Assembly (NCBI GenBank): GCA_017617235.1
Contig: JAFZWQ010000012.1
Location: 1 to 64,000, forward strand
Reading direction: 5' to 3'
Length of the DNA: 64,000 bases
From: Bacteroidaceae bacterium
GTDB taxonomy: Bacteria; Bacteroidota; Bacteroidia; Bacteroidales; Bacteroidaceae
Below the pieces are notes generated by a model that did no database searches, was not told the DNA's origin, and worked only from the letters and a program-made list of their open reading frames with translations. Below are positions 1 to 64,000 of the stretch, in pieces (position 1 is the stretch's first letter; the number at the start of each line of letters is the position of its first letter). Both the position numbers and the translations under genes were made by a program.

Positions 1-197
1 AAGGATTCTCCCAAAGTATTGCTGAATGTATTGTATGATACGATATAATACATTATCCACAATATCCAAAGGCCAGGGGATAAAGGTAAGAAATAAAAGG
101 GAGATATCAAAAATGCTACAATTTGAAAAAGAAAGACGATAGCATGGGCATCTATCACAAATGCACCAAGTCGTTGAAAATTATTTGCTTTTCTCAT
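1..197 (-). CDS. RDD family membrane protein, N-terminal part (3' end outside window)
   Basis: On the minus strand an ATG at 197 opens a frame that runs without a stop to the window edge. It begins MRKANNFQRLGAFVIDA and continues into two very hydrophobic stretches separated by a short Pro-rich turn. The Arg in QRLGAF and the Asp in VIDA are the first elements of the RDD motif of small multi-helix membrane proteins whose substrate is generally unknown. Only about 65 residues are visible, so the later RDD Asp cannot be checked. The reading frame, the charged N-terminus and the two predicted helices make a real gene likely. It lies downstream of metY in the same orientation, beyond a hairpin. 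Confidence 0.6.
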   Translation of the reverse strand, partial: MRKANNFQRLGAFVIDAHAIVFLFQIVAFLISPFYFLPLSPGLWILWIMYYIVSYNTFSNTLGES

Positions 198-232
198 ATT
201 TTGTATACAAGACTTCTCTGTTTGTAAGAAAA

Positions 233-274
233 GAGCGGACAAAGCCGTTTTAATGTCTATTGGTCTGTCCGCTC
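233..274 (-). terminator. Hairpin downstream of metY
   Basis: A 9-bp perfect inverted repeat (GAGCGGACA at 233-241 and TGTCCGCTC at 266-274) is followed, on the minus strand, by a T-rich stretch. It lies 95 bases beyond the metY stop, so it probably ends that transcript. The 24-base loop is long, which lowers confidence. Confidence 0.4.
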
Positions 275-367
275 AATCTAATCCTAATTAAAGGTTATTC
301 ATTTATGGCAACTGCGGGAGACTATGGGCGAATGTGCCGCCTCCGTAGCGTCCAGCCTTCGAGGTAT

Positions 368-1645
368 TTACATTTTGTTCATGGCCTGGGCGAGGTCGGC
401 GATGATGTCGTCGACGTTCTCGATGCCCACGGACAGACGGACGAGGTCGGGGGCGACGCCTGCCTCGCGCAGTTGTTCATCGCTGAGTTGGCGGTGGGTG
501 TGACTGGCGGGGTGGAGGACGCAGGTGCGTGCATCGGCCACGTGGGTTACGATGCTGATGAAGTCGAGGTTGTCCATGAACTTGATGGCTTCCTCACGAC
601 TTCCCTTCAGGCCAAAGGCGATGACGCCGCAGGTGCCGTTGGGCATGTATTTCTGGGCCAGTTTGTAGTATTTGTTGCTGGGCAGGCCGGCGTAGTTCAC
701 CCAACCTACCTTGGGGTTCTTCTCCAGCCACTCGGCCACCTTCTGGGCGTTCTCGCAGTGACGAGCCATGCGTAGGTGCAGGGTTTCGAGGCCGAGGTTC
801 AGCAGGAAGGCATTCTGCGGGCCGGGGATAGAGCCGAGGTCGCGCATGAGTTGGGCCACCAGCTTGGTGGTGTAGGCTCCTTTTCCGAAGGCTTTCGTAT
901 AGGTCAGGCCGTGATAGCTCTCATCGGGCTCGCACAGGCAGGGATACTTGTCGGCATGGGCTGTCCAGTCGAAGTTGCCGCTGTCGACGACGGCTCCGCC
1001 CACCTGTGTGGCGTGTCCGTCCATGTATTTCGTTGTGGAGTGTGTGACGATGTCGCAGCCCCATTCGAAGGGACGGCAGTTGATGGGTGTGGCGAAGGTG
1101 TTATCGACGATGAGGGGAACACCGTGACGGTGGGCCATCTGGGCGAATCGCTCGATGTCGAACACGTTGCCGCCTGGGTTCGAGATAGTCTCGCCGAAGA
1201 AGCACTTCGTGTTGGGTCGGAACTCCCGCTCTATGCGCTCGTCGTCCCAGTCGGGGTCGATGAAGGTGCACTCGATGCCCAGCTTCTTCATAGTCACGCC
1301 GAAGAGGTTGTACGTGCCGCCGTAGATGTTCGAGGAGGTGATGAAATGGTCGCCCGACTGGCAGATATTGAATACGGCATAGAAGTTGGCAGCCTGTCCC
1401 GATGAGGTCAGGACGCAGCCTACGCCGCCTTCCAATGCGTTGATTTTCTTGGCCACAGCATCCACCGTGGGGTTGGCAAGACGAGTGTAGAAGTATCCGC
1501 TCTCTTCCAGGTCGAAGAGCTTGGCCATCTGTTCGCTCGTCTCGTACTTGAAGGTGGTACTCTGGTAGATGGGCAGCTGCTGAGGCTCGCCCTTCGTGGG
1601 TTTCCATCCACCGTGTATGCAGATGGTTTCGAGGTTCTTTTTCAT
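368..1645 (-). CDS. metY: O-acetylhomoserine aminocarboxypropyltransferase / cysteine synthase-type PLP enzyme
   Basis: This cytosolic enzyme of the Cys/Met metabolism PLP family (fold type I) should make homocysteine from O-acetylhomoserine and sulfide. The 425 residues match the usual length of MetY. Visible family features are the N-terminal ETICIHGGW segment, TSSGQAANF, the PLP Asp in VDNTFATP and the Schiff-base lysine in THSTTKYMDGH. The C-terminus has the typical SVGIENVDDIIADL. MetB/MetZ relatives are normally shorter (about 380-400 residues), so MetY is preferred. It is monocistronic, with a Bacteroidetes-type promoter at 1680-1687 and a hairpin downstream. It is divergent from the HU-like gene, with a phased palindrome array between them. 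Confidence 0.92.
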   Translation of the reverse strand: MKKNLETICIHGGWKPTKGEPQQLPIYQSTTFKYETSEQMAKLFDLEESGYFYTRLANPTVDAVAKKINALEGGVGCVLTSSGQAANFYAVFNICQSGDHFITSSNIYGGTYNLFGVTMKKLGIECTFIDPDWDDERIEREFRPNTKCFFGETISNPGGNVFDIERFAQMAHRHGVPLIVDNTFATPINCRPFEWGCDIVTHSTTKYMDGHATQVGGAVVDSGNFDWTAHADKYPCLCEPDESYHGLTYTKAFGKGAYTTKLVAQLMRDLGSIPGPQNAFLLNLGLETLHLRMARHCENAQKVAEWLEKNPKVGWVNYAGLPSNKYYKLAQKYMPNGTCGVIAFGLKGSREEAIKFMDNLDFISIVTHVADARTCVLHPASHTHRQLSDEQLREAGVAPDLVRLSVGIENVDDIIADLAQAMNKM

Positions 1646-1679
1646 TGTGACTGTATGTTTTGTTTATTGTTTTGCGGTG

Positions 1680-1711
1680 CAAAGATAACATTTTTGCGCC
1701 AACTATGCCAA
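1680..1711 (-). promoter_or_regulatory. Probable metY promoter
   Basis: On the minus strand the Bacteroidetes -7 element TAnnTTTG is present as TATCTTTG (plus coordinates 1680-1687). A weak TTGG (1708-1711) lies about 20 bp upstream as the -33 element. The metY ATG is about 35 bp downstream. Confidence 0.6.
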
Positions 1712-1816
1712 TCCGACGGGATATTTCTTGGGGCGCGACAGGATGTTTTTGGCCATGCGACGTAAGGTTCCGAAGGAAACGACACGATGCTCCTGCGGAC
1801 GCGGCACGATGCTTGG

Positions 1817-1880
1817 GCCGAAAGACGCGCGTCTTTCGGCTGTAAGATGTGCGTCTTACATCGACAAGACGCGCGTCTTG
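1817..1880. promoter_or_regulatory. Three phased palindromes, possible operator array or iterated palindrome
   Basis: Three dyads built on AAGACGCGCGTCTT sit side by side. One is a perfect 24-bp palindrome at 1817-1840. The second is an 8-bp-arm hairpin at 1841-1860. The third is a perfect 16-bp palindrome at 1865-1880. Their centres are at 1828.5, 1850.5 and 1872.5, that is exactly 22 bp apart (two helical turns). Two direct repeats of CACGATGCT at 1783 and 1805 continue the same 22-bp phase upstream. The array lies in the 337-bp gap between the divergent metY and HU-like genes, so it could be a shared operator. It could also be a dispersed repeat. The rest of the gap holds the two promoters and no gene. 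Confidence 0.55.
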
Positions 1881-1935
1881 CACGCCCCGCCTGCAGATAT
1901 TCCGCCAAAAGCTTGCAGATGTCCCTCGCTTTGCC

Positions 1936-1943
1936 TACCTTTG
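1936..1943 (+). promoter_or_regulatory. -7 element of the HU-like gene
   Basis: TACCTTTG fits the Bacteroidetes TAnnTTTG element, 40 bp before the ATG at 1983. A TTG-containing candidate -33 (around 1915) is at the right distance but is weak. Confidence 0.5.
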
Positions 1944-1982
1944 CAGTTGACAGAACTTTACTAAGCACCAAACGAAACCATT

Positions 1983-2468
1983 ATGAGTATCAAGTACAGC
2001 CTTGTACCGAGGACATCGAACCTCGCCGACGAAAACGCAAAATGGCTCATCTATGCCGCCGCACAGAGCACGGAGACCGTCAGCCTCCAGCAGATTGCAC
2101 ACCACATGGCCAGTCATAACTCCCCCTTCTCCGAAGGCACCATCATCGGCTTGCTTACCGACTTCGAACGATGTGTCGTGGAACAACTGAAACGGGGCGC
2201 CCGTGTGGACCTGGGGGTGCTTGGCGCCTTTTACACCACCCTCACCAGTCGCGGTGTGTCGCAGGCTGCCGACTTCAACCCCAGCTATATCGACCACATC
2301 AACATCCGCTGGCGTGTCTCGCACGAAATGGACGCATCCATGCAGAACACCCCGCTGACGATGATTGCCAACCGGGCCGAACAGCGCAAGGCGCGACGCC
2401 TGGAGAATGAGAAGATAAGGCGCGAACTGGAGGAAGACCGCAAACGGCACGCGAATGCCGGCGATTAG
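1983..2468 (+). CDS. HU-HIG-like DNA-binding protein
   Basis: This 161-residue protein has the extended histone-like fold common in Bacteroidetes. The first ~125 residues carry the HU-like pattern: a helical pair around ENAKWLIYAAAQS, then a strand region with LKRGARVDLGVLGAFYTTL, which corresponds to the DNA-binding arm context of HU/IHF (G-x-V-x-L-x-x-L-G-x-F). It ends in a strongly charged coiled helix rich in Arg, Lys and Glu (about residues 128-161). It is probably a nucleoid-associated or accessory DNA-bending protein. It stands alone between metY (divergent) and pepD, with its own promoter. Confidence 0.75.
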   Translation: MSIKYSLVPRTSNLADENAKWLIYAAAQSTETVSLQQIAHHMASHNSPFSEGTIIGLLTDFERCVVEQLKRGARVDLGVLGAFYTTLTSRGVSQAADFNPSYIDHINIRWRVSHEMDASMQNTPLTMIANRAEQRKARRLENEKIRRELEEDRKRHANAGD

Positions 2469-2511
2469 GATTGTTTAACATGCAAAAGTTGCGCCATCTA
2501 TAAATAATGGT

Positions 2512-2519
2512 TAACTTTG
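2512..2519 (+). promoter_or_regulatory. -7 element of pepD
   Basis: TAACTTTG matches TAnnTTTG, 71 bp before the pepD ATG. A TTG at 2489-2491 lies about 20 bp upstream as a partial -33. Confidence 0.5.
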
Positions 2520-2530
2520 GCCCCAAACAA

Positions 2531-2576
2531 GATTGAAGATTGAAAATTGAAAATTGAAGATTGAAGATTAAGAATT
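2531..2576. repeat. Short tandem repeat, ATTGAAAATTGAAG family
   Basis: Five to six tandem copies of a 7-10 base unit (GATTGAA / AATTGAA) fill the leader between the pepD promoter and its start codon. The same family recurs on the opposite strand at 35748-35783 and 39260-39283. Confidence 0.8.
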
Positions 2577-2589
2577 AATACAGAAAACT

Positions 2590-4038
2590 ATGACAATCAG
2601 AGAACTCAACCCCAAGGCAGTGTGGGAAAACTTCTACCTGCTGACCCAGGTGCCCCGTCCGAGCGGACATCTTGAGAAAGTACAACAGTTCCTGCTCCAG
2701 TGGGCTGCAGAACGCGGCATCGAGGCCTTTAAGGACAATGCCGAAAACATCGTGATGCGCAAACCCGCCACACCCGGCATGGAAGGCCGCCCGATGGCAA
2801 CCCTGCAGGCACACATGGACATGGTGCCCCAGAAGACTGACGACAGCCAGCACAACTTCGAGACCGACCCCATCGAGACCTACATCGACGGCGAGTGGGT
2901 GCGTGCCAAGGGAACCACCCTGGGCAGCGACGACGGTATGGGCGTTGCCGCCATCATGGGCATCTTCGAAAGCAAGGACCTGAAGCACGGACCGCTGGAG
3001 GCCCTGATTACCGCCGATGAGGAGACCTGCATGTATGGTGTCAACCATCTGGCAGCCGACACCCTGAAAGGCGACATCCTGCTGAACATCGACAACGAGA
3101 CACTGGGCGAGTTCGTCATCGGCAGCGCTGGCGGCGTGAACATCAACTGTTCGCTGGGCTACAAGGAAGTGGCTCCAGACGAAGGCGATGTGGCCGTCAA
3201 GATAACCCTGAAGAACCTGCGCGGCGGACACAGTGGCCTGGAAATCAACGAGGGACGCGCCAATGCCAACAAACTGATGGCACGACTGGTGCGCCAGGCC
3301 ATCATCGACGACGATGCACGACTCGTTTCGTGGTTGGGCGGCAACATGCGCAATGCCATTCCCCGTACGGCAGAGGTGGTGCTGACGATTCCTGCCGAGA
3401 ACTACGACGACCTGTCGGAACTCGTCGATTATTGTCGCGAGACCTTTACAGCCGAATATCGCGGCGTAGAGGAGAATTTGACCCTATTCATCGAAAAAAC
3501 TGACCTTCCTGCAGGTGTCGTTCCTGCCGAGATTCAGGACAATGTGTTGGACGCTCTGGTGGCTTGTCATGATGGTGTTCTGCGTAACATCCCCTCGATT
3601 CCCTCGGTGGTAGAGACCAGCTCGAACCTGGGCATCGTGAAGATAGGAGCAGGCGAGGCCAGCATCCTCATCTTGGCTCGCTCGAGCAGCGAGACCATGA
3701 TGGAGTACATCCAGGAAATGCAGGAATCGTGCTTCTCGATGGCTGGTATGAAGGTAACCTACAGCGGACAGTACGGAGCTTGGCAGCCCAACTTCGACAG
3801 CCCCATTACCGCCAAGATGGTCGAGGTCTACAACCGCATGTATCCGGAAACCCCTGCCCGTGTGGAAGTGTGCCATGCAGGACTGGAGTGCAGCATCATC
3901 GGTGGTGTGTATCCCAAGATGGACCTCGTCTCGTTCGGCCCGACGTTGCGTTCGCCCCATACGCCCGATGAGCGTTGCCTGATACCCAGCGTAGAGAAGT
4001 TCTGGGTATTCCTAACCAAGTTACTTGAAGAAATCTAA
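2590..4038 (+). CDS. pepD: Cytosolic non-specific dipeptidase, M20 family (aminoacyl-histidine dipeptidase)
   Basis: A 482-residue zinc aminopeptidase of the PepD/M20C group that hydrolyses Xaa-His and other dipeptides in the cytoplasm. The metal and catalytic motifs are visible: HMDMVPQ (first His and catalytic Asp), GSDDGMGVAA (bridging Asp), ADEETCMYG (catalytic Glu pair), NIDNETLGEF (next metal Asp), and a C-terminal RSPHTPDERC with the last His. The length is typical of the family. No signal peptide is seen. It has its own promoter with a repeat-filled leader, and is followed by two REP-like palindromes before the next gene. Confidence 0.95.
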   Translation: MTIRELNPKAVWENFYLLTQVPRPSGHLEKVQQFLLQWAAERGIEAFKDNAENIVMRKPATPGMEGRPMATLQAHMDMVPQKTDDSQHNFETDPIETYIDGEWVRAKGTTLGSDDGMGVAAIMGIFESKDLKHGPLEALITADEETCMYGVNHLAADTLKGDILLNIDNETLGEFVIGSAGGVNINCSLGYKEVAPDEGDVAVKITLKNLRGGHSGLEINEGRANANKLMARLVRQAIIDDDARLVSWLGGNMRNAIPRTAEVVLTIPAENYDDLSELVDYCRETFTAEYRGVEENLTLFIEKTDLPAGVVPAEIQDNVLDALVACHDGVLRNIPSIPSVVETSSNLGIVKIGAGEASILILARSSSETMMEYIQEMQESCFSMAGMKVTYSGQYGAWQPNFDSPITAKMVEVYNRMYPETPARVEVCHAGLECSIIGGVYPKMDLVSFGPTLRSPHTPDERCLIPSVEKFWVFLTKLLEEI

Positions 4039-4039
4039 A

Positions 4040-4111
4040 AAAATCTCCCCCTACCCCCTCCATAGAGGGGAGAGACCCCACCCCCCTTACCCCTCCCGAG
4101 GGAGGGGAGTA
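4040..4111 (+). repeat. Two tandem REP-like palindromes
   Basis: Two direct copies of the GC-rich element sit back to back between pepD and the macroglobulin gene. Each is a C-rich head (CCCCCTACC; GACCCCACC) followed by a palindrome (CCCCTCCATAGAGGGG; CCCTCCCGAGGGAGGGG). They match the copies at 4201, 36430, 36808, 37240 and 38523. Confidence 0.8.
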
Positions 4112-4159
4112 TATACGGTTAAAGATATAATATGATAGAAATAAATAGATAATAGGAAT

Positions 4160-7100
4160 ATGAAGAGAAAGTTCAATTGGCGAAACTATATACGCTATAT
4201 ATGCCCCTCCATCGGGAGGGGAATGGGGGTGGGGCTGCTTTTGTTCTTTACCCTTTCATTATCCGCAAAGAAACAGGGACAGGAACTCAATGGGTTGCTG
4301 CTGTCCTTCATGCAACTCGAAGAGGTTCATCCCGACAGTCTGGAACGCAACATCGACAGCCTGAAACTATGCCGGCTGCAGTCGGCAGATCCTGCCGAGC
4401 GCGCTGTCTATGCCGCTGCCATTGCCAAACTCTATGCAGAGCGAATATATTGGCGCAGCGTGGGTAACGACCTTCGCGATTCCATGATAACGTGGTATGG
4501 CTATGCGTTGGCCGACAAACAGGTGCTGGCCCAGACAAAGGCCAAGCGCTGGAAACCTTTCGTTGTTGTGGGTAAGGATGAAAGTTACTTCGGCGGCGAC
4601 ATGCTGAATGTCGTCTGGCGCAGCATGGCGGCGGACGTAAGCAAGTCCGTCCGCGATACAGCCCAGGTATTGCCGAAGTACGGCGATATGGTGGCATTCT
4701 ACCGGCAGAAGGGCTTGCGCGAGGCAGCTTTCCTGTTGGCACTGGACTCACTCGACGACAATAACAAGAACGTGACCGAAGCCGACCTCCTTGCCATACG
4801 TGACCAGTATGCCGACCTTCCCATCTGTGCCGAAGTCTATCTGCGCCTGGGTTCGATGACCCAGGACCTGCCTGGATATAGGGAGGTGGGACAGGACGAG
4901 ATAGCAGAGGTGAACCAAGCGGCGCAGCGATGCCGTAAGTGGTTGCAGGAAGGACTGACCAAGTACCCGAAGTACAAGCGGCGTGCCGCCTTGCAGAATG
5001 CCCTGACAGAACTTTCCGACCCTTTCCTCGAATGGAACGGTCCGACGTGCGTATCGCCGGATAAACAGTACACGTGGCGCTTCACAGTCCGCAACGTGCA
5101 GTCCGTCATCATCAATGGCGAGGAGCATGTATTCGCCGGGCACGATGACATAGAGACCTTTGTCGACTCGATGACGTGGAAGTCTCCCAAGCCTGGGCGT
5201 TACAAACTCACCTTCGTGCCTCGCACCAAGGCAAAGCTGACGGAGAAGGTGAAGCCGCTGGAGCAGTGGGTGACCGTTACCACCCTTCAGGAGGTGTTCC
5301 AAGTGATGCCCGATAACAGCTTCCGGATATTGGTGGTAGACCCAGAGACGGGATGTCCGAAACCCGATATCGAGGTAACGGCCTACAAACCCGGCACCGA
5401 GTGGAAGGATAGCGTTTCCTACTTCAAGGGACGCACAGGAAAGGATGGAAAACTGCGTATCCCGGCATATCAGGCAGACCTGAACCGCAATTGGCGTAAT
5501 CAACTGATGTATAAAATCAGTACGCCAGATGGTGTGGATTGGGTGGCAGCCACGCGCTACTTCTATAATATAGGTAAGTGGGAGGGTGCTCCCACGAGTT
5601 TCGTCAACCATACGGAACTGTTTACGGATCGCTCTATTTACCGACCCGGACAGACGGTTTGTGTAAGCGGTATCGATTTTGCTCAACGGGATTGGGACGC
5701 CCACGTGGTGGCCGATGGAAGACACACCCTGCGTTTCCTGGATTCGAATCGAAAACTCATAGAGGAACGTGTGGTGGATGCCAACGATATGGGCGTATTC
5801 AGTGCCGAATTCGTTATCCCAACCGGTCGCCGCAATGGCAGTTTCACCATCGAAGTGGATAAAAAAGTACGAACCTACTTCCGTGTCGAGGAATACAAAC
5901 GGCCCACCTTCGAGGTGCTGCTCGACGATAGCCTGTATGTTCAGGACGGCAGTTGCGAGGTGCGTGGTACGGCCCGCAACTACGATGGCACTCCCCTGCG
6001 TGGGGCTCGCGTCACAGGAACCTACCTCTGGCGCACCCCGTGGATATATAGGGAAAAACACCTGCCCAGGATGGACGAGAACCTGAAGTTGGATACTTTG
6101 GAGACTGACGACCAGGGACGTTTTACCTATCGCCTGGCCATGACGACCTACAACTGGCGGCCTTCGTTGTCGGTAAACGTCGATGTGTTGAGTGCGACAG
6201 GCGAGAGCCACAATGCAAGTCATTGGTATTGGCGGATTAACGAGCCCAAGCCCAATCCCGAACCCGTGAAGGTGGACAGCACCTTCCTGGTGCGTTGTGT
6301 AGTTGACAGTTTTGCTGTTGACCGCCCTGGTCGCATCGAGGTAACTACCAACCTCAGCGATGTCTATCTGTTCTACACCTTATCTGCTGCCGGAAGAATT
6401 TGGAAGGATGAGATGGTGAAAATCAGTCGCGAGACCTTTGTCCTCGACATTCCTTATAAAAAAGAATACGACCAAAGCCTGACTGCTTCGTTCTGCTTTG
6501 TGAAGGAGGGACATGTCTATGCCGAGGCAAGGACCATACGGCTGGTACGGCCCGATAATCAGTTACGTGCCCATTGGGACACCTTCCGCGATTTGGTGCA
6601 ACCTGGTCAGCAGGAAGAATGGCGACTGACCCTGCGCCGGCCCGACGGAACACCTGCCGATGCTAATTTGATGGTAGCTATGTACGATGCTTCGCTTGAT
6701 TACTTTACCAACCATCGATGGCGCTTCGAGTGGGGACGTGGACACCGCGTATTCGGCGTTCCCTTCCAGGTAATCGCACGAATCAACACCGGCCTGCTGA
6801 ACTTTGGCGGTTGGTATAACCAGAAGACAAAGAAGGTGCGCGATCTCAGTTTCACAAAGATTGACGACAACCTATTCCAGGTAAAGGCCTATACACGAGC
6901 CTTGGGAAGCGCACCTATTCTTTATAAGTCAAACACCTCAGTGAGGGTGAGGGGTACAGGTTCGGTGGAGATGGCCTCATATGATGGACTTGCCGATGAA
7001 TCTCTGCAAGGAAAGATTGGAGGATTGACACTGAAAGAGTCTACTGTCGAATCGAAGGAAGAAGAGGCTTCAGAAGAAGAGAGTCTCGTTGTGCCTATAC

Positions 7101-9109
7101 GCGAGAACTTTAATGAAACGGCTTTCTTCTTGCCGCAACTGCGTACGGACAAGAACGGACAGGTGGTCATCTCATTCACCCTGCCCGAAAGCCTTACCCG
7201 TTGGAACCTGCTGGGCGTGGCTCATACGTCGGATATGATGTACACAAACCTGAGCGAACAGATTGAGGCACGCAAGGACATGATGGCTCAGTTGTATCTG
7301 CCTCGCTTCCTGCGTCCTGGTGACGAGGCGGTGCTGACGGCTACCGTCCGCAATGTCGGAGAACAGCCTCAGCGGGGTAAAGGTCTGTTGCAGATTCTCG
7401 ATGCCAAGACCGAGAAAGTTTTGAAGTCGTGGAAGGCAAACATTACTCTCGATGCTCAAAAAGATACCGTCCTGCACTTCGACTACGAAGCCAAAGAGGG
7501 TGACTTGATAATCCGTTGGGCTGTGGAGGGAACAACGTGTAGCGATGGCGAGCAACGCTTGTTGCCTGTATTGTCGCCAACCGAACACATTACCAATACG
7601 ATTCCCATCACCGTCTATAATCCTGGTGTAACGAACATCGACCTGTCAATGTTGTTCCCGGATGGTGTTTCGGACCGCCAGATGACGGTTGAATACACCA
7701 CCCATCCCGAGCAGTATGCCCTGCAGGCACTGCCCATATTGGCAAAGGCCAAGCGTGAGGATGTGCTTTCCATAGCCGCCGCCTATTATGCCGGTGCACT
7801 CGGAAAGGCGTTGAAGGTGGAAATGCCCGACAGTACCGCGGAATATCTGGCAAAACTGCAAGGCCTGCAGGATGCCAATGGCGGCTTCCGTTGGTATCCC
7901 TCGATGCCTACGAGTCCGTATCTGACTCGTGAAGTGTCGTACCTGCTCACTCGACTGCACATGCTCACAGGCAAGAATCCCGCTCAGCAGGTAAATACCA
8001 AGGCTGTGCGTTATTTGCTTGCCGAGCGCATAGATTCTACCTATTTCAGTTACCGAGATCTGCGCAATCTTTATGTTGCTCTGTGGAGCGATGTGAAGTT
8101 GACCAAGGAAGAGCAGAAGAAGGTGGACTTCCTGTTGCGTCTGGCCAAGAAAGCAGAGCCTGAAGAGATGGGCTACGAAGGACAGGCCTTGCTGGCCCTC
8201 GTATGGAACAAAGCAGGTGAACAGAAAAAAGCCAAGAAATGTGTCGAGCTGTTCAAGAAATATCTGGTGTCGAGTCCCGAACGTGGCAGTTACATCGAGT
8301 TCCCCAAGGGTAGTTTTACCAGTGTGGACCGCAAACTGCATATCCACGTGCAGCTGATGGAAGCACTGAAGACCGTGATGCCCGAAGAAACGAAACTGCT
8401 GAGTGGCATGCGTCGTTACCTGCTCCAGCAGAAACGCACTCAGGAGTGGTCGACACCTATCAATTCGGCCAATGCCATATTTGCCTTGATGTATGGACGC
8501 GAAGAACAGAAGCAGACATCACTGAAAGACCTGCTCACACTGACCACCGTGAGTGGCAGTAAGGTGAACTTCATCCCGACGAACGACAAACTGGGTTATC
8601 TGCGCGACTCCATGGAGGTTGAAGATAAGAGTCAGCCCAAGAGCCTGCGTGTACATAAGTTCTCCAGTGACGAGAGTTGGGGTGCTGTGTTTGCCGACTT
8701 CGAGCAGCGCTTCGATCAGGTTGCGGCGCAGGGCGAGGGACTGACCATCCGTCAGGAATATCCGCAGACGGCCAAGACTGGCAACCGTTATAAGGTGCGC
8801 TACTATCTTTCTGCCGATCGAGACTATGAATACGTGACCCTTATCGTGCCTCGTCCTGCCTTTACCGAACCTGTTGACGTACGTTCGGGTTATCGGTGGG
8901 GTGGTGGCCTAGGCTACTATCGTCAGGTGCACGATGTCACAACGGAACTTAGCTTCCATCGAATTCCGCGTGGCGACTACCTTATTGAGGAAACCTTGTA
9001 TGTGGAACGCGATGGCAAGTACCACTCGGGCATTGCCGTAATTCGTTGCGAATATGCCGATGAGTTTCAGGGACACAGCGCTGACTGCATAGTGAAAAGT
9101 GAAAAGTGA
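4160..9109 (+). CDS. Alpha-2-macroglobulin-like envelope protein
   Basis: A 1649-residue exported protein of the bacterial alpha-2-macroglobulin family, thought to trap or inhibit proteases in the periplasm. The N-terminal third is helical. Then come MG2-type beta domains (around 470-580, including FTDRSIYRPGQTVCVSG), a central MG/bait-like region, an alpha-2-macroglobulin core near FFLPQLRTDKNGQVVISF and LPESLTRWNLLGVAHT, and a C-terminal TED-like alpha-toroid (LQGLQDANGGFRWY). I see no CGEQ thioester motif, so covalent trapping is not supported. The signal peptide is unusual: residues 14-24 are encoded by an inverted REP-like palindrome (4201-4236). The last residues (VKSEK) and the stop come from a GTGAAAA repeat. 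Confidence 0.85.
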   Translation: MKRKFNWRNYIRYICPSIGRGMGVGLLLFFTLSLSAKKQGQELNGLLLSFMQLEEVHPDSLERNIDSLKLCRLQSADPAERAVYAAAIAKLYAERIYWRSVGNDLRDSMITWYGYALADKQVLAQTKAKRWKPFVVVGKDESYFGGDMLNVVWRSMAADVSKSVRDTAQVLPKYGDMVAFYRQKGLREAAFLLALDSLDDNNKNVTEADLLAIRDQYADLPICAEVYLRLGSMTQDLPGYREVGQDEIAEVNQAAQRCRKWLQEGLTKYPKYKRRAALQNALTELSDPFLEWNGPTCVSPDKQYTWRFTVRNVQSVIINGEEHVFAGHDDIETFVDSMTWKSPKPGRYKLTFVPRTKAKLTEKVKPLEQWVTVTTLQEVFQVMPDNSFRILVVDPETGCPKPDIEVTAYKPGTEWKDSVSYFKGRTGKDGKLRIPAYQADLNRNWRNQLMYKISTPDGVDWVAATRYFYNIGKWEGAPTSFVNHTELFTDRSIYRPGQTVCVSGIDFAQRDWDAHVVADGRHTLRFLDSNRKLIEERVVDANDMGVFSAEFVIPTGRRNGSFTIEVDKKVRTYFRVEEYKRPTFEVLLDDSLYVQDGSCEVRGTARNYDGTPLRGARVTGTYLWRTPWIYREKHLPRMDENLKLDTLETDDQGRFTYRLAMTTYNWRPSLSVNVDVLSATGESHNASHWYWRINEPKPNPEPVKVDSTFLVRCVVDSFAVDRPGRIEVTTNLSDVYLFYTLSAAGRIWKDEMVKISRETFVLDIPYKKEYDQSLTASFCFVKEGHVYAEARTIRLVRPDNQLRAHWDTFRDLVQPGQQEEWRLTLRRPDGTPADANLMVAMYDASLDYFTNHRWRFEWGRGHRVFGVPFQVIARINTGLLNFGGWYNQKTKKVRDLSFTKIDDNLFQVKAYTRALGSAPILYKSNTSVRVRGTGSVEMASYDGLADESLQGKIGGLTLKESTVESKEEEASEEESLVVPIRENFNETAFFLPQLRTDKNGQVVISFTLPESLTRWNLLGVAHTSDMMYTNLSEQIEARKDMMAQLYLPRFLRPGDEAVLTATVRNVGEQPQRGKGLLQILDAKTEKVLKSWKANITLDAQKDTVLHFDYEAKEGDLIIRWAVEGTTCSDGEQRLLPVLSPTEHITNTIPITVYNPGVTNIDLSMLFPDGVSDRQMTVEYTTHPEQYALQALPILAKAKREDVLSIAAAYYAGALGKALKVEMPDSTAEYLAKLQGLQDANGGFRWYPSMPTSPYLTREVSYLLTRLHMLTGKNPAQQVNTKAVRYLLAERIDSTYFSYRDLRNLYVALWSDVKLTKEEQKKVDFLLRLAKKAEPEEMGYEGQALLALVWNKAGEQKKAKKCVELFKKYLVSSPERGSYIEFPKGSFTSVDRKLHIHVQLMEALKTVMPEETKLLSGMRRYLLQQKRTQEWSTPINSANAIFALMYGREEQKQTSLKDLLTLTTVSGSKVNFIPTNDKLGYLRDSMEVEDKSQPKSLRVHKFSSDESWGAVFADFEQRFDQVAAQGEGLTIRQEYPQTAKTGNRYKVRYYLSADRDYEYVTLIVPRPAFTEPVDVRSGYRWGGGLGYYRQVHDVTTELSFHRIPRGDYLIEETLYVERDGKYHSGIAVIRCEYADEFQGHSADCIVKSEK
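4201..4236 (-). repeat. REP-like element inside the macroglobulin signal sequence
   Basis: Read on the minus strand this is GCCCCACCCC, then CCCTCCCGATGGAGGGG, the same head-palindrome design as the upstream copies but inverted relative to them. It lies within the coding sequence at codons 14-26. Confidence 0.75.
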
Positions 9110-9113
9110 AAAA
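9091..9113. repeat. GTGAAAA tandem repeat over a gene junction
   Basis: Three tandem GTGAAAA units span the end of the macroglobulin gene and supply its stop codon. The same family occurs inverted at 49118-49148. Confidence 0.7.
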
Positions 9114-9122
9114 TTAATGGTT

Positions 9123-10145
9123 ATGAAAAGCCCCATTCGTCCTCTTAGCCTCATAGGCCTTATGAGCCTTATATGCCTTATAGGTATCTTCTCATCCTGT
9201 GAAGAGAAAAAAGACACAGTCCGGTTGGCAGAGTCGAAGGGCCAACCAGCTGAACTGCTGGTGGTTGCCCCGTCGAAGATGCTACATGGAGAGTATGCCG
9301 ATTCATTGAATTCGGTGGTGGATTGCGATGCTCCGGGTTTGGGGTCAACGGAGCGCATATTCCGCACGATGACCATCGGAACTAAGGGCTATGAAAAGAT
9401 TTATAAGTTGATGCATAGTCAGTTGCTCATCGAGATTGACCCAGCACAAAAAGAAACAGTGATGGGGGTGGCTCACGATGTTTATGCCCGTCCGCAGTTA
9501 CAAGTCTTGATAAAGGGCGCCTCGGAAAAGGATGTATCCCAGTTCTTGAGCGAGAATCGAGAACGTATTCAGCGTATGTTTCTGGACTTCCAACTCGACC
9601 GCTATGCCCAGTTCCTGGAGAAAAAGTATAGTAAGAAAGCTAGCAAAGCTCTGACCCAATTGGGTTATGATGTGCATTTGCCTTCCGACATTGGTTCTGC
9701 TAAACCTGGTAAGAATTTCCTGTGGGCTTCGTCGAACCGTGGTGGTGACAAGGATATCAACTTCGTTTTCTACACCTATCCTTGGAATGGTGAAAGCATA
9801 GCAGATACGGCTTTGTTTGTCGCAAAGCGTGATTCGGTCCTGAAGGCCAATATCCCGGGCAGTCTGCCTGATCAGTGGGTCGTAACTACGCGCGGCGAGA
9901 CTGGAACTCCTGTGTTGTGGCCTGCATTGCGCAAGATTGCAGGCAAGGAACAATACGAAGTACGTGGCCTATGGGAGATGAAGAATGGTTTCATGGGCGG
10001 CCCCTTCGTATCGTTGGTAAGCATTGATAGCGTTGCCCGTAAGGTGGTGGTGACGGAGAGTTTTGTATTCTCCCCCAACTCATCAAAGCGCGACCTACTG
10101 CGTTCGGTAGAAGCCGGCTTGCGCACTTTACGTAAAAAACACTAG
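9123..10145 (+). CDS. DUF4837 family lipoprotein
   Basis: A lipoprotein of about 340 residues that resembles the Bacteroidetes DUF4837 family; function unknown. I place the start at the ATG at 9123, which gives MKSPIRPLSLIG and a lipobox ending FSSC. In-frame alternatives are GTG 9099 and ATG 9117. After the lipid anchor come the segments LAESKGQPAELLVVAP and, in the middle, a Trp/Gly-rich beta region (FLWASSNRGGDKDINFVFY). The hydrophobic core of the signal peptide is encoded by a degenerate tandem repeat (CCTTATAGG-like units, 9137-9186). It overlaps or abuts the macroglobulin gene, so co-transcription is likely. Confidence 0.75.
   Translation: MKSPIRPLSLIGLMSLICLIGIFSSCEEKKDTVRLAESKGQPAELLVVAPSKMLHGEYADSLNSVVDCDAPGLGSTERIFRTMTIGTKGYEKIYKLMHSQLLIEIDPAQKETVMGVAHDVYARPQLQVLIKGASEKDVSQFLSENRERIQRMFLDFQLDRYAQFLEKKYSKKASKALTQLGYDVHLPSDIGSAKPGKNFLWASSNRGGDKDINFVFYTYPWNGESIADTALFVAKRDSVLKANIPGSLPDQWVVTTRGETGTPVLWPALRKIAGKEQYEVRGLWEMKNGFMGGPFVSLVSIDSVARKVVVTESFVFSPNSSKRDLLRSVEAGLRTLRKKH
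9137..9186. repeat. CCTTATAGG-type short tandem repeat in a signal peptide
   Basis: Degenerate tandem units (CCTCATAGG, CCTTATGAG, CCTTATATG, CCTTATAGG) occupy the signal-peptide codons of the DUF4837 lipoprotein. The same family, non-coding, fills 18321-18365 between padR and the next gene. Confidence 0.7.
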
Positions 10146-10235
10146 TGTTTTTAGCATGGGATTGAGATTTTTTACCTTTGAACCCTTTTCAAGAACCGAA
10201 GATAGGCTTCATCTTGGAAATAAAAGAATAAATTC

Positions 10236-10266
10236 TTTGTATTTCGCTCGATTTGCACTATCTTTG
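10236..10266 (+). promoter_or_regulatory. typA promoter
   Basis: A very good Bacteroidetes promoter: TTTG at 10236-10239, 19 bp spacer, TATCTTTG at 10259-10266. The start codon is 21 bp downstream of the -7 element. Confidence 0.75.
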
Positions 10267-10287
10267 TGCCCGATTTAAAAGAAACCC

Positions 10288-12093
10288 ATGCAAGATATTC
10301 GAAATATTGCCATTATTGCCCACGTCGACCACGGAAAGACGACGTTGGTGGACAAGATGCTGATGGAAGGAAATCTCTTCCGCGACAACCAGCAGACCGG
10401 TGAACTGATGCTCGATAACAACGAACTGGAACGCGAACGCGGTATCACCATCCTTTCCAAGAACGTCAGCATCAACTACAAAGGTACAAAGATTAACATC
10501 ATAGACACTCCGGGTCACTCGGACTTTGGCGGTGAGGTGGAGCGTGTATTGAACATGGCCGATGGTTGTTTGCTGTTGGTGGATGCCTTTGAGGGGCCCA
10601 TGCCTCAGACGCGTTTTGTGCTGCGCAAGGCCCTGGAGATAGGCCTAAAGCCTATCGTGGTGGTGAACAAAGTGGACAAGTTGAACTGTCGTCCCGAAGA
10701 GGTGTACGAGATGGTCTTCGACCTGATGTTCGACCTAAATGCCACCGAGGAACAGCTCGATTTCCCTGTCATCTACGGCTCTGCCAAGAATGGTTGGATG
10801 GGTCCCGACTATTCGAATCCCACTACCGATATCAAGTATTTGCTCGACCAGATTCTAGAACACATTCCTGCTCCTGAGCAGTTGGATGGCACCCCGCAGA
10901 TGCTCATTACCTCGCTTGACTATTCGATTTATACAGGCCGCATCGCTGTGGGCCGCGTGCATCGTGGCACCATCCGCGAAGGCATGAACATCACCATCGC
11001 CCATCGCGACGGTACGTTGGAGAAAACGAAAATCAAGGAACTGCATACCTTCACAGGTATGGGACAGGCAAAGATTCAAGAAGTGTCGAGTGGCGATATC
11101 TGTGCCATCATTGGCTTGGAACACTTCGAGATTGGTGACACCATTTGCGATTTCGAGAATCCCGAACCGCTGCCTCCCATCAGCATCGACGAACCCACGA
11201 TGTCAATGCTCTTCACCATCAATGACTCGCCCTTCTTCGGTAAAGAGGGTAAATACTGCACCAGCCGTCATATTGGTGAACGTCTGGCGAAGGAACTGGA
11301 GAAGAATCTGGCTTTGCGCGTAGAGCAGCCCGAGGGTTACAATGACCGTTGGATCGTTTCCGGACGTGGTGTGCTGCACCTCTCCGTGCTCATCGAGACT
11401 ATGCGTCGCGAAGGGTACGAACTGCAGGTGGGTCAGCCGCAGGTAATCTACAAGGAAATCGACGGTGTGAAGTGTGAACCTATCGAGGAAATGACCATCA
11501 ACGTGCCCGAGGAGTTCTCTTCGAAGATGATTGATATGGTGACTCGTCGTAAGGGCGAGATGACCAGTATGGAGACGCAGGGCTCGCGTGTCAACATCGA
11601 GTTCAATATTCCTTCTCGTGGCATCATCGGTCTGCGTACCAATGTACTGACAGCCTCTCAGGGCGAGGCCATCATGGCACACCGCTACAAAGAATACCAA
11701 CCCTACAAGGGCGACATCCAGCGTCGTGTCAACGGTTCCATGATTGCCCTCGAGAGCGGAACGGCCTATGCCTACGCCATCAACAATCTGCAGGATCGCG
11801 GTTCGTTCTTCATTGATCCGCAGGACCAGGTGTATGCTGGACAGGTGGTGGGTGAACATGTCCACGAGAACGACCTCGTGGTGAATGTCTGCAAAGCTAA
11901 GCAACTCACCAACATGCGTGCATCCGGCTCTGACGAGAAGGTGCGTATCATTCCACCCATCGTCTTCTCGCTGGAGGAAGCCCTTGAGTATATCAAGGAA
12001 GATGAGTACGTGGAGGTCACGCCCAAGTCGATGCGCTTGCGCAAAATTATTCTCGACCATCTGGAACGCAAACGCGCCGGTCGCAAGGAGTAA
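10288..12093 (+). CDS. typA: Ribosome-associated GTPase TypA/BipA
   Basis: A 601-residue translational GTPase that acts on the 50S ribosome in assembly and stress adaptation. All G motifs are present: AHVDHGKTTL (G1), RERGITI (G2), DTPGHSDF (G3), NKVD (G4) and GSAKNGW (G5). EF-G-like domains II, III and V follow, then the TypA-specific C-terminal domain with GSDEKVRIIPP and SMRLRKIILD. Length and order are canonical. It is monocistronic and convergent with the legumain-type operon, with only 26 bases between the stops and no clear hairpin there. Confidence 0.97.
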   Translation: MQDIRNIAIIAHVDHGKTTLVDKMLMEGNLFRDNQQTGELMLDNNELERERGITILSKNVSINYKGTKINIIDTPGHSDFGGEVERVLNMADGCLLLVDAFEGPMPQTRFVLRKALEIGLKPIVVVNKVDKLNCRPEEVYEMVFDLMFDLNATEEQLDFPVIYGSAKNGWMGPDYSNPTTDIKYLLDQILEHIPAPEQLDGTPQMLITSLDYSIYTGRIAVGRVHRGTIREGMNITIAHRDGTLEKTKIKELHTFTGMGQAKIQEVSSGDICAIIGLEHFEIGDTICDFENPEPLPPISIDEPTMSMLFTINDSPFFGKEGKYCTSRHIGERLAKELEKNLALRVEQPEGYNDRWIVSGRGVLHLSVLIETMRREGYELQVGQPQVIYKEIDGVKCEPIEEMTINVPEEFSSKMIDMVTRRKGEMTSMETQGSRVNIEFNIPSRGIIGLRTNVLTASQGEAIMAHRYKEYQPYKGDIQRRVNGSMIALESGTAYAYAINNLQDRGSFFIDPQDQVYAGQVVGEHVHENDLVVNVCKAKQLTNMRASGSDEKVRIIPPIVFSLEEALEYIKEDEYVEVTPKSMRLRKIILDHLERKRAGRKE

Positions 12094-12119
12094 AAAACAG
12101 GTCGGAAAATCCTTTATCC

Positions 12120-14186
12120 TTATTTAAGGTATTCCTCCATCGAATCGAGGTAGATATCACCGTAGTTCGATGCGTTGTAAACCATTACGTGACTACCAAC
12201 GGTGTTGATGAACAGACGGTAGTAGAGGTCGCGCATGGAAATATCTGGTGAATTTGTGATGCAGTCCTGCAACGTAGCTGTGAAGCGGTTTGACATCCAT
12301 ACGTTCAGGTCGGTAGAGTAGATGTCGGCTTTCGAGGTCTCCGTTGGACTGGCGGCTGTGAATGCTAATACACCGGGGAATCCCTCTGCGGCTTTCATTA
12401 CACTGCCCGAATAGCATGCTTCGATAAGGCAAAGAAGTTTGCGGTAATGTCCGTTCATGGCAGCAAAGGTTTGCTGTGCCAATTCCGTAGTGAAGCCTTC
12501 TTCGCGGTCGAGCCATATCATCTGCCCTGGTGAACCGTGACCGCTCCAGAAAATAAGTACGTTGTCGTCCGAGTCACCCTGAATAACGTGGGGAAGGCGC
12601 TCGCTCTTTTCACCACACAATATATGGGTAATATCTTCCGGCTCCAAGCTGGATGTCTTGTAGTCGATAACGACATCTTTATAAACATTCGGAGCATCTT
12701 CTTCCGTCCGCACTTTTATGACTCCCGGTTGGGGATTCTTGGGGTTGTTGGCGATGTCGTCCTCCATAATGAGTACGATGTGGTCGTCATCATATCCTTG
12801 TTGACGCAATATCTGGTACATTTGCAGTACATCGGCCTGGTGACGGTAATTCTTCCATCCGTTGCTGGCTGCCACTAATAACGCCCATTTTTTGTCGAGT
12901 TCGGGATAGGTGATGCTGCTGCCCTCATCCTTGAAATCCTGCATCTGTTCTGCCTTCCAGCTCCATGCACCTAGTGTGGGGTCGGTACGGTGACTTCCAG
13001 TCGAAGATATGTAGTCGAGGATAATGAACCGTCCCTGATAGAGCATGTAATGGTAGTAGGTAGTAGAGAGTACGTTGGTGTACACCACATGGTCGAACTC
13101 GATGGGACCACAGGCTCCTGCAATACCCGATGTGGCTACCTCTTTTAAGAACGTATTGATGGGGGCTTCTTCATCTGCGTTCAGCTGATTGATAAGTGCC
13201 CAGCCGAGCATGATGATGGCATCGTAAATCTGTGGTTCACCATGTGATGGTTGTGAACCATATTTAATTTCGTAAAGGATGTCAAAACCGGATTCAGGTG
13301 CCGCTCCGAAGGTTACTCCTTCGATTCCTTCAACTTCGGAACCGAAGCGCTCAATCAGTTCTTCACCATAGGCTGTATCGCTGTATAGACGACGCGAGCG
13401 GCTATTGGCTTTGCGGAATGCATTTTCCATCGTTGCCACATCTTTGGTGGCGTTTGATACGCAAATTACTACATCGGCATCGCCGTGTGCTGCTTCATCG
13501 GCAGATTGTTCCAATGTCTCGGGACGAAAATCGTAAATAGCTTTCACCTCCAATCCTAACTCCTCAGCCTGGAATCCCAACCAGTCTACAAAGGTCTTCC
13601 CATAAAGCGTTTCGCCATTGGCTAGCAGTGAAACGCTTTTTGCCCCATAGAAAAGGGCACGCGAAAGTAGGACTTCGCACTGCGTGATGTCTGTTTCGAC
13701 CATGGCCCACAATGAACCGGTTCCGGCATAGGCACGTACCAACTCGTTTGTGGTGGCAATGGTAAAGAATGGTTTCCTGGCTCTGCATAGCGGGCTTGCC
13801 AGCTTGGCTGCATCGGCACTGTATTTACCACCGATTACAGCGACAATTTCATCGCGGCTCGCCAGCTCTTCGCCTAATTTGTCCAGATCTACCGTTTCTT
13901 CGTCGTACCACTCGAACTCCATTTTAATCAACTGGGGATCGGGCTTGCCTGGGTCGTTCAGGATGTTTTGTTTCTGTACGTCCTGTATGCCAGCGGATGC
14001 CATTTGTACGGTTTGTTCCCAGTGCAATTGCTGTCCATAGCTCATGGGCAATACCATGGCAATCTTACGTATCTGCCAGTCGATATGTTCTTCGGGCTTC
14101 TCCTCGTTCTCGTTGTTGTCGGCGCACGAAACGAAGAGGCTGATGGCACAAAGTGCGATGAATATCAGCTTCTTATTTTTGATCAT
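12120..14186 (-). CDS. Lipoprotein: type-1 periplasmic-binding domain fused to legumain-like (C13) cysteine peptidase
   Basis: A 688-residue lipoprotein (lipobox SLFVSC). Residues ~40-400 have the look of a receptor-family type-1 periplasmic-binding fold (IRKIAMVLPMS, IVAVIGGKYSADAAKLASPL, VSLLANGETLYGKTFVDWL). From W434 the sequence switches to a clear legumain/C13 peptidase: WALLVAASNGWKNYRHQAD contains the catalytic Asn (N442), the catalytic His is H550 in SGHGSPG, and the catalytic Cys is C591 in EACYSGS. The His-Cys spacing of 41 equals that of animal legumains as I remember them. The known family cleaves after Asn/Asp or acts as a transpeptidase. The inference is a ligand-sensing, envelope-anchored protease. 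It overlaps the next upstream gene by 14 nt. Confidence 0.82.
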   Translation of the reverse strand: MIKNKKLIFIALCAISLFVSCADNNENEEKPEEHIDWQIRKIAMVLPMSYGQQLHWEQTVQMASAGIQDVQKQNILNDPGKPDPQLIKMEFEWYDEETVDLDKLGEELASRDEIVAVIGGKYSADAAKLASPLCRARKPFFTIATTNELVRAYAGTGSLWAMVETDITQCEVLLSRALFYGAKSVSLLANGETLYGKTFVDWLGFQAEELGLEVKAIYDFRPETLEQSADEAAHGDADVVICVSNATKDVATMENAFRKANSRSRRLYSDTAYGEELIERFGSEVEGIEGVTFGAAPESGFDILYEIKYGSQPSHGEPQIYDAIIMLGWALINQLNADEEAPINTFLKEVATSGIAGACGPIEFDHVVYTNVLSTTYYHYMLYQGRFIILDYISSTGSHRTDPTLGAWSWKAEQMQDFKDEGSSITYPELDKKWALLVAASNGWKNYRHQADVLQMYQILRQQGYDDDHIVLIMEDDIANNPKNPQPGVIKVRTEEDAPNVYKDVVIDYKTSSLEPEDITHILCGEKSERLPHVIQGDSDDNVLIFWSGHGSPGQMIWLDREEGFTTELAQQTFAAMNGHYRKLLCLIEACYSGSVMKAAEGFPGVLAFTAASPTETSKADIYSTDLNVWMSNRFTATLQDCITNSPDISMRDLYYRLFINTVGSHVMVYNASNYGDIYLDSMEEYLK

Positions 14187-15237
14187 TCGCGTGTTCTTTC
14201 TCTTTCTTGATAGCTTCTTGTCTCAGGGCATCAACTTGTTCCTTCAACTCTTTGCTATATCGGTCGGCAATTTGCCAGTCGATGTATCCGCTTTCCATGC
14301 CAAAATGTTGGTAACGTGGAACTTCGACCTTGTTATACCAATTTAGCAGATAGTCGTGGAGCACCAAGTCGATGCGCTTTACCATCGAACCTACGATGAG
14401 GGTGGAGTAGGGACTTTGATCGATGTCCATTCCGGCTGTGTAGATGCCACATTCAGGAAATTCGCGCAGGTAACGGTAAATGCCCATGTTCGACCCACCG
14501 GATATGGAATAGATGAAGTCGTATTTTCCGTCATATTCGTACATCTTTTGGTAGGTTTCGGTAGGCATGCCGTATCCTCTCCAGTCCATAGCAATGGCAC
14601 CTACATCCACTGTCGCATTTTCTCCGGCAGCCAGTTTGAATCCGTCTACGAATCCGTCGCGTCCGTCGAAGGTGGTGGCGTTATCTCCATTTCCCAGCAG
14701 CACGAGTGGTTTCTGACATCCCAGAAGTTGTGCCGTTCGACCAGCAAGCCACGAAGCTCCGTACATGCTGAAGTCGAAGGTGCGTATTTGTTCCGTCTCG
14801 TCTCCATTGTCTTGAGCCTCGAATGCCAGTATTGAACGGTTGATGTCTAATTGGGTATCGCCAAGCAATCCTCGTGCAATGTCGGCATATTCCGACGATG
14901 CCAAAATCAACAACTTGCGGGGGATGTTCCCCTCTTCGTCAGACGGCTCGTCCAGGGTTTCCAGCCAGTACTGGGTCAGGAATGCCACATCTTCCAGGTC
15001 GTTTGGTGTAATGAACATGATGTTTACGTCCTGTTCGTGTTCGTTCAACATCAGTTCAATGCCACGCAGTATCTGGTCGTTGTAACAGCCGTCTCCCAAA
15101 CCGTCGGGCGAGAAGATGACCATCATCTCGGGCATGATGTGCTTGGTATCGTCCTGCTCTGGTTCGTCTTCAGAACAGGAACACAATACTGCCATTCCAA
15201 GCAGTATCCAAAGGAGAGGCTTCCGCAGCAGATTCAT
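14173..15237 (-). CDS. Lipoprotein with type-1 periplasmic-binding (BMP/sugar-binding-like) fold
   Basis: A 354-residue lipoprotein (lipobox VLCSC at residues 18-22). The segments MMVIFSPDGLGDGCYNDQI, RTFDFSMYGASWLAGRTAQ, VLLGNGDNATTFDGRDGFVDG and YDFIYSISGGSNMGIYRYL follow the pattern of BMP/PnrA-type and type-1 sugar-binding proteins. No ABC permease or ATPase gene is nearby, so uptake is unlikely; ligand sensing is an inference. It is the middle gene of a three-gene operon: 3 bp after the zinc-ribbon lipoprotein and overlapping the peptidase lipoprotein by 14 nt. The C-terminus is a charged helix (KEKEHANDQK). Confidence 0.75.
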   Translation of the reverse strand: MNLLRKPLLWILLGMAVLCSCSEDEPEQDDTKHIMPEMMVIFSPDGLGDGCYNDQILRGIELMLNEHEQDVNIMFITPNDLEDVAFLTQYWLETLDEPSDEEGNIPRKLLILASSEYADIARGLLGDTQLDINRSILAFEAQDNGDETEQIRTFDFSMYGASWLAGRTAQLLGCQKPLVLLGNGDNATTFDGRDGFVDGFKLAAGENATVDVGAIAMDWRGYGMPTETYQKMYEYDGKYDFIYSISGGSNMGIYRYLREFPECGIYTAGMDIDQSPYSTLIVGSMVKRIDLVLHDYLLNWYNKVEVPRYQHFGMESGYIDWQIADRYSKELKEQVDALRQEAIKKEKEHANDQK

Positions 15238-15240
15238 CGA

Positions 15241-16194
15241 TTATGCGGGGTGCTGGGCTGTCCAGGGGCACTTGGAACTTGCGCCCATCCATGTCCTACC
15301 GCAGATGGGGCACTTCTGATAGGTACCCTGACCGTTTTCATCGTTGTCTGCCCAAATGTCCAGTGTGAAGGGCTTGATGGTTTCTACGTTGAAGGTTACG
15401 GTGAAGAAAATACCATTTTCACCTGGGGCAACCTTGATAGAACCGTTGCCGTTATCCAGCACGCGAGTAAAGTTACCGCCATTATAGTCGCTACCAACGT
15501 ATAACTTTACTAAATCCAGAGCTGCTGCACGGTCTTCTACGCCGATTCTGTATAAACCGTCTACGTTCGGGTCTTCATCAAAAATGAGATTGCCCTGTAA
15601 GTCTAACACCATTTCTTTAACTTCTGCAACTTCATCTTCACCTTCGAAATCATAGGCGATGGAAATATTGGTCGAACCACATCTGATGCATGCCTTAGTC
15701 ATGGGACCACTTGTCCAATTCATTGAGCATTTGTTACAATGGATATAGCAGATAACCTTATGGTTTACACCGTTCTCGTCTTCAAGACGCTCGCTCTGAA
15801 CAATATTCAAACGGAACGACTTGATATCTTTTATGGCAAAGAGGATACTGGTGAAAACACCTTCTGTTTCGCCATCGGTAGCAGTGATGCTTCCCATGCC
15901 GTCGGGCAGGGTGCGGGTCTTCTGACCACCAGCATAATTTTTAACATCGAGGTATTTACCTGCAATTTCCAATGCATTCTCGCGATTGCTTACGCCTACT
16001 TCGTACACACCATCCTTCTCGTTATAGAGGAATGCGGGTGTTCCGTCTTCGTCCAGCAACATGTTTTTAAGCTCAGTTACTGCAGCATTACCCTCTGAAT
16101 TATTCTCATCGTCACTGCAAGCAGTAAAACTAAAACCTACGCCCATCAGCATTACCAATGCTGCAACGGCAAAAAAGAATTTTTTAGTATTCAT
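15241..16194 (-). CDS. Lipoprotein with duplicated domain and two zinc ribbons
   Basis: A 317-residue lipoprotein (lipobox SFTAC). The protein is an internal duplication. Each half starts with an ELKNMLLDEDG / EVKEMVLDLQG segment, then a VSNRENALEIAGKYL / VEDRAAALDLVKLYV helix, then a beta region (SFRLNIV / PFTLDIW). Each half ends in a Cys cluster: C-x2-C..C-x2-C after KVICYIHC and C-x2-C..C near YQKCPICGRTW. These look like zinc ribbons, which is odd for an exported protein of an anaerobe. No known family recognised. It is the first gene of the operon and has a consensus promoter. Confidence 0.7.
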   Translation of the reverse strand: MNTKKFFFAVAALVMLMGVGFSFTACSDDENNSEGNAAVTELKNMLLDEDGTPAFLYNEKDGVYEVGVSNRENALEIAGKYLDVKNYAGGQKTRTLPDGMGSITATDGETEGVFTSILFAIKDIKSFRLNIVQSERLEDENGVNHKVICYIHCNKCSMNWTSGPMTKACIRCGSTNISIAYDFEGEDEVAEVKEMVLDLQGNLIFDEDPNVDGLYRIGVEDRAAALDLVKLYVGSDYNGGNFTRVLDNGNGSIKVAPGENGIFFTVTFNVETIKPFTLDIWADNDENGQGTYQKCPICGRTWMGASSKCPWTAQHPA

Positions 16195-16233
16195 ATTATT
16201 TTAATTTTGAAAAAATTACTCCTATATCGCGAG

Positions 16234-16264
16234 CAAAGTTACAAATTTCAATTGACCTTTCAAA
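16234..16264 (-). promoter_or_regulatory. Promoter of the lipoprotein/legumain operon
   Basis: Minus strand: TTTG (plus 16261-16264), exactly 19 bp spacer, TAACTTTG (plus 16234-16241), about 40 bp before the first ATG. This is full consensus for the Bacteroidetes housekeeping sigma factor. Confidence 0.75.
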
Positions 16265-16363
16265 GAAATTGTACGTTTTTATACATTTTCTCAATAATAA
16301 AAGCCCTAAAAGTACGTTAAATTATGGAAAATTGGTACAAAATGTTGCGGAGATAAAAAAACT

Positions 16364-16379
16364 GTTGTAATTTTACAAC
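16364..16379. promoter_or_regulatory. 16-bp palindrome before glf
   Basis: GTTGTAA-TT-TTACAAC is a perfect palindrome 27 bp upstream of the glf ATG. It contains TAATTTTA, one base off the TAnnTTTG -7 element, so it may be an operator overlapping the glf promoter. Confidence 0.4.
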
Positions 16380-16406
16380 AAGTAGAAAGAACAATGCAAG
16401 GAAGAT

Positions 16407-17543
16407 ATGGAAAAGCTTTATGATTATCTGATAGTGGGATCGGGGTTGATGGGGGCCACTTTTGCCCATCTAGCCCACAAGGCCGGACGGCGTTGCCTGG
16501 TCGTGGAACGTCGCAGTCACACCGGAGGTAATGTCCATTGCGAGGAGGTGGCTGGTATCAATGTTCATCAGTACGGGGCGCATATCCTGCACACGGCAAA
16601 TAAGGTGGTGTGGGATTTCGTGAACCATATTGCTCCCTGCAACCGTTATACCAACTGTCCTGTGGCAAATTACAAGGGGAAGCTCTTTAACCTTCCTTTC
16701 AACATGAATACTTTCTACCAGATGTGGGGTGTTACTACTCCGGCAGAGGCTCAAGCAAAGATTGCAGAACAATGTGCCGAGGCACGCCGCATGCTCGATG
16801 GTCGTGAACCAGCTAACCTTGAAGAGCAGGCCAAATTGCTGGTGGGCGACGATATCTATGAGTGTCTCATCAAAGGCTATACCGAAAAACAATGGGGACG
16901 TTCGTGTACGGAATTGCCGGCATTCATCATCAAGCGTCTGCCCGTTCGCCTGGTATTCGACAATAACTATTTCAATGACCCCTATCAAGGAATCCCCATC
17001 GGTGGATATAACCGCCTGATTGATGGGCTCTTGGAGGGCATTGAGGTACGTACCGATGTCGATTTTCTGAAGCATCGTCAAGAACTTACGTCTCAGGCTT
17101 CGCGCATCGTCTATACGGGTCCTATTGATGCCTATTTCGACTATCGTTTGGGGCATCTTGCCTATCGCACCGTGCGCTTCGAGACCGAGGTCCTCGAACA
17201 GTCTAATTATCAGGGTAATGCCGTCGTGAATTACACCGAGCGCGAAGTACCCTATACGCGCATCATCGAACACAAGCATTTCGAATCCTTCGGTGCTGCT
17301 GTCGACCAGAATCCGCAGACTGTCATCAGCCGTGAGTATAGCACCGAGTGGACACCTGGCATGGAGCCCTATTATCCTGTAAACGACGAGCAGAACAGCC
17401 GATTGCTGGCTGAATATCAGGCGTTGGCGGCGAAGGAGGAGAATGTCATTTTTGCCGGTCGATTGGCTGAATATCGCTACTATGACATGGCTCCAACCAT
17501 CGAACGGGCCATGCAACTTTGGGCTTCCGAATCTGCCCGTTAA
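16407..17543 (+). CDS. glf: UDP-galactopyranose mutase
   Basis: A 378-residue flavoenzyme that interconverts UDP-galactopyranose and UDP-galactofuranose for surface polysaccharide. It has the N-terminal FAD dinucleotide-binding motif (VGSGLMGATFAHLA with the acidic VVERR end), the conserved HIGGN-type loop seen as SHTGGNVHCE, YGAHILHT, the GYTEKQWG motif, and the C-terminal FAGRLAEYRYYDM with the substrate-contacting Arg/Tyr. The length is typical. It stands alone, without a polysaccharide cluster around it, and is followed by a strong hairpin at 17571-17596. Confidence 0.95.
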   Translation: MEKLYDYLIVGSGLMGATFAHLAHKAGRRCLVVERRSHTGGNVHCEEVAGINVHQYGAHILHTANKVVWDFVNHIAPCNRYTNCPVANYKGKLFNLPFNMNTFYQMWGVTTPAEAQAKIAEQCAEARRMLDGREPANLEEQAKLLVGDDIYECLIKGYTEKQWGRSCTELPAFIIKRLPVRLVFDNNYFNDPYQGIPIGGYNRLIDGLLEGIEVRTDVDFLKHRQELTSQASRIVYTGPIDAYFDYRLGHLAYRTVRFETEVLEQSNYQGNAVVNYTEREVPYTRIIEHKHFESFGAAVDQNPQTVISREYSTEWTPGMEPYYPVNDEQNSRLLAEYQALAAKEENVIFAGRLAEYRYYDMAPTIERAMQLWASESAR

Positions 17544-17570
17544 TCTCTTTCAACCCTAAGAATATTGATA

Positions 17571-17596
17571 AGGCTCATGCGTTTGCGCGTGGGCCT
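17571..17596 (+). terminator. Terminator after glf
   Basis: An 11-bp stem (AGGCTCATGCG / CGCGTGGGCCT with G-U pairs) and a TTTG loop lie 28 bp after the glf stop, followed by a T-rich tract. Confidence 0.6.
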
Positions 17597-17653
17597 GTTT
17601 CCTATTTATAACCTCGTCTTGATAAGAAAATTGCGAAAAATATAGTACTATGT

Positions 17654-17685
17654 ATTGCAAGGTATTATATTTTTGCTTAACTTTG
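17654..17685 (+). promoter_or_regulatory. Promoter of the pspC/padR cluster
   Basis: ATTG (17654-17657), 20 bp spacer, TAACTTTG (17678-17685). The first ATG is 55 bp downstream. Confidence 0.6.
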
Positions 17686-17739
17686 CATCGTGAAGCCATA
17701 AAATGGACATTGTATAACCTTATAAAAAGTAAAAGAACT

Positions 17740-17937
17740 ATGAATGGCAAGCGTTTTTATCTGTCTGCAAAAGACAAGAAGATTGGTGGTGTCTGCGGTG
17801 GTATCGCCGAGTATTTCGATATCGATCCGCTACTAGTGCGCATTATATTTCTGGTAGCCGTCCTCGAACTTGGTATGGGCCTGTTTGCGTATTTTGCTCT
17901 TTGGATTTTGGCTCCCCGTAATCCAGATCGCTACTAA
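17740..17937 (+). CDS. PspC domain small membrane protein
   Basis: A 65-residue protein starting at the ATG at 17740. It is essentially one PspC domain: KKIGGVCGGIAEYFDIDPLLVR followed by one transmembrane helix (IIFLVAVLELGMGLFAYFALWIL) and the terminal APRNP. PspC domains take part in phage-shock/envelope-stress responses at the inner membrane. It is first in a cluster with a PadR regulator and a larger PspC protein, a common Bacteroidetes arrangement. Confidence 0.88.
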   Translation: MNGKRFYLSAKDKKIGGVCGGIAEYFDIDPLLVRIIFLVAVLELGMGLFAYFALWILAPRNPDRY

Positions 17938-17969
17938 TCTACATTTTACATTGTTTATTATTTGTTATC

Positions 17970-18320
17970 ATGGACGTTAACAATGCAAAATCGCAGATGC
18001 GCAAGGGGATGCTGGAATACTGTATCTTGCTGCTGCTGAAGCGTGCACCGGCCTATGCCAGCGACATCATTCGTCAGCTTCATGAAGCCGAATTGTTGGT
18101 GGTGGAAGGCACACTTTATCCGCTGCTTACGCGTCTGAAGAACGACGGTCTGCTGTCCTATGAATGGCAGGAGAGCACACAAGGACCGCCTCGTAAGTAC
18201 TATGCCCTGACCGATGAGGGCGAAGCTTTCCTAGAAAGTCTAGACCAGGCATGGAATGAACTCGCCACTACGGTATCTCTCTTGAAACAGGCTCCTCGTC
18301 AATTGCCATTAATTTCCTAA
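17970..18320 (+). CDS. PadR family transcriptional regulator
   Basis: A 116-residue winged-helix repressor. The PadR signature is visible: MRKGMLEYCILLLLKRAPAY, then VVEGTLYPLLTRLKNDGLLSYEW and GPPRKYYALTDEGEAFL. PadR proteins respond to small molecules or envelope signals. Here the gene sits between two PspC-domain genes and probably autoregulates them; this is inference from position. Confidence 0.92.
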   Translation: MDVNNAKSQMRKGMLEYCILLLLKRAPAYASDIIRQLHEAELLVVEGTLYPLLTRLKNDGLLSYEWQESTQGPPRKYYALTDEGEAFLESLDQAWNELATTVSLLKQAPRQLPLIS

Positions 18321-18372
18321 GACCCATAAGACTCATATGCCCTATATGCCTTATTAGGCCTCATAAATAATA
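18321..18372. repeat. CCTTATAGG-type short tandem repeat between genes
   Basis: Degenerate units GACCCATAA, GACTCATAT, GCCCTATAT, GCCTTATTA, GGCCTCATA fill the gap after padR. It is the non-coding counterpart of the repeat in the DUF4837 signal peptide (9137-9186). Confidence 0.65.
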
Positions 18373-18381
18373 AAAAGAACA

Positions 18382-20127
18382 ATGAAAAAGAATATTACCA
18401 TAAACTTGCTGGGGCGCCTCTATGCCATTGATGAGGATGCCTACGAACTCTTGAAGCGCTATACCGATTCGCTGCGCAATTATTTTGGTCGTCGTGAGGG
18501 TGGGGGAGAGATAGTCGATGACATCGAGGCTCGCATTGCCGAACTCTTTGACGAGGTTAAGTCCGGTGGTACTGAAGCCATCACCATCGAACACGTTCAG
18601 GACATCATCCATCGCATCGGTGAACCAGATGAAATGGAAACGGATGCCTCCGAACAGCCAACTCCCGACTCCACCCAAAAGGATGAGGCAAAGAAAACTA
18701 CTGCGGAAGAATCAGGTAAGCGGACTAAACGTCTGTATCGCAATTTGTCCGACCGTAAGTTTATGGGTGTGCTCTCCGGTTTGGCTGCCTATTTTGGCGG
18801 AGACGTGCTGTGGTGGCGATTGGGCTTCGTTTTTCTGCTTTTCTTTACTCCTGGTGGCTTTGTGGCCCGTATGCTTTCCTGGAACTATTGGAATTGGGGC
18901 ATCAGCCTTAATCTCTCGTTGTTCTTCCTCTACATAGCTTTGGGCATTTTGATGCCAGTTGCCGATACGCCCGAGGATCGTCTGCGCATGAAAGGCAAGG
19001 AGGTGAATCCACAGAATCTGGCCGATGAGGTCAGTCAGACCCAGCCCGCGAATGTGCCGGGCGACGGACCCAAGGGCTGCATCAACGGTATTTTCCTGAT
19101 GATTGGCAACCTGTTCCGCGGTTTCATATATATAATAGGTATCACGTTGGCCATTACAATGTTGGCAGGCATCATCTTTATTTTGGCCGTAATGTTGATG
19201 CCGCACAGTGTCATTCACGAGAATAATCAAGAATTCTGGCAGTTCTTTGACGGCAACTACACACTCCTTGCAATTTTTGCGGTGACAACTCTGTTCACCC
19301 TGACCATACCCGCTTACTGCATCATCCACAGTCTGTTCCATGAGTTTGGCCAGTTTCAGCCAATGGGTTTCCGCCAACGTGTATCGATGCTCGTTATTTG
19401 GCTTGTAGCCTTCGTCGTGTCAGCCGTTGTCGGCACGGGTTTGGCAGGTAAAGTGAAGGAAGCCGAGAAACATAAAGGTGAGCGCATCGACACCGAATGG
19501 CGTGAGGAGAACACTCATGCCGGAATCTTCTACGAGCCCTACGAGTGGGAGTTCCTCACGGAGCGAGGCTGGCTTGTACAGCGAGCTGAAAACTGTCACG
19601 ACCGCTATACCAACAATGGTCAGTACTATGGCGAGGATGCTTGGGAACGTTACATCGACACCTACGATGAGCGTCACCGTCAGATTTTCACCATCGAACG
19701 CACCGATTCCCTACAGCCTGGTCGTTACCAACTTACGGCTTGTGTCCGTGCAGATGGTCAGGGGGCATACATCCACGCCTATATCGATGGATATGCCCAG
19801 GCACCATGGACCATAGAGATTCCAGCCGACGGTAATGAGGGCGGTGGCATCTGGCAGGAGGCAAAGGCGCGTAAGGACAGCATCGATGCCTACGTTACGC
19901 CCAATCCCGAAGAAAACCGTCCTGCGGATTACGATCATATAACGTCTTTGGCCCAAGCCAACGACGGTAAGGGATATGGCTGGAACCGCGTCACCATTAG
20001 GGACATCCGAATTAAAGAACCCGTCCGTCTGCACTACGGTGTCACCACCGATCCCAACATCACCCACAGCACATGGCTCGGTCACTGGTTTTCGGCCTGT
20101 GATTTCGAACTTACCCGCATAAAATAA
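18382..20127 (+). CDS. PspC domain multi-pass membrane protein with N-terminal HAAS-like domain
   Basis: 581 residues. Residues 1-100 form a helical N-terminal domain (LYAIDEDAYELLKRYTDSLR, IVDDIEARIAELFDE, HVQDIIHRIGEPDEM) like the cytoplasmic domain found in PadR-linked membrane proteins. A PspC domain follows at ~112-200 (RNLSDRKFMGVLSGLAAYF). Several transmembrane helices follow (~150-370), then a C-terminal extracytoplasmic region of about 200 residues with a beta-rich sensor look. It is third in the PspC-PadR cluster and is probably the membrane partner that senses envelope state. The function of the C-terminal part is unknown. Confidence 0.82.
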   Translation: MKKNITINLLGRLYAIDEDAYELLKRYTDSLRNYFGRREGGGEIVDDIEARIAELFDEVKSGGTEAITIEHVQDIIHRIGEPDEMETDASEQPTPDSTQKDEAKKTTAEESGKRTKRLYRNLSDRKFMGVLSGLAAYFGGDVLWWRLGFVFLLFFTPGGFVARMLSWNYWNWGISLNLSLFFLYIALGILMPVADTPEDRLRMKGKEVNPQNLADEVSQTQPANVPGDGPKGCINGIFLMIGNLFRGFIYIIGITLAITMLAGIIFILAVMLMPHSVIHENNQEFWQFFDGNYTLLAIFAVTTLFTLTIPAYCIIHSLFHEFGQFQPMGFRQRVSMLVIWLVAFVVSAVVGTGLAGKVKEAEKHKGERIDTEWREENTHAGIFYEPYEWEFLTERGWLVQRAENCHDRYTNNGQYYGEDAWERYIDTYDERHRQIFTIERTDSLQPGRYQLTACVRADGQGAYIHAYIDGYAQAPWTIEIPADGNEGGGIWQEAKARKDSIDAYVTPNPEENRPADYDHITSLAQANDGKGYGWNRVTIRDIRIKEPVRLHYGVTTDPNITHSTWLGHWFSACDFELTRIK

Positions 20128-20155
20128 ATAGGTAAGGACATTGCGGGGATTCTTT

Positions 20156-20944
20156 CTACAGCTTGATGCGGGTGTAGAGGTAGTGAAGGAGACAGGAAGG
20201 GATGAGGGGGCAGAGTAGGATGATGAGGCGGTCGGAAAGGCAGGGGATAAGGGTGGAGCGACGACGGAACATGGTCTTCAGCGCCTTTTGTGTTGCCTTC
20301 TCTGGCGTTATCATGAACCCCAATCTCATGATGAGTTTGCGCCAGCGCATGAAGGGTAGATTGCCCAGAAGCGGGGTATCTACGGCTCCGAAGATGGCAG
20401 TGGTGACACTAACGGGTGTTCCCTTACATTCGATGCGCAGGGCCCTTGAATAGCCTTTCACAAATCGCTTGGTGCAACCGTACATGCCGATGACGGGCCA
20501 ATCCATCCAGGCTGTGATAGAGGAGATGTTGAGAATGTAGCCTCTCCCGTGTTCATTCATGAGAGGAATCAACAGTCGACAGAGCAGCAGGGGAGTTGTA
20601 CAATGCAGGGCAACAATGCGTTGCAGACGTTCGGGCTCGGTTTCTTCGACGGGCGTGGTAATGAGCATTCCGGCATTGTTGATGAGTATCTCCACGTTCC
20701 AATCTTCTGTCTGACAGCGGTCGGTAATCTGCTGGGCGGCATCGGCCTGTGTGAGGTCCATGCACAGCACGGGTGCAGGCACTTCATATTCACGAGTAAG
20801 TTGTTGGGAAAGTTCCTGTGCGGCATCGCCATTGATGTCCACCAATACTACACCGTACCCCTTTTCTGCCAGTTGCATGGCATAGTGCCGCCCCATTCCT
20901 GAGGCGGCACCTGTTACAATAGCGTATTTATTGTTGAAATTCAT
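20156..20944 (-). CDS. SDR family NAD(P)-dependent oxidoreductase
   Basis: A 262-residue classical short-chain dehydrogenase. It has the cofactor loop TGAASGMGRHYA, NNAGML, the catalytic Ser region (ILNISSITAW) and the Tyr-Lys pair in MYGCTKRFVKG. The C-terminal ~40 residues are hydrophobic (LIILLCPLIPSCLLHYLY), suggesting membrane association as in Bacteroidetes DltE-like reductases. The substrate cannot be read from the sequence. It lies 3 bp after proA at the end of the arg/pro run. Confidence 0.88.
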   Translation of the reverse strand: MNFNNKYAIVTGAASGMGRHYAMQLAEKGYGVVLVDINGDAAQELSQQLTREYEVPAPVLCMDLTQADAAQQITDRCQTEDWNVEILINNAGMLITTPVEETEPERLQRIVALHCTTPLLLCRLLIPLMNEHGRGYILNISSITAWMDWPVIGMYGCTKRFVKGYSRALRIECKGTPVSVTTAIFGAVDTPLLGNLPFMRWRKLIMRLGFMITPEKATQKALKTMFRRRSTLIPCLSDRLIILLCPLIPSCLLHYLYTRIKL

Positions 20945-20947
20945 GGG

Positions 20948-22189
20948 TCAGGGTCGGGTTTGTCCGTTGCCATCGATGAGCCACTTGTAGGTGGTGAGTT
21001 CTTCGAGACCCATTGGACCGCGAGGGCCGAGTTTCTGGGTCGAGATACCTATCTCTGCTCCCAAGCCGAATTGCGCTCCATCAGTAAACGAGGTGGGGGC
21101 ATTCCAATAGACGCAAGCCGCATCCACACGGGCCTGGAATTCATGAGCAAAAGCACTATTGTCAGTGATGATGGATTCACTGTGTCCACTGCCATAACGG
21201 GCGATGTGCTCTAGAGCATCGTCAAATGTGTCCACAATCTTCACCGCCATCTTATAGTCCATAAACTCTGTACCAAAACTTTCCTCTGTTGCGTGTTCCA
21301 GATATGGATACTTGCCGTCAAGGGCTGCGTATGCCCGCTCATCAGCATAAAGAATGACGTTTTTCTCCGCCAACGGTCCTACTAGTTTATCTAGATTATC
21401 TAGTCTTTCTATATGGACAAGCAAACAATCGAGGGCGTTGCAGACGCTGACGCGACGGGTTTTGGCGTTCTTGATGATGGCCTTTCCCATTTCCAAATCG
21501 CCTTCTGCGTCGAAGTATGTGTTCACCACGCCGGCACCCGTTTCAATAACAGGCACACGGGCATTGTCGCGTACGAAGTCTATTAAACGACGACCGCCAC
21601 GTGGAATGCATACATCTATGTACCCCACCGCTGATAGCATTTCAGCTGTTGCTTCGTGAGTGGCAGGAAGCAGGGCCACGACATTCTCGTCGACACCCAA
21701 CTGGCGCAATGTATCTTTGATGACAGCAACCGCCTTAATGTTTGAAGCTTCGGCATCACGTCCGCCCTTCAGTACGCAGGCATTTCCGCTCTTCAGACAG
21801 AGGGCAAAGACATCGAAGGTGACGTTGGGACGGGCCTCATAGACTACACCCACCACGCCAAAGGGTACACTGATACGACGCAGACGCAAGCCGTTTGGCA
21901 ATGTGCGTTTATTCGTCTCGCGACCCAGTGGCGAGGGCAATGTGGCCACATTACGCATGTCGGCAGCAATACCTTCCAGTCGGGCAGGTGTCAGTTGCAG
22001 ACGGTCATATAGCGGATTCGTAGGCTCCATACGGGCCAGGTCCTCGGCATTGGCTGCCAGAATTTCTGTTTGACGAGCCACTATGGCATCGGCAACAGCA
22101 TTCAGCACATTGTTACGCTCTTCGTCAGTCATCAGCCCAAGTCCGCGACTGGCCACTTTCACTTGTTCAAATACGTCTTTCAGTTGCAT
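20948..22189 (-). CDS. proA: Glutamate-5-semialdehyde dehydrogenase (gamma-glutamyl phosphate reductase)
   Basis: The second enzyme of proline synthesis, reducing gamma-glutamyl phosphate with NADPH. The 413 residues carry the family hallmarks: [42 protein letters not shown] and the catalytic Cys in [15 protein letters not shown]. The C-terminus has [13 protein letters not shown]. The start overlaps the proB stop by 10 nt, which indicates coupled translation. Confidence 0.97.
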
Positions 22190-22959
22190 ACAGGAATAAA
22201 TTCAGTATGGGGTACGTCCTTGGGACGTTCCATCAAGTCAATTAGAATATTGTCACGTTCACCGTTGGCAATCATCACACGAATGCCTGCCCGTTGCATA
22301 CGGCTGGCGGTCTGGTATTTCGAATGCATGCCGCCTCTGCCGAAAGCACTTCGTTCTGGGCGAATATATTCGCTCAGGTCGCGGTCGGGTGCCACACTGC
22401 GTATCAGTTGGGCATCAGGAGCATCGGGATGTGCGGTATAGACCCCGTCGATGTTCGACAGCAGCACAAGCGTCGAGGCCTGTACCATCTCGGCCATCAG
22501 TCCGCTCAGTTCGTCGTTATCGGTGAACATCAACTCGGTAACACTAACGGTGTCGTTTTCGTTCACAATGGGCAGCACACCGTTTTCTAACATCACCTCC
22601 ATGCAGGCCCTTTGGTTCTCGTACTGTTCACCGGGCTGGAAGTTTTCCTTCATCGTCAGCACCTGACCTACGTGGATGCCGAACTCGCGGAACAGGTCGT
22701 AGTAGAGCCCCACCAATTTTACCTGTCCTACGGCAGAGAATAACTGACGTTGCTCTACGGAATCCAGACTGTGGTCGATTCGCAACTCTCCGCGTCCCGA
22801 AGCCACAGCACCCGAGGACACCAGGATAACCTCGTAGCCCTGACGGCGCAGACAGGCTATTTGATCCACGATGGCCGACATGCGGGTGACGTCGAGTTTA
22901 CCGTCGCTACGCGTCAGCACATTGCTGCCTACCTTTATGACAATTCTTCTGTTGTTCAT
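22180..22959 (-). CDS. proB: Glutamate 5-kinase
   Basis: The first step of proline synthesis. I choose the ATG at 22959 ([15 protein letters not shown]), which directly follows the stop of the upstream gene; an upstream in-frame ATG at 22992 would overlap that gene and add 11 unlikely residues. The amino-acid-kinase fold is clear: [54 protein letters not shown] and [11 protein letters not shown]. About 259 residues, i.e. the short form without a PUA domain, so proline feedback may be weaker than in the long enterobacterial form. Confidence 0.95.
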
Positions 22960-22960
22960 G

Positions 22961-25006
22961 TTATTTCTTAACCTCTGTATATTTGCCGGCAAGCGATGTC
23001 AGGCCGTTGATGCCATCCGGATTGTACACGACGATGAGACAGCGGCCGCCCTCTTCGCTTCGCATCCAGATGTTGCCCATGTCGTCAATATGGATATTGT
23101 CGGCCTTCTGTACGATGTATCCGCCCATGTAGCGTGGAATCTTGATGTTTGTCGGCATTTGTTTCTGCAACGATGTTTTACCGGTGTTGGCGTTGAAGAA
23201 TGCAAATTTGTTGCCGGCGGCATCATTGCTTATCCATGCAAATCCGCTCTTGGCTTGAGATAGTCCGGCCGCGTTCATCTTGATGTTGGCGAGTGTAGAG
23301 GCCGGTGTCCATTCGAACTTGTCGGCAGCCGTTTTGGCAATCTTATTCTCTCCTACAAGGAAGATGCTGTCGCCTATCTGCTGAATCTCGAGAGTCTTAC
23401 CCTTGACGAGTCCGGAGATTTGTGTGTCGCCCTGCGTGTCGTAACCGTTGTCATCACCGTTGTTTTGTCTCATGGTCGCATTGTAGGCATTCACTCCATA
23501 GAGGTCGCCCTTGTCTGTTACGACATACTGCAGCAAGTCGTCGCCACATTTCTTTATAACCTTATTATCGTCTTTCAGGTCATAGACCGTGATGTTTGCG
23601 TCGCCGTAAGCCAGATAACGACCATTGGGTGAGAGTACAAAGGGTTTGGCAATGCCCGTTGACAGCCATCCGTGCTTGACCTCACCGATGAGCGGAGATG
23701 ATTCTACGCTCTTGCCATCGTACTTCACAATTCCACGACCGGCAACGTCGAGATAGAGCGTACCATCGTGTACATTGAAAGCCTTGATTTTGGGTCGGTT
23801 GCCGCCACTCATTCCCTTGATAACGGTACTGATGGTACCCGACGGCTTGTTTACGGCAATAATGGCATTCTCACCGTTGGGGTCTTGTAGCATATAGATA
23901 TTTTCGGCATCCTCAGCGAAGGGCTGATCGAAGTATTCGCCGTGCTCAATGATAGCAAAGCGGGCATGGACTTTAGTTCCCACAAGACCGTGGTCATACT
24001 TGGGTTTCTCGGGCTTCTTGGTAACTGTAGTATCCTCTGGCTCTGTAGGTGGCTCTTTAGGTGGAATAGTATCTATAATCACAATAATCGTGTCGCAGAG
24101 ATGTAGTTTTATATCCTTTCCCTTCCCAGTGGTAGTGGCTATGCAACCCTTGGGCGTTTTTTTTAGGTGGAAGTGTTTCTTGAAATAGTCTATCATGTCC
24201 ACACGCTTGAAGCGCTCTGCTGCTGCCTGCTGATACTCGGTGGCGTTAGCCAACTTATCGTTGGATGAACCGAAATTCTGTATCTCTGTCAAGACACCCA
24301 GTACCTTACCCAACGCGGCCACATCAAGACCTGCCGGCTCCTTAGTCTCGGAATAGGAGAATACCACCACAACTATCTTGTCGTAGTCCTCATCGTAATA
24401 GCTGTACATGTCGAACACCTGTTCTATGTTGACGCCGGTCATCAGGGTCAGCAGCGAGTTGCTCATATCCATCCTCCACGTGATGTGGCCTCCCTCGTGC
24501 CCGTTGAACATGAGTTCCTCGGGCTGCGACTGTTTGATGTAGTCCTTATAGCTGCCTGTCTTGCTATGAGCGATATTAGCCTCGTCGAGAGCACTGCCTA
24601 CCTTGTCGCGCAGCCCTTCCCACATGGCAGCCCATAGACCTACCTGTGAACCCGCATAGGTGGCACCGGCTACTAAGGCTCCCTGTGCCGATTCCTTTCC
24701 GTCGAAAACAAACACGGTTGTGCGTGTCTTACGTGCGAAGAAGAGGTCGGTGTAATATTGCATCTCGGATGTCAGGCCCTTAACGGCAGTATCGAACAGT
24801 ACATACTTGCTCGACGACACCTGCATCATGCGCTGTTCAAGTCCCTTAAAGCAATATTCGGGATAGGACTCGATCGTTCCGTCCGGATTATCGAAATAGA
24901 AATAGGTGGTCTCCAGCTTCTTTCGTATGCTGTCGGGCTTTGTCTGTGCCCAGCAGCCCAGAGTCAGGCACAATGTGCTGATGGCTAATAATAGAAATCG
25001 TTTCAT
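22961..25006 (-). CDS. Unrecognised secreted protein with C-terminal propeller-like region
   Basis: 681 residues with a Sec signal peptide (MKRFLLLAISTLCLTLGCWAQ) that has no proper lipobox. Residues ~25-300 are alpha/beta with an acidic, Tyr-rich middle (FDMYSYYDEDYDKIVVVVF). Next is a Pro/Thr/Glu-rich linker (IPPKEPPTEPEDTTVTKKPE). From ~350 on, repeated short strands (DGTLYLDVAGRGIVKYDG, GRYLAYGDANITVYDL, GDSIFLVGENKIAK, MGNIWMRSEEGGRCLIVVY) look like a beta-propeller. I recognise no family. It sits between proC and proB with tight spacing (1 bp to proB), so it is co-transcribed with proline genes, with no obvious metabolic link. Confidence 0.75.
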   Translation of the reverse strand: MKRFLLLAISTLCLTLGCWAQTKPDSIRKKLETTYFYFDNPDGTIESYPEYCFKGLEQRMMQVSSSKYVLFDTAVKGLTSEMQYYTDLFFARKTRTTVFVFDGKESAQGALVAGATYAGSQVGLWAAMWEGLRDKVGSALDEANIAHSKTGSYKDYIKQSQPEELMFNGHEGGHITWRMDMSNSLLTLMTGVNIEQVFDMYSYYDEDYDKIVVVVFSYSETKEPAGLDVAALGKVLGVLTEIQNFGSSNDKLANATEYQQAAAERFKRVDMIDYFKKHFHLKKTPKGCIATTTGKGKDIKLHLCDTIIVIIDTIPPKEPPTEPEDTTVTKKPEKPKYDHGLVGTKVHARFAIIEHGEYFDQPFAEDAENIYMLQDPNGENAIIAVNKPSGTISTVIKGMSGGNRPKIKAFNVHDGTLYLDVAGRGIVKYDGKSVESSPLIGEVKHGWLSTGIAKPFVLSPNGRYLAYGDANITVYDLKDDNKVIKKCGDDLLQYVVTDKGDLYGVNAYNATMRQNNGDDNGYDTQGDTQISGLVKGKTLEIQQIGDSIFLVGENKIAKTAADKFEWTPASTLANIKMNAAGLSQAKSGFAWISNDAAGNKFAFFNANTGKTSLQKQMPTNIKIPRYMGGYIVQKADNIHIDDMGNIWMRSEEGGRCLIVVYNPDGINGLTSLAGKYTEVKK

Positions 25007-25028
25007 AGTCTTATGATTTTAAGGTTAT

Positions 25029-25805
25029 TTATTTCTTTACACTGGCTTTAAGGCCTTTGATGACAGCATTGGTGAATCCAGCCTCCTCCATGGCGTTCAG
25101 TCCTTTGATGGTGTATCCGCCGGGGGTGGTCACACGGTCGATGGCCTCTTCGGGATGCACGTTGTCTGCTTCCAGTAGGGCGATAGCTCCCTTCAGCGTC
25201 TGCATCACAATCTCCTTCGACTGACTGGCCTTGAATCCCAGTTCCACACCACCTTCACTGGCGGCACGGATATAGCGGAACGCGTAGGCGATACCGCACG
25301 AGGCTAGCGCCATACCCACAGACAGATGAGCCTCGTCGCAAATACAGGTTTTGCCCATTTCATCGAACAAAGCTTTCACCTGTGCGGTTACTTCATCCGT
25401 AGCATTTACAGGGGCTAGGAAGGTCATAGAGGCCTTATGTGCAATAGCAATGTTGGGAATGGCCATAAGCAACGAACACTTGTCGCCTGCCCATTGTCTC
25501 AAGTTCTCACTACCCACACCTGCAGCCACCGATACCAGACACTTCTCGGCAGTCAGCAAGTCGGCAATATCCTCCAACACATCTTCTGCCAACCAAGGCT
25601 TTACGACCAGGAAGATGAAATCGGCCTGCTCTACGGCCTCGCGGTTATAGGTGGTAACCTTTGCACCCTGCTTGGCAAAGCGCTCCAAAGCTTCTTGTGA
25701 GGGGTCGGCAACGAATAGGTTCTGGGCAGGCACAACCTTTGCATTCAGCATACCTTGAGCCAGGGAACCGCCCATGGCTCCTGCTCCAATAATTGCTATC
25801 TTCAT
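25029..25805 (-). CDS. proC: Pyrroline-5-carboxylate reductase
   Basis: The last step of proline synthesis. The start at 25805 gives MKIAIIGAGAMGGSLAQGM, the canonical Rossmann beginning; an in-frame ATG at 25814 adds three residues. Other hallmarks are VVKPWLAEDVLEDI, VSVAAGVG, MAIPNIAI and the C-terminal VTTPGGYTIKGLNAMEEAGF. 258 residues, typical. It lies between argD and the unknown secreted protein gene. Confidence 0.96.
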   Translation of the reverse strand: MKIAIIGAGAMGGSLAQGMLNAKVVPAQNLFVADPSQEALERFAKQGAKVTTYNREAVEQADFIFLVVKPWLAEDVLEDIADLLTAEKCLVSVAAGVGSENLRQWAGDKCSLLMAIPNIAIAHKASMTFLAPVNATDEVTAQVKALFDEMGKTCICDEAHLSVGMALASCGIAYAFRYIRAASEGGVELGFKASQSKEIVMQTLKGAIALLEADNVHPEEAIDRVTTPGGYTIKGLNAMEEAGFTNAVIKGLKASVKK

Positions 25806-25831
25806 CTCTATCATATTTTAATTTTACTATT

Positions 25832-25862
25832 AACCCATTAAGCTGCTAAGCTACTAAGCTAT
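25832..25862. repeat. AAGCTATTAAGCTACT short tandem repeat at the argD stop
   Basis: Tandem TTAAGCTGC / TAAGCTAC / TAAGCTAT / TAAG units span the 3' end of argD. Related units lie at 39910-39935. Confidence 0.65.
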
Positions 25863-26994
25863 TAAGTTCTTTTTTCAGTTTGGTGAGGAACTCGTCGGCA
25901 TCGGCCTTCGTCAGACACAAGGGTGGAAGCAGACGCAGCATGTTTGTGCCCGAACAACCTGTGAATATGTGTTCGTCGTAAATCAACGGCTCACGTACCG
26001 ACTTATGCGGAATATCCAGTTCGATGCCAATCATCAGACCTCGTCCGCGAACGTCCACGATGTGAGGTACTTCAGCCTGCATCTTCTTGAGCTCTGCCAT
26101 CAGGTAATTACCGATTTTATCGGCATTTTCCACCAGCTTCTCTTCCTCCATCACGTCCAATACAGCTAATGCGGCAGCACATGCTAGATGGTTGCCGCCG
26201 AATGTGGTACCCAACTGACCATAGACAGGAACGAACTCAGGCGAGAACAGCACACCGCCCATGGGGAAACCATTGGCGATACCCTTGGCCATCGTAATCA
26301 TATCAGGACGTATGCCCAGCCACTGGTGGGCAAAGAACTTACCACTACGTCCGTAGCCGCATTGTATCTCGTCGCAAATTAGCACGGTTCCGTATTTCTT
26401 GCAGGCGGCCTGCAGTCCTTGGGCGAACTCGGATGTCACCATTCGAATGCCGCCCACGCCCTGGATGCACTCCAGAATCACGGCACACACGTCACCCTTT
26501 GCCAGTTCGGCCTCCCAGGCGGGCAGGTCGTTCAGCGGCAGGTAAGTCACGTGGCCGTTGGCATTTACCGGAGCAATAATCTTGGGATTGTTCGTAACCT
26601 CTACAGCCAGGCTCGTACGTCCGTGGAAGGCTTTCTCGGCAGACAGAATGCGCTTGCGACCCGTGTGGAACGATGCCAGTTTCAGGGCATTCTCGTTGGC
26701 CTCGGCACCACTGTTAATGAGGAACAACTGGTAGTCGTCGTAGCCACAGGCCTTACCCAGTCGCTGAGCCAACTGCTGTTGCAGGGGGTTAATGACGGAG
26801 TTCGAGTAGAATCCCAGCGTGCCCACCTGACGGCTTACGGCCTCCACATAGTGCGGATGGGCGTGTCCGATGGAGATTACGGCATGTCCGCCATACAGGT
26901 CCAGATACTCCTGTCCCTTGTCGTCCCACACGTGGCATCCCTTGCCGCGTGTAATGGCAATATTAAATAAAGGATAAACGTCGAATAGTTTCAT
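25846..26994 (-). CDS. argD: Acetylornithine / succinylornithine aminotransferase
   Basis: A 382-residue class-III PLP aminotransferase of arginine synthesis. Markers are DLYGGHAVISIGHAHPHYV, INSGAEANENALKLA, KAFHGRTSLAVEVT, LICDEIQCGYGRSGKFFAHQ (PLP Asp), the lysine in TMAKGIANGFPMG, and GTTFGGNHLACAA. Bacteroidetes are known to use N-succinyl intermediates in arginine synthesis; the sequence alone does not tell which acyl group is used here. In this genome it is separated from argC by four secreted-protein genes. Confidence 0.93.
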   Translation of the reverse strand: MKLFDVYPLFNIAITRGKGCHVWDDKGQEYLDLYGGHAVISIGHAHPHYVEAVSRQVGTLGFYSNSVINPLQQQLAQRLGKACGYDDYQLFLINSGAEANENALKLASFHTGRKRILSAEKAFHGRTSLAVEVTNNPKIIAPVNANGHVTYLPLNDLPAWEAELAKGDVCAVILECIQGVGGIRMVTSEFAQGLQAACKKYGTVLICDEIQCGYGRSGKFFAHQWLGIRPDMITMAKGIANGFPMGGVLFSPEFVPVYGQLGTTFGGNHLACAAALAVLDVMEEEKLVENADKIGNYLMAELKKMQAEVPHIVDVRGRGLMIGIELDIPHKSVREPLIYDEHIFTGCSGTNMLRLLPPLCLTKADADEFLTKLKKELNSLVA

Positions 26995-27031
26995 TGTTAT
27001 TATTACGAGTTATGAATTACGAGTAGAAATT

Positions 27032-29677
27032 CTATTTACTGAAAAGAACACGAAGCGTAATACTATCATCTTTATCAGACTTTAAGCTAAAAGTTCTCTT
27101 AGTGGGTATAGCAGCAGTGGCTGCGTAACGTTCTCCTTCCAGACTGGTAATCTGAAGATCCCCGTTTTTCGCGGATGCTTCCCAAGTGGTACGACCTGTG
27201 CCTTCTGCATTGAAATACGTGGTAGAACAAGGTATCGCTGTAGCTTTCAGCGTCCACTTCATATAATCGCCACTTTTGTTAGATCCATAATACTCTACAA
27301 CCAGATTATTGACAGGCCCATACTTTCCGTCTTTAGGTTGACCGACATCGAAAGAAATCTTGTGTATTTCATAGTCATACATATATTGTTTTGTCGATTT
27401 CTCCGTAAGTGTAAGGGTTGCATTTGCACTAAAACTCTTACCATTCTGAGTGATATTGTATGTGCAGTTATCAAAGTCTTTGTTCCATTCAACTGAAGCT
27501 GGAAGAACCAAAGAAACTTCTCCATTGTCGTATTGACAATGTAAGGACGTATTATAGTATATGGCACTTGGATCAGTTCTCAATTTTGCTTCTTCTGTTG
27601 GAGACTGTTTCACCAGGATGGTGGTGGAGAGCACCAGGGTGGGGTCAACCTTTCCCTGCATAGCGTTGTCTAAAGCCTGCTGGTTGTAGGCGGCATAGAT
27701 GGTGATGGTGCCGGAACGTTCCTTACCGGTATCGTTGGCACTAGCATCGGCCACCAGGGTAAAGAAACCATCATAGGCATCCTTTGTATCGATGGTGAGC
27801 CATCCTGCCAGTTCGCTATCGTAGTCGATACCTGTGAATACGGCACCGCGGGAGTAAGTGATGTTTGACGTCAGTTTACCGCCCTTGCTGTCGAATACCA
27901 GCGACGAGGGCGAAGCCGATACACTACCGTTTTCGTCCACATAAGGCTGCTGGGTAATATTCAGGGTTACGGTCTTCAACACTTTACCCTTCGAGTCCGT
28001 AGCCGCCAGGGTTACAGCGCCGTTGCGTGGTTTCCCTGTATCGTTCTTCGTCATCTTCACGTACATGAAGTTGGCATCGGACGGAATCGTGGTGGAAATC
28101 CAGTCGTCCTTGGTCTTACTGGTATAATACATGTAGTTGGTGACGATGGTGAAGCGCTTGCTGCCACCCTCGCCCGTCTTGTCCTCGTAGTTCAAGGTTG
28201 GCTTTAGGGTCAGCTCGCCGTTCTCGGGATTCTCTTCCAGTTGTTCTTCGTTTAAATCCAAGTCAATTTCCACCTCGGTGTCCTTTCCTGGTTCAATGGT
28301 AATGGTCTTCGTTTTGCGCTTACCCGTCAGGCGGTCAACTACGGTGACGTTTCTGGTGGTGGGTTCGGCCCCAGGGAACATAACGATATTGCCGTAATCG
28401 TCCTTTACGAAACCCAGACGGATTCTGCCGGTGGCAGGATCTACCAGATAGACAAACTCATAGGGACGGTCGTTGACGGTGCGGATGACCACCTTTGTCT
28501 CCAGTCCCAACGACTTTCCGTGGTCGGCGGTAGCCTCACGCAGGTTGTCGGAGAAGAGGACCTCGTTGGCCGTGAAGTCGTAGGCATCCTTGAAGACGTT
28601 GTCAATCCACCAATCCTTTGCTTCGTCCCAGTTGGTGTAGAATTCGGACTGGAAATTTGCTTGGAACTTGTCGAACATCTTCTCGAAATCGCGTCCGTAG
28701 TTAGCCACATTGTGTCCCCATACCTGTGCCCAGTTCTTCCATGCATCGGTATTGATACCCTCGTATTCTCCGGTCTCTTTGTTGAATTTCAGGGAGTTGA
28801 GCATCACTTCGAGTTGTGCGTCGCTGGTATTGTACAGGTCAACACCGTATCCCAGGTTGATGGGACAGGCATCGATGACCAGACTGATACCCGCCTGTGC
28901 CAGTTTCTGACCGGCAACGGCCATATTGGTAGCGGGAGATATACCTATCTCGTCGCACTTTTCGCGGAATTGTGCGGCGTCCAGTCCTATGGGCATGTCG
29001 TAGAGCGTCTTGAATATCTGGTTCGAACGGTTGTCGAGCTTTCCCCTGCTGAAGTCCTGCCAGAATGAGATGGCATCGGAGTATCCGCGACGCTGCTCAT
29101 CGGACAGCGAATTGTACAACTCTTCCATCATATGCTGGTTGGTGGTCCAACCCTCGGAACGCATGATGCTCATTACGGTCATTCGTCCCATCGTTGCCGA
29201 CGACTTGCAGGCAAGTCCGAAACTCAGGCCATCGCTAATGTTGCCTCTTGTCTCCGGACTTGGGGTGAGGATACCATTGTCCTCGAGATTCTGGATGGCA
29301 GCCTCGTAGGTATCCAGATTGTCATACATCTCCGTCAGCATATTGAAGAATTTGTCCAGTGCAGCGGGATTGTTCTTACCCAAATTTTCGGGGGCTACGG
29401 TGAAGAAGTCTTCAGGATTCTTCAGGTTGTCGGATGCCAACATCCAATAGTCCCAGCGCAGTGCCCGAATGGCAAAGGCATAGGTGTTGAAAGCATCTAA
29501 GTCATTTTGGAATTGTTGGCTCTCCTCGTATTTCGTCACTTTCGTGAAGTCGGTAACCACGTCGCCTGGTTTTAGGGCAGGGTCATTGACGAGGTCTTCG
29601 TCCGAGGAACAGGACACAAAACCGAGTGCGGCAACAGCCAGCACTGCCAGCCTATACCATTTGCTCATTCTTCTCAT
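27032..29677 (-). CDS. Large lipoprotein with BACON-like domains
   Basis: 881 residues with a lipobox ending GFVSCSSDED (the cysteine followed by SSDED is a usual surface-export context in Bacteroidetes). Residues ~40-390 are helical and unassigned (RGNISDGLSFGLACKSSATM, LDNRSNQIFKTLYDMPIG). From ~490 on come beta domains. Two resemble BACON repeats, with the VTLNITQQPYVDENGSVSAS and GTITIYAAY patterns and repeated NDTGKxRxG motifs. The C-terminal ~170 residues are a further beta domain. It is 26 bp downstream of the M60 peptidase gene, so it may be the cell-surface partner of that enzyme. The N-terminal part could be a zincin-like domain, but I see no HExxH. Confidence 0.75.
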   Translation of the reverse strand: MRRMSKWYRLAVLAVAALGFVSCSSDEDLVNDPALKPGDVVTDFTKVTKYEESQQFQNDLDAFNTYAFAIRALRWDYWMLASDNLKNPEDFFTVAPENLGKNNPAALDKFFNMLTEMYDNLDTYEAAIQNLEDNGILTPSPETRGNISDGLSFGLACKSSATMGRMTVMSIMRSEGWTTNQHMMEELYNSLSDEQRRGYSDAISFWQDFSRGKLDNRSNQIFKTLYDMPIGLDAAQFREKCDEIGISPATNMAVAGQKLAQAGISLVIDACPINLGYGVDLYNTSDAQLEVMLNSLKFNKETGEYEGINTDAWKNWAQVWGHNVANYGRDFEKMFDKFQANFQSEFYTNWDEAKDWWIDNVFKDAYDFTANEVLFSDNLREATADHGKSLGLETKVVIRTVNDRPYEFVYLVDPATGRIRLGFVKDDYGNIVMFPGAEPTTRNVTVVDRLTGKRKTKTITIEPGKDTEVEIDLDLNEEQLEENPENGELTLKPTLNYEDKTGEGGSKRFTIVTNYMYYTSKTKDDWISTTIPSDANFMYVKMTKNDTGKPRNGAVTLAATDSKGKVLKTVTLNITQQPYVDENGSVSASPSSLVFDSKGGKLTSNITYSRGAVFTGIDYDSELAGWLTIDTKDAYDGFFTLVADASANDTGKERSGTITIYAAYNQQALDNAMQGKVDPTLVLSTTILVKQSPTEEAKLRTDPSAIYYNTSLHCQYDNGEVSLVLPASVEWNKDFDNCTYNITQNGKSFSANATLTLTEKSTKQYMYDYEIHKISFDVGQPKDGKYGPVNNLVVEYYGSNKSGDYMKWTLKATAIPCSTTYFNAEGTGRTTWEASAKNGDLQITSLEGERYAATAAIPTKRTFSLKSDKDDSITLRVLFSK

Positions 29678-29703
29678 AATATTGTTTTACAATGTTAGCA
29701 ATC

Positions 29704-32700
29704 TTACTTGATGGTGAACTTCTTTCCGTTGCGGATGTAGATGGTTCCGGGCAACAGACGGGTAACCTTGCGACCAAGGAGGTCGTAGCAGGGTGTTTCG
29801 GTCTGGGGCTTGCCTGAAAGCAGCATGTCTTCGGCAGGTGTCTGCACATCGGTAATAATTTCGCAATCATCCAAGTCGCCGACAATAGTTCCGTACTCTG
29901 CCCAAGCCGAAGCCTTGTAGGCGGCCAGAGCATCGGCATAGACGTGGATGATGGGTTCGCTGGAAAAGAGATAGCTGCTGATGCTGGGAGGTGTCATCGC
30001 CTTTATGTAGACATTCTTAACCTTAGCATCGTAGAATGCGCCTTTCGACAGCGACTTCATACCAGAACCGATGATTACGGTCGACAGCTGGCTGCAATAG
30101 GCAAAGGCGTCTTCGCCCAGATTGGTCACCTTGTCGGGAATGTCAATCATCTTGAGACTGGAACTGGCGAAGGCGTTCGAGCCAATGCTCTTGATGGTCT
30201 GCGGCAGACGCATCGAAACCAGTTTGGCGAAGCCCTGGAAGGCATAGGCGCCCATTATGTTGTCTTCGGTGCTGTAGGAGTTGCTGCCTGACGTATAGTA
30301 GGCAGTACCTCCTTTGACGATTTGCGCCTGTGCAAGGTCTATCGAAGCCAAATGGTGCTCTGTGATGAGCTTGCGCATATACTTGATGTCCGTGCCGTTT
30401 ACATTTCCGTTAATGATGAGCTTGATAACCTGGTCCGAAATGTTCTTGGACAGTTGACCCGGTCTGCTCAGTTCTACACTTTCCAAACCACCGTCAATCT
30501 TCGAGATTTCGTGCAGCGAACCGTCAGCATCCAGCGAATAGATGGTGAAGTCGCGTTCCACACTTGTCGGGATGCAGATGTCCTTGGCGTTGGCAGCATA
30601 CCGGATGTTGCCCTCTGCATCGAGCATCAGGAAGCCCAGACCTCCCTTTCCTTCTAAGGCATAGAGACTGTCAGCCTGCAGATAGACATAGTCCGAGGGC
30701 TCGCAGGCTCCGGGTAGATAGCTGGTGAACTGACCGACGTCGCCCCAGTTGTTGTCATCTTGCCCTATTCGCTTCTGCCCTGCCGTGGTAACGAAACCGG
30801 TGGTGGGGAGACTCTCCGCGCGGTCCTCGATGAAGATAATCTCGCGGTTCTTCACGGGGTATTGGGCAATGGTGGCCTTGGTTTTGTCGATATCGGCCTG
30901 CCTGGTGGTGACATAATGGTCGCCGTAGTCCTGGACGTAGAGGTTGTTGGTGGGTTCGAAGAAACCATAGACAGTGAAGAAGTCTGTCAGGTCTTCTTGG
31001 GCCACCTCGCACACCTTGCGGACGAATTTTAGGGTAGATTTGTTGTTGTTGATGGCCCCATCGCCCATCGACTCCATCCTGTCTGCACGCAGCGCTTTGA
31101 AGAGCTCGGGGAAGAACGAGGTATTCTTCTGTGCCTGGTGGTAGTAGAGGTAGAGGGAGAAGAACAGACGCAGGCAGCTGTTGTTCACATTGCGAATATT
31201 GAAAGGCACGCGATTCACGAACTCCTGCATGGTGGTGCTTAACGGGTTGCCCGAAGTTATCCTATGACCTACATGGAACCGGCAATAGTTGGAGAAGAGG
31301 TCGTTGGTGCCCTCTGTGAAGCCACACAGCATGATGGGATACTGCATTTGATGTCCAAACTCATGTGCTGTGCCATTCTCGTCGTAATTCGACACGTATG
31401 GGTTCAGGAAGGTCTTGGATGCATCGAGGGAGATGTGGATGCCATATTGGGTAGCGTGGGCAACAGATCCCGGTGAGTCGTTATCCGTGTATGTGGGATT
31501 ATTGAAATAGCCAGGGTAAAAGGCATCACCTCCTGAGAGATAGAAAGGAGCGCCTGCTTTTTCTCCATTAGCCACTGACTCGCAAATTCCAGAAAGGTCT
31601 TTTTCCCATACCGAAAGGCTGTCCAGACATTCAATGGACTTTGCGATTTTACTCGGATATGTTTGCTTGAGGACGGAAGTCCGGATGTTCATTACCGAAT
31701 GCAGACCCTTGATGACTAGGGTGGAATTGGTGGCTGCCTTCAGCAGTTTTTTGTAGTCGGCATCGGTGTGGCGGCTGGCATCGTAGTAACCATCCACGAT
31801 ACCGCCTTCGATATGAATCTTCATCTCGGGCCACTCGCTGAGGCGCTTGGTCATGCTCTTCGTGTCGGCGGTATATAAGATGTAATAGAGTTTGTCGGCC
31901 TCGCTGTCAACGATGTTCAGACCCTTCTGCAGTTTCTGACCCGTTTTGGCATTGGATACCATCTTGTCAACTCCCATGCCTGCAAAATACAATGTGGCGT
32001 CCTCCGGGACGTCGCTGTCCACGAAGACATAGAGCGGCTCGCCGTTGTTCTTGGTGTAGATGCCGGTGGGGTTACCCATAAAGGAAGCGGATCGTATCCA
32101 GAGTTTGTCGTTCCAGTAATTCGCATCACTATAGGCCTTGTAGCTGTGGATGCGGAACTCCTGTTCGTATTCTGCCCAGGTTTGGTTCTTTATCTTTAGG
32201 GCAATGGCAGCCAGGAAGTCCGGCATGCTGTCCTGGGCCATAGCCTCGTTCAGCGTCTCGTCGCTCATGGCCTGATATTCGGCCTTCAGCTGCGTGCAGG
32301 CGGCATCCTCGAAGTATTTGTTGCATAACTCCTTGGCTCTGTAGTCCTCGTCCTGTTCCTGCGGATAATATTTCTCCAGGGTACCCGAGATGCTGCCGTA
32401 GAATTCCTTCCAGCCCGACTGTTTGTAGTCGTTCAGGGCTTCCTTGTAGACATAGACCGTGGGGCTTGAAGAGAACAAATACGAGGCCACGGAAGGAGGT
32501 GTCATAGGCTTTACGTAGGCTTTCGACACGGGAGAATTGTAGAATGTACCCTTGCTCAGTGCCTTCAACTTCTTACCGATAACGATGGTGGTGAGGGAAC
32601 TGCAATAGGCAAAGGCGTCTTCACCAATATTGAGCACGCTATTGGGAATGTCAATCTTTTTGAGTCCCGTGTTTGCAAAGGCGTTCTTTTGGATGGTAGC

Positions 32701-33057
32701 AACGGTGGTTGGCAGCACGATGGCCTGCAGTTTCGAACACTGGTAGAACATCTGTTCGCCGATAATGTCGTTCGATGTCTTGTAGTTGCTGACGTAGGCC
32801 TCGCCACCGGCTACGATGCGTACGCCCGACCAGTCGAGCGAGGTCACCGTACCGGCATTCACCAGCGAGCGCACATACTTGATGTCTGTGCCGTTGATGA
32901 AGCCTGTTATCTTCAGATTCTTGTCGGTGGATGGCAGTAACGATTCCAGCGTTCCTGCTGTTTCCACATGAACTTCGGTGTCGGCCCACATGTTGACAGG
33001 ACCGCCACATACGATGGCTGCAAACAGCAGCTTAATAATTCCCCTTATGTTGTTCAT
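29704..33057 (-). CDS. Secreted M60-family metallopeptidase with BspA-like LRR domains at both ends
   Basis: 1117 residues with a signal peptide (IIKLLFAAIVCGGPVNMWAD). The N-terminal ~220 residues carry BspA/LRR_5-type repeats (FANTGLKKIDIPNSVLNIGE, AFAYCSSLTTIVIG). A near-identical second LRR block is at ~940-1060. Between them is an M60-like (enhancin/mucinase type) peptidase with zinc motif H565-E566-F-G-H569 and the downstream Glu in GFTEGTND (E582). The C-terminal tail (CYDLLGRKVTRLLPGTIYIR then NGKKFTIK) resembles short type IX sorting tails. The known family cleaves O-glycosylated mucin-like proteins. It is followed by a BACON lipoprotein and preceded by a GH20 hexosaminidase. Confidence 0.86.
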   Translation of the reverse strand: MNNIRGIIKLLFAAIVCGGPVNMWADTEVHVETAGTLESLLPSTDKNLKITGFINGTDIKYVRSLVNAGTVTSLDWSGVRIVAGGEAYVSNYKTSNDIIGEQMFYQCSKLQAIVLPTTVATIQKNAFANTGLKKIDIPNSVLNIGEDAFAYCSSLTTIVIGKKLKALSKGTFYNSPVSKAYVKPMTPPSVASYLFSSSPTVYVYKEALNDYKQSGWKEFYGSISGTLEKYYPQEQDEDYRAKELCNKYFEDAACTQLKAEYQAMSDETLNEAMAQDSMPDFLAAIALKIKNQTWAEYEQEFRIHSYKAYSDANYWNDKLWIRSASFMGNPTGIYTKNNGEPLYVFVDSDVPEDATLYFAGMGVDKMVSNAKTGQKLQKGLNIVDSEADKLYYILYTADTKSMTKRLSEWPEMKIHIEGGIVDGYYDASRHTDADYKKLLKAATNSTLVIKGLHSVMNIRTSVLKQTYPSKIAKSIECLDSLSVWEKDLSGICESVANGEKAGAPFYLSGGDAFYPGYFNNPTYTDNDSPGSVAHATQYGIHISLDASKTFLNPYVSNYDENGTAHEFGHQMQYPIMLCGFTEGTNDLFSNYCRFHVGHRITSGNPLSTTMQEFVNRVPFNIRNVNNSCLRLFFSLYLYYHQAQKNTSFFPELFKALRADRMESMGDGAINNNKSTLKFVRKVCEVAQEDLTDFFTVYGFFEPTNNLYVQDYGDHYVTTRQADIDKTKATIAQYPVKNREIIFIEDRAESLPTTGFVTTAGQKRIGQDDNNWGDVGQFTSYLPGACEPSDYVYLQADSLYALEGKGGLGFLMLDAEGNIRYAANAKDICIPTSVERDFTIYSLDADGSLHEISKIDGGLESVELSRPGQLSKNISDQVIKLIINGNVNGTDIKYMRKLITEHHLASIDLAQAQIVKGGTAYYTSGSNSYSTEDNIMGAYAFQGFAKLVSMRLPQTIKSIGSNAFASSSLKMIDIPDKVTNLGEDAFAYCSQLSTVIIGSGMKSLSKGAFYDAKVKNVYIKAMTPPSISSYLFSSEPIIHVYADALAAYKASAWAEYGTIVGDLDDCEIITDVQTPAEDMLLSGKPQTETPCYDLLGRKVTRLLPGTIYIRNGKKFTIK

Positions 33058-33077
33058 AGTTGTGTGTGATTATTTTT

Positions 33078-34769
33078 TTATTCCACTTGATGGCAATATA
33101 CGTAACCCAGTTTGTCGTAGAGTTTCTGCAACTGCGGCAGGCGTTTCTTCCAGTCGTCGAAATTCTTCTGTTCGGAATTGCACCATTGCACTTCGCACAT
33201 GCTGGCCAGACGGGGCAACAGCTGGTAGAAGGCGTGTTCGGGATAGGCTACTTGTTCTGTCCACAGATTTGCCTGCACACCCAGAATGTAGTCCTGCTCC
33301 TCCTCGGTCAGTTCCTCGGGAACCACGGGTTCAAAGCTGTACATCTTCGAACAGGATACCTGGTAGCTGTCGGTGGTGCGGGGTTGTTTGCTGTAGTCCT
33401 TCAATTGAGGATGGTCGATATAGGCAAATACGTTAGGACTCATGATTACACGGTGGTTCTGCTTGGCAGCAGCGATGCCACCCTTGGTGCCGCGCCACGA
33501 CATTACGATGGCGTTGTCCGTGAGTCCACCCGACAGAATTTCGTCCCAACCGATGAGGCTGCGTCCGCGCGATGCCAGGAACTGCTCAATCTCGTGGTTG
33601 ATGTAGGTCTGCAGCTTGTTCTCGGCACTACGGCCATCCTGACTGCCTCTGCCGCCTTCGCCCGTATCTTTGGGGTCGCTGGTCAGTCCCAGTTCCTTAA
33701 TTTTTGCCTGACACTTGGCACACTTCTGCCAACGTTCCTTTGGGCACTCGTCGCCACCGATGTGGATGTAGGGTGATGGGAACACGTCGCACAGTTCGCC
33801 AAAGACAGTCTTCAGGAAATCCAGCGTCTCGGGATTACCTCCGCACAGCACTTCGCGCATCACGCCCCAGTGGGGAGCAACGGGGTAGGGACCGCCCGTA
33901 CAACCCAGGTTGGGGAATACATGCAGGGCGCTCTGCATATGTCCGGGCATATCGATTTCGGGCACTACGTTGATGTAGCGTTCTGCAGCATAGCGAACCA
34001 CCTCGCGGCATTCCTCCTGCGTGTAGTATCCGCCGTAGGGGATGTTGTCGTAGATGCGCATATTGCCGGGACCGATGACGGTCTTCTCGCGCACGCTACC
34101 TTTCTTAGCCAGGTCGGGAAAGGCCTTCACTTCGAAGCGCCACCCTTGGTCTTCGGTCAGGTGCCAGTGGAACTGGTTGCATCCGTGCAGGGCCATCGCA
34201 TCGAGGAATTCCTTGATGAATTCGACCGTAAAGAAGTGACGACCACAATCCAGCAGCACACCACGATACGAGAAGCGGGGTTGGTCGGCGATGCTGACGA
34301 AGGGCATCTCCACCTGTCCCTTGGTTACGGGCAGACTCTTGCGCAGCGTTTGTGCCGCACGGAACAGACCTGCGGGTGCCAGCGCGTCCAGCTCTATGCC
34401 GTCCTTCCTGACGTCCAGCGTGTAGCTCTCCTTGCCCTGCTCGGTAGGTTCGGCCACCTGTCTGGGTTTCTTTCCTTTCTTGCCGGGCACCATGATGACC
34501 AGTCGGATGGCGGCTTTCGCATCGGCAGGGGTCAGCTTCAGCTGTATGCCTGTGCTTTCGTCCACCCACTGCTGCAGGAACTGGGCAATGCGGCTGACTT
34601 CGGCGTTGCTGCTGTCGTAGGCGATGCCCATGCCGTCCTTCAGGGTGAACACATGGTCGGCGTCTATCTTTACCTCCTTGGGCAGAGGTATGATATTATA
34701 GTTTGCACGTTGTGCTGTGGCTGTAAGTGCAGCCAAGCAAACCAATACGAAGAATCCTAATCTTTTCAT
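33078..34769 (-). CDS. Secreted beta-N-acetylhexosaminidase, GH20
   Basis: 563 residues with a signal peptide (FFVLVCLAALTATAQR). An N-terminal GH20b-like domain (IIPLPKEVKIDADHVFTL) is followed by the catalytic barrel: YRGVLLDCGRHFF, HLTEDQGWR, VPEIDMPGHM and the catalytic pair D340-E341 in HIGGDECPKERW. The C-terminal part has GVQANLWTEQV. It removes terminal GlcNAc/GalNAc from glycans and uses substrate-assisted catalysis. There is no lipobox. Placed 20 bp upstream of the M60 gene, it fits a host-glycoprotein (mucin) degradation role. Confidence 0.95.
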   Translation of the reverse strand: MKRLGFFVLVCLAALTATAQRANYNIIPLPKEVKIDADHVFTLKDGMGIAYDSSNAEVSRIAQFLQQWVDESTGIQLKLTPADAKAAIRLVIMVPGKKGKKPRQVAEPTEQGKESYTLDVRKDGIELDALAPAGLFRAAQTLRKSLPVTKGQVEMPFVSIADQPRFSYRGVLLDCGRHFFTVEFIKEFLDAMALHGCNQFHWHLTEDQGWRFEVKAFPDLAKKGSVREKTVIGPGNMRIYDNIPYGGYYTQEECREVVRYAAERYINVVPEIDMPGHMQSALHVFPNLGCTGGPYPVAPHWGVMREVLCGGNPETLDFLKTVFGELCDVFPSPYIHIGGDECPKERWQKCAKCQAKIKELGLTSDPKDTGEGGRGSQDGRSAENKLQTYINHEIEQFLASRGRSLIGWDEILSGGLTDNAIVMSWRGTKGGIAAAKQNHRVIMSPNVFAYIDHPQLKDYSKQPRTTDSYQVSCSKMYSFEPVVPEELTEEEQDYILGVQANLWTEQVAYPEHAFYQLLPRLASMCEVQWCNSEQKNFDDWKKRLPQLQKLYDKLGYVYCHQVE

Positions 34770-34775
34770 GCGGCA

Positions 34776-35645
34776 TTAGAATTTGATGCGAGCAAATACG
34801 GGATAGTGATCCGAGAAATTACAACGCGACATACGGCCATTCATGTCCTCCTTCCAGTAGCCATCCGTACGAATGGCGTATGCCTCCACCGTGGTGGCGG
34901 GGGTTACGAAGATGTGGTCGATGCGGTCGTCGGTCCAGAAGTGGTAGTCGAACCCGTTGTACGTGCCGTTCTCGGCAAAGCGCCAGGCAGCATTCGTGTA
35001 GCAGTCCTTCAGCACACCGGATTCGGTGAACTGGTTGTACAGACGGTTCTTTTGCGACACGTTGAAGTCGCCTGTCAGCACGGCCAGCTTCTTGCCGCCG
35101 TCGGTCATCTGCGTAATGCGTTCCATCACCAGCTTGGCAGCTTCGCTGCGGGCCTTTACACCCACGTGGTCCATGTGCAGGTTCAGGAAGTAGAAGTCCT
35201 TCTTTGTCTGTTTGTCGCGGAAATGTCCCCAGGTGCAGATGCGGATGCAGGCGGCATCCCATCCCAGTGCGGGTTTGTCGGGTGTCTCGTTGAGCCAGAA
35301 GTGACCCTGCTCGACCAGTTCCACGCGATTCGTGTTATAGAAGATGGCGGCATATTCGCCAGCCTGCTTGCCGTCGTCGCGACCTACACCAATCCACTGG
35401 TAGGTTCCCAGCCCGTCCACCATGTCCTGCAACTGCGGGTGCAGCACTTCCTGTGCACCGAAGATGTCGGGGCGTTCCCATTTGATTTGGTTACAGATGC
35501 GTGGGCAGCGGTCCTTCCATCCGTTGCCGCAGGTGCTGTCGGCTTTGTTCTTGTAGCGGATGTTGTAGCTGCCTACAGTCAGTTCCTGTGCCACAGCCCC
35601 GTAAGCGAGGATGCAACCCAGAAGGATAAATAAGATTCGTTTCAT
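34776..35645 (-). CDS. Secreted endonuclease/exonuclease/phosphatase family protein
   Basis: 289 residues with a signal peptide (ILFILLGCILAYGAVAQ). The EEP metal-dependent hydrolase motifs are in order: VGSYNIRY (Asn), GAQEVLHPQL (Glu), LNLHMDHVG, LTGDFNVSQ (Asp-x-Asn), RIDHIFV and the final NFSDHYPVFA (Asp-His). The substrate is unresolved: phosphodiesterase, sphingomyelinase-like or nuclease. It lies 6 bp upstream of the GH20 gene and is the first of the four secreted-protein genes inserted between argC and argD. Confidence 0.92.
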   Translation of the reverse strand: MKRILFILLGCILAYGAVAQELTVGSYNIRYKNKADSTCGNGWKDRCPRICNQIKWERPDIFGAQEVLHPQLQDMVDGLGTYQWIGVGRDDGKQAGEYAAIFYNTNRVELVEQGHFWLNETPDKPALGWDAACIRICTWGHFRDKQTKKDFYFLNLHMDHVGVKARSEAAKLVMERITQMTDGGKKLAVLTGDFNVSQKNRLYNQFTESGVLKDCYTNAAWRFAENGTYNGFDYHFWTDDRIDHIFVTPATTVEAYAIRTDGYWKEDMNGRMSRCNFSDHYPVFARIKF

Positions 35646-35783
35646 GTCGTTAGTTAGTTATGTTAGTTTCAATTTTGAACTTCGTTCGAACCTGCTCTCG
35701 CTCGGCATACTGAAAACAAGTTTTCGTCTGCTCTCGCTTACTCGCAACTTTCAATATTCAATATTCAATTTTCAATATTCAAT
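35646..35783. repeat. Repeat-filled gap between argC and the EEP gene
   Basis: The gap has no gene. It holds a GCTCTCGCT..TTTTCGTCTGCTCTCGCTTACTCGC repeat (35692-35742; related pieces at 41317 and 44535) followed by tandem TCAATATTCAATATTCAATT units (35745-35783). Confidence 0.65.
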
Positions 35784-36842
35784 TTAGAACGCGCTTGCTT
35801 TCAGCATCAGTCCGGCCTTTTCGTCCAACCCGAACATCAGATTCATGTTCTGCACGGCCTGACCCACAGCACCCTTCAGCAGGTTGTCGATGGTGGAAAC
35901 CATGAGCAGCTGGTCCTCGAATTTCTCGACGTACACCAGCGCCTTGTTGGTGTTCACCACCTGCTTCATGTCGGGCGATGTGGTTACGAAGTGCGTGAAG
36001 GCCGCATCCTTGTAATAGTCGGCATAGATTTGCTGCACCTCCTCGATGGGCTTGTCGCACTTTGCAACAGCCGTCACAAAGATGCCTCGTGCGAAGCAGC
36101 CTCGCTGTGGAACGAAGAGCACGCGACCCTTGTAGCCGGGATGGAGTTCCTGCACCGTCTGGTTTATTTCCAGCAGATGTTGGTGGGTGAAGGTCTTGTA
36201 GAGCGACACGTTGTCCGTGCGCCACGAGAAGTGTGTCGTTGCTCCGGGCTTCTGTCCAGCACCCGTGCTGCCCGTCACACCGCTGACGTGGATGTCGCCC
36301 TCGATGAGTCCGGCCTTCAGCGCTGGCAGCATGGCCAGCTGTATGCACGTCGCAAAACACCCCGGATTCGCTAAATGCTGTGCCCCGCGAATACTCTCCC
36401 TATGCGTTTCTGGAAGTCCATAAATAAACGACCCCCTACTAACTCCCCCGAGGGGGAGAACTGAAGACTGGGAAGCCTCCCCACGGGGAGGTTGGGAGGG
36501 GGCTATTCGGAAATCCTGAGCAAGGTCGATAATCTTCACGTTTGCCGGAATTGTGTGTTCCTTCAGGAATTGTTCACTCTTGCCGTGACCAAAGCAGAAG
36601 AATACCACGTCCACCTGGTCAAATGGCATTTCACTAGTAAACTTTAAATCAGTTTCACCAATAAGACCTTCGTGAACATCACTAACAGGATTCCCCGCAT
36701 TACTTTCACTATTAGCAAAGACAATCTCTGCCTGTGGATGTCCCAGCAACACCCGGATGAGTTCTCCACCCGTGTATCCTGCTGCCCCTAGGATCCCCAC
36801 CTTTATTCCTCCCCGAGGGGAGGATGTTTTTATATTGTTCAT
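35784..36842 (-). CDS. argC: N-acetyl-gamma-glutamyl-phosphate reductase with REP-encoded insertion
   Basis: 352 residues; third step of arginine synthesis. Core motifs are intact: KVGILGAAGYTGGELIRVLL (NADP loop), FCFGHGKSEQFL, the catalytic Cys in ANPGCFATCIQL, GVTGSTGAGQKPG and the HQHLLEI region. Two REP-like elements are part of the coding sequence. Residues 4-12 before IKVGIL (TSSPRGG) come from a palindrome at 36808-36825. Residues 113-138, between LAQDFR and FIYGLPE, come from a pair of inverted palindromes (36429-36506) and have no counterpart in ordinary ArgC. The insertion is 78 bp, in frame, and the enzyme is probably still active. The start overlaps the DUF559 stop by 4 bp (ATGA). 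Confidence 0.92.
   Translation of the reverse strand: MNNIKTSSPRGGIKVGILGAAGYTGGELIRVLLGHPQAEIVFANSESNAGNPVSDVHEGLIGETDLKFTSEMPFDQVDVVFFCFGHGKSEQFLKEHTIPANVKIIDLAQDFRIAPSQPPRGEASQSSVLPLGGVSRGSFIYGLPETHRESIRGAQHLANPGCFATCIQLAMLPALKAGLIEGDIHVSGVTGSTGAGQKPGATTHFSWRTDNVSLYKTFTHQHLLEINQTVQELHPGYKGRVLFVPQRGCFARGIFVTAVAKCDKPIEEVQQIYADYYKDAAFTHFVTTSPDMKQVVNTNKALVYVEKFEDQLLMVSTIDNLLKGAVGQAVQNMNLMFGLDEKAGLMLKASAF
36429..36506. repeat. BIME-like inverted REP pair inside argC
   Basis: Two copies of the element face each other. GACCCCCTACTAA with palindrome CTCCCCCGAGGGGGAG is on plus. The mirror copy, palindrome CCTCCCCACGGGGAGG with tail TTGGGAGGGGGCT, lies ~17 bp away. The insert is a multiple of three and contains no stop in the argC frame. 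Confidence 0.85.
36791..36826 (+). repeat. REP-like element at the argC start, left flank of the DUF559 gene
   Basis: Palindrome CCTCCCCGAGGGGAGG at 36808-36825, preceded by GATCCCCACCTTTATT, which resembles the C-rich head. Part of that head resemblance may be chance, since those bases encode the conserved ArgC KVGIL. Confidence 0.65.
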
Positions 36843-37228
36843 GTCCTTTGACTAAGTTGTTGTTTAATTGTGTTCAATACTTCTGGGAGATTTTCTATGA
36901 CATCTTCATTTTTAAAACGTATAACATTATACCCCATATCTCTCAGCCTTTCTGTTCTGAACTCATCTTTTTCTATCTGCTCGTATTCAGAATGATATCC
37001 TCCATCTACCTCTATGACAAGCTTCTTTTCAATACAAACGAAATCTACGATATAATCCCTGATTATGTGTTGTTTGTTGAATTTGACGGATAATTGTTTT
37101 GCCCGGATATATTCCCACAGTAGCTTTTCAGCATCTGTAGGGAATTGTTTGTTTTTCTTAGCGAAATCCTTCAAAAGTAAATACCTATCAGGTGATGCCG
37201 TATTATAGTTCCCATCATTTCTTCCCAT
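36839..37228 (-). CDS. DUF559 (Vsr/restriction-like) endonuclease domain protein
   Basis: 129 residues from the ATG at 37228 (MGRNDGNYNTASPDRY); the longer upstream frame would only translate the REP element and the argG tail. The DUF559 pattern is clear: TDAEKLLWEYIRAKQLSVKF, then the nuclease-like core IVDFVCIEKKLVIEVDGGYH (D-x16-E-V-D) and RTERLRDMGYNVIRFKNEDV. These proteins belong to the PD-(D/E)xK/Vsr fold and their biological role is not settled. It is wedged between argG and argC, flanked by inverted REP-like palindromes, and overlaps argC by 4 bp. The context suggests a mobile cassette. Confidence 0.87.
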   Translation of the reverse strand: MGRNDGNYNTASPDRYLLLKDFAKKNKQFPTDAEKLLWEYIRAKQLSVKFNKQHIIRDYIVDFVCIEKKLVIEVDGGYHSEYEQIEKDEFRTERLRDMGYNVIRFKNEDVIENLPEVLNTIKQQLSQRT

Positions 37229-37237
37229 ATTAATAAT

Positions 37238-37275
37238 GTTTCTCCCTCCCCTCGGGGAGGGTCGGGGTAGGGGTC
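37238..37275 (-). repeat. REP-like element between argG and DUF559
   Basis: Minus strand: GACCCCTACCCCGACCC then CTCCCCGAGGGGAGGGAGA, directly after the argG stop and 10-15 bp before the DUF559 ATG. It is inverted relative to the copy at 36791. Confidence 0.85.
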
Positions 37276-38478
37276 TTACCTTTTTTCGTCTGGGTGTGCG
37301 AGGTAATAGGCGCGGAGGGGGGTAGAGGTGACTTTGATGAAGCCTTTGGCTTCGTCGCTGGTCCAACCCTTGGCACCCTCGCCGTATTCGCCCAGCTTGT
37401 TCTTCACCAGGTCGTCGGGCGTGTCACAACCCACTGTCTGGAAGCAGTAGGGACGCAGTTCCAGCGTTACCTCGCCGTTCACGTGGCGCTGGCTGCTGGT
37501 GAGCATAGCCTCGATGTCCGGCATTACGGGTTCCAGGTACTGGCTCTCGTGCAGGAACATGCCGTACCAGTTGGCCACCTGCTCCTTCCAATACTGCTGC
37601 CATTTGCTGAGGGTGTACTTCTCCAGGAAGCGGTGTGCACCGATGATGAGCATGGGTGCTGCGGCCTCGAAGCCCACACGTCCCTTGATGCCTACGATGG
37701 TGTCGCCCACGTGGCAGTCGCGACCGATGGCATACTGCGCACCAATCTCCTCTACGGCCTGAATGGCCTTAATCTTATCATCGTACTTTTTGCCGTTCAC
37801 GCTTACCAGCTCACCCTTCTCGAATCCCAGCTTCAACTGTTCGGGTTCCGACTTTGTGGGGTGCTTCAGGTAGGCGCTTTCGGGCAGACCCTGCTTCGAG
37901 TCGAGAATCTCGCCTCCGCAGATGCTGGTGCCCCAGATGCCCACGTTGTACGAGTACTTCAGCTTGGCAAAGTCGGCAGGGAAGCCGTTCTTGTTCAGGT
38001 AGTCGATTTCCTCCTGTCGGCTCAGGTTCTTGTCGCGCGTCAGGGTGATGATTTCCACGCCAGGGGCCATCACCAGGAAGGTCATGTCGAAACGAATCTG
38101 GTCGTTTCCGGCACCCGTCGAGCCGTGTGCAATGGCGCTGGCACCAATCTCGTTGGCATAGCGTGCGATGGCCAGTGCCTGGAATATGCGCTCGCTGCTC
38201 ACGCTGATGGGGTAGCAGTTGTTACGCAGCACGTTGCCGAACACCATGTATTTCAGCGACTTCTCGTAATATTCCTGCGTAACGTCCAGCGTTACATACT
38301 TTGTGGCGCCCAGTTTGTAGGCGTTTTCCTCGTTCGTCTTCAGCTGTTCGGCACTGAAACCGCCCGTGTTGGCACAGGCAGCATGCACTTCGTAACCCAT
38401 TTCCTTGGCCAGATACATCACCGTGTAGCTGGTATCCAGTCCGCCGCTAAAGGCAACCACTACTTTCTTCTTTTCCAT
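37276..38478 (-). CDS. argG: Argininosuccinate synthase
   Basis: A 400-residue ATP-dependent ligase joining citrulline and aspartate. It starts KKVVVAFSGGLDTSYTVMYL with the PP-loop SGGLDTS. Further markers are AHGSTGAGNDQIRFD and DRDCHVGD-like IGRDCHVGDTIVGIKGRVGFEAA. Like other Bacteroidetes ArgG it departs from the E. coli type. It is third in the argR-led run, and the stop is immediately followed by a REP-like palindrome. Confidence 0.96.
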   Translation of the reverse strand: MEKKKVVVAFSGGLDTSYTVMYLAKEMGYEVHAACANTGGFSAEQLKTNEENAYKLGATKYVTLDVTQEYYEKSLKYMVFGNVLRNNCYPISVSSERIFQALAIARYANEIGASAIAHGSTGAGNDQIRFDMTFLVMAPGVEIITLTRDKNLSRQEEIDYLNKNGFPADFAKLKYSYNVGIWGTSICGGEILDSKQGLPESAYLKHPTKSEPEQLKLGFEKGELVSVNGKKYDDKIKAIQAVEEIGAQYAIGRDCHVGDTIVGIKGRVGFEAAAPMLIIGAHRFLEKYTLSKWQQYWKEQVANWYGMFLHESQYLEPVMPDIEAMLTSSQRHVNGEVTLELRPYCFQTVGCDTPDDLVKNKLGEYGEGAKGWTSDEAKGFIKVTSTPLRAYYLAHPDEKR

Positions 38479-38522
38479 TATGTTTATATTTGTTATTTAC
38501 TTTTATCTTTATTATTTTTCTC

Positions 38523-38570
38523 TCCTCTCTCTTTCCTTCCCTCGGGAGGGTTAGGGAGGGGTCTCTCATT
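38523..38570 (-). repeat. REP-like element between the GNAT gene and argG
   Basis: Minus strand: GACCCCTCCCTAACCC then CTCCCGAGGGAAGG, followed by a purine-rich GAAAGAGAGAGGAG. It overlaps the end of the GNAT gene. Confidence 0.75.
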
Positions 38571-39168
38571 TTCCGTCAATCTTCCTGATGCGTTCCAATA
38601 CGTCCTCGGGAATCTTGGCAGGCAGGTGCTCTTCGGGGTCGAACAGCATCGCCGTACAGATACAGAACTTGCGGTTGCGCTCCTTCAGTACGGGGTAGTT
38701 CACACATCCCTCGCATCCGCGCCAGAAAGCCTCGTCGTCGGTCAGCTCGTTGAAGGTGACAGGCTGGTATCCCAGGGCCGTATTCATCTTCATGACGGCA
38801 GCACCGCTGGTCAGCGAGAAAATCTTGGCGTGCGGCCAACGTATGCGGGCCAGCGAGAATGTCAGGTCCTTGATGCGCTTGGCCACGCCACGACCCCTGA
38901 AGTCGGGGTGCACGATGAGTCCGCTGGTGGTAACATACTGTTTGTTGCCCCACGTCTCGATGTAGCTGAAACCGGCAAAACGTTCACCCTCGAGGGCGAT
39001 TACGGCCTTCGCCTCCCTCATCTTCACCGCCAGGTACTCGTGTGTACGCTTGGCAATACCCGTTCCGCGAACCTTTGCTGCATCGGCAATGGTCTGCAGA
39101 ATAAAATCGATATACTTTTCGTGACTGGCATCCGCCACCATCACCTTTATTTCGTCATTATATTCCAT
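38566..39168 (-). CDS. GNAT family N-acetyltransferase of the arginine cluster
   Basis: 200 residues with the GNAT acetyl-CoA loop LIVHPDFRGRGVAKRIKD (Q/R-x-x-G-x-G/A) and a beta strand pair before it (ERFAGFSYIETWG). A C-terminal Cys-containing stretch (CEGCVNYPVLKERNRKFCIC) is distinctive of the Bacteroidetes homologues found between argR and argG. It may perform the first N-acylation of glutamate in place of a classical ArgA; this is inference from conserved position. It is co-directional with argG (87 bp gap filled by a REP copy). Confidence 0.87.
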   Translation of the reverse strand: MEYNDEIKVMVADASHEKYIDFILQTIADAAKVRGTGIAKRTHEYLAVKMREAKAVIALEGERFAGFSYIETWGNKQYVTTSGLIVHPDFRGRGVAKRIKDLTFSLARIRWPHAKIFSLTSGAAVMKMNTALGYQPVTFNELTDDEAFWRGCEGCVNYPVLKERNRKFCICTAMLFDPEEHLPAKIPEDVLERIRKIDGK

Positions 39169-39254
39169 AATTAATTATCTCCCTTTCGGTCAATGGGTCT
39201 TCGACAAATCTCACAATTCACTAATCGACGTAGTCGCTCGCGTAATGCAATGGA

Positions 39255-39283
39255 GCAAGAATTTTCAATCTTCAATTTTCATT
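39255..39283. repeat. TTTTCAATCTTCAATTTTCATT repeat at the argR stop
   Basis: Tandem TTCAAT-type units overlap the final codons of argR. It is the inverse of the 2531-2576 family. Confidence 0.6.
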
Positions 39284-39757
39284 GGGCCCCATCGGCAGCA
39301 CTTGCGACAAGGCATCCAGCACCTCGGCGCGGTCGGCATTCTCTTCCAGCACCACCATCACCGTGTCGTCGCCGGCCACCGTTCCCAATATGCAGGGCAG
39401 TTCGGCCAAATCTATGTCACCGGCCACGTGCGAGGCGTGTCCAGGCAGCGTCCTCACCACCGCCATGTTGCCCGAGAACTTAATGCTCAGGGCTCCCAGC
39501 CGGTTCATGGCCATCACCGTCACGTGGCTGTCGCTCACGTTGCGATAGGCCTGATTGTTGGGTAACATGTACACGTAACGCCCCTCGGCATTCTGTGCCT
39601 TCACCACGCCCAACAGGCGCAGGTCGCGGCTCAGCGTGGCCTGTGCGCTCACATAGCCAACCTTCTCCAGTTCAGCCATCAATTCGTCCTGCTTCGACAG
39701 CTCTTGGCTCGAGATAATCATCTTTATGACCTCCAAACGGCTCTGCTTCTTCCTCAT
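39272..39757 (-). CDS. argR: Arginine repressor
   Basis: 161 residues, typical ArgR length. The N-terminal winged helix is clear (RLEVIKMIISSQELSKQDEL, VGYVSAQATLSRDLRLLGVV), as is the C-terminal hexamer/arginine-binding domain (HVAGDIDLAELPCILGTVAGDDTVMVV, with the GTVAGDDT arginine-binding Asp pair). It is first gene of a 15-gene run and has a promoter just upstream flanked by ARG-box-like half-sites, so it probably represses its own operon when arginine is high. Confidence 0.94.
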   Translation of the reverse strand: MRKKQSRLEVIKMIISSQELSKQDELMAELEKVGYVSAQATLSRDLRLLGVVKAQNAEGRYVYMLPNNQAYRNVSDSHVTVMAMNRLGALSIKFSGNMAVVRTLPGHASHVAGDIDLAELPCILGTVAGDDTVMVVLEENADRAEVLDALSQVLPMGPNEN

Positions 39758-39786
39758 ATATTCACTATTTATTCATTATTCGGGCG

Positions 39787-39828
39787 CAAAGATAGCAAAT
39801 TTTATGAATATATGCAACTTTTTTGAAT
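39787..39828 (-). promoter_or_regulatory. argR promoter with ARG-box-like half-sites
   Basis: On the minus strand TATCTTTG (plus 39787-39794) is a consensus -7 element. Upstream of it, on the plus strand, TGAAT occurs at 39805-39809 and 39824-39828 in AT-rich context, resembling half-sites of known ARG boxes (TGAAT-N4-ATTCA). The second arms are poor. Confidence 0.5.
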
Positions 39829-39837
39829 ATTTTACAC

Positions 39838-39866
39838 AAAAAAGACGCCATCCCCGGACAGCGCCT
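39838..39866 (-). terminator. Terminator-like hairpin next to AATCACTAA repeats
   Basis: Minus strand: AAAGGCGCTGTCC..GGGGATGGCGTC with a following T6 tract. An imperfect stem. It has the same design as 44848-44878, including the AATCACTAA repeat directly upstream (39868-39901). Confidence 0.5.
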
Positions 39867-39867
39867 T

Positions 39868-39985
39868 TCTCTTTAGTGATTTTGTGATTTAGTGATTTAG
39901 AGGTTGCTGTTAAGCTATTAATCTATTAAGCTATTAGCCCTTAGCCCTTAGCCTTTCGCCGTTTACCGTTAGCCCTTTGCCATGA
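39868..39985. repeat. Block of three short-tandem-repeat families
   Basis: Consecutive stretches: AGTGATTTTGTGATTTAGTGATTTAG (39876-39901), TTAAGCTATTAATCTATTAAGC (39911-39934), and TTAGCCCTTAGCCCTTAGCC running into GCCGTTTACCGTTAGCCCTTTGCC (39935-39985). Similar units recur at 41268-41320, 44768-44840 and inside the epimerase gene at 48643-48676. Confidence 0.75.
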
Positions 39986-40235
39986 GCCGTTTGCCGATTG
40001 AATATCTCATCATCAAGATACAGTAGGTCCTCGTCGCTGTCCGATGTCGTGAAGAACACGCGAGTGATGTCAGCCGAAAATTCGACCCACATATTTTCGT
40101 CCATGCGGGCTCCATCTTTCGAATGGCCTCCATGACGTGTTTGTGTTGTTTACCAGTCAGCTCGGCAACCTCGAGTGACGTCATGTGTTGAATGTCGTTT
40201 CCGACGTTTTGTGTGTTTAATACTATAGTTTTCAT
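39969..40235 (-). pseudogene. Truncated Rha-family (phage regulatory) protein
   Basis: From the ATG at 40235 the frame reads MKTIVLNTQNVGNDIQHMTS, then EVAELTGKQHKHVMEAIRKM and EPAWTKICGSNFRLTS. This matches the N-terminal DNA-binding segment of Rha-type phage regulatory proteins, which normally continue into a domain with a YxLTKxE-like core. Here homology stops after ~58 residues. The remaining ~30 residues are out-of-context sequence that runs into short tandem repeats. The gene is therefore a 3'-truncated remnant of a mobile element, possibly with a frameshift near 40100. Confidence 0.6.
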
Positions 40236-40890
40236 TTTGTTTGAGTGTTTAGTGAGGAAGAAGTTTCCGAAACGCTGGCCAGCTGTCTCCGCGGAGATTT
40301 CTTCCACTCACTTCACTCCACATCCCGCTGCCTTTTCAGCGGGTTGTTAATTGTTCTTTTTATTTTTATTTTACAAAAACCGATAAAACCCCTTTTGTTG
40401 ATTTCAATCTTAGTCAAGATTTGCGTTATTGTTGATGATGGCTGCTTGAAAGCAGCTTTCATCATCCATCATCACCATCATCGCAGCGCTTTGCGCCTTG
40501 AAATCCCCAAAAGGAAAAACCGCGTTCCACTTCGTTTCACTAAAAAACAATTCCGTTTCACCAGTCTAAGCTGTAAGCACCTAAACTAATAAGGTAATAA
40601 TTTTTTAGGCTCGTAGAGCCGGGGTTTTTGCTTCGGGGAAGCTTAGGTATCCGCAGGATATTCAGTTGTTGGCAGGAAGATGGTGAAAAGTTTACTTTTC
40701 GACCAGATTCGTGACAATGGCTGGACAAGCACGAAGTGCTAAGCTTTCTCGAAGCGGTTTTCATGGTTTTTGTTTTTCCAGGTTATCATCGCGGCCTTCC
40801 GCGTGATGTTGTTTTGTTGCAATAAATATGAGACCGCTTGCCAACCTCTGTGCACTCTGTGCTTTTAAGAGGTTGACATCGCAAAGTTAG
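40236..40890 (-). other. Long gene-free leader upstream of the Rha remnant
   Basis: No convincing gene on either strand. On the minus strand a TAACTTTG -7 element (plus 40882-40889) follows directly after a terminator. Downstream hairpins include CAACCTCT/AGAGGTTG (40843-40875), GGCTC-TAC-GAGCC (~40607-40619) and GCTGC-TTGAAA-GCAGC (~40440-40455). It could be a long structured untranslated leader or a small RNA. The open frames here have no recognisable protein features. Confidence 0.35.
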
Positions 40891-40894
40891 GTAC

Positions 40895-40928
40895 AAAAAA
40901 AAGCCCGGCGGAAGAAATATCCGTCGGG
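40895..40928 (-). terminator. Strong hairpin terminator (minus strand)
   Basis: Stem CCCGGCGGA (40904-40912) / TCCGTCGGG (40920-40928) with an A8 run on the plus side (T8 on minus). It ends some minus-strand transcript starting before 41000; a TATCTTTG element on minus at 40972-40979 is a candidate start. Confidence 0.65.
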
Positions 40929-41040
40929 TGGGAGTTAGTGGGAGTTTTGCCCTTTTTCGGTACTTTGGCGGCAAAGATAATAAAAATGTTGCGTACAAAC
41001 AACACTTTTTAAAAAAAATGCGTTTTAGGAGCAACATAGA

Positions 41041-41320
41041 CAATAGTCAATATTCAATAGTCAATAAGGAAAAACAGACAAACGGATTTCATGCCATAAA
41101 GAATATATTATATTATAATATATCTTTATGAGCACTTTTCGCCTCCCTCAAAAACGTTATTGACTATTGACTATTGACTAATGACTGACTCCGACCTGCG
41201 TCCCAACGCTAGGGGCGGAGCGTCACAACGCTAAGCGGGTAGGGATAGTATCGCTCCGCGGGTAGGGATGGGCGAAGGGCAAACGGCTAATGGCAAACGG
41301 CTAATGGCTAATGCTGCGAG
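41041..41320. repeat. Gene-free stretch rich in short repeats
   Basis: Holds CAATAGTCAATATTCAATAGTCAATA (41041-41067), TTGACTATTGACTATTGACTAATGAC (41159-41185), two copies of GCGGGTAGGGAT (41236 and 41258), paired CAACGCTA units, and GGCAAACGGCTAATGGCAAACGGCTAATGG (41277-41310). No gene is visible here. Confidence 0.65.
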
Positions 41321-41438
41321 TAAGCAATCAAAAACGCAAATTTAACGCCATTTTTTTGCTTTATATAAAATAATGTAGTAATTCTGACCTTCGGTCGAAG
41401 GTACTACCGTTCGACAAAAAAAATAAAACTGTTTTTAT

Positions 41439-41469
41439 TTTGTTTTGTTCTCACTAATTCGTACCTTTG
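41439..41469 (+). promoter_or_regulatory. Promoter of the structured leader / surface-protein operon
   Basis: TTTG (41439-41442), 19 bp, TACCTTTG (41462-41469): full Bacteroidetes consensus. Transcription would start near 41475, about 250 nt before the first ATG. Confidence 0.75.
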
Positions 41470-41474
41470 TCAGC

Positions 41475-41645
41475 GTACTTCAGCGGAAGTACACACTTTA
41501 TTTGCTCAATCGCTACTCGAACTAGGCCCTCGAATACAGAAAGAGCAATACTTAACTCACTTGATGCTTGTGCATTAGCGCAGGCTCATCATAGTGAGTT
41601 GAGGGTTGGCCTAGACCTGAGTAGCGTATGGTGAAGACCTGCGCT
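41475..41645 (+). ncRNA. Structured leader RNA with alternative pairing (candidate cis-regulator or small RNA)
   Basis: From the likely start site the transcript folds almost completely. A first hairpin is GTACTTC-AGCG-GAAGTAC (41475-41492). A long rod follows: CGCTACTC (41511-41518) with GAGTAGCG (41619-41626); CTAGGCC (41522-41528) with GGCCTAG (41608-41614); AACTCAC (41554-41560) with GTGAGTT (41594-41600); TGATG (41562-41566) with CATCA (41587-41591); and CTTGTGC-ATTA-GCGCAGG (41567-41584). CCTGCGCT at 41638-41645 is perfectly complementary to AGCGCAGG (41577-41584), so an alternative fold is possible, as in switches. I do not recognise a known RNA family; a 6S-like RNA is an alternative reading. 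Confidence 0.55.
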
Positions 41646-41726
41646 TTCTTTGTTTACACGGTTAGTGTGGGTTCCATCATTTGAAAGACTGGAAACGATA
41701 AACTAAACTAAATAAACAAAACAACT

Positions 41727-44306
41727 ATGAAAAAACTTTTACTAAAAACCCTCCTCCTGCTATTCGCTCTGGTAGCAGGTAGTGGAAGTGTGTGGGCAGA
41801 TGATACTGAAACTTTTGATTTTACAAGCAACAATTGGGGGCTTCCCACAACCTCTGGAACAACAGCCAGAACCCAATACACTAATTCATCAACAAACCAA
41901 AAAGTATATTTGTACGCAGCCAATGCTTATTATTATTACTCCGATAAAAGTTGCCTACTGATAGGAAAAAGTGGATCCTATATAGAATTACCATCTTTTA
42001 CTAAAAAAGTTACAAAAATTGATGTTACATACTCCAGTGGTACGTCTGAGAACGTAAATGTAAATATTTATGTGGGATCAACAGCAGTAAGCACTGCTCA
42101 GAAAGCAAAGAAAAGCTCTACAAACAGTCATTCTATTGGATCTTCATATCAAGCAGCAGGAAATGTGTATAAAATACAGATGACAAATGCTTATAATGCA
42201 CAGATTTCCTCTGTAAAAGTATACTTTGATGTCCCAACTCACACCCTCACATACTCAGCTTCAAATGGTTCGATTAGTGGCGTAGTATATAATACATCTA
42301 CAGCTGTTGCATCTGGTGCATCTGTTGCAGAGGGCGGTAAAGTAACCCTGACAGCTACTCCCACTTCAGGTTATACATTCACCGGTTGGAGTGTAGAAGG
42401 AACAAACTCATCCCTGTCAGACACAGGAACCAACCCTACAACTTTCACGATGGGTACGGCAAACGCTACGGTTACGGCAAACTTTGAGGAAATTGTTGGT
42501 GAATACATCACAGCAAGTTCGACTTCAGTAGACATTGCTACTGTAGGCGATGTGGCGGAGTTTGAATTATCAACAAATATTGTATCACCAAGCTACTCTG
42601 TAGCATACTATACAACATCAGCAGGAGACGAAACAACCACAAAGCCATCTTGGTTAGGCGATGTTGAGTTTTCTGGCAATACATTAGATATTGAGGTCAA
42701 CGAAAACAATGGAGCTGCTCGATCTGCCTATTTGAAAGTTTATTCTGGAACAACGTATTCGTCAGTAATCACTATCAATCAGGCTGCAATCACTGTTGAT
42801 GCTCCTACAATTGGCACTTCCGCTGGTGCTGTAACAGCAGGAACAACAGTTACACTGACTCAAGCTGCTGCCGATCAAATCAGATATACGACAGATGGGA
42901 CAGATCCCACAATCTCAACGGGAGACGTTTATTCTACTCCAATTGCAATTACAGCACCAACAACCATTAAGGCAATTGCAGTAAAGAATGGTGTTGCGAG
43001 TGAAGTGGCATCTGCTGCATATACTATTAGTGTTGCCGCTCCAACATTTAGTTTGGATGCTGGCAGTTATATGCAAGGAGTAACCTTTACGCTGACATCT
43101 GCTGGTAATACCATATATTATACCACCGATGGTTCTGCCCCCTCAAATACCACCACAGAGTATACTGTCCCTGTCTCAATGGAAGCAGGAAAAGTAACTT
43201 ACAAGGCTATAGCTTATGATACTTATGGCAATACTAGTAGTGTGAAGACTTGTACTTATACTGGTATAGTACCTGCTTTCCTGCCGTTTAGTTGGGCCGG
43301 AGGAGTTAAAGACGATCTCATGGCTTTAACAGGTGTTGTTGGAAACGGGTTAGGCACTAACTATGCAGAATCTAATGCCCCATATCGAGTAAAATTTGAC
43401 GGTAGTGGTGATTATATTGAAATTTTTGTTGACGAGAAGCCTGTAAAAGTAACTATAGGTGTAAAAAAACTTGGTGGTGCGTCAAATTCTAAAATCAAAG
43501 TACAAGAGTCTACAAATGGTGTAGAGTTCTCTGACGTTGAGGAACTTAATATAAGTGGCGATGTTAACGCAGTTGTCGAACTTGAAACATCAGAAGATTT
43601 CACTTCTAGTACAAGAGTTATAAAATTGCTGTTTAACAAAACTGGTGATAACGTTGGTGTCGGCCCGATAGGAATAACTGCTGCGACTGAAACCATCACA
43701 CTTAATGCTGCATGTACGGATGGTGAGAATATATATGGAACTTATAGCAGCAGTAATGCATTCAGAGTTCCTGCTGGCTTGAAGGTTTCGGAAATTCAAG
43801 TTGAGGGAGGTAAATTGAAGTTGACAGATTACGAAGAACACAATGTGGTACCCGCAAACACTGGTGTTCTTGTTTCTTCCACAACTGCTGGTGCAAAAAC
43901 GGTTACCATCTCAGGTGAATCTGGTACATCGGTACTTGGTACTGATAACCTGCTGAAACCCTCAGGCGATGCTGGTATTACAGCTGCTAACATGACAGTT
44001 GCCAATACAAAGTTCTACCGTCTGACGATGCACGATGGAACGGAGCTTGGCTTCTGGTGGGGTGCTGCAAGTGGTGCGGCCTTCGACCTTGGTGCACATA
44101 AGGCATATCTGGCTGTACCTGATGCAGTTGCTCCGGTCAAGGGATTCAGCCTGTTCTGCGATGACGATACGGACGCCATTTCTCAGATTGAAGATGGAAA
44201 ATTGAATATTGAAAATGCCAAGATTTATAATCTGGCTGGTCAGCGTCTCAGCAAGATACAGAAAGGCATCAACATCGTGAGCGGAAAGAAGATTTTGGTA
44301 AAGTAA
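41727..44306 (+). CDS. Secreted multidomain surface protein (InlB-like, BACON-like and chitobiase-C-terminal-like domains)
   Basis: 859 residues; signal peptide KKLLLKTLLLLFALVAGSGS. In order: an unassigned N-terminal beta domain (~25-170); a divergent InlB B-repeat-like domain with GGKVTLTATPTSGYTFTGW (~175-255); a BACON-like domain (~258-352); two CHB_HEX_C-type domains with IRYTTDGTDPT and IYYTTDGSAPS (~356-515); another beta region; and a C-terminal sorting-like tail (IYNLAGQRLSKIQ...SGKKILVK). The coding sequence is clearly more AT-rich than the housekeeping genes, consistent with recent acquisition. It probably binds glycans or acts as an adhesin. It has a consensus promoter and a ~250-nt structured leader. 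Confidence 0.78.
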   Translation: MKKLLLKTLLLLFALVAGSGSVWADDTETFDFTSNNWGLPTTSGTTARTQYTNSSTNQKVYLYAANAYYYYSDKSCLLIGKSGSYIELPSFTKKVTKIDVTYSSGTSENVNVNIYVGSTAVSTAQKAKKSSTNSHSIGSSYQAAGNVYKIQMTNAYNAQISSVKVYFDVPTHTLTYSASNGSISGVVYNTSTAVASGASVAEGGKVTLTATPTSGYTFTGWSVEGTNSSLSDTGTNPTTFTMGTANATVTANFEEIVGEYITASSTSVDIATVGDVAEFELSTNIVSPSYSVAYYTTSAGDETTTKPSWLGDVEFSGNTLDIEVNENNGAARSAYLKVYSGTTYSSVITINQAAITVDAPTIGTSAGAVTAGTTVTLTQAAADQIRYTTDGTDPTISTGDVYSTPIAITAPTTIKAIAVKNGVASEVASAAYTISVAAPTFSLDAGSYMQGVTFTLTSAGNTIYYTTDGSAPSNTTTEYTVPVSMEAGKVTYKAIAYDTYGNTSSVKTCTYTGIVPAFLPFSWAGGVKDDLMALTGVVGNGLGTNYAESNAPYRVKFDGSGDYIEIFVDEKPVKVTIGVKKLGGASNSKIKVQESTNGVEFSDVEELNISGDVNAVVELETSEDFTSSTRVIKLLFNKTGDNVGVGPIGITAATETITLNAACTDGENIYGTYSSSNAFRVPAGLKVSEIQVEGGKLKLTDYEEHNVVPANTGVLVSSTTAGAKTVTISGESGTSVLGTDNLLKPSGDAGITAANMTVANTKFYRLTMHDGTELGFWWGAASGAAFDLGAHKAYLAVPDAVAPVKGFSLFCDDDTDAISQIEDGKLNIENAKIYNLAGQRLSKIQKGINIVSGKKILVK

Positions 44307-44324
44307 AGAAAGGAGGAAAACGCT

Positions 44325-44501
44325 ATGAAAAAATATATTAAGCCCGAAGTGAATGTAGTTAATGTTCAACTTACCAATGCTCTGTTGGGCATAAGTGGAA
44401 AATCACTTGGAGAAGAATATAATTCTAACGATGTCGACTACACTCATATTGACAACAGCTGGGACATTTGGGGAACGGGAGACGATGATTGGGACGAATA
44501 G
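44325..44501 (+). CDS. 58-residue small protein of the MKKYIKPE type
   Basis: Starts MKKYIKPEVNVVNVQLTN, then ALLGISGKSLGEEYNS, and ends in a very acidic, Trp-rich tail (SWDIWGTGDDDWDE). It has an unusually strong Shine-Dalgarno (AAAGGAGG, 44308-44316), rare in this phylum, and lies 18 bp after the surface protein, ending before a strong terminator. Similar short MKK-Y-xKP-E proteins are frequent in Bacteroidales and unnamed. The first ~20 residues look like a leader (LLGISG resembles the LLA/LLG-G break of peptide leaders). It could be a secreted peptide precursor, or a small partner of the surface protein; the sequence does not decide. Confidence 0.7.
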   Translation: MKKYIKPEVNVVNVQLTNALLGISGKSLGEEYNSNDVDYTHIDNSWDIWGTGDDDWDE

Positions 44502-44504
44502 ACC

Positions 44505-44572
44505 CCCCGCCCCCCTTTCTTGCTCCTCTGCGCTACGCAAGCGAGCAGAGCTCGAGCGAGGGGGAGATTAAC
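44505..44572 (+). repeat. Degenerate REP-like element with insertion
   Basis: GACCCCCCGCCCCCC head and GAGGGGGAGATT end are like the other copies, but the palindrome is interrupted by a CTCTGCGCTACGCAAGCGAGCAGAG stretch (a nested inverted repeat). Confidence 0.55.
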
Positions 44573-44642
44573 CTATAGCCCCTAAGTGGGCTTTGACCCG
44601 CACCGTGCGAAAGCACGAGTGATTTGAGTAATTTTTGTTTTG

Positions 44643-44680
44643 GAGGCCGCTGTCCGCGATGGATAGCGGTCTCTTTCTTT
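44643..44680 (+). terminator. Terminator of the surface-protein/small-protein operon
   Basis: A 13-bp stem GAGGCCGCTGTCC / GGATAGCGGTCTC with a 5-base loop, followed by TTTCTTTT. Confidence 0.8.
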
Positions 44681-44767
44681 TGCATAAAAGTCGAGAAAAA
44701 TATTCAAATATTTCGCCCTCGTATTCGTGAACCGCAATGAGCATGTGGTAACTTTGCATTGTCAATT

Positions 44768-44878
44768 GACAGAGAGAAATCACAAAATCACTAAACTTCT
44801 AAACCTCTAAACTTCTAAATCACTAAATCACTAAATCACAAGAAAAGGTGCTATTCCTTGGGGAGTAGCGCTTTTTTT
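44768..44878 (+). repeat. AATCACTAAA tandem repeats joined to a hairpin-T7 unit
   Basis: About eight degenerate 9-10 bp units (AATCACTAAA, CTTCTAAAC) at 44768-44840 lead into GTGCTATTCC-TTGG-GGAGTAGCGC plus T7 (44848-44878), a good terminator shape. The composite is the same as the minus-strand unit at 39838-39901. Confidence 0.7.
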
Positions 44879-44922
44879 GTATCTTAGCGAGCGGTCTGTA
44901 CAGCCTGATTCTCTTTTCTAAA

Positions 44923-44954
44923 TTTGTTATTTTGCTCGCTTATTCGTATTTTTG
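44923..44954 (+). promoter_or_regulatory. Promoter of the transposase gene
   Basis: TTTG (44923-44926), 20 bp, TATTTTTG (44947-44954). The transposase ATG is 58 bp downstream. Confidence 0.55.
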
Positions 44955-45012
44955 CAGCAGCGATATTCCAATAGGCGTTAAATTCAATATCATGATAAAA
45001 GAGCTATAGCGG

Positions 45013-46002
45013 ATGATGGAGCAGGGGAAATGGCAATGGCAGGAGCCAGGAACAGCATGGAGGGGTGTCGGGGTGTATCATATCACGCTAACGGTGCCAT
45101 CTCGTGAGCCATTGTTCGGAACATTGACGATTCCGGAGAATGAGCCTTCGAACGCGCGGATAGAGCGGACGAACCTGGGCAATGCTGTTATTGATGAATT
45201 ATATGTGATGTGTAGGCACTATCCGGCAATCCGCATTCTCCAATTCTGCCTGATGCCAGACCACTTGCATGCTGTTATCCATGTGACACAGGTGATGGAT
45301 ACGAGCATCCGCAGCGTGATTCGCGGATATTGGCAAGGGGTGAAAAAGCTAGGCAGGGCTTATACTTTGTCTGTTGCTCACGAATTAAATTCGAAGACAA
45401 TTGACGAAGCGGGCTATTCTTTTCCGATTTTTACCGAGCGGCCATTCATTCGTCCCCTGTCCCGCCGCGGGCAGCTGCATACGATGATTCGGTATGTTCA
45501 GATGAATCCGCAACGGCTGGCTATCAAACGCCTGAGACCTGGCTACTTCTGTGTGCAGAAAGATATAGAGATTGGAGGTAGGAAATATGACGGTGTGGGG
45601 AATGTGGCGTTGCTGATGGCAGAGCAATTCGATACCGTGCATGTTCGGAGTACGATGGTGAAGGCTGCAGAACAAGGCAACGACAAGGAACTTCGCGACT
45701 ACATGAATAGTCGTGTCCTGATGGCTCGTAAGAGCGTGGTGATGGTCTCGCCCTATATCTCCTCGCAAGAGAAACGGGTAATGCAGGTGTTGTTAGAGGA
45801 GCAACACCCCTTCATTCTCCTCACGGACAATGGCTTCCGTAATTATTATAAACCTGCTGATATGCTTTTCGACGCATGTGCTGCCGGTCGTTTACTAATA
45901 CTCAGCCCTTGGTCTTATGACGGAGGAAAACGTCACATTCGCCGTTCGGAATGTGTTGCTCTCAATTCAATGGCAGAGGAAATTTGCAAAGAGCTAAATT
46001 GA
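45013..46002 (+). CDS. REP-associated tyrosine (Y1/IS200-like) transposase with C-terminal SLOG/DprA-like domain
   Basis: 329 residues. Residues ~18-175 form a Y1 transposase (HUH) domain: start GVYHITLTVP, the HUH-type pair H84-L-H86 in CLMPDHLHAVIHV, and the catalytic Tyr candidate Y161 in MIRYVQMNPQRL, as in RAYT proteins. Residues ~225-329 are a Rossmann-like extra domain (VVMVSPYISSQEKRVMQVLL, PFILLTDNGF, GRLLILSPW) like the C-terminal part seen in many Bacteroidetes RAYT relatives. No terminal inverted repeats typical of IS200 were seen around it, and it is a single copy in the window. It may be the mobiliser of the REP-like palindromes found here. Confidence 0.82.
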   Translation: MMEQGKWQWQEPGTAWRGVGVYHITLTVPSREPLFGTLTIPENEPSNARIERTNLGNAVIDELYVMCRHYPAIRILQFCLMPDHLHAVIHVTQVMDTSIRSVIRGYWQGVKKLGRAYTLSVAHELNSKTIDEAGYSFPIFTERPFIRPLSRRGQLHTMIRYVQMNPQRLAIKRLRPGYFCVQKDIEIGGRKYDGVGNVALLMAEQFDTVHVRSTMVKAAEQGNDKELRDYMNSRVLMARKSVVMVSPYISSQEKRVMQVLLEEQHPFILLTDNGFRNYYKPADMLFDACAAGRLLILSPWSYDGGKRHIRRSECVALNSMAEEICKELN

Positions 46003-46039
46003 AATAATGAAAATCATGTAACAAAAAGGAGGGAAGACC

Positions 46040-47149
46040 ATGAAGAAAACGGTTTTATTTGCGTTGCTGACGCTGTTTGTTACGGTTGGATACGGACAGA
46101 GTGATGTTTTCTATTACTATAGCAACCAGTTCGATGTGACCAGAAGCAGCAGGACGGGGTTCGAGTCGCTTTTTATCATAGCTCCTTGTCCGCAATCGAA
46201 CGAATATCAGGACATATACGAGTTGGATTACACGTCTGCTGGCGATTGGATACAGAATAGTATTGAGGAGAACAACAATCAGTTTTTCGAGCTTCTCCTC
46301 GATGAAACGGAACTGGAAGAATATCAGCAGGATTTTTCTGTGGGATATTCCTTCATACAGCATCCCAAGACCATTCGGACGGATTTCTCGCAGTTCAAGG
46401 AGCCGACTGGGCAGTGGAAGGATTTGCCGGATTATGATACAACGACAGTCGAATATCAGGAAAACTGTAAGCAGAGTGGTGAATTCATTGTTCCGGATAA
46501 CAGCACCATCCAGCGTATTTCCGAGGAGGTCTATCGCGATTGCTACGGCAGCCGCCTGGCCTATGCGGAGAAGTGCTATGAGTATGTGGCCAGCCACTAT
46601 CAATACCTGAATCCGTTGACTGGAATACACCCGCTGGAAACGTTGTTGAGTTGGCGTGGGGGCGACTGTGGAAACCTGTCATCCATTTACATCTCCCTGC
46701 TGAGGGCCAAGGGCATTCCTGCGAGACATGTCGTTGCGATAGGTGCCAACAATAGGTACCATATCTGGGCCGAGTTCTACATTCAGGGATTCGGATGGGT
46801 GCCCGTGGATGTTACTTATAAAAACAGCAACCGCAACGGAAACTACTTTGGCAACTATAGCGACAATCTGGTGGTCGTTCAGAAAGGAATCGACATGACT
46901 TATTCCACCAGCGTTGGCATGATGTACATAGACCTGCTGCAGACTTATTGCTGGTGGTATTCGTGCTACACGGATGTAGATCTGTCTGTCGAGCAGGTAG
47001 TTACGTCGAAACGCATCAATTATTCCGGCGTCGAAGATGCGATGGCTGAATCGACCAACACGCCGGCAAGGAAAGTAATCATCGATGGCCGTATATATAT
47101 TAAAAGAGGTAACAGTCTGTGGACTGTAAACGGAATCAAAGCGTTCTAA
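46040..47149 (+). CDS. Secreted transglutaminase-like protein
   Basis: 369 residues; signal peptide KKTVLFALLTLFVTVGYGQ. A transglutaminase-core domain (~165-265) carries the full catalytic triad: C210 in WRGGDCGNLSS, H241 in RYHIWAEF and D257 in PVDVTY. The N-terminal ~150 residues are a DUF3857-like beta domain context (FSVGYSFIQHPKTIRTDF). Such proteins are papain-like peptidases or cross-linking enzymes of the envelope. It has a strong Shine-Dalgarno (AAAGGAGGG) and follows the transposase gene by 37 bp. It could be a cargo of the accessory region. Confidence 0.87.
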   Translation: MKKTVLFALLTLFVTVGYGQSDVFYYYSNQFDVTRSSRTGFESLFIIAPCPQSNEYQDIYELDYTSAGDWIQNSIEENNNQFFELLLDETELEEYQQDFSVGYSFIQHPKTIRTDFSQFKEPTGQWKDLPDYDTTTVEYQENCKQSGEFIVPDNSTIQRISEEVYRDCYGSRLAYAEKCYEYVASHYQYLNPLTGIHPLETLLSWRGGDCGNLSSIYISLLRAKGIPARHVVAIGANNRYHIWAEFYIQGFGWVPVDVTYKNSNRNGNYFGNYSDNLVVVQKGIDMTYSTSVGMMYIDLLQTYCWWYSCYTDVDLSVEQVVTSKRINYSGVEDAMAESTNTPARKVIIDGRIYIKRGNSLWTVNGIKAF

Positions 47150-47305
47150 AGGAATCTTTATCGGGGGAAATGCCGATGAGGTTTAGGGATTTTTTCCTGC
47201 GGGTTTAGGAAGATTCCCTTTGCATGGCTGGGAATAATGCCGAACTTTGCCCTTGCAAACAAGTTAGTGACACAGATGTTTAACTTTAATGTAAGGAGAA
47301 CGATT

Positions 47306-48001
47306 ATGAAAAAGATGACGATTTTGGCCATGATGATGACGATAGCCATCTCTGCCAGTGCAATGAGTTTCAGCCAGGCCAGGAGCGAGGCTCTGTTCCT
47401 GAGTGACAAAATGGCCTATGAGTTGAACTTGACAGACGATCAGTACGATGCAGTATACGAAATCAATCTGGATTACCTGATGAGTGTGAACGGCCGATAC
47501 GATGCCTATGGCACCTGGTGGAACCGTCGCAACACGGATCTGCAATACGTTCTGACTGTCTGGCAGTATAACAAGTACAAGGGTTTGAGCTACTTCTACC
47601 GTCCGCTGACTTGGAAGAACGGTGGCTGGATGTTCAACGTGTACTCGCACTACAGCAATCACAATCATTTATACAAGAGTTATCCGAAGACCTATCCTAA
47701 TCATCCCGGTGAGGTGCGTGTGACGCGCGGCAACGGACACAACGGCAGCCAGCCCATCCACAGCGCCAACAACCACAGCGGTAATAACCACAACGGCAGC
47801 CAGCCCATCCACAGCGCCAACAACCACAGCGGTAATAACCACAGCGGCGGACAGCCCAGTCACAGCGGCAACAACCACAACGGTAATAACCACAGCGGCG
47901 GACAGTCCAGTCACAGCGGCAACAACCACGGTGGCAACAACGGTGGCGGTCAGCCCAGCCAGAATGGCGGCGTAACCGTTCATCGCGGAGCACGCGGATA
48001 G
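47306..48001 (+). CDS. Secreted Asn/His/Gly/Ser repeat protein
   Basis: 231 residues from the ATG at 47306, chosen because an AAGGAG Shine-Dalgarno lies just upstream and a signal peptide follows (KKMTILAMMMTIAISASAMS). Residues ~22-125 are a compact Tyr/Trp-rich domain (LFLSDKMAYELNLTDDQYDA, WNRRNTDLQYVLTVWQYNKY), whose LTDDQ pattern recalls Spy/CpxP-like proteins. The C-terminal third is four 17-residue repeats of the type HNGSQPIHSANNHSGNN (47738-47941), rich in His and Asn. Metal binding or mineral/peptidoglycan association is possible but unproven. Confidence 0.72.
   Translation: MKKMTILAMMMTIAISASAMSFSQARSEALFLSDKMAYELNLTDDQYDAVYEINLDYLMSVNGRYDAYGTWWNRRNTDLQYVLTVWQYNKYKGLSYFYRPLTWKNGGWMFNVYSHYSNHNHLYKSYPKTYPNHPGEVRVTRGNGHNGSQPIHSANNHSGNNHNGSQPIHSANNHSGNNHSGGQPSHSGNNHNGNNHSGGQSSHSGNNHGGNNGGGQPSQNGGVTVHRGARG
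47738..47941 (+). repeat. Four 51-bp coding tandem repeats
   Basis: Units start at 47738, 47789, 47840 and 47891. Units 1 and 2 are nearly identical; units 3 and 4 share a variant (HSGGQ.SHSGNN). Each encodes 17 residues. Confidence 0.85.
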
Positions 48002-48028
48002 GATGCTGCTACCCGTAAGGGAGAAAGA

Positions 48029-49072
48029 TTATAGCCAGGAGGCGTCCCTGTACCAGGCAACGGTGCGGCGGACGCCTTCTTCGAGCAATACCTGTGGCTC
48101 GTAGCCCAGGTCGCGACGGGCAGGCTCGATGTCGCATTGCCAGTTGCGCTGTGCCAGGATGTGGTATTTGTCGAGGTTCAGGGTGGTGAGTTTCTTCATC
48201 CAACCGCAAACGGTGCCGCTGATGGCGCACACCAGCCACAGGAACCATAGCGGGGCCTTGATGTGCAGCACCCAGGGATTGCCCAGCTCTTGTTGCAACA
48301 GGTCGCTGAAACGGCGGCTGTCGTAAACCTGCCCATCGCTGAGGAAGTATCCCTTGCCCACGGCATTGGGCGCGTCCAGAGCCTTGTAAACGGCCTGTAC
48401 CACATCGTCGACATAGACAAAGGTGATGTCCTGCGGCTTGTAGCCCACGGCAAAGTCCACATGCTGCTTGATGCTCTTGGCCATGATGAAGTAGTCGCGC
48501 TCGCGAGGCCCGTAAACCCCTGTGGGGCGCAGAATGACGTAGGGGAACCCCGTGACGGTCTGCAGGAACTGCTCGGCCTGCCACTTGCTCTCGCCATAGG
48601 CCGTGTTGGGCACAGGCGTGTCGGTAGCCAGGATGGGGTTATAATGGCTAACGGCTAAGGGCGAAAGGCTAACGGGTTGTTCGCGGATGGCACCGAAGAT
48701 GCTCAGCGACGATACGAAGACGAAACGTCGGGGCACCATATCCTCGGCCTGCAGGGCACGGACCAGATTCTTCGTGCCCTCGGTGTTGGTGCGGAAGAAT
48801 CCTTCGCGCTTCAGACTCTTAGTGGCTCCGGCAGCATGTACCACATAGTCCCAGCCGCGACCTCCTAGCTGCTGTTTGTAATCGCGCAGTTGGGCACAAA
48901 GTTTGTCGAAGTCGGAAAGGTCCAGCTCGGCAAATTTCAGGCGCTCGTCCTTCAGATACTGACTGCTGCTGGTGCGGCGCATACCGGCCCACACCTCGTA
49001 GCCTTGCTCCAACCCCTTGCTGCAAATGAAACTCCCGATGAAGCCCGAGGCTCCCGTAATAAGAATCGTCAT
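48029..49072 (-). CDS. NAD-dependent epimerase/dehydratase family protein
   Basis: 347 residues of the extended SDR family. It has TILITGASGFIGSFICSKGL (NAD loop), VVHAAGATK, VSSLSIFGAI, and the catalytic Tyr-Lys in NTAYGESKWQAEQFL, then RPTGVYGPRERDYF. Substrate unknown (nucleotide sugar or 3-beta-HSD-like). Residues around VSLSPLAVSHYNP are encoded by a short tandem repeat (48643-48676) identical in type to the non-coding array at 39935-39985; this is an in-frame acquisition in a surface loop before the catalytic segment. A TAACTTTG -7 element (minus, plus 49101-49108) precedes it. Confidence 0.87.
   Translation of the reverse strand: MTILITGASGFIGSFICSKGLEQGYEVWAGMRRTSSSQYLKDERLKFAELDLSDFDKLCAQLRDYKQQLGGRGWDYVVHAAGATKSLKREGFFRTNTEGTKNLVRALQAEDMVPRRFVFVSSLSIFGAIREQPVSLSPLAVSHYNPILATDTPVPNTAYGESKWQAEQFLQTVTGFPYVILRPTGVYGPRERDYFIMAKSIKQHVDFAVGYKPQDITFVYVDDVVQAVYKALDAPNAVGKGYFLSDGQVYDSRRFSDLLQQELGNPWVLHIKAPLWFLWLVCAISGTVCGWMKKLTTLNLDKYHILAQRNWQCDIEPARRDLGYEPQVLLEEGVRRTVAWYRDASWL
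48643..48676. repeat. GGCTAACGGCTAAGGG repeat within the epimerase gene
   Basis: On the minus strand GTTAGCCTTTCGCCCTTAGC continuing into CGTTAGCC, in frame with the epimerase. It shares its exact units with 39935-39985. Confidence 0.7.
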
Positions 49073-49117
49073 ATATATCTTAATAAATGTTTAATTGCCG
49101 CAAAGTTACAAATAATT

Positions 49118-49161
49118 TTTCACTTTTCTCTTTTCACTTTTCACTTAAAATCGTATCTTTG
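49118..49161 (+). promoter_or_regulatory. rnr promoter with repeat-derived upstream part
   Basis: TATCTTTG (49154-49161) is a consensus -7 element, 27 bp before the ATG. The -33 region falls in tandem TTTTCAC units (49118-49147), the inverse of the GTGAAAA family at 9091. Confidence 0.6.
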
Positions 49162-49187
49162 TACCATAAACCTAAAATTTACGTACT

Positions 49188-51431
49188 ATGGGCAAAGGCA
49201 AGAAAAAAGGTGCCAAACGCATCACGAAGAAACAGATGATAGAGCGGGTGATGGGCCTGTTTGAGGGGCATCCCACGCAGCGATACGAACTGAAGGAAGT
49301 CTTCCGGCTCCTGGGCCTGGACACCCATCCGGCCAAGATGCTGTGCATGGATGTGCTGGAGCAGATGCTCACCGACGACTACCTGACCGAGAAGCCCAAG
49401 TACAACTACGGACTGAAGCAGCAGAGCCAGGTGATGGAGGGCGTGTTCCAGCGCAAGGCCAACGGCAAGAACACCTTCCAGCCCGACGAGGGCGGACAGC
49501 CCATACTGGTGGCCGAACGTAACTCGATGCACGCCATGGATGGCGACCGTGTGCGTGTGACCATGATGGCACGTCGCCGCAACCATGTGCGCGAGGGACA
49601 GGTGACCCAAATCCTGAAACGTGCCGACAAACAGTTCGTGGGTCGCTTGGAGGTTCATCGCGACCTGGCCTATCTGGTTACTGAGGACCGCACGCTGGCC
49701 AACGACATACTGATTCCACGCCGAAACATGAAGGGCGCCAAGCAGGGCGACAAGGTAATCGTGAAGATTCAGGAATGGCCTGCCGACGCCAAGAACCCCA
49801 TCGGCAAAGTGGTGGAGGTGTTGGGACAGTCGGGCGAGAACGAGACGGAGATGCACGCCATCCTGGCCGAGTTCGGACTGCCCTATACCTATCCCCAGCA
49901 GGTGGAGGATGCCGCGAACCGCATCAGCGACCAGATTCCAGAAGAGGAAATACGCAGGCGCGAGGACATGCGCGACGCGATGACCTTTACCATTGACCCG
50001 CGCGACGCGAAGGACTTCGACGATGCCATCTCCATCCGCAAAGTCAGCACAAAGCTGTGGGAGGTGGGTGTGCACATTGCCGACGTGTCGCACTACGTCA
50101 CCGAAGGCAGCATCATCGACAAGGAAGCCCAAAAGCGAGGCACCAGCGTCTATCTGGTGGACCGCACCATTCCCATGTTGCCCGAACGTCTGTGCAACAA
50201 CATCTGCTCGCTTAGGCCCGACGAGGACAAACTGACCTATAGCGTCATTTTCCTCATGGACGAGGCGGCTGTGGTGAAGGACTGGCACTTGGCAAAGACG
50301 GTAACCCGCAGCAACCGCCGCTTCATCTACGAGGAAGTGCAGCAGGTGTTGGAGGCACATGGCGAGGCCAGTCCCGAGGATTACAAGAACCCCGGCGACC
50401 ACGTTGACCCAGAGCGACCCGAATACGAACCGGCAGAACATTTTGCTGAGGAACTCATCACCCTGAACCGTATGGCCAAAGCTATGCGCCGTCGCAGATT
50501 TGCCGAGGGCTCCGTGGATTTCGACCGTCAGGAAACGCGCTTCGACATCGACAAGGACGGCAAGCCCCTGGGCGTGTATTTCAAGGTGGCCAAGGATGCC
50601 AATAAACTGGTCGAGGAGTTCATGCTACTGGCCAACCGCACCGTAGCCGAGAGCATTGGGAAACGTGGCAAAAACGGCAAAGGGCAAAAGACAAAAGACA
50701 ATTCCAGCAAGGTGTTCGTGTATCGTATCCACGACCAGCCCGACCAGAACAAACTCATCAACCTGTCCGAGTTCGTTGTTCGTTTCGGACTGAAGTTGAA
50801 ACCAACGGGCTCGAACGCGATGGTGGCACAGAGCCTGAACAAGATGCTGCACGATGCCAAGAAAACAAAAGCCTGCAACTTGGTGGAAATGGTTACCCTC
50901 AGAGCCATGATGAAGGCCAAGTACAGCACCGAGAACATCGGTCACTACGGATTGGCATTCGATTACTACACCCACTTCACAAGTCCCATCCGCCGCTATC
51001 CCGACCTGATGGTGCACCGACTGCTCTACCGCTATGCCGAGGGCGGCAGAAGCGTGATGAAGAGCAAGTTCGAGGAACTGTGCGAGCACGCCAGCGCCAT
51101 GGAGCAGACCGCTGCACAGGCTGAACGAGCCAGCATCAAGTACAAGGAGGTGGAGTTCATGCAGGACCGCATCGGACAGGAGTTCGACGGCACCATATCG
51201 GGCGTTACGGAATACGGCCTGTATGTGGAAATCAACGAGAACAAGTGCGAGGGTATGGTTCCCCTGCGCGACCTGGACGACGACTATTACGAGTTCGATG
51301 AAAAACAATACTGCCTATGGGGACGTCGCAACCACAAACGTTATTCGCTGGGCGACGAAGTCCGCATAAAAATAGCATCAGCAAATCTGGAACGCAAACA
51401 ACTATCCTTTACGATTGTGCGAGACAATTAA
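49188..51431 (+). CDS. rnr: Ribonuclease R (RNB family 3'-5' exoribonuclease)
   Basis: 747 residues. An N-terminal helix-turn-helix/cold-shock region (residues 1-230; VEVLGQSGENETEMHAILAE) leads to the RNB catalytic domain with FTIDPRDAKDFDDAISI (metal-binding Asp cluster), VGVHIADVSHYV, DRTIPMLPERLCNNICSL and HFTSPIRRYPDLMVHRLL. The C-terminal S1 domain contains YGLYVEINENKCEGMVPL. The N-terminus is very basic (GKGKKKGAKRITKKQ). In the RNB domain a Lys/Gly stretch (KRGKNGKGQKTKDN) is encoded by a GGCAAAAG-type short repeat (50665-50700), an unusual loop extension. It degrades structured RNA. Confidence 0.95.
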   Translation: MGKGKKKGAKRITKKQMIERVMGLFEGHPTQRYELKEVFRLLGLDTHPAKMLCMDVLEQMLTDDYLTEKPKYNYGLKQQSQVMEGVFQRKANGKNTFQPDEGGQPILVAERNSMHAMDGDRVRVTMMARRRNHVREGQVTQILKRADKQFVGRLEVHRDLAYLVTEDRTLANDILIPRRNMKGAKQGDKVIVKIQEWPADAKNPIGKVVEVLGQSGENETEMHAILAEFGLPYTYPQQVEDAANRISDQIPEEEIRRREDMRDAMTFTIDPRDAKDFDDAISIRKVSTKLWEVGVHIADVSHYVTEGSIIDKEAQKRGTSVYLVDRTIPMLPERLCNNICSLRPDEDKLTYSVIFLMDEAAVVKDWHLAKTVTRSNRRFIYEEVQQVLEAHGEASPEDYKNPGDHVDPERPEYEPAEHFAEELITLNRMAKAMRRRRFAEGSVDFDRQETRFDIDKDGKPLGVYFKVAKDANKLVEEFMLLANRTVAESIGKRGKNGKGQKTKDNSSKVFVYRIHDQPDQNKLINLSEFVVRFGLKLKPTGSNAMVAQSLNKMLHDAKKTKACNLVEMVTLRAMMKAKYSTENIGHYGLAFDYYTHFTSPIRRYPDLMVHRLLYRYAEGGRSVMKSKFEELCEHASAMEQTAAQAERASIKYKEVEFMQDRIGQEFDGTISGVTEYGLYVEINENKCEGMVPLRDLDDDYYEFDEKQYCLWGRRNHKRYSLGDEVRIKIASANLERKQLSFTIVRDN

Positions 51432-51481
51432 TAACTAACCTTTTATTAACTAACAACTAACCATTTTTTAAGCGTAAAAAG

Positions 51482-52906
51482 ATGAAAAGAGTAAGAAGAT
51501 TGTTTGTTTCGTGCCTGGCACTGCTGATGACAGCAACAGCCTGGGCAGACGTGGAGGTGAACGAAGAGACGTTCCCCGACGAAGTGTTCCGAAACTGGCT
51601 GATGGGCAGGTACATCGCCCGCGACGGCATCCTGACGGACGATGAGCTCGCGATTTTCGAGGAACTCGATTTGAAAGAGCTGGGTATCAAGAGTCTGAAG
51701 GGTATCGAGTATTTCACCGAACTGACGGAGCTGGATGTGTCGCAAAACGAACTGACGGAGTTGGATGTGTCGCAAAACACAAAGTTGCAGTATCTGTTTT
51801 GCACGAGCAACAAACTGACATCGCTCGACGTTTCTGCAAACAAGGCCCTGCTGGACTTGATGTGCAACAACAACCAACTGACAAAACTCGATGTGTCGAA
51901 TAACACGGCATTGTTGTACCTCAACTGTTACGATAACAAGTTGACGGAGTTGGATGTGTCGAAAAACACGCAACTATATGATATCATGTGCGGCTACAAT
52001 CAGCTGACGACGCTGGATGTATCGAAGAACACGCAACTGGAATATTTGTATTGCTATTCCAACCAGCTGACGGCACTGGATGTATCGAAGAATCTGATAC
52101 TTAGGGGCTTGAGCGTTAGTAACAACCAACTGACAGAGTTAGACGTGACAAAAAACAAGGAACTAATTGACCTGGATTGCGGACAAAACCAACTGAAGGA
52201 ACTGGTCGTTACGAAGAATACAAAGCTGCAGTACTTGTATTGCAATAGCAACCAGCTGACGGCGTTGGAACTGAAGTATAACCAGAGCCTAGAGTGGTTG
52301 TTCTGCTTCACTAATGAGTTGACGGAGTTAAACGTGCTGAAGAACCATGAACTGTCGTATTTGGATTGTAGTTTTAACCCCCTGACGGAATTGAATGTGT
52401 CGCGAAACCCGGAACTGAAATCACTGGATTGCGGCTTCATCCCGCTGACGGAGCTGAATCTGGTGAAGAATACGAAGCTGGAATACCTGTATTGCAGCGA
52501 GTGCCAGCTGACGTCACTCGACATGTCGCCAAACAAAAGACTGACAACATTGTATTGTTACAGGAACCCGATTTCGAGCGAAGGACTGGATTCCCTGATT
52601 GCAAGTCTGCCCGTGATTACTGGCGAAGAGATGGGCTTTTTCGCTGCAGTCGTCAACGAAGACGACGTGCTGTCCTCCATACAGGTGGCTGCCGCAAAAG
52701 AAAGAGGGTGGCAGGCGATGCATTGGGATTACAACGAGTCTGACTGGATGCCGTACGAAGGCTATGTTCCTGCTGGCATTTCTGCAGTTGACCGTCCGAT
52801 GACGAAGGGTGACGGGTGGTACGACCTGAATGGTCGCCGACTGAATGCCAAACCCACACAGCGCGGCATGTACATCCATCAGGGTCGTCGCATCCTGGTG
52901 AAGTAA
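51482..52906 (+). CDS. Secreted leucine-rich-repeat protein with C-terminal sorting-like tail
   Basis: 474 residues; signal peptide RLFVSCLALLMTATAWAD. After a short cap (VNEETFPDEVFRNWLMGRYI) come about 14 repeats of ~21 residues with the pattern LTELDVSxNxxLxxLxCxxN (~residues 75-370), similar to internalin-like and other bacterial LRR adhesins. The Cys in each repeat is notable. The C-terminus (WYDLNGRRLNAKPTQRGMYI then HQGRRILVK) matches the tail of the M60 protein and the 859-residue surface protein. It ends at a bidirectional terminator. Confidence 0.85.
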   Translation: MKRVRRLFVSCLALLMTATAWADVEVNEETFPDEVFRNWLMGRYIARDGILTDDELAIFEELDLKELGIKSLKGIEYFTELTELDVSQNELTELDVSQNTKLQYLFCTSNKLTSLDVSANKALLDLMCNNNQLTKLDVSNNTALLYLNCYDNKLTELDVSKNTQLYDIMCGYNQLTTLDVSKNTQLEYLYCYSNQLTALDVSKNLILRGLSVSNNQLTELDVTKNKELIDLDCGQNQLKELVVTKNTKLQYLYCNSNQLTALELKYNQSLEWLFCFTNELTELNVLKNHELSYLDCSFNPLTELNVSRNPELKSLDCGFIPLTELNLVKNTKLEYLYCSECQLTSLDMSPNKRLTTLYCYRNPISSEGLDSLIASLPVITGEEMGFFAAVVNEDDVLSSIQVAAAKERGWQAMHWDYNESDWMPYEGYVPAGISAVDRPMTKGDGWYDLNGRRLNAKPTQRGMYIHQGRRILVK

Positions 52907-52931
52907 AACCTGAAAACAATCGAAAAAAAAG

Positions 52932-52963
52932 AAGCACCGAACCCTCAGTTGGATTCGGTGCTT
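52932..52963. terminator. Bidirectional terminator between the LRR gene and tRNA-Pro
   Basis: A perfect 10-bp inverted repeat AAGCACCGAA / TTCGGTGCTT with an A8 run on the left and a T8 run on the right serves both converging genes. Confidence 0.85.
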
Positions 52964-52976
52964 ACTTTTTTTTGAG

Positions 52977-53050
52977 TCGGGATGACAAGATTCGAACTTG
53001 CGACCACACGCCCCCCAGACGCGTACTCTACCGGGCTGAGCTACATCCCG
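52977..53050 (-). tRNA. tRNA-Pro, anticodon GGG
   Basis: Read on the minus strand, CGGGATG / CATCCCG form the acceptor stem. The D arm (GCTC..GAGT), the anticodon stem CGCGT/GCGTG with loop CTGGGGG, and the T arm (GCAAG-TTCGAAT-CTTGT) follow, and the discriminator is A. The anticodon is GGG (proline CCC/CCU). CCA is not encoded. Length 74 nt. Confidence 0.93.
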
Positions 53051-53079
53051 CTCTTGCTCCGCTTTTGCGTTTGCGAGTG

Positions 53080-53111
53080 CAAAGGTACAACGATTTTTTG
53101 TTATGACCAAA
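53080..53111 (-). promoter_or_regulatory. tRNA-Pro promoter
   Basis: Minus strand: TTTG (plus 53108-53111), 20 bp, TACCTTTG (plus 53080-53087). It is interleaved with the aroA promoter on the other strand. Confidence 0.65.
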
Positions 53112-53128
53112 CTTTTTTCGTAATTTTG
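53097..53128 (+). promoter_or_regulatory. aroA promoter
   Basis: TTTG (53097-53100), 20 bp, TAATTTTG (53121-53128), 20 bp before the ATG. Confidence 0.65.
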
Positions 53129-53147
53129 TTCGCTGAAAACTATTTTT

Positions 53148-54410
53148 ATGGCAAACGAATACATCGACATCAAGCGCTCTCTGGCTGTTAGAACCGAGAT
53201 TAACCTGCCTGCGAGCAAGAGCATTTCGAACCGTGCACTCATCATTAATGCGTTGAGTCATAGCGAGATGGAACCGCAGAATCTGTCGGATTGCGACGAC
53301 ACACGAGTGATGATTGCAGCCCTGCGTAACATGCCCGAGGTGATAGACATCGGGGCTGCAGGTACGGCTATGCGATTCCTGACGGCCTACCTCTGCGTGA
53401 CACCGGGTGTCCACACGATTACGGGTACAGAACGCATGCGCCACCGTCCCATAGGCATTCTGGTGAATGCGCTGCGACAGCTGGGTGCAGACGTGCAGTA
53501 CGAGGGTGAGGAGGGTTTTCCGCCCCTGCGTATCGAGGGACGCAACGACCTCGAAGGGGGCAACGTGGTGATGGCTGCCGATGTCAGTTCACAATTCCTA
53601 TCGGCCTTGCTGATGATTGGTCCCACCCTGAAATGCGGACTGACGTTGAAACTGACAGGGCGTATTGCCAGCAGGCCTTACCTGGAGATGACGATGCAGA
53701 TGATGCGCACCTTTGGTGCCAAAGTGGAGTGGGAGAGTGACGACACCATATGTGTGGAACACGGAAACTACACTCCCACGCCCTACGTGATAGAGAACGA
53801 CTGGAGTGCCGCCAGTTACTGGTACGAAGTGGTGTCCCTGACCAACGACCCGGGAGCCTGGGTGGAATTGCCCGGATTGCCGATAGACAGTCTGCAGGGC
53901 GACAGTTGCGTGCGACTGATTTTCGATGAGTTGGGCGTAGGCACGCAGGAATGTGTGTGCACCAGCGGACAGAAAGGAATACGTCTGTACAAACAGGGGA
54001 AGGAGACGGATTACCTGAATTGCGACTTCACGGATTGTCCCGACCTGGCACAGACCATTGCCGTAACGTGTGCGTTGAAGGAGATTCCCTATTGCCTGTC
54101 GGGGGTGGAGAGCCTGCGCATCAAGGAAACCGACCGCTTGGCGGCTGTCCGTAATGAACTGGATGTGCTGGGATACAGGTTGAAAGAATCGGACTGCTGT
54201 CTGGAGTGGGGCGGCTTTTATTCCCACGACGAAAGCGAGACCGAATTGCCCGTCATCCATACTTATGAAGACCATCGTATGGCAATGGCCTTTGCTCCCG
54301 CCTGCTGTAAAAGACCTCAGGTGCGCATACTGAATCCTGCTGTCGTCAGCAAGTCGTATCCTTCGTTTTGGAATGATATGGAGAAAGCCGGTTTTAACGT
54401 ATGCAGTTAG
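53148..54410 (+). CDS. aroA: 3-phosphoshikimate 1-carboxyvinyltransferase (EPSP synthase)
   Basis: 420 residues; sixth step of the shikimate pathway. Visible: LPASKSISNRALII (PEP/shikimate-binding Lys-Ser), GAAGTAMRFLTAYL, RMRHRPIGILVNALRQLGAD, ADVSSQFLSALLM, SRPYLEMTMQMM, RIKETDRLAAVRNEL and TYEDHRMAMAFAPA. All major substrate motifs are present although the protein is of the divergent Bacteroidetes type. The stop overlaps the next ATG by 10 nt. Confidence 0.96.
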   Translation: MANEYIDIKRSLAVRTEINLPASKSISNRALIINALSHSEMEPQNLSDCDDTRVMIAALRNMPEVIDIGAAGTAMRFLTAYLCVTPGVHTITGTERMRHRPIGILVNALRQLGADVQYEGEEGFPPLRIEGRNDLEGGNVVMAADVSSQFLSALLMIGPTLKCGLTLKLTGRIASRPYLEMTMQMMRTFGAKVEWESDDTICVEHGNYTPTPYVIENDWSAASYWYEVVSLTNDPGAWVELPGLPIDSLQGDSCVRLIFDELGVGTQECVCTSGQKGIRLYKQGKETDYLNCDFTDCPDLAQTIAVTCALKEIPYCLSGVESLRIKETDRLAAVRNELDVLGYRLKESDCCLEWGGFYSHDESETELPVIHTYEDHRMAMAFAPACCKRPQVRILNPAVVSKSYPSFWNDMEKAGFNVCS

Positions 54411-54814
54411 CGATATACATTGTTGTGGCGCTGTGCCTGTTGGGAGGCGTAGCTGCCGTTTTGGGCTGGTGGCGCTATCGGCGTATGCCAGAGGACGAGC
54501 CTGTGCTGAATCCCGTGGATATGGAATGTTGCGGGCAGCACGAAGTGTGTGAGAAAGAAAGCCTCTTGGCCGCCCTGAGCAAGCAAATCGAGTACTACAA
54601 TGACGAGGAACTGGACCGTTATCGTGGTCGTCCGTCGGATGCCTTTTCCCTCGATGAAACCGAGGAATTTCGCGAAATCCTATACACCATGCGCGAGGAC
54701 GAAGTGGCTGGTTGGGTGCGCAGTTTGCAGTTGCGTGGCGTGGAGTTGCCGGATGGGGTGAAAGACGAGGTGCTGATGATAATTAATGAACGTCGAAGCC
54801 GAGGAGGGCAATAA
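54401..54814 (+). CDS. Small single-pass membrane protein of unknown function
   Basis: 137 residues. One N-terminal transmembrane helix (LAIYIVVALCLLGGVAAVLGWW) is followed by a basic stop-transfer and an acidic cytosolic domain with a Cys pair (DMECCGQHEVC) and a helical region (ETEEFREILYTMREDEVAGW). Similar proteins lie beside aroA/porW in other Bacteroidetes as far as I recall; no function known. It overlaps aroA by 10 nt, so it is translationally coupled. Confidence 0.72.
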   Translation: MQLAIYIVVALCLLGGVAAVLGWWRYRRMPEDEPVLNPVDMECCGQHEVCEKESLLAALSKQIEYYNDEELDRYRGRPSDAFSLDETEEFREILYTMREDEVAGWVRSLQLRGVELPDGVKDEVLMIINERRSRGGQ

Positions 54815-54868
54815 AATACTCGCGCGTGCGTTATATTTAATGTGAAGTTGGGAAGGGAATATCATATA

Positions 54869-57763
54869 ATGCATGAAAAGGGATGGCGTTTGCTATCTCA
54901 TTTTCTCATTTTCTTAATTTCTCATTTTCTCATTACCTCCTGTTCCACGAAAAAGAATACGTCGGCCACTCGCTTCTATCATGCTACAACGTCGCGTTTC
55001 AATATTCTCTACAACGGACAGGTAGCCTATGCCGAAGGAGTGGAGGCACAGGAGAATGGGCATCAGGACGACTACACCGATTTGTTGCCCATGAACCTGA
55101 GTACCAACAAGAGTACGGCCAACATGGGTAAGGGTAGTTTCGACAACGCCATCCTGAAATGCGAGAAGGCCATCAAACTGCATAGCATCAAAAAACGTCC
55201 GAAGACGAGCAATAACAAAAAGAAGTCGCCCAAGCAAAAGGAGTTCCTGGCAAGAAAGGAGTTTAACCCCTATTTGAAGCATGCCTGGCTGATGTTGGGC
55301 AAATCGCAGTTCAACAAAGGCGAGTTTATAGAAGCAGCTTCCACATTCAACTACGTTATCCGTCTGTATGCCACACAGCCCGAAGTTAACAGTGTGGCAA
55401 AGGCTTGGCTTGCCCGTTGCTATGTGGCACTGGAATGGCCATACGATGCGGAAGATATCCTGGACAAAATGCAGCGCGACAGCATAACTCCGGAAGGACG
55501 GCGCGAGATGGTCGCTTCGCGGGCGGCATACCTGATAGAGACGGGACAATATGCCGATGCCATTCCTGAAGTACAGCAGACCATCAAGCATACACGCCAT
55601 AAGATTCAGCGTTCGCGACTGAACTTCCTGGTGGGACAATTACAGCGCGAGACGGGACTGAATAAGGACGCATACAAGTCGTTTTCGAAGGTCATCCGCA
55701 GCAATCCTCCCTATGAATTGGCATTCAATGCCCGCATCCTGCAAACCGAGGTGATGTCGGGAACGCAACACAAACAGATGATTAAGAAGCTGTTGCGAAT
55801 GGCTAAGAACGACAAGAACAAGGATTATCTGGACCAATTGTATTATGCCGTAGGAAATATCTACCTGAATGTGGGAGACACCCTTAGTTGCATCGGGGCA
55901 TACGAGAAAGGTGCTGAGGAAAGTACGCGAAACGGTATTGCCAAAGCCGTATTGTTGCTGAAATTGTCTCAGCTTTACTGGGAACGCGAGAACTATGTCG
56001 ATGCCCAGCGCACGTATGCGGCTTGCATCGCTATTCTGAACAAGGAACATGACGCGTACAAGGAGGCAGAGGCACGTTCGAAAGCGTTGGACGAGGCTGC
56101 TCCGCCATTGGGTGTCATTAAGTTGCAGGACAGCTTACAGGCGCTGGCCAAGATGCCTGAGGCGGAACGTCTGGCTGCCATCGACCGTGTGATTGAGGCA
56201 CTGAAGAAAAAAGAAAAGGAGGAGGCTAAGAAGGCTGCTGCCAATGGAACCGATAACACGGGAAATGCGAATACTGGCGGCAATCAGCAGACGAACAGGA
56301 CAAATACACAGAACCAAACGCAGATATCGAATAACAAAGGTGCGTGGTATTTCTATAATCCACAGACGGTGATGACGGGTAAACAGGAGTTCCAGCGCCG
56401 TTGGGGTAACCGAAAGAATGAGGATAACTGGCGACGTTCGAATAAAACCGTGGCTTCGGGTGGCGAGTTCGAGGATTACAACTATGACGAGAATACAGAT
56501 TCGCTGGATGCCGTAAAAGATGCCGAACAGGAAGCTGAGGAACAGCGCGTGCGCGACTCGCTGGCGAACGACCCTCATCATCGCGAATACTACCTGGCAC
56601 AGATACCATTCACCGAGGAACAAATGGCTGCCTCGAACCAATTGGTGGAAGCTGCATTGTACGAAGGTGGCGTGAAGGTGATGGAGAAAATACAGAATTA
56701 TCCCTATTCCCTGCGCCTGCTGTTGCGTCTGCTTAAAGATTTCCCAGAGACGGAGAAACGGGCTGATACTTTCTATCATCTGTTCCTGCTCTATGGACGT
56801 ATGGATAGCACAGAACGGGCACAGGTGTTCCGTGATTCGCTGATAACGGCCTTCCCCGAGGACAAGAATGCTATTCGCGTGGCTAATCCCAACTATGAGA
56901 TGATTGCACGTTACGGACGTCATCTCGAAGATTCGCTGTATGCTGCAACCTACGAGGCATATAAGGAGAACCGATACGAGGAGGTGGACAGCAACTACCG
57001 TTATCATACCGAGAATTTTGAACAGGGGAAGCACAAGGCCCGCATTATGTTCATCCAGGCAATGAGTCTGCTATACAGGGGGCATCGTACGGAGTTCCTG
57101 GACATGCTGAAGGAAATAGTGAAGGATTACAGCAAGGAGGAAATTGCGGAGATGGCGGCTTACATCGTGAAGGGACTGCAGGACGGCCGTCTGCTGTCGG
57201 ACGATAAATACAATTCGAGCGATATATGGAAGCGACGCAAGTCGGATTGGGTGAATGGTGATTCGACACAGGTTGCTGATACCTTGAGTGCAGAGCGTTA
57301 CTCGACATTCAATTTTGTGTTGGCCTATCCCACGAATAGTCTCGACGAGGACCAGTTGCTCTACGAGATGGCTCGCTATAACTTCACCAGCTACATGGTG
57401 CGAAACTTCGAGATAGAGGTGATGGATGACAACGGTTTGTCCATGATGTGTATCAGGGGATTCCTCAGTTACGACGAGGTGCACGCCTATGCCCAGGCCC
57501 TATATTCCGACCCGCATATGTTTAAGGTGTTAGAAGGCATCCGAACCTTGCTGATAAGCGACGAGAACCTGGCTCGTTTGGGTACTTCATTCAGTTTCGA
57601 TGAATACAAGGAATTCTTCGACCGGCAGTTTGCACCGATGGACGTTCCAGAGGATTTACGTATCGATGAATTAGACCTGCCTTATGTTGACCCCGACGAT
57701 GTGCAGCCGAAGGAAGAGGAAGAAGAAACAGAAGATAATGACGATTTCCCATATGGTTTTTAA
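54869..57763 (+). CDS. porW: Type IX secretion lipoprotein PorW/SprE-like, TPR-rich
   Basis: I start at ATG 54869 (MHEKGWRLLSHFLI); an in-frame GTG lies at 54842. About 964 residues with a lipobox (FLITSC). The conserved PorW/SprE beginning STKKNTSATRFYHATTSRFN is followed by TPR-like helices (LKHAWLMLGKSQFNKGEFIE and others), an Asn/Thr/Gln-rich insert (~470-500), and a second TPR-like half ending in an acidic tail. PorW links the type IX machinery to the PorXY regulators. The signal peptide hydrophobic core is encoded by tandem TTTTCTCATTTTCTTAATT repeats (54892-54936). It is directly followed by porX. Confidence 0.87.
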   Translation: MHEKGWRLLSHFLIFLISHFLITSCSTKKNTSATRFYHATTSRFNILYNGQVAYAEGVEAQENGHQDDYTDLLPMNLSTNKSTANMGKGSFDNAILKCEKAIKLHSIKKRPKTSNNKKKSPKQKEFLARKEFNPYLKHAWLMLGKSQFNKGEFIEAASTFNYVIRLYATQPEVNSVAKAWLARCYVALEWPYDAEDILDKMQRDSITPEGRREMVASRAAYLIETGQYADAIPEVQQTIKHTRHKIQRSRLNFLVGQLQRETGLNKDAYKSFSKVIRSNPPYELAFNARILQTEVMSGTQHKQMIKKLLRMAKNDKNKDYLDQLYYAVGNIYLNVGDTLSCIGAYEKGAEESTRNGIAKAVLLLKLSQLYWERENYVDAQRTYAACIAILNKEHDAYKEAEARSKALDEAAPPLGVIKLQDSLQALAKMPEAERLAAIDRVIEALKKKEKEEAKKAAANGTDNTGNANTGGNQQTNRTNTQNQTQISNNKGAWYFYNPQTVMTGKQEFQRRWGNRKNEDNWRRSNKTVASGGEFEDYNYDENTDSLDAVKDAEQEAEEQRVRDSLANDPHHREYYLAQIPFTEEQMAASNQLVEAALYEGGVKVMEKIQNYPYSLRLLLRLLKDFPETEKRADTFYHLFLLYGRMDSTERAQVFRDSLITAFPEDKNAIRVANPNYEMIARYGRHLEDSLYAATYEAYKENRYEEVDSNYRYHTENFEQGKHKARIMFIQAMSLLYRGHRTEFLDMLKEIVKDYSKEEIAEMAAYIVKGLQDGRLLSDDKYNSSDIWKRRKSDWVNGDSTQVADTLSAERYSTFNFVLAYPTNSLDEDQLLYEMARYNFTSYMVRNFEIEVMDDNGLSMMCIRGFLSYDEVHAYAQALYSDPHMFKVLEGIRTLLISDENLARLGTSFSFDEYKEFFDRQFAPMDVPEDLRIDELDLPYVDPDDVQPKEEEEETEDNDDFPYGF
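54892..54937. repeat. TCATTTTCTC tandem repeat in the porW signal peptide
   Basis: Four tandem units (CTCATTTTCTCATTTTCTTAAT type) encode SHFLIFLISHFLI. No other identical array was seen, but the design parallels the repeat-encoded DUF4837 signal peptide. Confidence 0.7.
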
Positions 57764-57766
57764 AAT

Positions 57767-59317
57767 ATGAGTACATACAAACTGCTTTGGGTTGACGACG
57801 AGATTGAATTGCTGAAGGCACATATCCTGTTCCTGCAGAAGAAGGGGTATGAAGTGGACACCGTGACGAATGGCTTCGATGCGCTGGAACAATGTGCACA
57901 GATACCATACGACCTGGTTTTGCTTGATGAGAATATGCCTGGCATCAGCGGATTGGAGACATTGGCTCGTATAAAGGAAATGCGACCGGCAATACCGGTT
58001 GTTATGGTGACTAAGAGCGAGGAAGAGAATATTATGGACCAGGCCATCGGCTCAAAGATTGCAGACTATCTGATAAAACCCGTTAATCCCACGCAGATAT
58101 TGCTGACGCTGAAGAAGAACATCCATCAAAAGGAAATTGTAACGGAAGTATCGCAATCTGGTTACCAGCAGGACTTTGGCAAGATCGGTATGCAGATGGA
58201 CGATGCCCGTACGTTCGCGGATTGGGTGGAGGTGTACAAACGACTGACGTATTGGGAGCAGGAGCTGACGGCTGCCGACAGTCAGATGACCGAAATGCTC
58301 ACTATGCAGAAGAACGAAGCAAACCAGGGATTCGGAAAGTTCATTCGCAAGAACTATATGAATTGGATTGAGGGTAGTGATACACGTCCGCTGATGAGTC
58401 CAGACATCTTCAAAAGCCGTGTGTTCCCAGCCCTGAATAACGGAGAAAAAGTATTCCTGCTCGTGATTGACAACTTCCGTTTCGACCAGTGGAGGATGCT
58501 CTCGGGCGAGATTGCCGACCAGTTCAACATCGAGGAGGATCTGTATTGCAGCATTCTGCCCACGGCCACCCAATATGCACGTAATTCCATATTCTCGGGA
58601 CTGATGCCTAACATCATTGCGCAGATGTTCCCAGAGCTGTGGGTGGACGAGGACAGCGAGGAGGGTAAGAACCTGAATGAAGCCCCGCTCATCAAGACAC
58701 AATTCGACCGATATCGTCGACGGAATACCTTTACCTATCATAAAATAAATGATTCCGTATCGGCAGAGAAACTGGTTCAGCAGTTGCCTTCGTTGGCTGG
58801 CTACGACCTGAATGTCGTGGTGCTGAATTTCATTGATATGCTCAGTCATGCCCGTACGGAGAGTCGTATGGTGCGCGAACTGGCCAATAATGAGGCTGCA
58901 TACCGTAGCATTACGCTCAGTTGGTTCCGCCATTCTGCAGTCAAGGACCTGTTCCGAGCCTTGGCCGCTAGCGACTATACCATTATCCTCACCACCGATC
59001 ATGGTTCCATCCGATGCAATACACCCATTAAGGTGGTGGGTGACAGAAACACAAATACCAATCTGCGATACAAGTTGGGCAAGAATCTGAGTTATAACAC
59101 TAAGGAGGTCTTTGAAATCCGCGACCCGCTGAAGGCTCAGTTGCCTGCGCCGAACCTCAGTACGGCGTACATCTTTGCCCAGGGCGACAGTTTCTTTGCC
59201 TATCCCAATAACTACAACTATTACGTTTCGTACTATAAGAATACGTTCCAGCATGGGGGAATCTCTATGGAGGAGATGCTGATTCCCTTGATTACGTTGC
59301 ACCCGAAAAAAAGATAA
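57767..59317 (+). CDS. porX: Response regulator with PglZ/alkaline-phosphatase-like output, PorX type
   Basis: 516 residues. Receiver domain 1-120: acidic pair D10-D11, phosphoacceptor D54 in VLLDENMPG, and conserved Lys in VTKSEEE. The output is a PglZ domain (~200-510) of the alkaline phosphatase superfamily with [21 protein letters not shown] and [10 protein letters not shown] metal-site motifs. PorX regulates type IX secretion and has been reported as a phosphodiesterase. The gene is 3 bp after porW and 1 bp before tsaE, a compact operon. No porY histidine kinase is in the window. Confidence 0.94.
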
Positions 59318-59318
59318 A

Positions 59319-59750
59319 ATGTCTCAGTGTTTAACATTTACTTTTCAACTATCTGCTATACAGGAGGCTGCCCGTAAGTTCGTTGCAGCCATTGGCAATC
59401 GGACAGTCTTTGCATTCTATGGCGGTATGGGAGCCGGGAAGACCACATTCATCAAGGCCGTTTGTGCCGAGTTGGGTGTGACGGAAGATGTGGTGGCTTC
59501 GCCCACGTTTGCTATTGTCAACGAATACGAATCCTCGGATGGTCCCATCTATCATTTCGACTTCTATCGTTTGAAGAACCTGTCGGAAGCGTACGATATG
59601 GGATGCGAGGATTATTTCTATTCAGGACACTTCTGCTTCCTGGAATGGCCGGAACTGGTGGAACCCATTTTGCCCGAGAACACAGCACGTGTGGAAATAG
59701 AAGAGGGTGAAGATGGAATCCGAATCTTACGAGTAACAACCGATAACTAA
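59319..59750 (+). CDS. tsaE: tRNA threonylcarbamoyladenosine biosynthesis ATPase TsaE
   Basis: 143 residues. The P-loop ATPase of the t6A tRNA-modification complex. Walker A is in [16 protein letters not shown]. Other TsaE marks are [31 protein letters not shown] and [14 protein letters not shown]. Length is typical. It is co-transcribed with porX. Confidence 0.95.
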
Positions 59751-59761
59751 TACCAACACAT

Positions 59762-60982
59762 ATGGAGATCCTTTTAGCTTGTCTTGTAGGCGTGTTGCCT
59801 GCCGTAGTCTTAGTCTTTTATATCTATCTGATGGATAAGAATCAACGTGAACCTATCCCATGGATATTGAAGGCTGTTTGGTATGGTGTGCTGTGCGCAA
59901 TACCCGCAGTCCTCATAGAGGAAGTGCTGGTGCATGCTCCAATACCTGAGAATACATTGCCACGTGCGCTTTACGATGCTTTTGTGGTAGCAGCCCTTTC
60001 CGAGGAGAGTATGAAGCTGCTGTTCCTGTGGTTGCTGCTGCGCAAGAATCCCTATTTCGACGAACGTATGGATTGCATCGTCTATGCCACTTGTGTGAGT
60101 ATGGGATTTGCGGGGCTCGAGAATATTCTTTATCTGTTGGATAATATGGACGATTTGGCATCCGTAGCCATAACTCGTGCCTTACTCAGTGTGCCCGGAC
60201 ACTTCTTCTTTGGTGTGTTCATGGGCTATTTTATGTCGCTATACTTCTGGGGAAAGTCAGGAAGGCGTAACCAAAACTTGGTGTTAATTCTTTTGGCTCC
60301 TGTTGTCCTTCATGGAATCTATGATGCCTGTCTGATGGCAATGCCTTTGTCAGAGGAAGTGATGGGGCTGGCCCTCATGGTGTTCTTGGCATTAGGCATC
60401 TACGTATGGGTGGGTGGTCACCGGCATATTATGCGTGTGTTGGCTCGTGACAGGAAAGAGGCCTATTTCTCCAATCCCTTGCATAACGAAGGGCAATATA
60501 ATAAGGACGAACGTTATTCAGGCGCGGCAGAGGAACAACCTGCTCCGGATGGTGAAGAACAGGCCACGGTTTCGGATATTTTACAAGCACTGAGAACGGC
60601 CAAAGAAGACGAACCGCAGAATGAGGAACAATATGAGGAGGAAACAGTTGAGTCACCGGCAAATCGGGGTCTTTTCAGTCAGCCTTTCTCTTTCGAAGGT
60701 CGTATCGGCCGCAAGGAATTCATCTATTCTTATCTGATTTATATTGTATGGTATAGAACCATAAAAGTGTTGGGGGACGGTGCTGAAATATCGGAGGGAG
60801 TTGCCGTATTTGTCCTCGTATCCTTCGTCCCGATAATGTGGTTTATAATTGCACAGTGCTGTAAACGCTGTCACGACCTGGGACATTCGGGTTGGTGGCA
60901 GTTGATTCCTTTCTACAGCTTGTTCCTGCTGTTTCAAGAGGGCGACCCCGAACCAAACGAGTATGGTGATGCCGTAAGATAA
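59762..60982 (+). CDS. PrsW-type intramembrane protease fused to a DUF805 membrane domain
   Basis: 406 residues. The N-terminal ~230 residues are a polytopic PrsW-like glutamic/metal protease: EExxK at E81-E82-K85 (ALSEESMKLLF), MGFAGLENILYLL, and the histidine segments VPGHFFFGVFMGY and VVLHGIYDA. An acidic linker (~255-300) leads to a DUF805 domain (FSFEGRIGRKEFIYSYLIYI, CCKRCHDLGHSGWWQLIPFY). PrsW proteases cleave membrane anti-sigma factors; what the DUF805 part adds is unknown. It lies 11 bp after tsaE and ends at a strong terminator. Confidence 0.87.
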   Translation: MEILLACLVGVLPAVVLVFYIYLMDKNQREPIPWILKAVWYGVLCAIPAVLIEEVLVHAPIPENTLPRALYDAFVVAALSEESMKLLFLWLLLRKNPYFDERMDCIVYATCVSMGFAGLENILYLLDNMDDLASVAITRALLSVPGHFFFGVFMGYFMSLYFWGKSGRRNQNLVLILLAPVVLHGIYDACLMAMPLSEEVMGLALMVFLALGIYVWVGGHRHIMRVLARDRKEAYFSNPLHNEGQYNKDERYSGAAEEQPAPDGEEQATVSDILQALRTAKEDEPQNEEQYEEETVESPANRGLFSQPFSFEGRIGRKEFIYSYLIYIVWYRTIKVLGDGAEISEGVAVFVLVSFVPIMWFIIAQCCKRCHDLGHSGWWQLIPFYSLFLLFQEGDPEPNEYGDAVR

Positions 60983-60986
60983 AAAC

Positions 60987-61013
60987 AAAAACGAGGGTTC
61001 TGCCCTCGTTTTT
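60987..61013. terminator. Bidirectional terminator
   Basis: A perfect 11-bp stem AAAAACGAGGG / CCCTCGTTTTT with a TTCTG loop lies 4 bp after the PrsW stop and 25 bp from the end of the convergent gene. Confidence 0.9.
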
Positions 61014-61038
61014 CGTTTGAAAAGGAAAGTGTTCCTGA

Positions 61039-61371
61039 TTACTCTTCCAGACTCTCGGCGTATTCCATTTCGCCTTCGACAATCCATCTTAGGTCTTCGG
61101 CCGAGAAGACTCCTATTCCGTCTTTCTTGGCTTGTTTGGCCATGTATTGTGCGATGGCTTCTACGTCGATGTCAATGTAGCCGTCCTTGTCAGGTTCTGT
61201 TTCCAGAATGCCACTTTCGGTATAGTACTCGACTATGACATCCAGGAAATAGTATAGTTCATCGTCTGTGAACTTATCCTTCAGTTCCTGAGGCAGACTA
61301 TGCTTGATGAATTCAACGGTGCGAGCATCGTCTTCTGCATCTTGCAGCAATTCGTCTTCAAAGTTTGCCAT
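61039..61371 (-). CDS. Conserved acidic protein of unknown function downstream of trxA
   Basis: 110 residues, strongly acidic, with no signal peptide or membrane segment. Visible helices: FEDELLQDAEDDARTVEFIK, DDELYYFLDVIVEYYTES and VEAIAQYMAKQAKKDG, ending in EGEMEYAESLEE. It is 12 bp after trxA and probably co-transcribed with dnaE-trxA. It resembles short unnamed Bacteroidetes proteins; I cannot assign a function. Confidence 0.72.
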   Translation of the reverse strand: MANFEDELLQDAEDDARTVEFIKHSLPQELKDKFTDDELYYFLDVIVEYYTESGILETEPDKDGYIDIDVEAIAQYMAKQAKKDGIGVFSAEDLRWIVEGEMEYAESLEE

Positions 61372-61383
61372 AGGAGTAGGGGA

Positions 61384-61701
61384 TTAAAGGAGTGCGTCGA
61401 TTTGCTGCTGAAGAACGGCTTTTGTCTGTAGGCCTACGAGGCGCTTAACCATTTCGCCTTGGGCATTGAAGAACACGATTGTAGGAATGCTGCTAACTTG
61501 GAACTGCATGGCCAGTTCGTCGTCTTCTTCAACATCGCACTTACCGATGTTTGCCTTTCCTTCGTATTCTGTGGCCAGTTCTTCAATAGTGGGAGCCAGA
61601 CGTTTGCAAGGACCGCACCATGTGGCCCAGAAATCAATCACCAGAGGCTTGCCGCTGGCAAGGAGCTCCTGAAAATTCTCGTTTGAAATGTGTAATGCCA
61701 T
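61384..61701 (-). CDS. trxA: Thioredoxin
   Basis: 105 residues, the standard thioredoxin fold with the active site WATWCGPCKRLAP and the cis-Pro loop VSSIPTIVFF. Cytosolic (no signal peptide). It follows dnaE by 1 bp, so it is in the same transcript, and precedes the small acidic protein. Confidence 0.96.
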   Translation of the reverse strand: MALHISNENFQELLASGKPLVIDFWATWCGPCKRLAPTIEELATEYEGKANIGKCDVEEDDELAMQFQVSSIPTIVFFNAQGEMVKRLVGLQTKAVLQQQIDALL

Positions 61702-61702
61702 A

Positions 61703-64000
61703 TTAACTGATTTTATAGGTTAGTGAATCTTGTTTGTCCAAATAATCAATCAACTCTTTACTCACACTTATCTTGTGCTTCGAGGAGGTGACCTGCAGGT
61801 TAATGTTCTTGTTCGTTTCGCGAATCTGGAAGTTCAGTTGAACCTTCCCAGGATTCTCCTTAGCGAAGTTTGCCAAGGTGAATACCGTATCTTCGTTCAA
61901 ATCTTCCAGCCAGAAGGAAATGGTAAGGTCATGTACCAGTTTGTCTTTGACATTTGCCAGGAAATCAACAGACTCGATACGTAAATCTAATTGCGATGCA
62001 TTATATTGTCGGGGTTGTACGCTAGCGCTGATATAGAGCGAGTTGCCGACATCCATGAAACTGCTCCATTTTGCCCAGTCATTGCCAAATAGAGGTAATT
62101 CTCCGGCTCCTTCATAGTCTTCGATAGTGACGATTCCATAGGGCAGCCCTCTCTTGGAAAGACCTTTCCGAACATTTGTGACAATGCCGCCAAAGTGAAG
62201 TTCCTGTCCAACGAGGTTTGCACGGTCTTCGAGTTCATTGACTCTTACGTTGCATACTTTTTGCATGATGACTGCATACTCGTCCAAAGGATGGGCAGAA
62301 AGGTATATGCCAATCTTCTCTTTTTCCTTATTCAAACGCTCCAAAGTGCTCCATTCTTCGGCTACTGGAATGGATGGGACAGTAATGTCTATAGCATCCA
62401 TATTACCAAAAAGCGAATTTTGTGCCTCTTGCTCTGCTTGCTGGTACTGCATACTGAATTTTACCAGCGTGTCCAAAAATACTTCCCCTTTGTTGTTTAC
62501 TCCAAAGTATTGTTCGCGAGACAATTGATCGGAGAAATCGTCGAAGGCACCACTTAGAGCCAAACTTTCCAGTCCGTTTCGTTTGACAATTCCAATGGGT
62601 ATGCGTTTGGCAAAATCAAAAATATCCTTGTACGGGCCGTGGGCCTCGCGTTCCTTTACAATAGCATCTACGGCATTGAATCCCAAACCGGATATGGCTC
62701 CTAATCCGAAACGAATGTTACCTTCTGGGTCAACGCTGAACTTATGTCGGCTATAGTTGACGTTGGGGCCTAAGGTGGCGATCCCCATATCCTTACATTC
62801 GTTCATGAACTTTGTGACCTCGGCAATATCTTTGGCTCGACTCATTACACCTGCCATGAACTGAGCGGGATAGTTCGCCTTCAAGTAGGCTGTTTGATAT
62901 GCTATCCAAGAATAGCACGTAGCATGACTCTTGTTGAAAGCGTACGAAGCAAACTTCTCCCAATCGGCCCATATTTTCTCCAGTACTTTAGGGTCGTGCC
63001 CATTGGAGGCTCCCTGATTAATGAACTGGGGTTTCATGTGGTCCAGTTTATCCTTCAGTTTCTTACCCATAGCCTTTCGCAGGGTGTCGCTTTCGCCACG
63101 GGTGAAGTTCGCTAATTGACGCGAGAGTAACATGACCTGCTCCTGATATACCGTAATGCCATAGGTGTCCTTTAGATACTTCTCCATACATGGAATGTCG
63201 TATTCCACAGGCTTGCGTCCTTGTTTTCGGTCAATGAAGTCAGGAATGTAATCCATAGGACCTGGACGATAAAGGGCATTCATCGCTATGAGATCCTCGA
63301 AAGTTGAAGGTTGCAGTTCCCTCAGGTATTTTTGCATGCCGGCTGATTCGAACTGGAACGTACCTACAGTTCGGCCATCGCAGTATAGCTGGTAGGTTGC
63401 AGGGTCGTTGATATCCAACTTGTCAACATCTATTTCGATGCCCAAGCTGTCTCGAATGTTCTGTTGGCATTCCTTGATTTGGCTGAGCGTTTTCAAACCC
63501 AGGAAGTCCATTTTAATGAGACCCGTATCTTCGATTACCGATCCTTCGTATTGTGTGCAAAGCAGTTTTTCTCCTGTTTCCTTGTCGTCGGCTGTGCTGA
63601 TAGGCACCCAGTTGCTGACATCGTCGCGACAGATGATAACACCACAGGCATGAACACCCGTATTGCGTACGTTGCCCTCTAACTTCTTGGCGTATCGGAT
63701 GGTATCTGCCAGCACCTTGTTGCTTGAACTTTCGGCTTGTTGCAGTTCTGGTACAATGCTGATGACATTCGGCAAGTTCATCTTCATGGCCTTTCCGTTC
63801 ACTTCCGGCATTCGGTCTGGAATGAGTTTGCAGAGTCTGTTAACTACATCAAGTGGAAGCTGCTCGATACGTGCGACATCTTTTAAAGCCAGTTTCGTGG
63901 CCATGGTGCCGTAGGTGATGATGTGTGCGACCTTCTCTTCTCCGTACTTTTGCGTTACCCATGATAACACTTTGTTGCGTCCGTCATCATCAAAGTCGAC
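61703..64000 (-). CDS. dnaE: DNA polymerase III subunit alpha, C-terminal ~765 residues (5' end outside window)
   Basis: The frame is open to the right edge. It begins within the catalytic motif VDFDDDGRNKVL (the acidic DxD cluster of the C-family palm), then ITYGTMATKLALKDVAR, the finger domain with GVHACGVIIC, the second catalytic region MDFLGLKTLSQIKE, YQEQVMLLSRQLANFTRGES and KSHATCYSWIAYQTAYLKAN. Later come the HhH and OB domains (LGAISGLGFNAVDAI; GGIVTNVRKGLSKRG) and the DnaE-type C-terminus. The visible part lacks the PHP domain. The replicative polymerase is highly expressed and leads the dnaE-trxA transcript. Confidence 0.96.
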   Translation of the reverse strand, partial: VDFDDDGRNKVLSWVTQKYGEEKVAHIITYGTMATKLALKDVARIEQLPLDVVNRLCKLIPDRMPEVNGKAMKMNLPNVISIVPELQQAESSSNKVLADTIRYAKKLEGNVRNTGVHACGVIICRDDVSNWVPISTADDKETGEKLLCTQYEGSVIEDTGLIKMDFLGLKTLSQIKECQQNIRDSLGIEIDVDKLDINDPATYQLYCDGRTVGTFQFESAGMQKYLRELQPSTFEDLIAMNALYRPGPMDYIPDFIDRKQGRKPVEYDIPCMEKYLKDTYGITVYQEQVMLLSRQLANFTRGESDTLRKAMGKKLKDKLDHMKPQFINQGASNGHDPKVLEKIWADWEKFASYAFNKSHATCYSWIAYQTAYLKANYPAQFMAGVMSRAKDIAEVTKFMNECKDMGIATLGPNVNYSRHKFSVDPEGNIRFGLGAISGLGFNAVDAIVKEREAHGPYKDIFDFAKRIPIGIVKRNGLESLALSGAFDDFSDQLSREQYFGVNNKGEVFLDTLVKFSMQYQQAEQEAQNSLFGNMDAIDITVPSIPVAEEWSTLERLNKEKEKIGIYLSAHPLDEYAVIMQKVCNVRVNELEDRANLVGQELHFGGIVTNVRKGLSKRGLPYGIVTIEDYEGAGELPLFGNDWAKWSSFMDVGNSLYISASVQPRQYNASQLDLRIESVDFLANVKDKLVHDLTISFWLEDLNEDTVFTLANFAKENPGKVQLNFQIRETNKNINLQVTSSKHKISVSKELIDYLDKQDSLTYKIS

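Follow-up and report, generated by a model that had tools for sequence, protein, structure and literature searches.

The gap between argG and argC in this Bacteroidaceae genome holds a minus-strand open reading frame of the DUF559 family (PF04480, E = 1e-32; 129 amino acids) between two inverted G/C-rich hairpins. The window denotes the whole stretch of DNA analysed, 64,000 nucleotides. Its relevant features are:

35784..36842, minus strand: argC, host gene
36430..36503, no strand: gene-less inverted arm pair within argC, in frame; in relatives the loop is short or otherwise filled
36807..37275, minus strand: DUF559 element, 469 bp from arm to arm, reaching from the argG stop codon to the argC codons for IKVGIL; boundaries deduced from the junctions of relatives
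36807..36842, minus strand: ArgC N-terminus encoded by the element, MNNIKTSSPRGG
36808..36823, no strand: argC-side arm hairpin, CCTCCCCGAGGGGAGG; G-rich head unrecognisable, ArgC sequence next to it
36839..36842, minus strand: ATGA overlap of the DUF559 stop and the argC start
36839..37228, minus strand: DUF559 (PF04480) nuclease gene, 129 amino acids plus stop
37245..37260, no strand: argG-side arm hairpin, CCTCCCCTCGGGGAGG
37261..37275, plus strand: G-rich head of the argG-side arm, third strand of a potential triplex; ends at the argG stop
37276..38478, minus strand: argG, host gene, named from its translation
38536..38563, no strand: single arm (hairpin and head) past the stop of a GNAT-like gene upstream of argG, GNAT being our reading

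The two hairpins are perfect reverse complements of 16 nt each, spaced 421 nt apart, which bears out the inverted palindrome–gene–palindrome arrangement described in an earlier note on this DNA. That note also described a 4-bp ATGA overlap with argC and a cassette that supplies the argC N-terminal codons. The overlap is present, shared by the TGA of DUF559 and the ATG of argC. ArgC in the window begins with MNNIKTSSPRGG-IKVGILG, whereas ArgC of element-free relatives begins directly before the IKVGILG motif (for example, MIKVGILG at locus L101); 12 argC codons, including the start, are therefore derived from the element. On the argG side, the arm carries a proper G-rich head, which terminates at the argG stop codon. 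The argC-side ‘head’ is ordinary ArgC sequence, found also in element-free relatives, which justifies the note's caution that this part encodes ArgC residues and could match by chance.

The arm is the published intrastrand-triplex motif, known as TM or PIT (the latter name is used in PMC4666352, which refers to Hoyne et al.). Next to the purine arm of the hairpin comes a purine third strand that roughly mirrors it, giving a predicted potential for triplex formation; in 20 arms hand-picked from 50, the mirror match was 0.85, compared with 0.72 once heads were shuffled. The window genome contains 63 such hairpins (at most two mismatches) versus 3 for the reversed pattern, which, together with shifted-window controls, rules out chance palindromes. 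Folding energies of the arms as single-stranded DNA were not unusual relative to shuffled sequences (z = −1.36 and −0.75). We conclude that the arms are distinguished by their repetition and inverted pairing rather than by folding energy. Gene-less inverted arm pairs also occur in this genome, one of them inside argC, and are candidates for non-autonomous copies. Their heads resemble that of the DUF559 element (median 22 versus 14) in a comparison confined to heads because the genome's own loci had been picked by the hairpin core, which biases whole-arm similarity.

The putative active-site residues of DUF559 (E34, D62, E73, D75, H79 and D88) were invariant across 40 aligned sequences, a pattern of conserved acidic and histidine residues that points to an EDxHD/Vsr-like domain. 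By sequence, two proteins of solved structure are related to it: 3hrl, an ‘Endonuclease-Like Protein’ (E = 8e-34), and 3r3p, a ‘Mobile intron protein’ (E = 2e-7), which we take to be I-Bth0305I. Pfam still lists DUF559 as a family of unknown function.

DUF559 genes are flanked by the palindrome far beyond controls, the comparison that the earlier note had proposed. Among 199 sampled genomes of the window's family, matching inverted arms were present at 100 of 111 DUF559 loci and at 21 of 435 shifted controls; four strong matches near contig ends (G154:C1, G133:C22, G158:C9 and G113:C85) were left out of this sample, as was every row scoring about 72 bits or lower. A cross-phylum scan of the best 80 of at least 584 matches, five of which had flanks that were too short, found arms at 62 of 75 loci versus 17 of 383 controls. 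With the cut-off of that scan, a score of 26, 14 of the 18 testable loci on viral contigs scored above it (flanks were too short at 10 of 28). A phylum-wide sample (30 loci, 3 too short) had no controls of its own and was excluded from the counts; L050 and L113 are one locus present in two samples. We conclude that the arms and the DUF559 gene belong together as a unit that recurs across the sampled bacteria.

Some observations count against reading this unit as an element: 11 of the 111 family loci have no significant arms, and some in-frame copies are armless (L028 and L029 in the family, L049 and L052 in the phylum-wide sample). Of 57 genomes with DUF559, 28 had a net arm count of at least 5, versus 9 of 142 without it, uncorrected for kinship and with 13 genomes that have only weak PF04480 matches classed as DUF559-negative. 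The remaining 29 DUF559 genomes fell below 5 by this single pattern, and G014 (113 pattern matches) and G148 (19) have no DUF559, which also count against it. The correlation is a weak test since the pattern misses arm variants such as CCCTCTCC.

The element, about 0.5 kb in size, occupies permissive places. It lies either between operon genes, where it captures the start of the gene downstream (53 of 80 loci versus 25 of 317 controls), or in frame within proteins such as LeuRS and MetH, the host frame being continued on both sides in 24 of 62 armed cross-phylum loci (among the best 80 of at least 584 matches). Around in-frame copies, host frames run on through the element as translated sequence. 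The flanks of 34 anchored elements contained no direct repeat of at least 4 bp, and one element has a repeat of 3 bp, ruling out a classical insertion sequence with target duplication. Element ends were anchored by a pattern that demands [AG]CC, so [AG]CC at the ends is not a finding.

Sites are polymorphic. The earlier note had called for a comparison of argG–argC junctions in related strains, and empty sites were found: of 30 loci in the genus, 8 were unreadable by motif, and of the 22 in which the argC start could be placed by motif, 2 have the element and 20 do not, which excludes an ancient, fixed junction. Two of the element-free loci (L083 and L086) have a single arm-like hairpin and no gene. 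Neither of the two outcomes that the earlier note had named as refuting its reading was obtained. In the leuS loop, read in 44 genomes, DUF559 was present in 6 (one armless), a single arm in 1 and no arm in 37; identity among the DUF559 proteins there is 47–93%. Because most gene-less relatives at argG–argC and leuS are armless, the gene form has entered places that need not have contained an arm pair beforehand. At argG–argC, DUF559 of L232 is 79% identical to that of the window and 54% to that of L043, from its own genus and the same site, whereas argG of L232 is 83% identical to that of the window and 90% to that of L043. Judged from these identities, the site appears to have been re-occupied horizontally by different DUF559 lineages. 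DUF559 lineages were tied to sites across genera; the tree drawn on has few columns, and many of its forks are open. Part of the recurrence of sites could stem from old insertion with loss, or from a small number of tolerated sites, and arms may act as passive attractors of insertions. At fabI–ycjD–sapF of E. coli, a clean empty site was not found, other genes being present there in three strains without ycjD. These genes are annotated as eefC and eefD, or as efflux genes.

A profile search for PF01797 (Y1, the RAYT type) found no match in the window genome, which is 85.5% complete. Five Y1 genes of the family were retrieved; none had TM arms, and four had inverted repeats of other sequence. 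These results led us to reject the view that RAYT mobilises the repeats of the window genome. A Y1 match was present in 10 of 18 genomes checked, which counts against the mobile-element reading below.

We read the argG–argC unit as a single copy of a roughly 0.5-kb mobile element, in which two inverted TM/PIT arms surround the gene of a compact Vsr/EDxHD-type DUF559 nuclease, with a probability of roughly 0.68. The element is best interpreted as a member of an unrecognised class that pairs such a nuclease with TM repeats; it would work in the manner of REP/RAYT or of a homing endonuclease without belonging to either. DUF559 is associated with the arms; that it mobilises the repeat family, as the earlier note suggested, is something we infer. 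The nuclease would cleave an arm, a target or DNA close to either, and repair of the break would then copy the element in, by a homing-like route or by strand transfer; gene-less pairs would use the enzyme in trans. Open reading frames and a start codon of its own would allow the element to survive inside operons and genes. More tentatively, and at slightly less than even odds, TM/PIT repeats across the bacterial domain may be non-autonomous copies of one ancient mobile class whose autonomous form encodes DUF559. Such an element would transpose by way of its triplex or hairpin ends, with no target duplication, and would have acquired stop-free frames and a start codon of its own for life in operons and proteins.

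An unlikely alternative is that DUF559 is a homing endonuclease parasite: TM pairs would be older elements that owe their movement to another agent or to replication slippage, and empty pairs would be invaded by the gene, copied in by gene conversion between arms. The ‘Mobile intron protein’ 3r3p, the assignment of DUF559 to the EDxHD homing family in PMC9403480, the site-tied lineages across genera and the genomes that have arms without DUF559 are consistent with such a parasite. It is harder to reconcile with the resemblance of gene-less heads to that of the DUF559 element, with the armless state of most gene-less relatives at argG–argC and leuS, and with a window genome in which Y1, the transposase type searched for, was not found. 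It is improbable that DUF559 patrols TM structures or mismatches in Vsr-like repair and adjoins arms for regulation, as this leaves in-frame insertions, polymorphic junctions, gene-less pairs and the multiple copies of some genomes (G059, G090 and G157 each have six full-length ones) unexplained; it draws on the Caulobacter DUF559 protein VsrA, which, according to PMC12907096, is modelled on Vsr and drives an SOS response in cells lacking a cytosine methyltransferase. Its authors interpret the protein as a mismatch-repair enzyme, which counts against the mobile-element reading. That arms are merely fragile or insertion-prone DNA trapping DUF559 like other cargo, with no functional link, fits the genomic instability of TM sites in E. 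coli (PMC4666352) and is very improbable given above-cut-off inverted repeats at 100 of 111 loci versus just 21 of 435 shifted windows of the same loci, and the mostly short inner arm-to-arm distances and single interior gene family across phyla (best 80 of at least 584 matches).

No mobility gene was known for TM/PIT repeats before, and the specific, widely conserved nuclease partner proposed here makes their origin and the surrounding instability testable, including in E. coli K-12; the pairing also points to a role for DUF559. If the mobile-element reading is true, small palindromes have a second, RAYT-independent route of spread, a natural mobile gene inserts in frame into proteins, apparently without splicing, and an overlooked kind of mobile element could explain the spread of a widespread and mysterious bacterial repeat.

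In REPINs, short palindromes with a head are paired in inverted orientation; there is a gene form, and there are many gene-less forms. The DUF559 units share this organisation, with gene-less copies in the same genome, and differ in the enzyme, since a DUF559 nuclease rather than a Y1/HUH transposase gene lies between the palindromes. The earlier note's suggestion of a counterpart to REP/RAYT is apt, given the gene-less inverted pairs, their similar heads and the lack of a RAYT-type match in the window genome. Rickettsia palindromic elements are palindromic repeats translated within proteins, as here; unlike them, the present repeats have a nuclease-bearing form, and to our knowledge the sequences of in-frame palindromic elements, of the Rickettsia type and others, differ from TM arms. 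The palindromic amphipathic repeat coding sequence, likewise translated inside proteins, is another in-frame palindromic element (PMC2996958). EDxHD/Vsr-like homing endonucleases such as I-Bth0305I have a nuclease domain related by sequence (3r3p) and site-bound lineages that cross genera; in contrast, DUF559 is compact (129 amino acids), is flanked by palindromic arms and lacks the extended DNA-binding region with which I-Bth0305I is described in PMC3943268. With TM/TMECO/PIT the units share the hairpin with a G-rich third strand, the inverted pairs and a CCCTC..GAGGG type of core, and in E. coli K-12 a TM-type repeat adjoins the DUF559 gene ycjD. TM motifs of E. coli K-12 are described as always intergenic, with no mobility gene nearby (Holder et al. 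2015, PMC4666352), whereas here the arms bracket a nuclease gene, often within reading frames.

At the argG-argC junction we found a DUF559 nuclease gene between two inverted G/C-rich hairpin arms. The inverted palindrome-gene-palindrome layout seen in the earlier note is borne out: the gene is bracketed by two 16-nt hairpins, one the perfect reverse complement of the other. The argG-side arm also carries a G-rich head, which stops exactly at the argG stop codon. At the other end the DUF559 stop and the argC start share an ATGA overlap, and the element does supply the N-terminal codons of argC, as that note had also read. The first 12 codons (MNNIKTSSPRGG) lie inside it, and element-free relatives begin directly before the motif, for example with MIKVGILG (locus L101). 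The features around this junction are as follows.

Arms and DUF559 gene around argG and argC
36807..37275, minus strand: element between argG and argC, with a DUF559 gene of 129 aa (PF04480, E 1e-32)
36430-36503: second inverted arm pair, gene-less, inside argC, translated in frame
38536: single arm after the stop codon of the gene upstream of argG

The argC-internal pair was absent from all 27 relatives in which this loop was read; there the loop was short (DFRIAGEHDYVYGLPE-like) or held other, longer inserts (L079, L086, L100). Outside this finding, a further arm at 4092 consists of a C-rich head and the hairpin CCTCCCGAGGGAGG, with GTATATAC beside it.

Because of its core, putative third strand and inverted pairing, we identify the arm from its sequence as the G/C-rich intrastrand-triplex motif TM (TMECO in E. 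coli; formerly PIT). The third-strand mirror match was 0.85, against 0.72 in shuffled heads (20 arms that we picked from 50). TM is described from more than 260 genomes, with 23 copies in K-12, five inverted pairs among them, and there always intergenic; the authors state that the surroundings of TMECO sites never revealed any mobility function and that how the instability there arises is unclear (Holder et al. 2015, PMC4666352). For the Enterobacter sp. 638 genome, 100 CCCTCTCCC..GGGAGAGGG palindromes are listed (PMC2869309). By our reading of the sequence, the gap between fabI and the K-12 DUF559 gene ycjD contains a TM-like repeat, and ycjD has a partial second one at its 3′ end; the strict TM pattern had no match in the ycjD region. 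At least 80% of the K-12 ycjD block occurs in one place in 3333 of 5426 E. coli genomes.

The window genome (2.54 Mb, 85.5% complete) has 63 arm hairpins at up to 2 mismatches, versus 3 matches to the reversed pattern. Among 14 different stretches shown for loci L003-L017 of this genome (L004 and L005 being the same stretch), we read two arms in 13, some of them decayed. Heads point outward in these pairs (GACCCCtnCCCCnA-hairpin ... hairpin-TnAGGGGTAGGGGTC), which enclose 6 to about 110 bp. In several gene-less pairs, L008 and L010 among them, the next gene has its start codon between the arms, and the second arm is translated as the N-terminal part of its protein. The head of the window element is closer to heads of gene-less copies in its own genome than to DUF559 arms elsewhere (median 22 versus 14; 15 versus 79 loci).

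To test the association, the 300-bp stretch on the left of every DUF559 domain was aligned to the reverse-complemented 300-bp stretch on its right, and the same measure at shifted positions of the same loci provided the controls. PF04480 was present in 70 of the 199 family genomes sampled. The suggestion that other DUF559 genes would carry the palindrome held, since 100 of 111 family loci exceeded the control 95th percentile (21 of 435 controls), 98 exceeded the 99th percentile (5 of 435) and 89 lay above the highest control. Across phyla, 75 loci were testable among the best 80 of 584 relatives, a planctomycete locus lying outside the 75; 62 exceeded the 95th percentile (17 of 383 controls), 51 the 99th (4 of 383) and 25 the highest control. 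According to record titles, armed loci from these best 80 of 584 include Proteobacteria, Chloroflexi, Bacillota, Bacteroidota, Gracilibacteria and Omnitrophota, as well as Geobacter relatives, Turneriella (a spirochaete), Rokuibacteriota, Verrucomicrobia and Entotheonella. Thirteen loci of the same set fell below the arm cut-off, including cyanobacterial, elusimicrobial and latescibacterial ones. On viral contigs, the arm score was above 26 in 14 of 18 testable DUF559 loci. Strong inverted arms surround DUF559 between apparent terminase and portal genes in seven viral-contig loci (L189, L190, L194, L196, L200, L205, L207); by our reading of the translations for genes and hosts, this further recurrent site belongs to small alphaproteobacterial prophage or gene-transfer-agent clusters.

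Aligned arm end to arm end, 100 elements were 425-854 bp long (median 529). A direct flank repeat of at least 4 bp was found in none of 34 elements anchored at both ends, and one of 3 bp in a single element. Counting a host frame as continued when it ran 60 codons or more beyond the arms, it continued on both sides in 24 of the 62 armed cross-phylum loci (best 80 of 584) and on one side in 12, with 26 in their own frame; the corresponding numbers for 100 family elements were 6, 19 and 75. Host genes, named from translations, include leuS (two different sites), metH-type methyltransferases, hsdR, hsdM, other restriction-modification genes, recG, spoIID and purL; some host-gene copies have decayed arms (L028, L029, L049, L052, L302-L305). 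Among the 80 family elements whose DUF559 frame does not itself run into the downstream gene, 53 contain a start codon whose frame passes through the right arm into that gene, versus 25 of 317 control windows. Window argC has this same arrangement.

The argG-argC junction varies within the window's genus, unlike the identical, ancient junction that the earlier note named as a refuting case. The argC start was legible in 22 of 30 loci, and the DUF559 element is present in two of these, the window and L089. Two others, L083 (after argG) and L086 (argC N-terminus), hold a single arm-like hairpin without DUF559, perhaps an element remnant; the remaining 18 starts showed no visible arm, and other short repeats are present in several of them. 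A leuS query hit 59 of the 61 genomes in the genus of G400, and one loop, which we take to be part of the CP1 domain, was read across in 44. DUF559 elements occupy it in L323 (the genome of L301), L343, L347, L353 and L354. L344 has a DUF559 there that lacks arms, and L352 has a lone arm similar to the right one of L347. No arm was present in the remaining 37 loops, of which 15 were minimal (60 nt) and the others contained different short sequence, frequently repeats. With three further genomes included, identity among the DUF559 proteins of this site ranged from 47 to 93%. Besides triplex arms, permissive ArgC and LeuRS loops also take in-frame short repeats of several unrelated kinds, AAAGTCAAAAGTCG types among them (window 36430-36503; L079, L086, L100; L314, L317, L340).

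Seventeen recurrent sites cover 69 of the 111 family elements. The argG-argC site alone has nine elements in five genera, from several DUF559 lineages. The DUF559 protein of L232 (genus g5) is 79% identical to that of the window (genus g1) and 54% to that of L043 (g5, same site), whereas its argG is 83% and 90% identical, respectively, a pattern that points beyond descent alone to horizontal movement into one and the same site.

Judged by its sequence, the DUF559 nuclease looks intact. Residues invariant in 40 sequences (the window and the cross-phylum scan, best 80 of 584) include T31, E34, W38, D62, F63, E73, D75, G76, H79, D88, R91 and R104. Solved relatives by sequence are 3hrl ('Endonuclease-Like Protein') and 3r3p ('Mobile intron protein'), the latter presumably the I-Bth0305I nuclease. 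DUF559 has been assigned in print to the EDxHD homing family (PMC9403480), and a Caulobacter DUF559 protein is reported to trigger an SOS response in the absence of a methyltransferase (PMC12907096). A net arm count of at least 5 occurred in 28 of 57 genomes with DUF559 versus 9 of 142 without (odds ratio 14, which ignores kinship). Two genomes count against the link: G014, with 113 arm matches versus 0 in the control, has Y1 and no DUF559 found, and G148, with 19, has neither. In G132 the reversed control (164) exceeded the arm pattern (122), indicating another G-rich repeat, inseparable by this pattern.

The unit, its inverted ends, its places, its polymorphism and its re-occupation are matters of observation. 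The nuclease may cut at the arms or at targets, repair would then copy the element in, and gene-less pairs could borrow the nuclease of DUF559 elements. The in-frame design, free of stops and with a start codon of its own through translational coupling, is best explained by selection for insertions that do no harm. Selection also accounts for part of the site recurrence, since only tolerant loops and junctions survive; unrelated short repeats occur in the same ArgC and LeuRS loops too. No link between DUF559 and these repeats appeared in the literature searched. Repeat and nuclease family are already known separately; what seems new, within that literature, is the arm-DUF559-arm unit.

The enzyme of REP/RAYT systems, a Y1 transposase, had no match in the window genome (Y1 type searched; 85.5% complete). 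Among 18 family genomes checked, ten had a Y1 match, and seven had many arms and DUF559 with no Y1 match (G059, G186, G068, G042, G192, G111, G198). None of five Y1 genes fetched from the family (L357-L361) had a TM arm; four lie between inverted repeats that have palindromes of their own (GCCCTGAAAGGGC, GCCCCAAAGGGGCG and others). In this the four resemble REP/RAYT sets standing beside the DUF559 system, and the two systems thus run in parallel.
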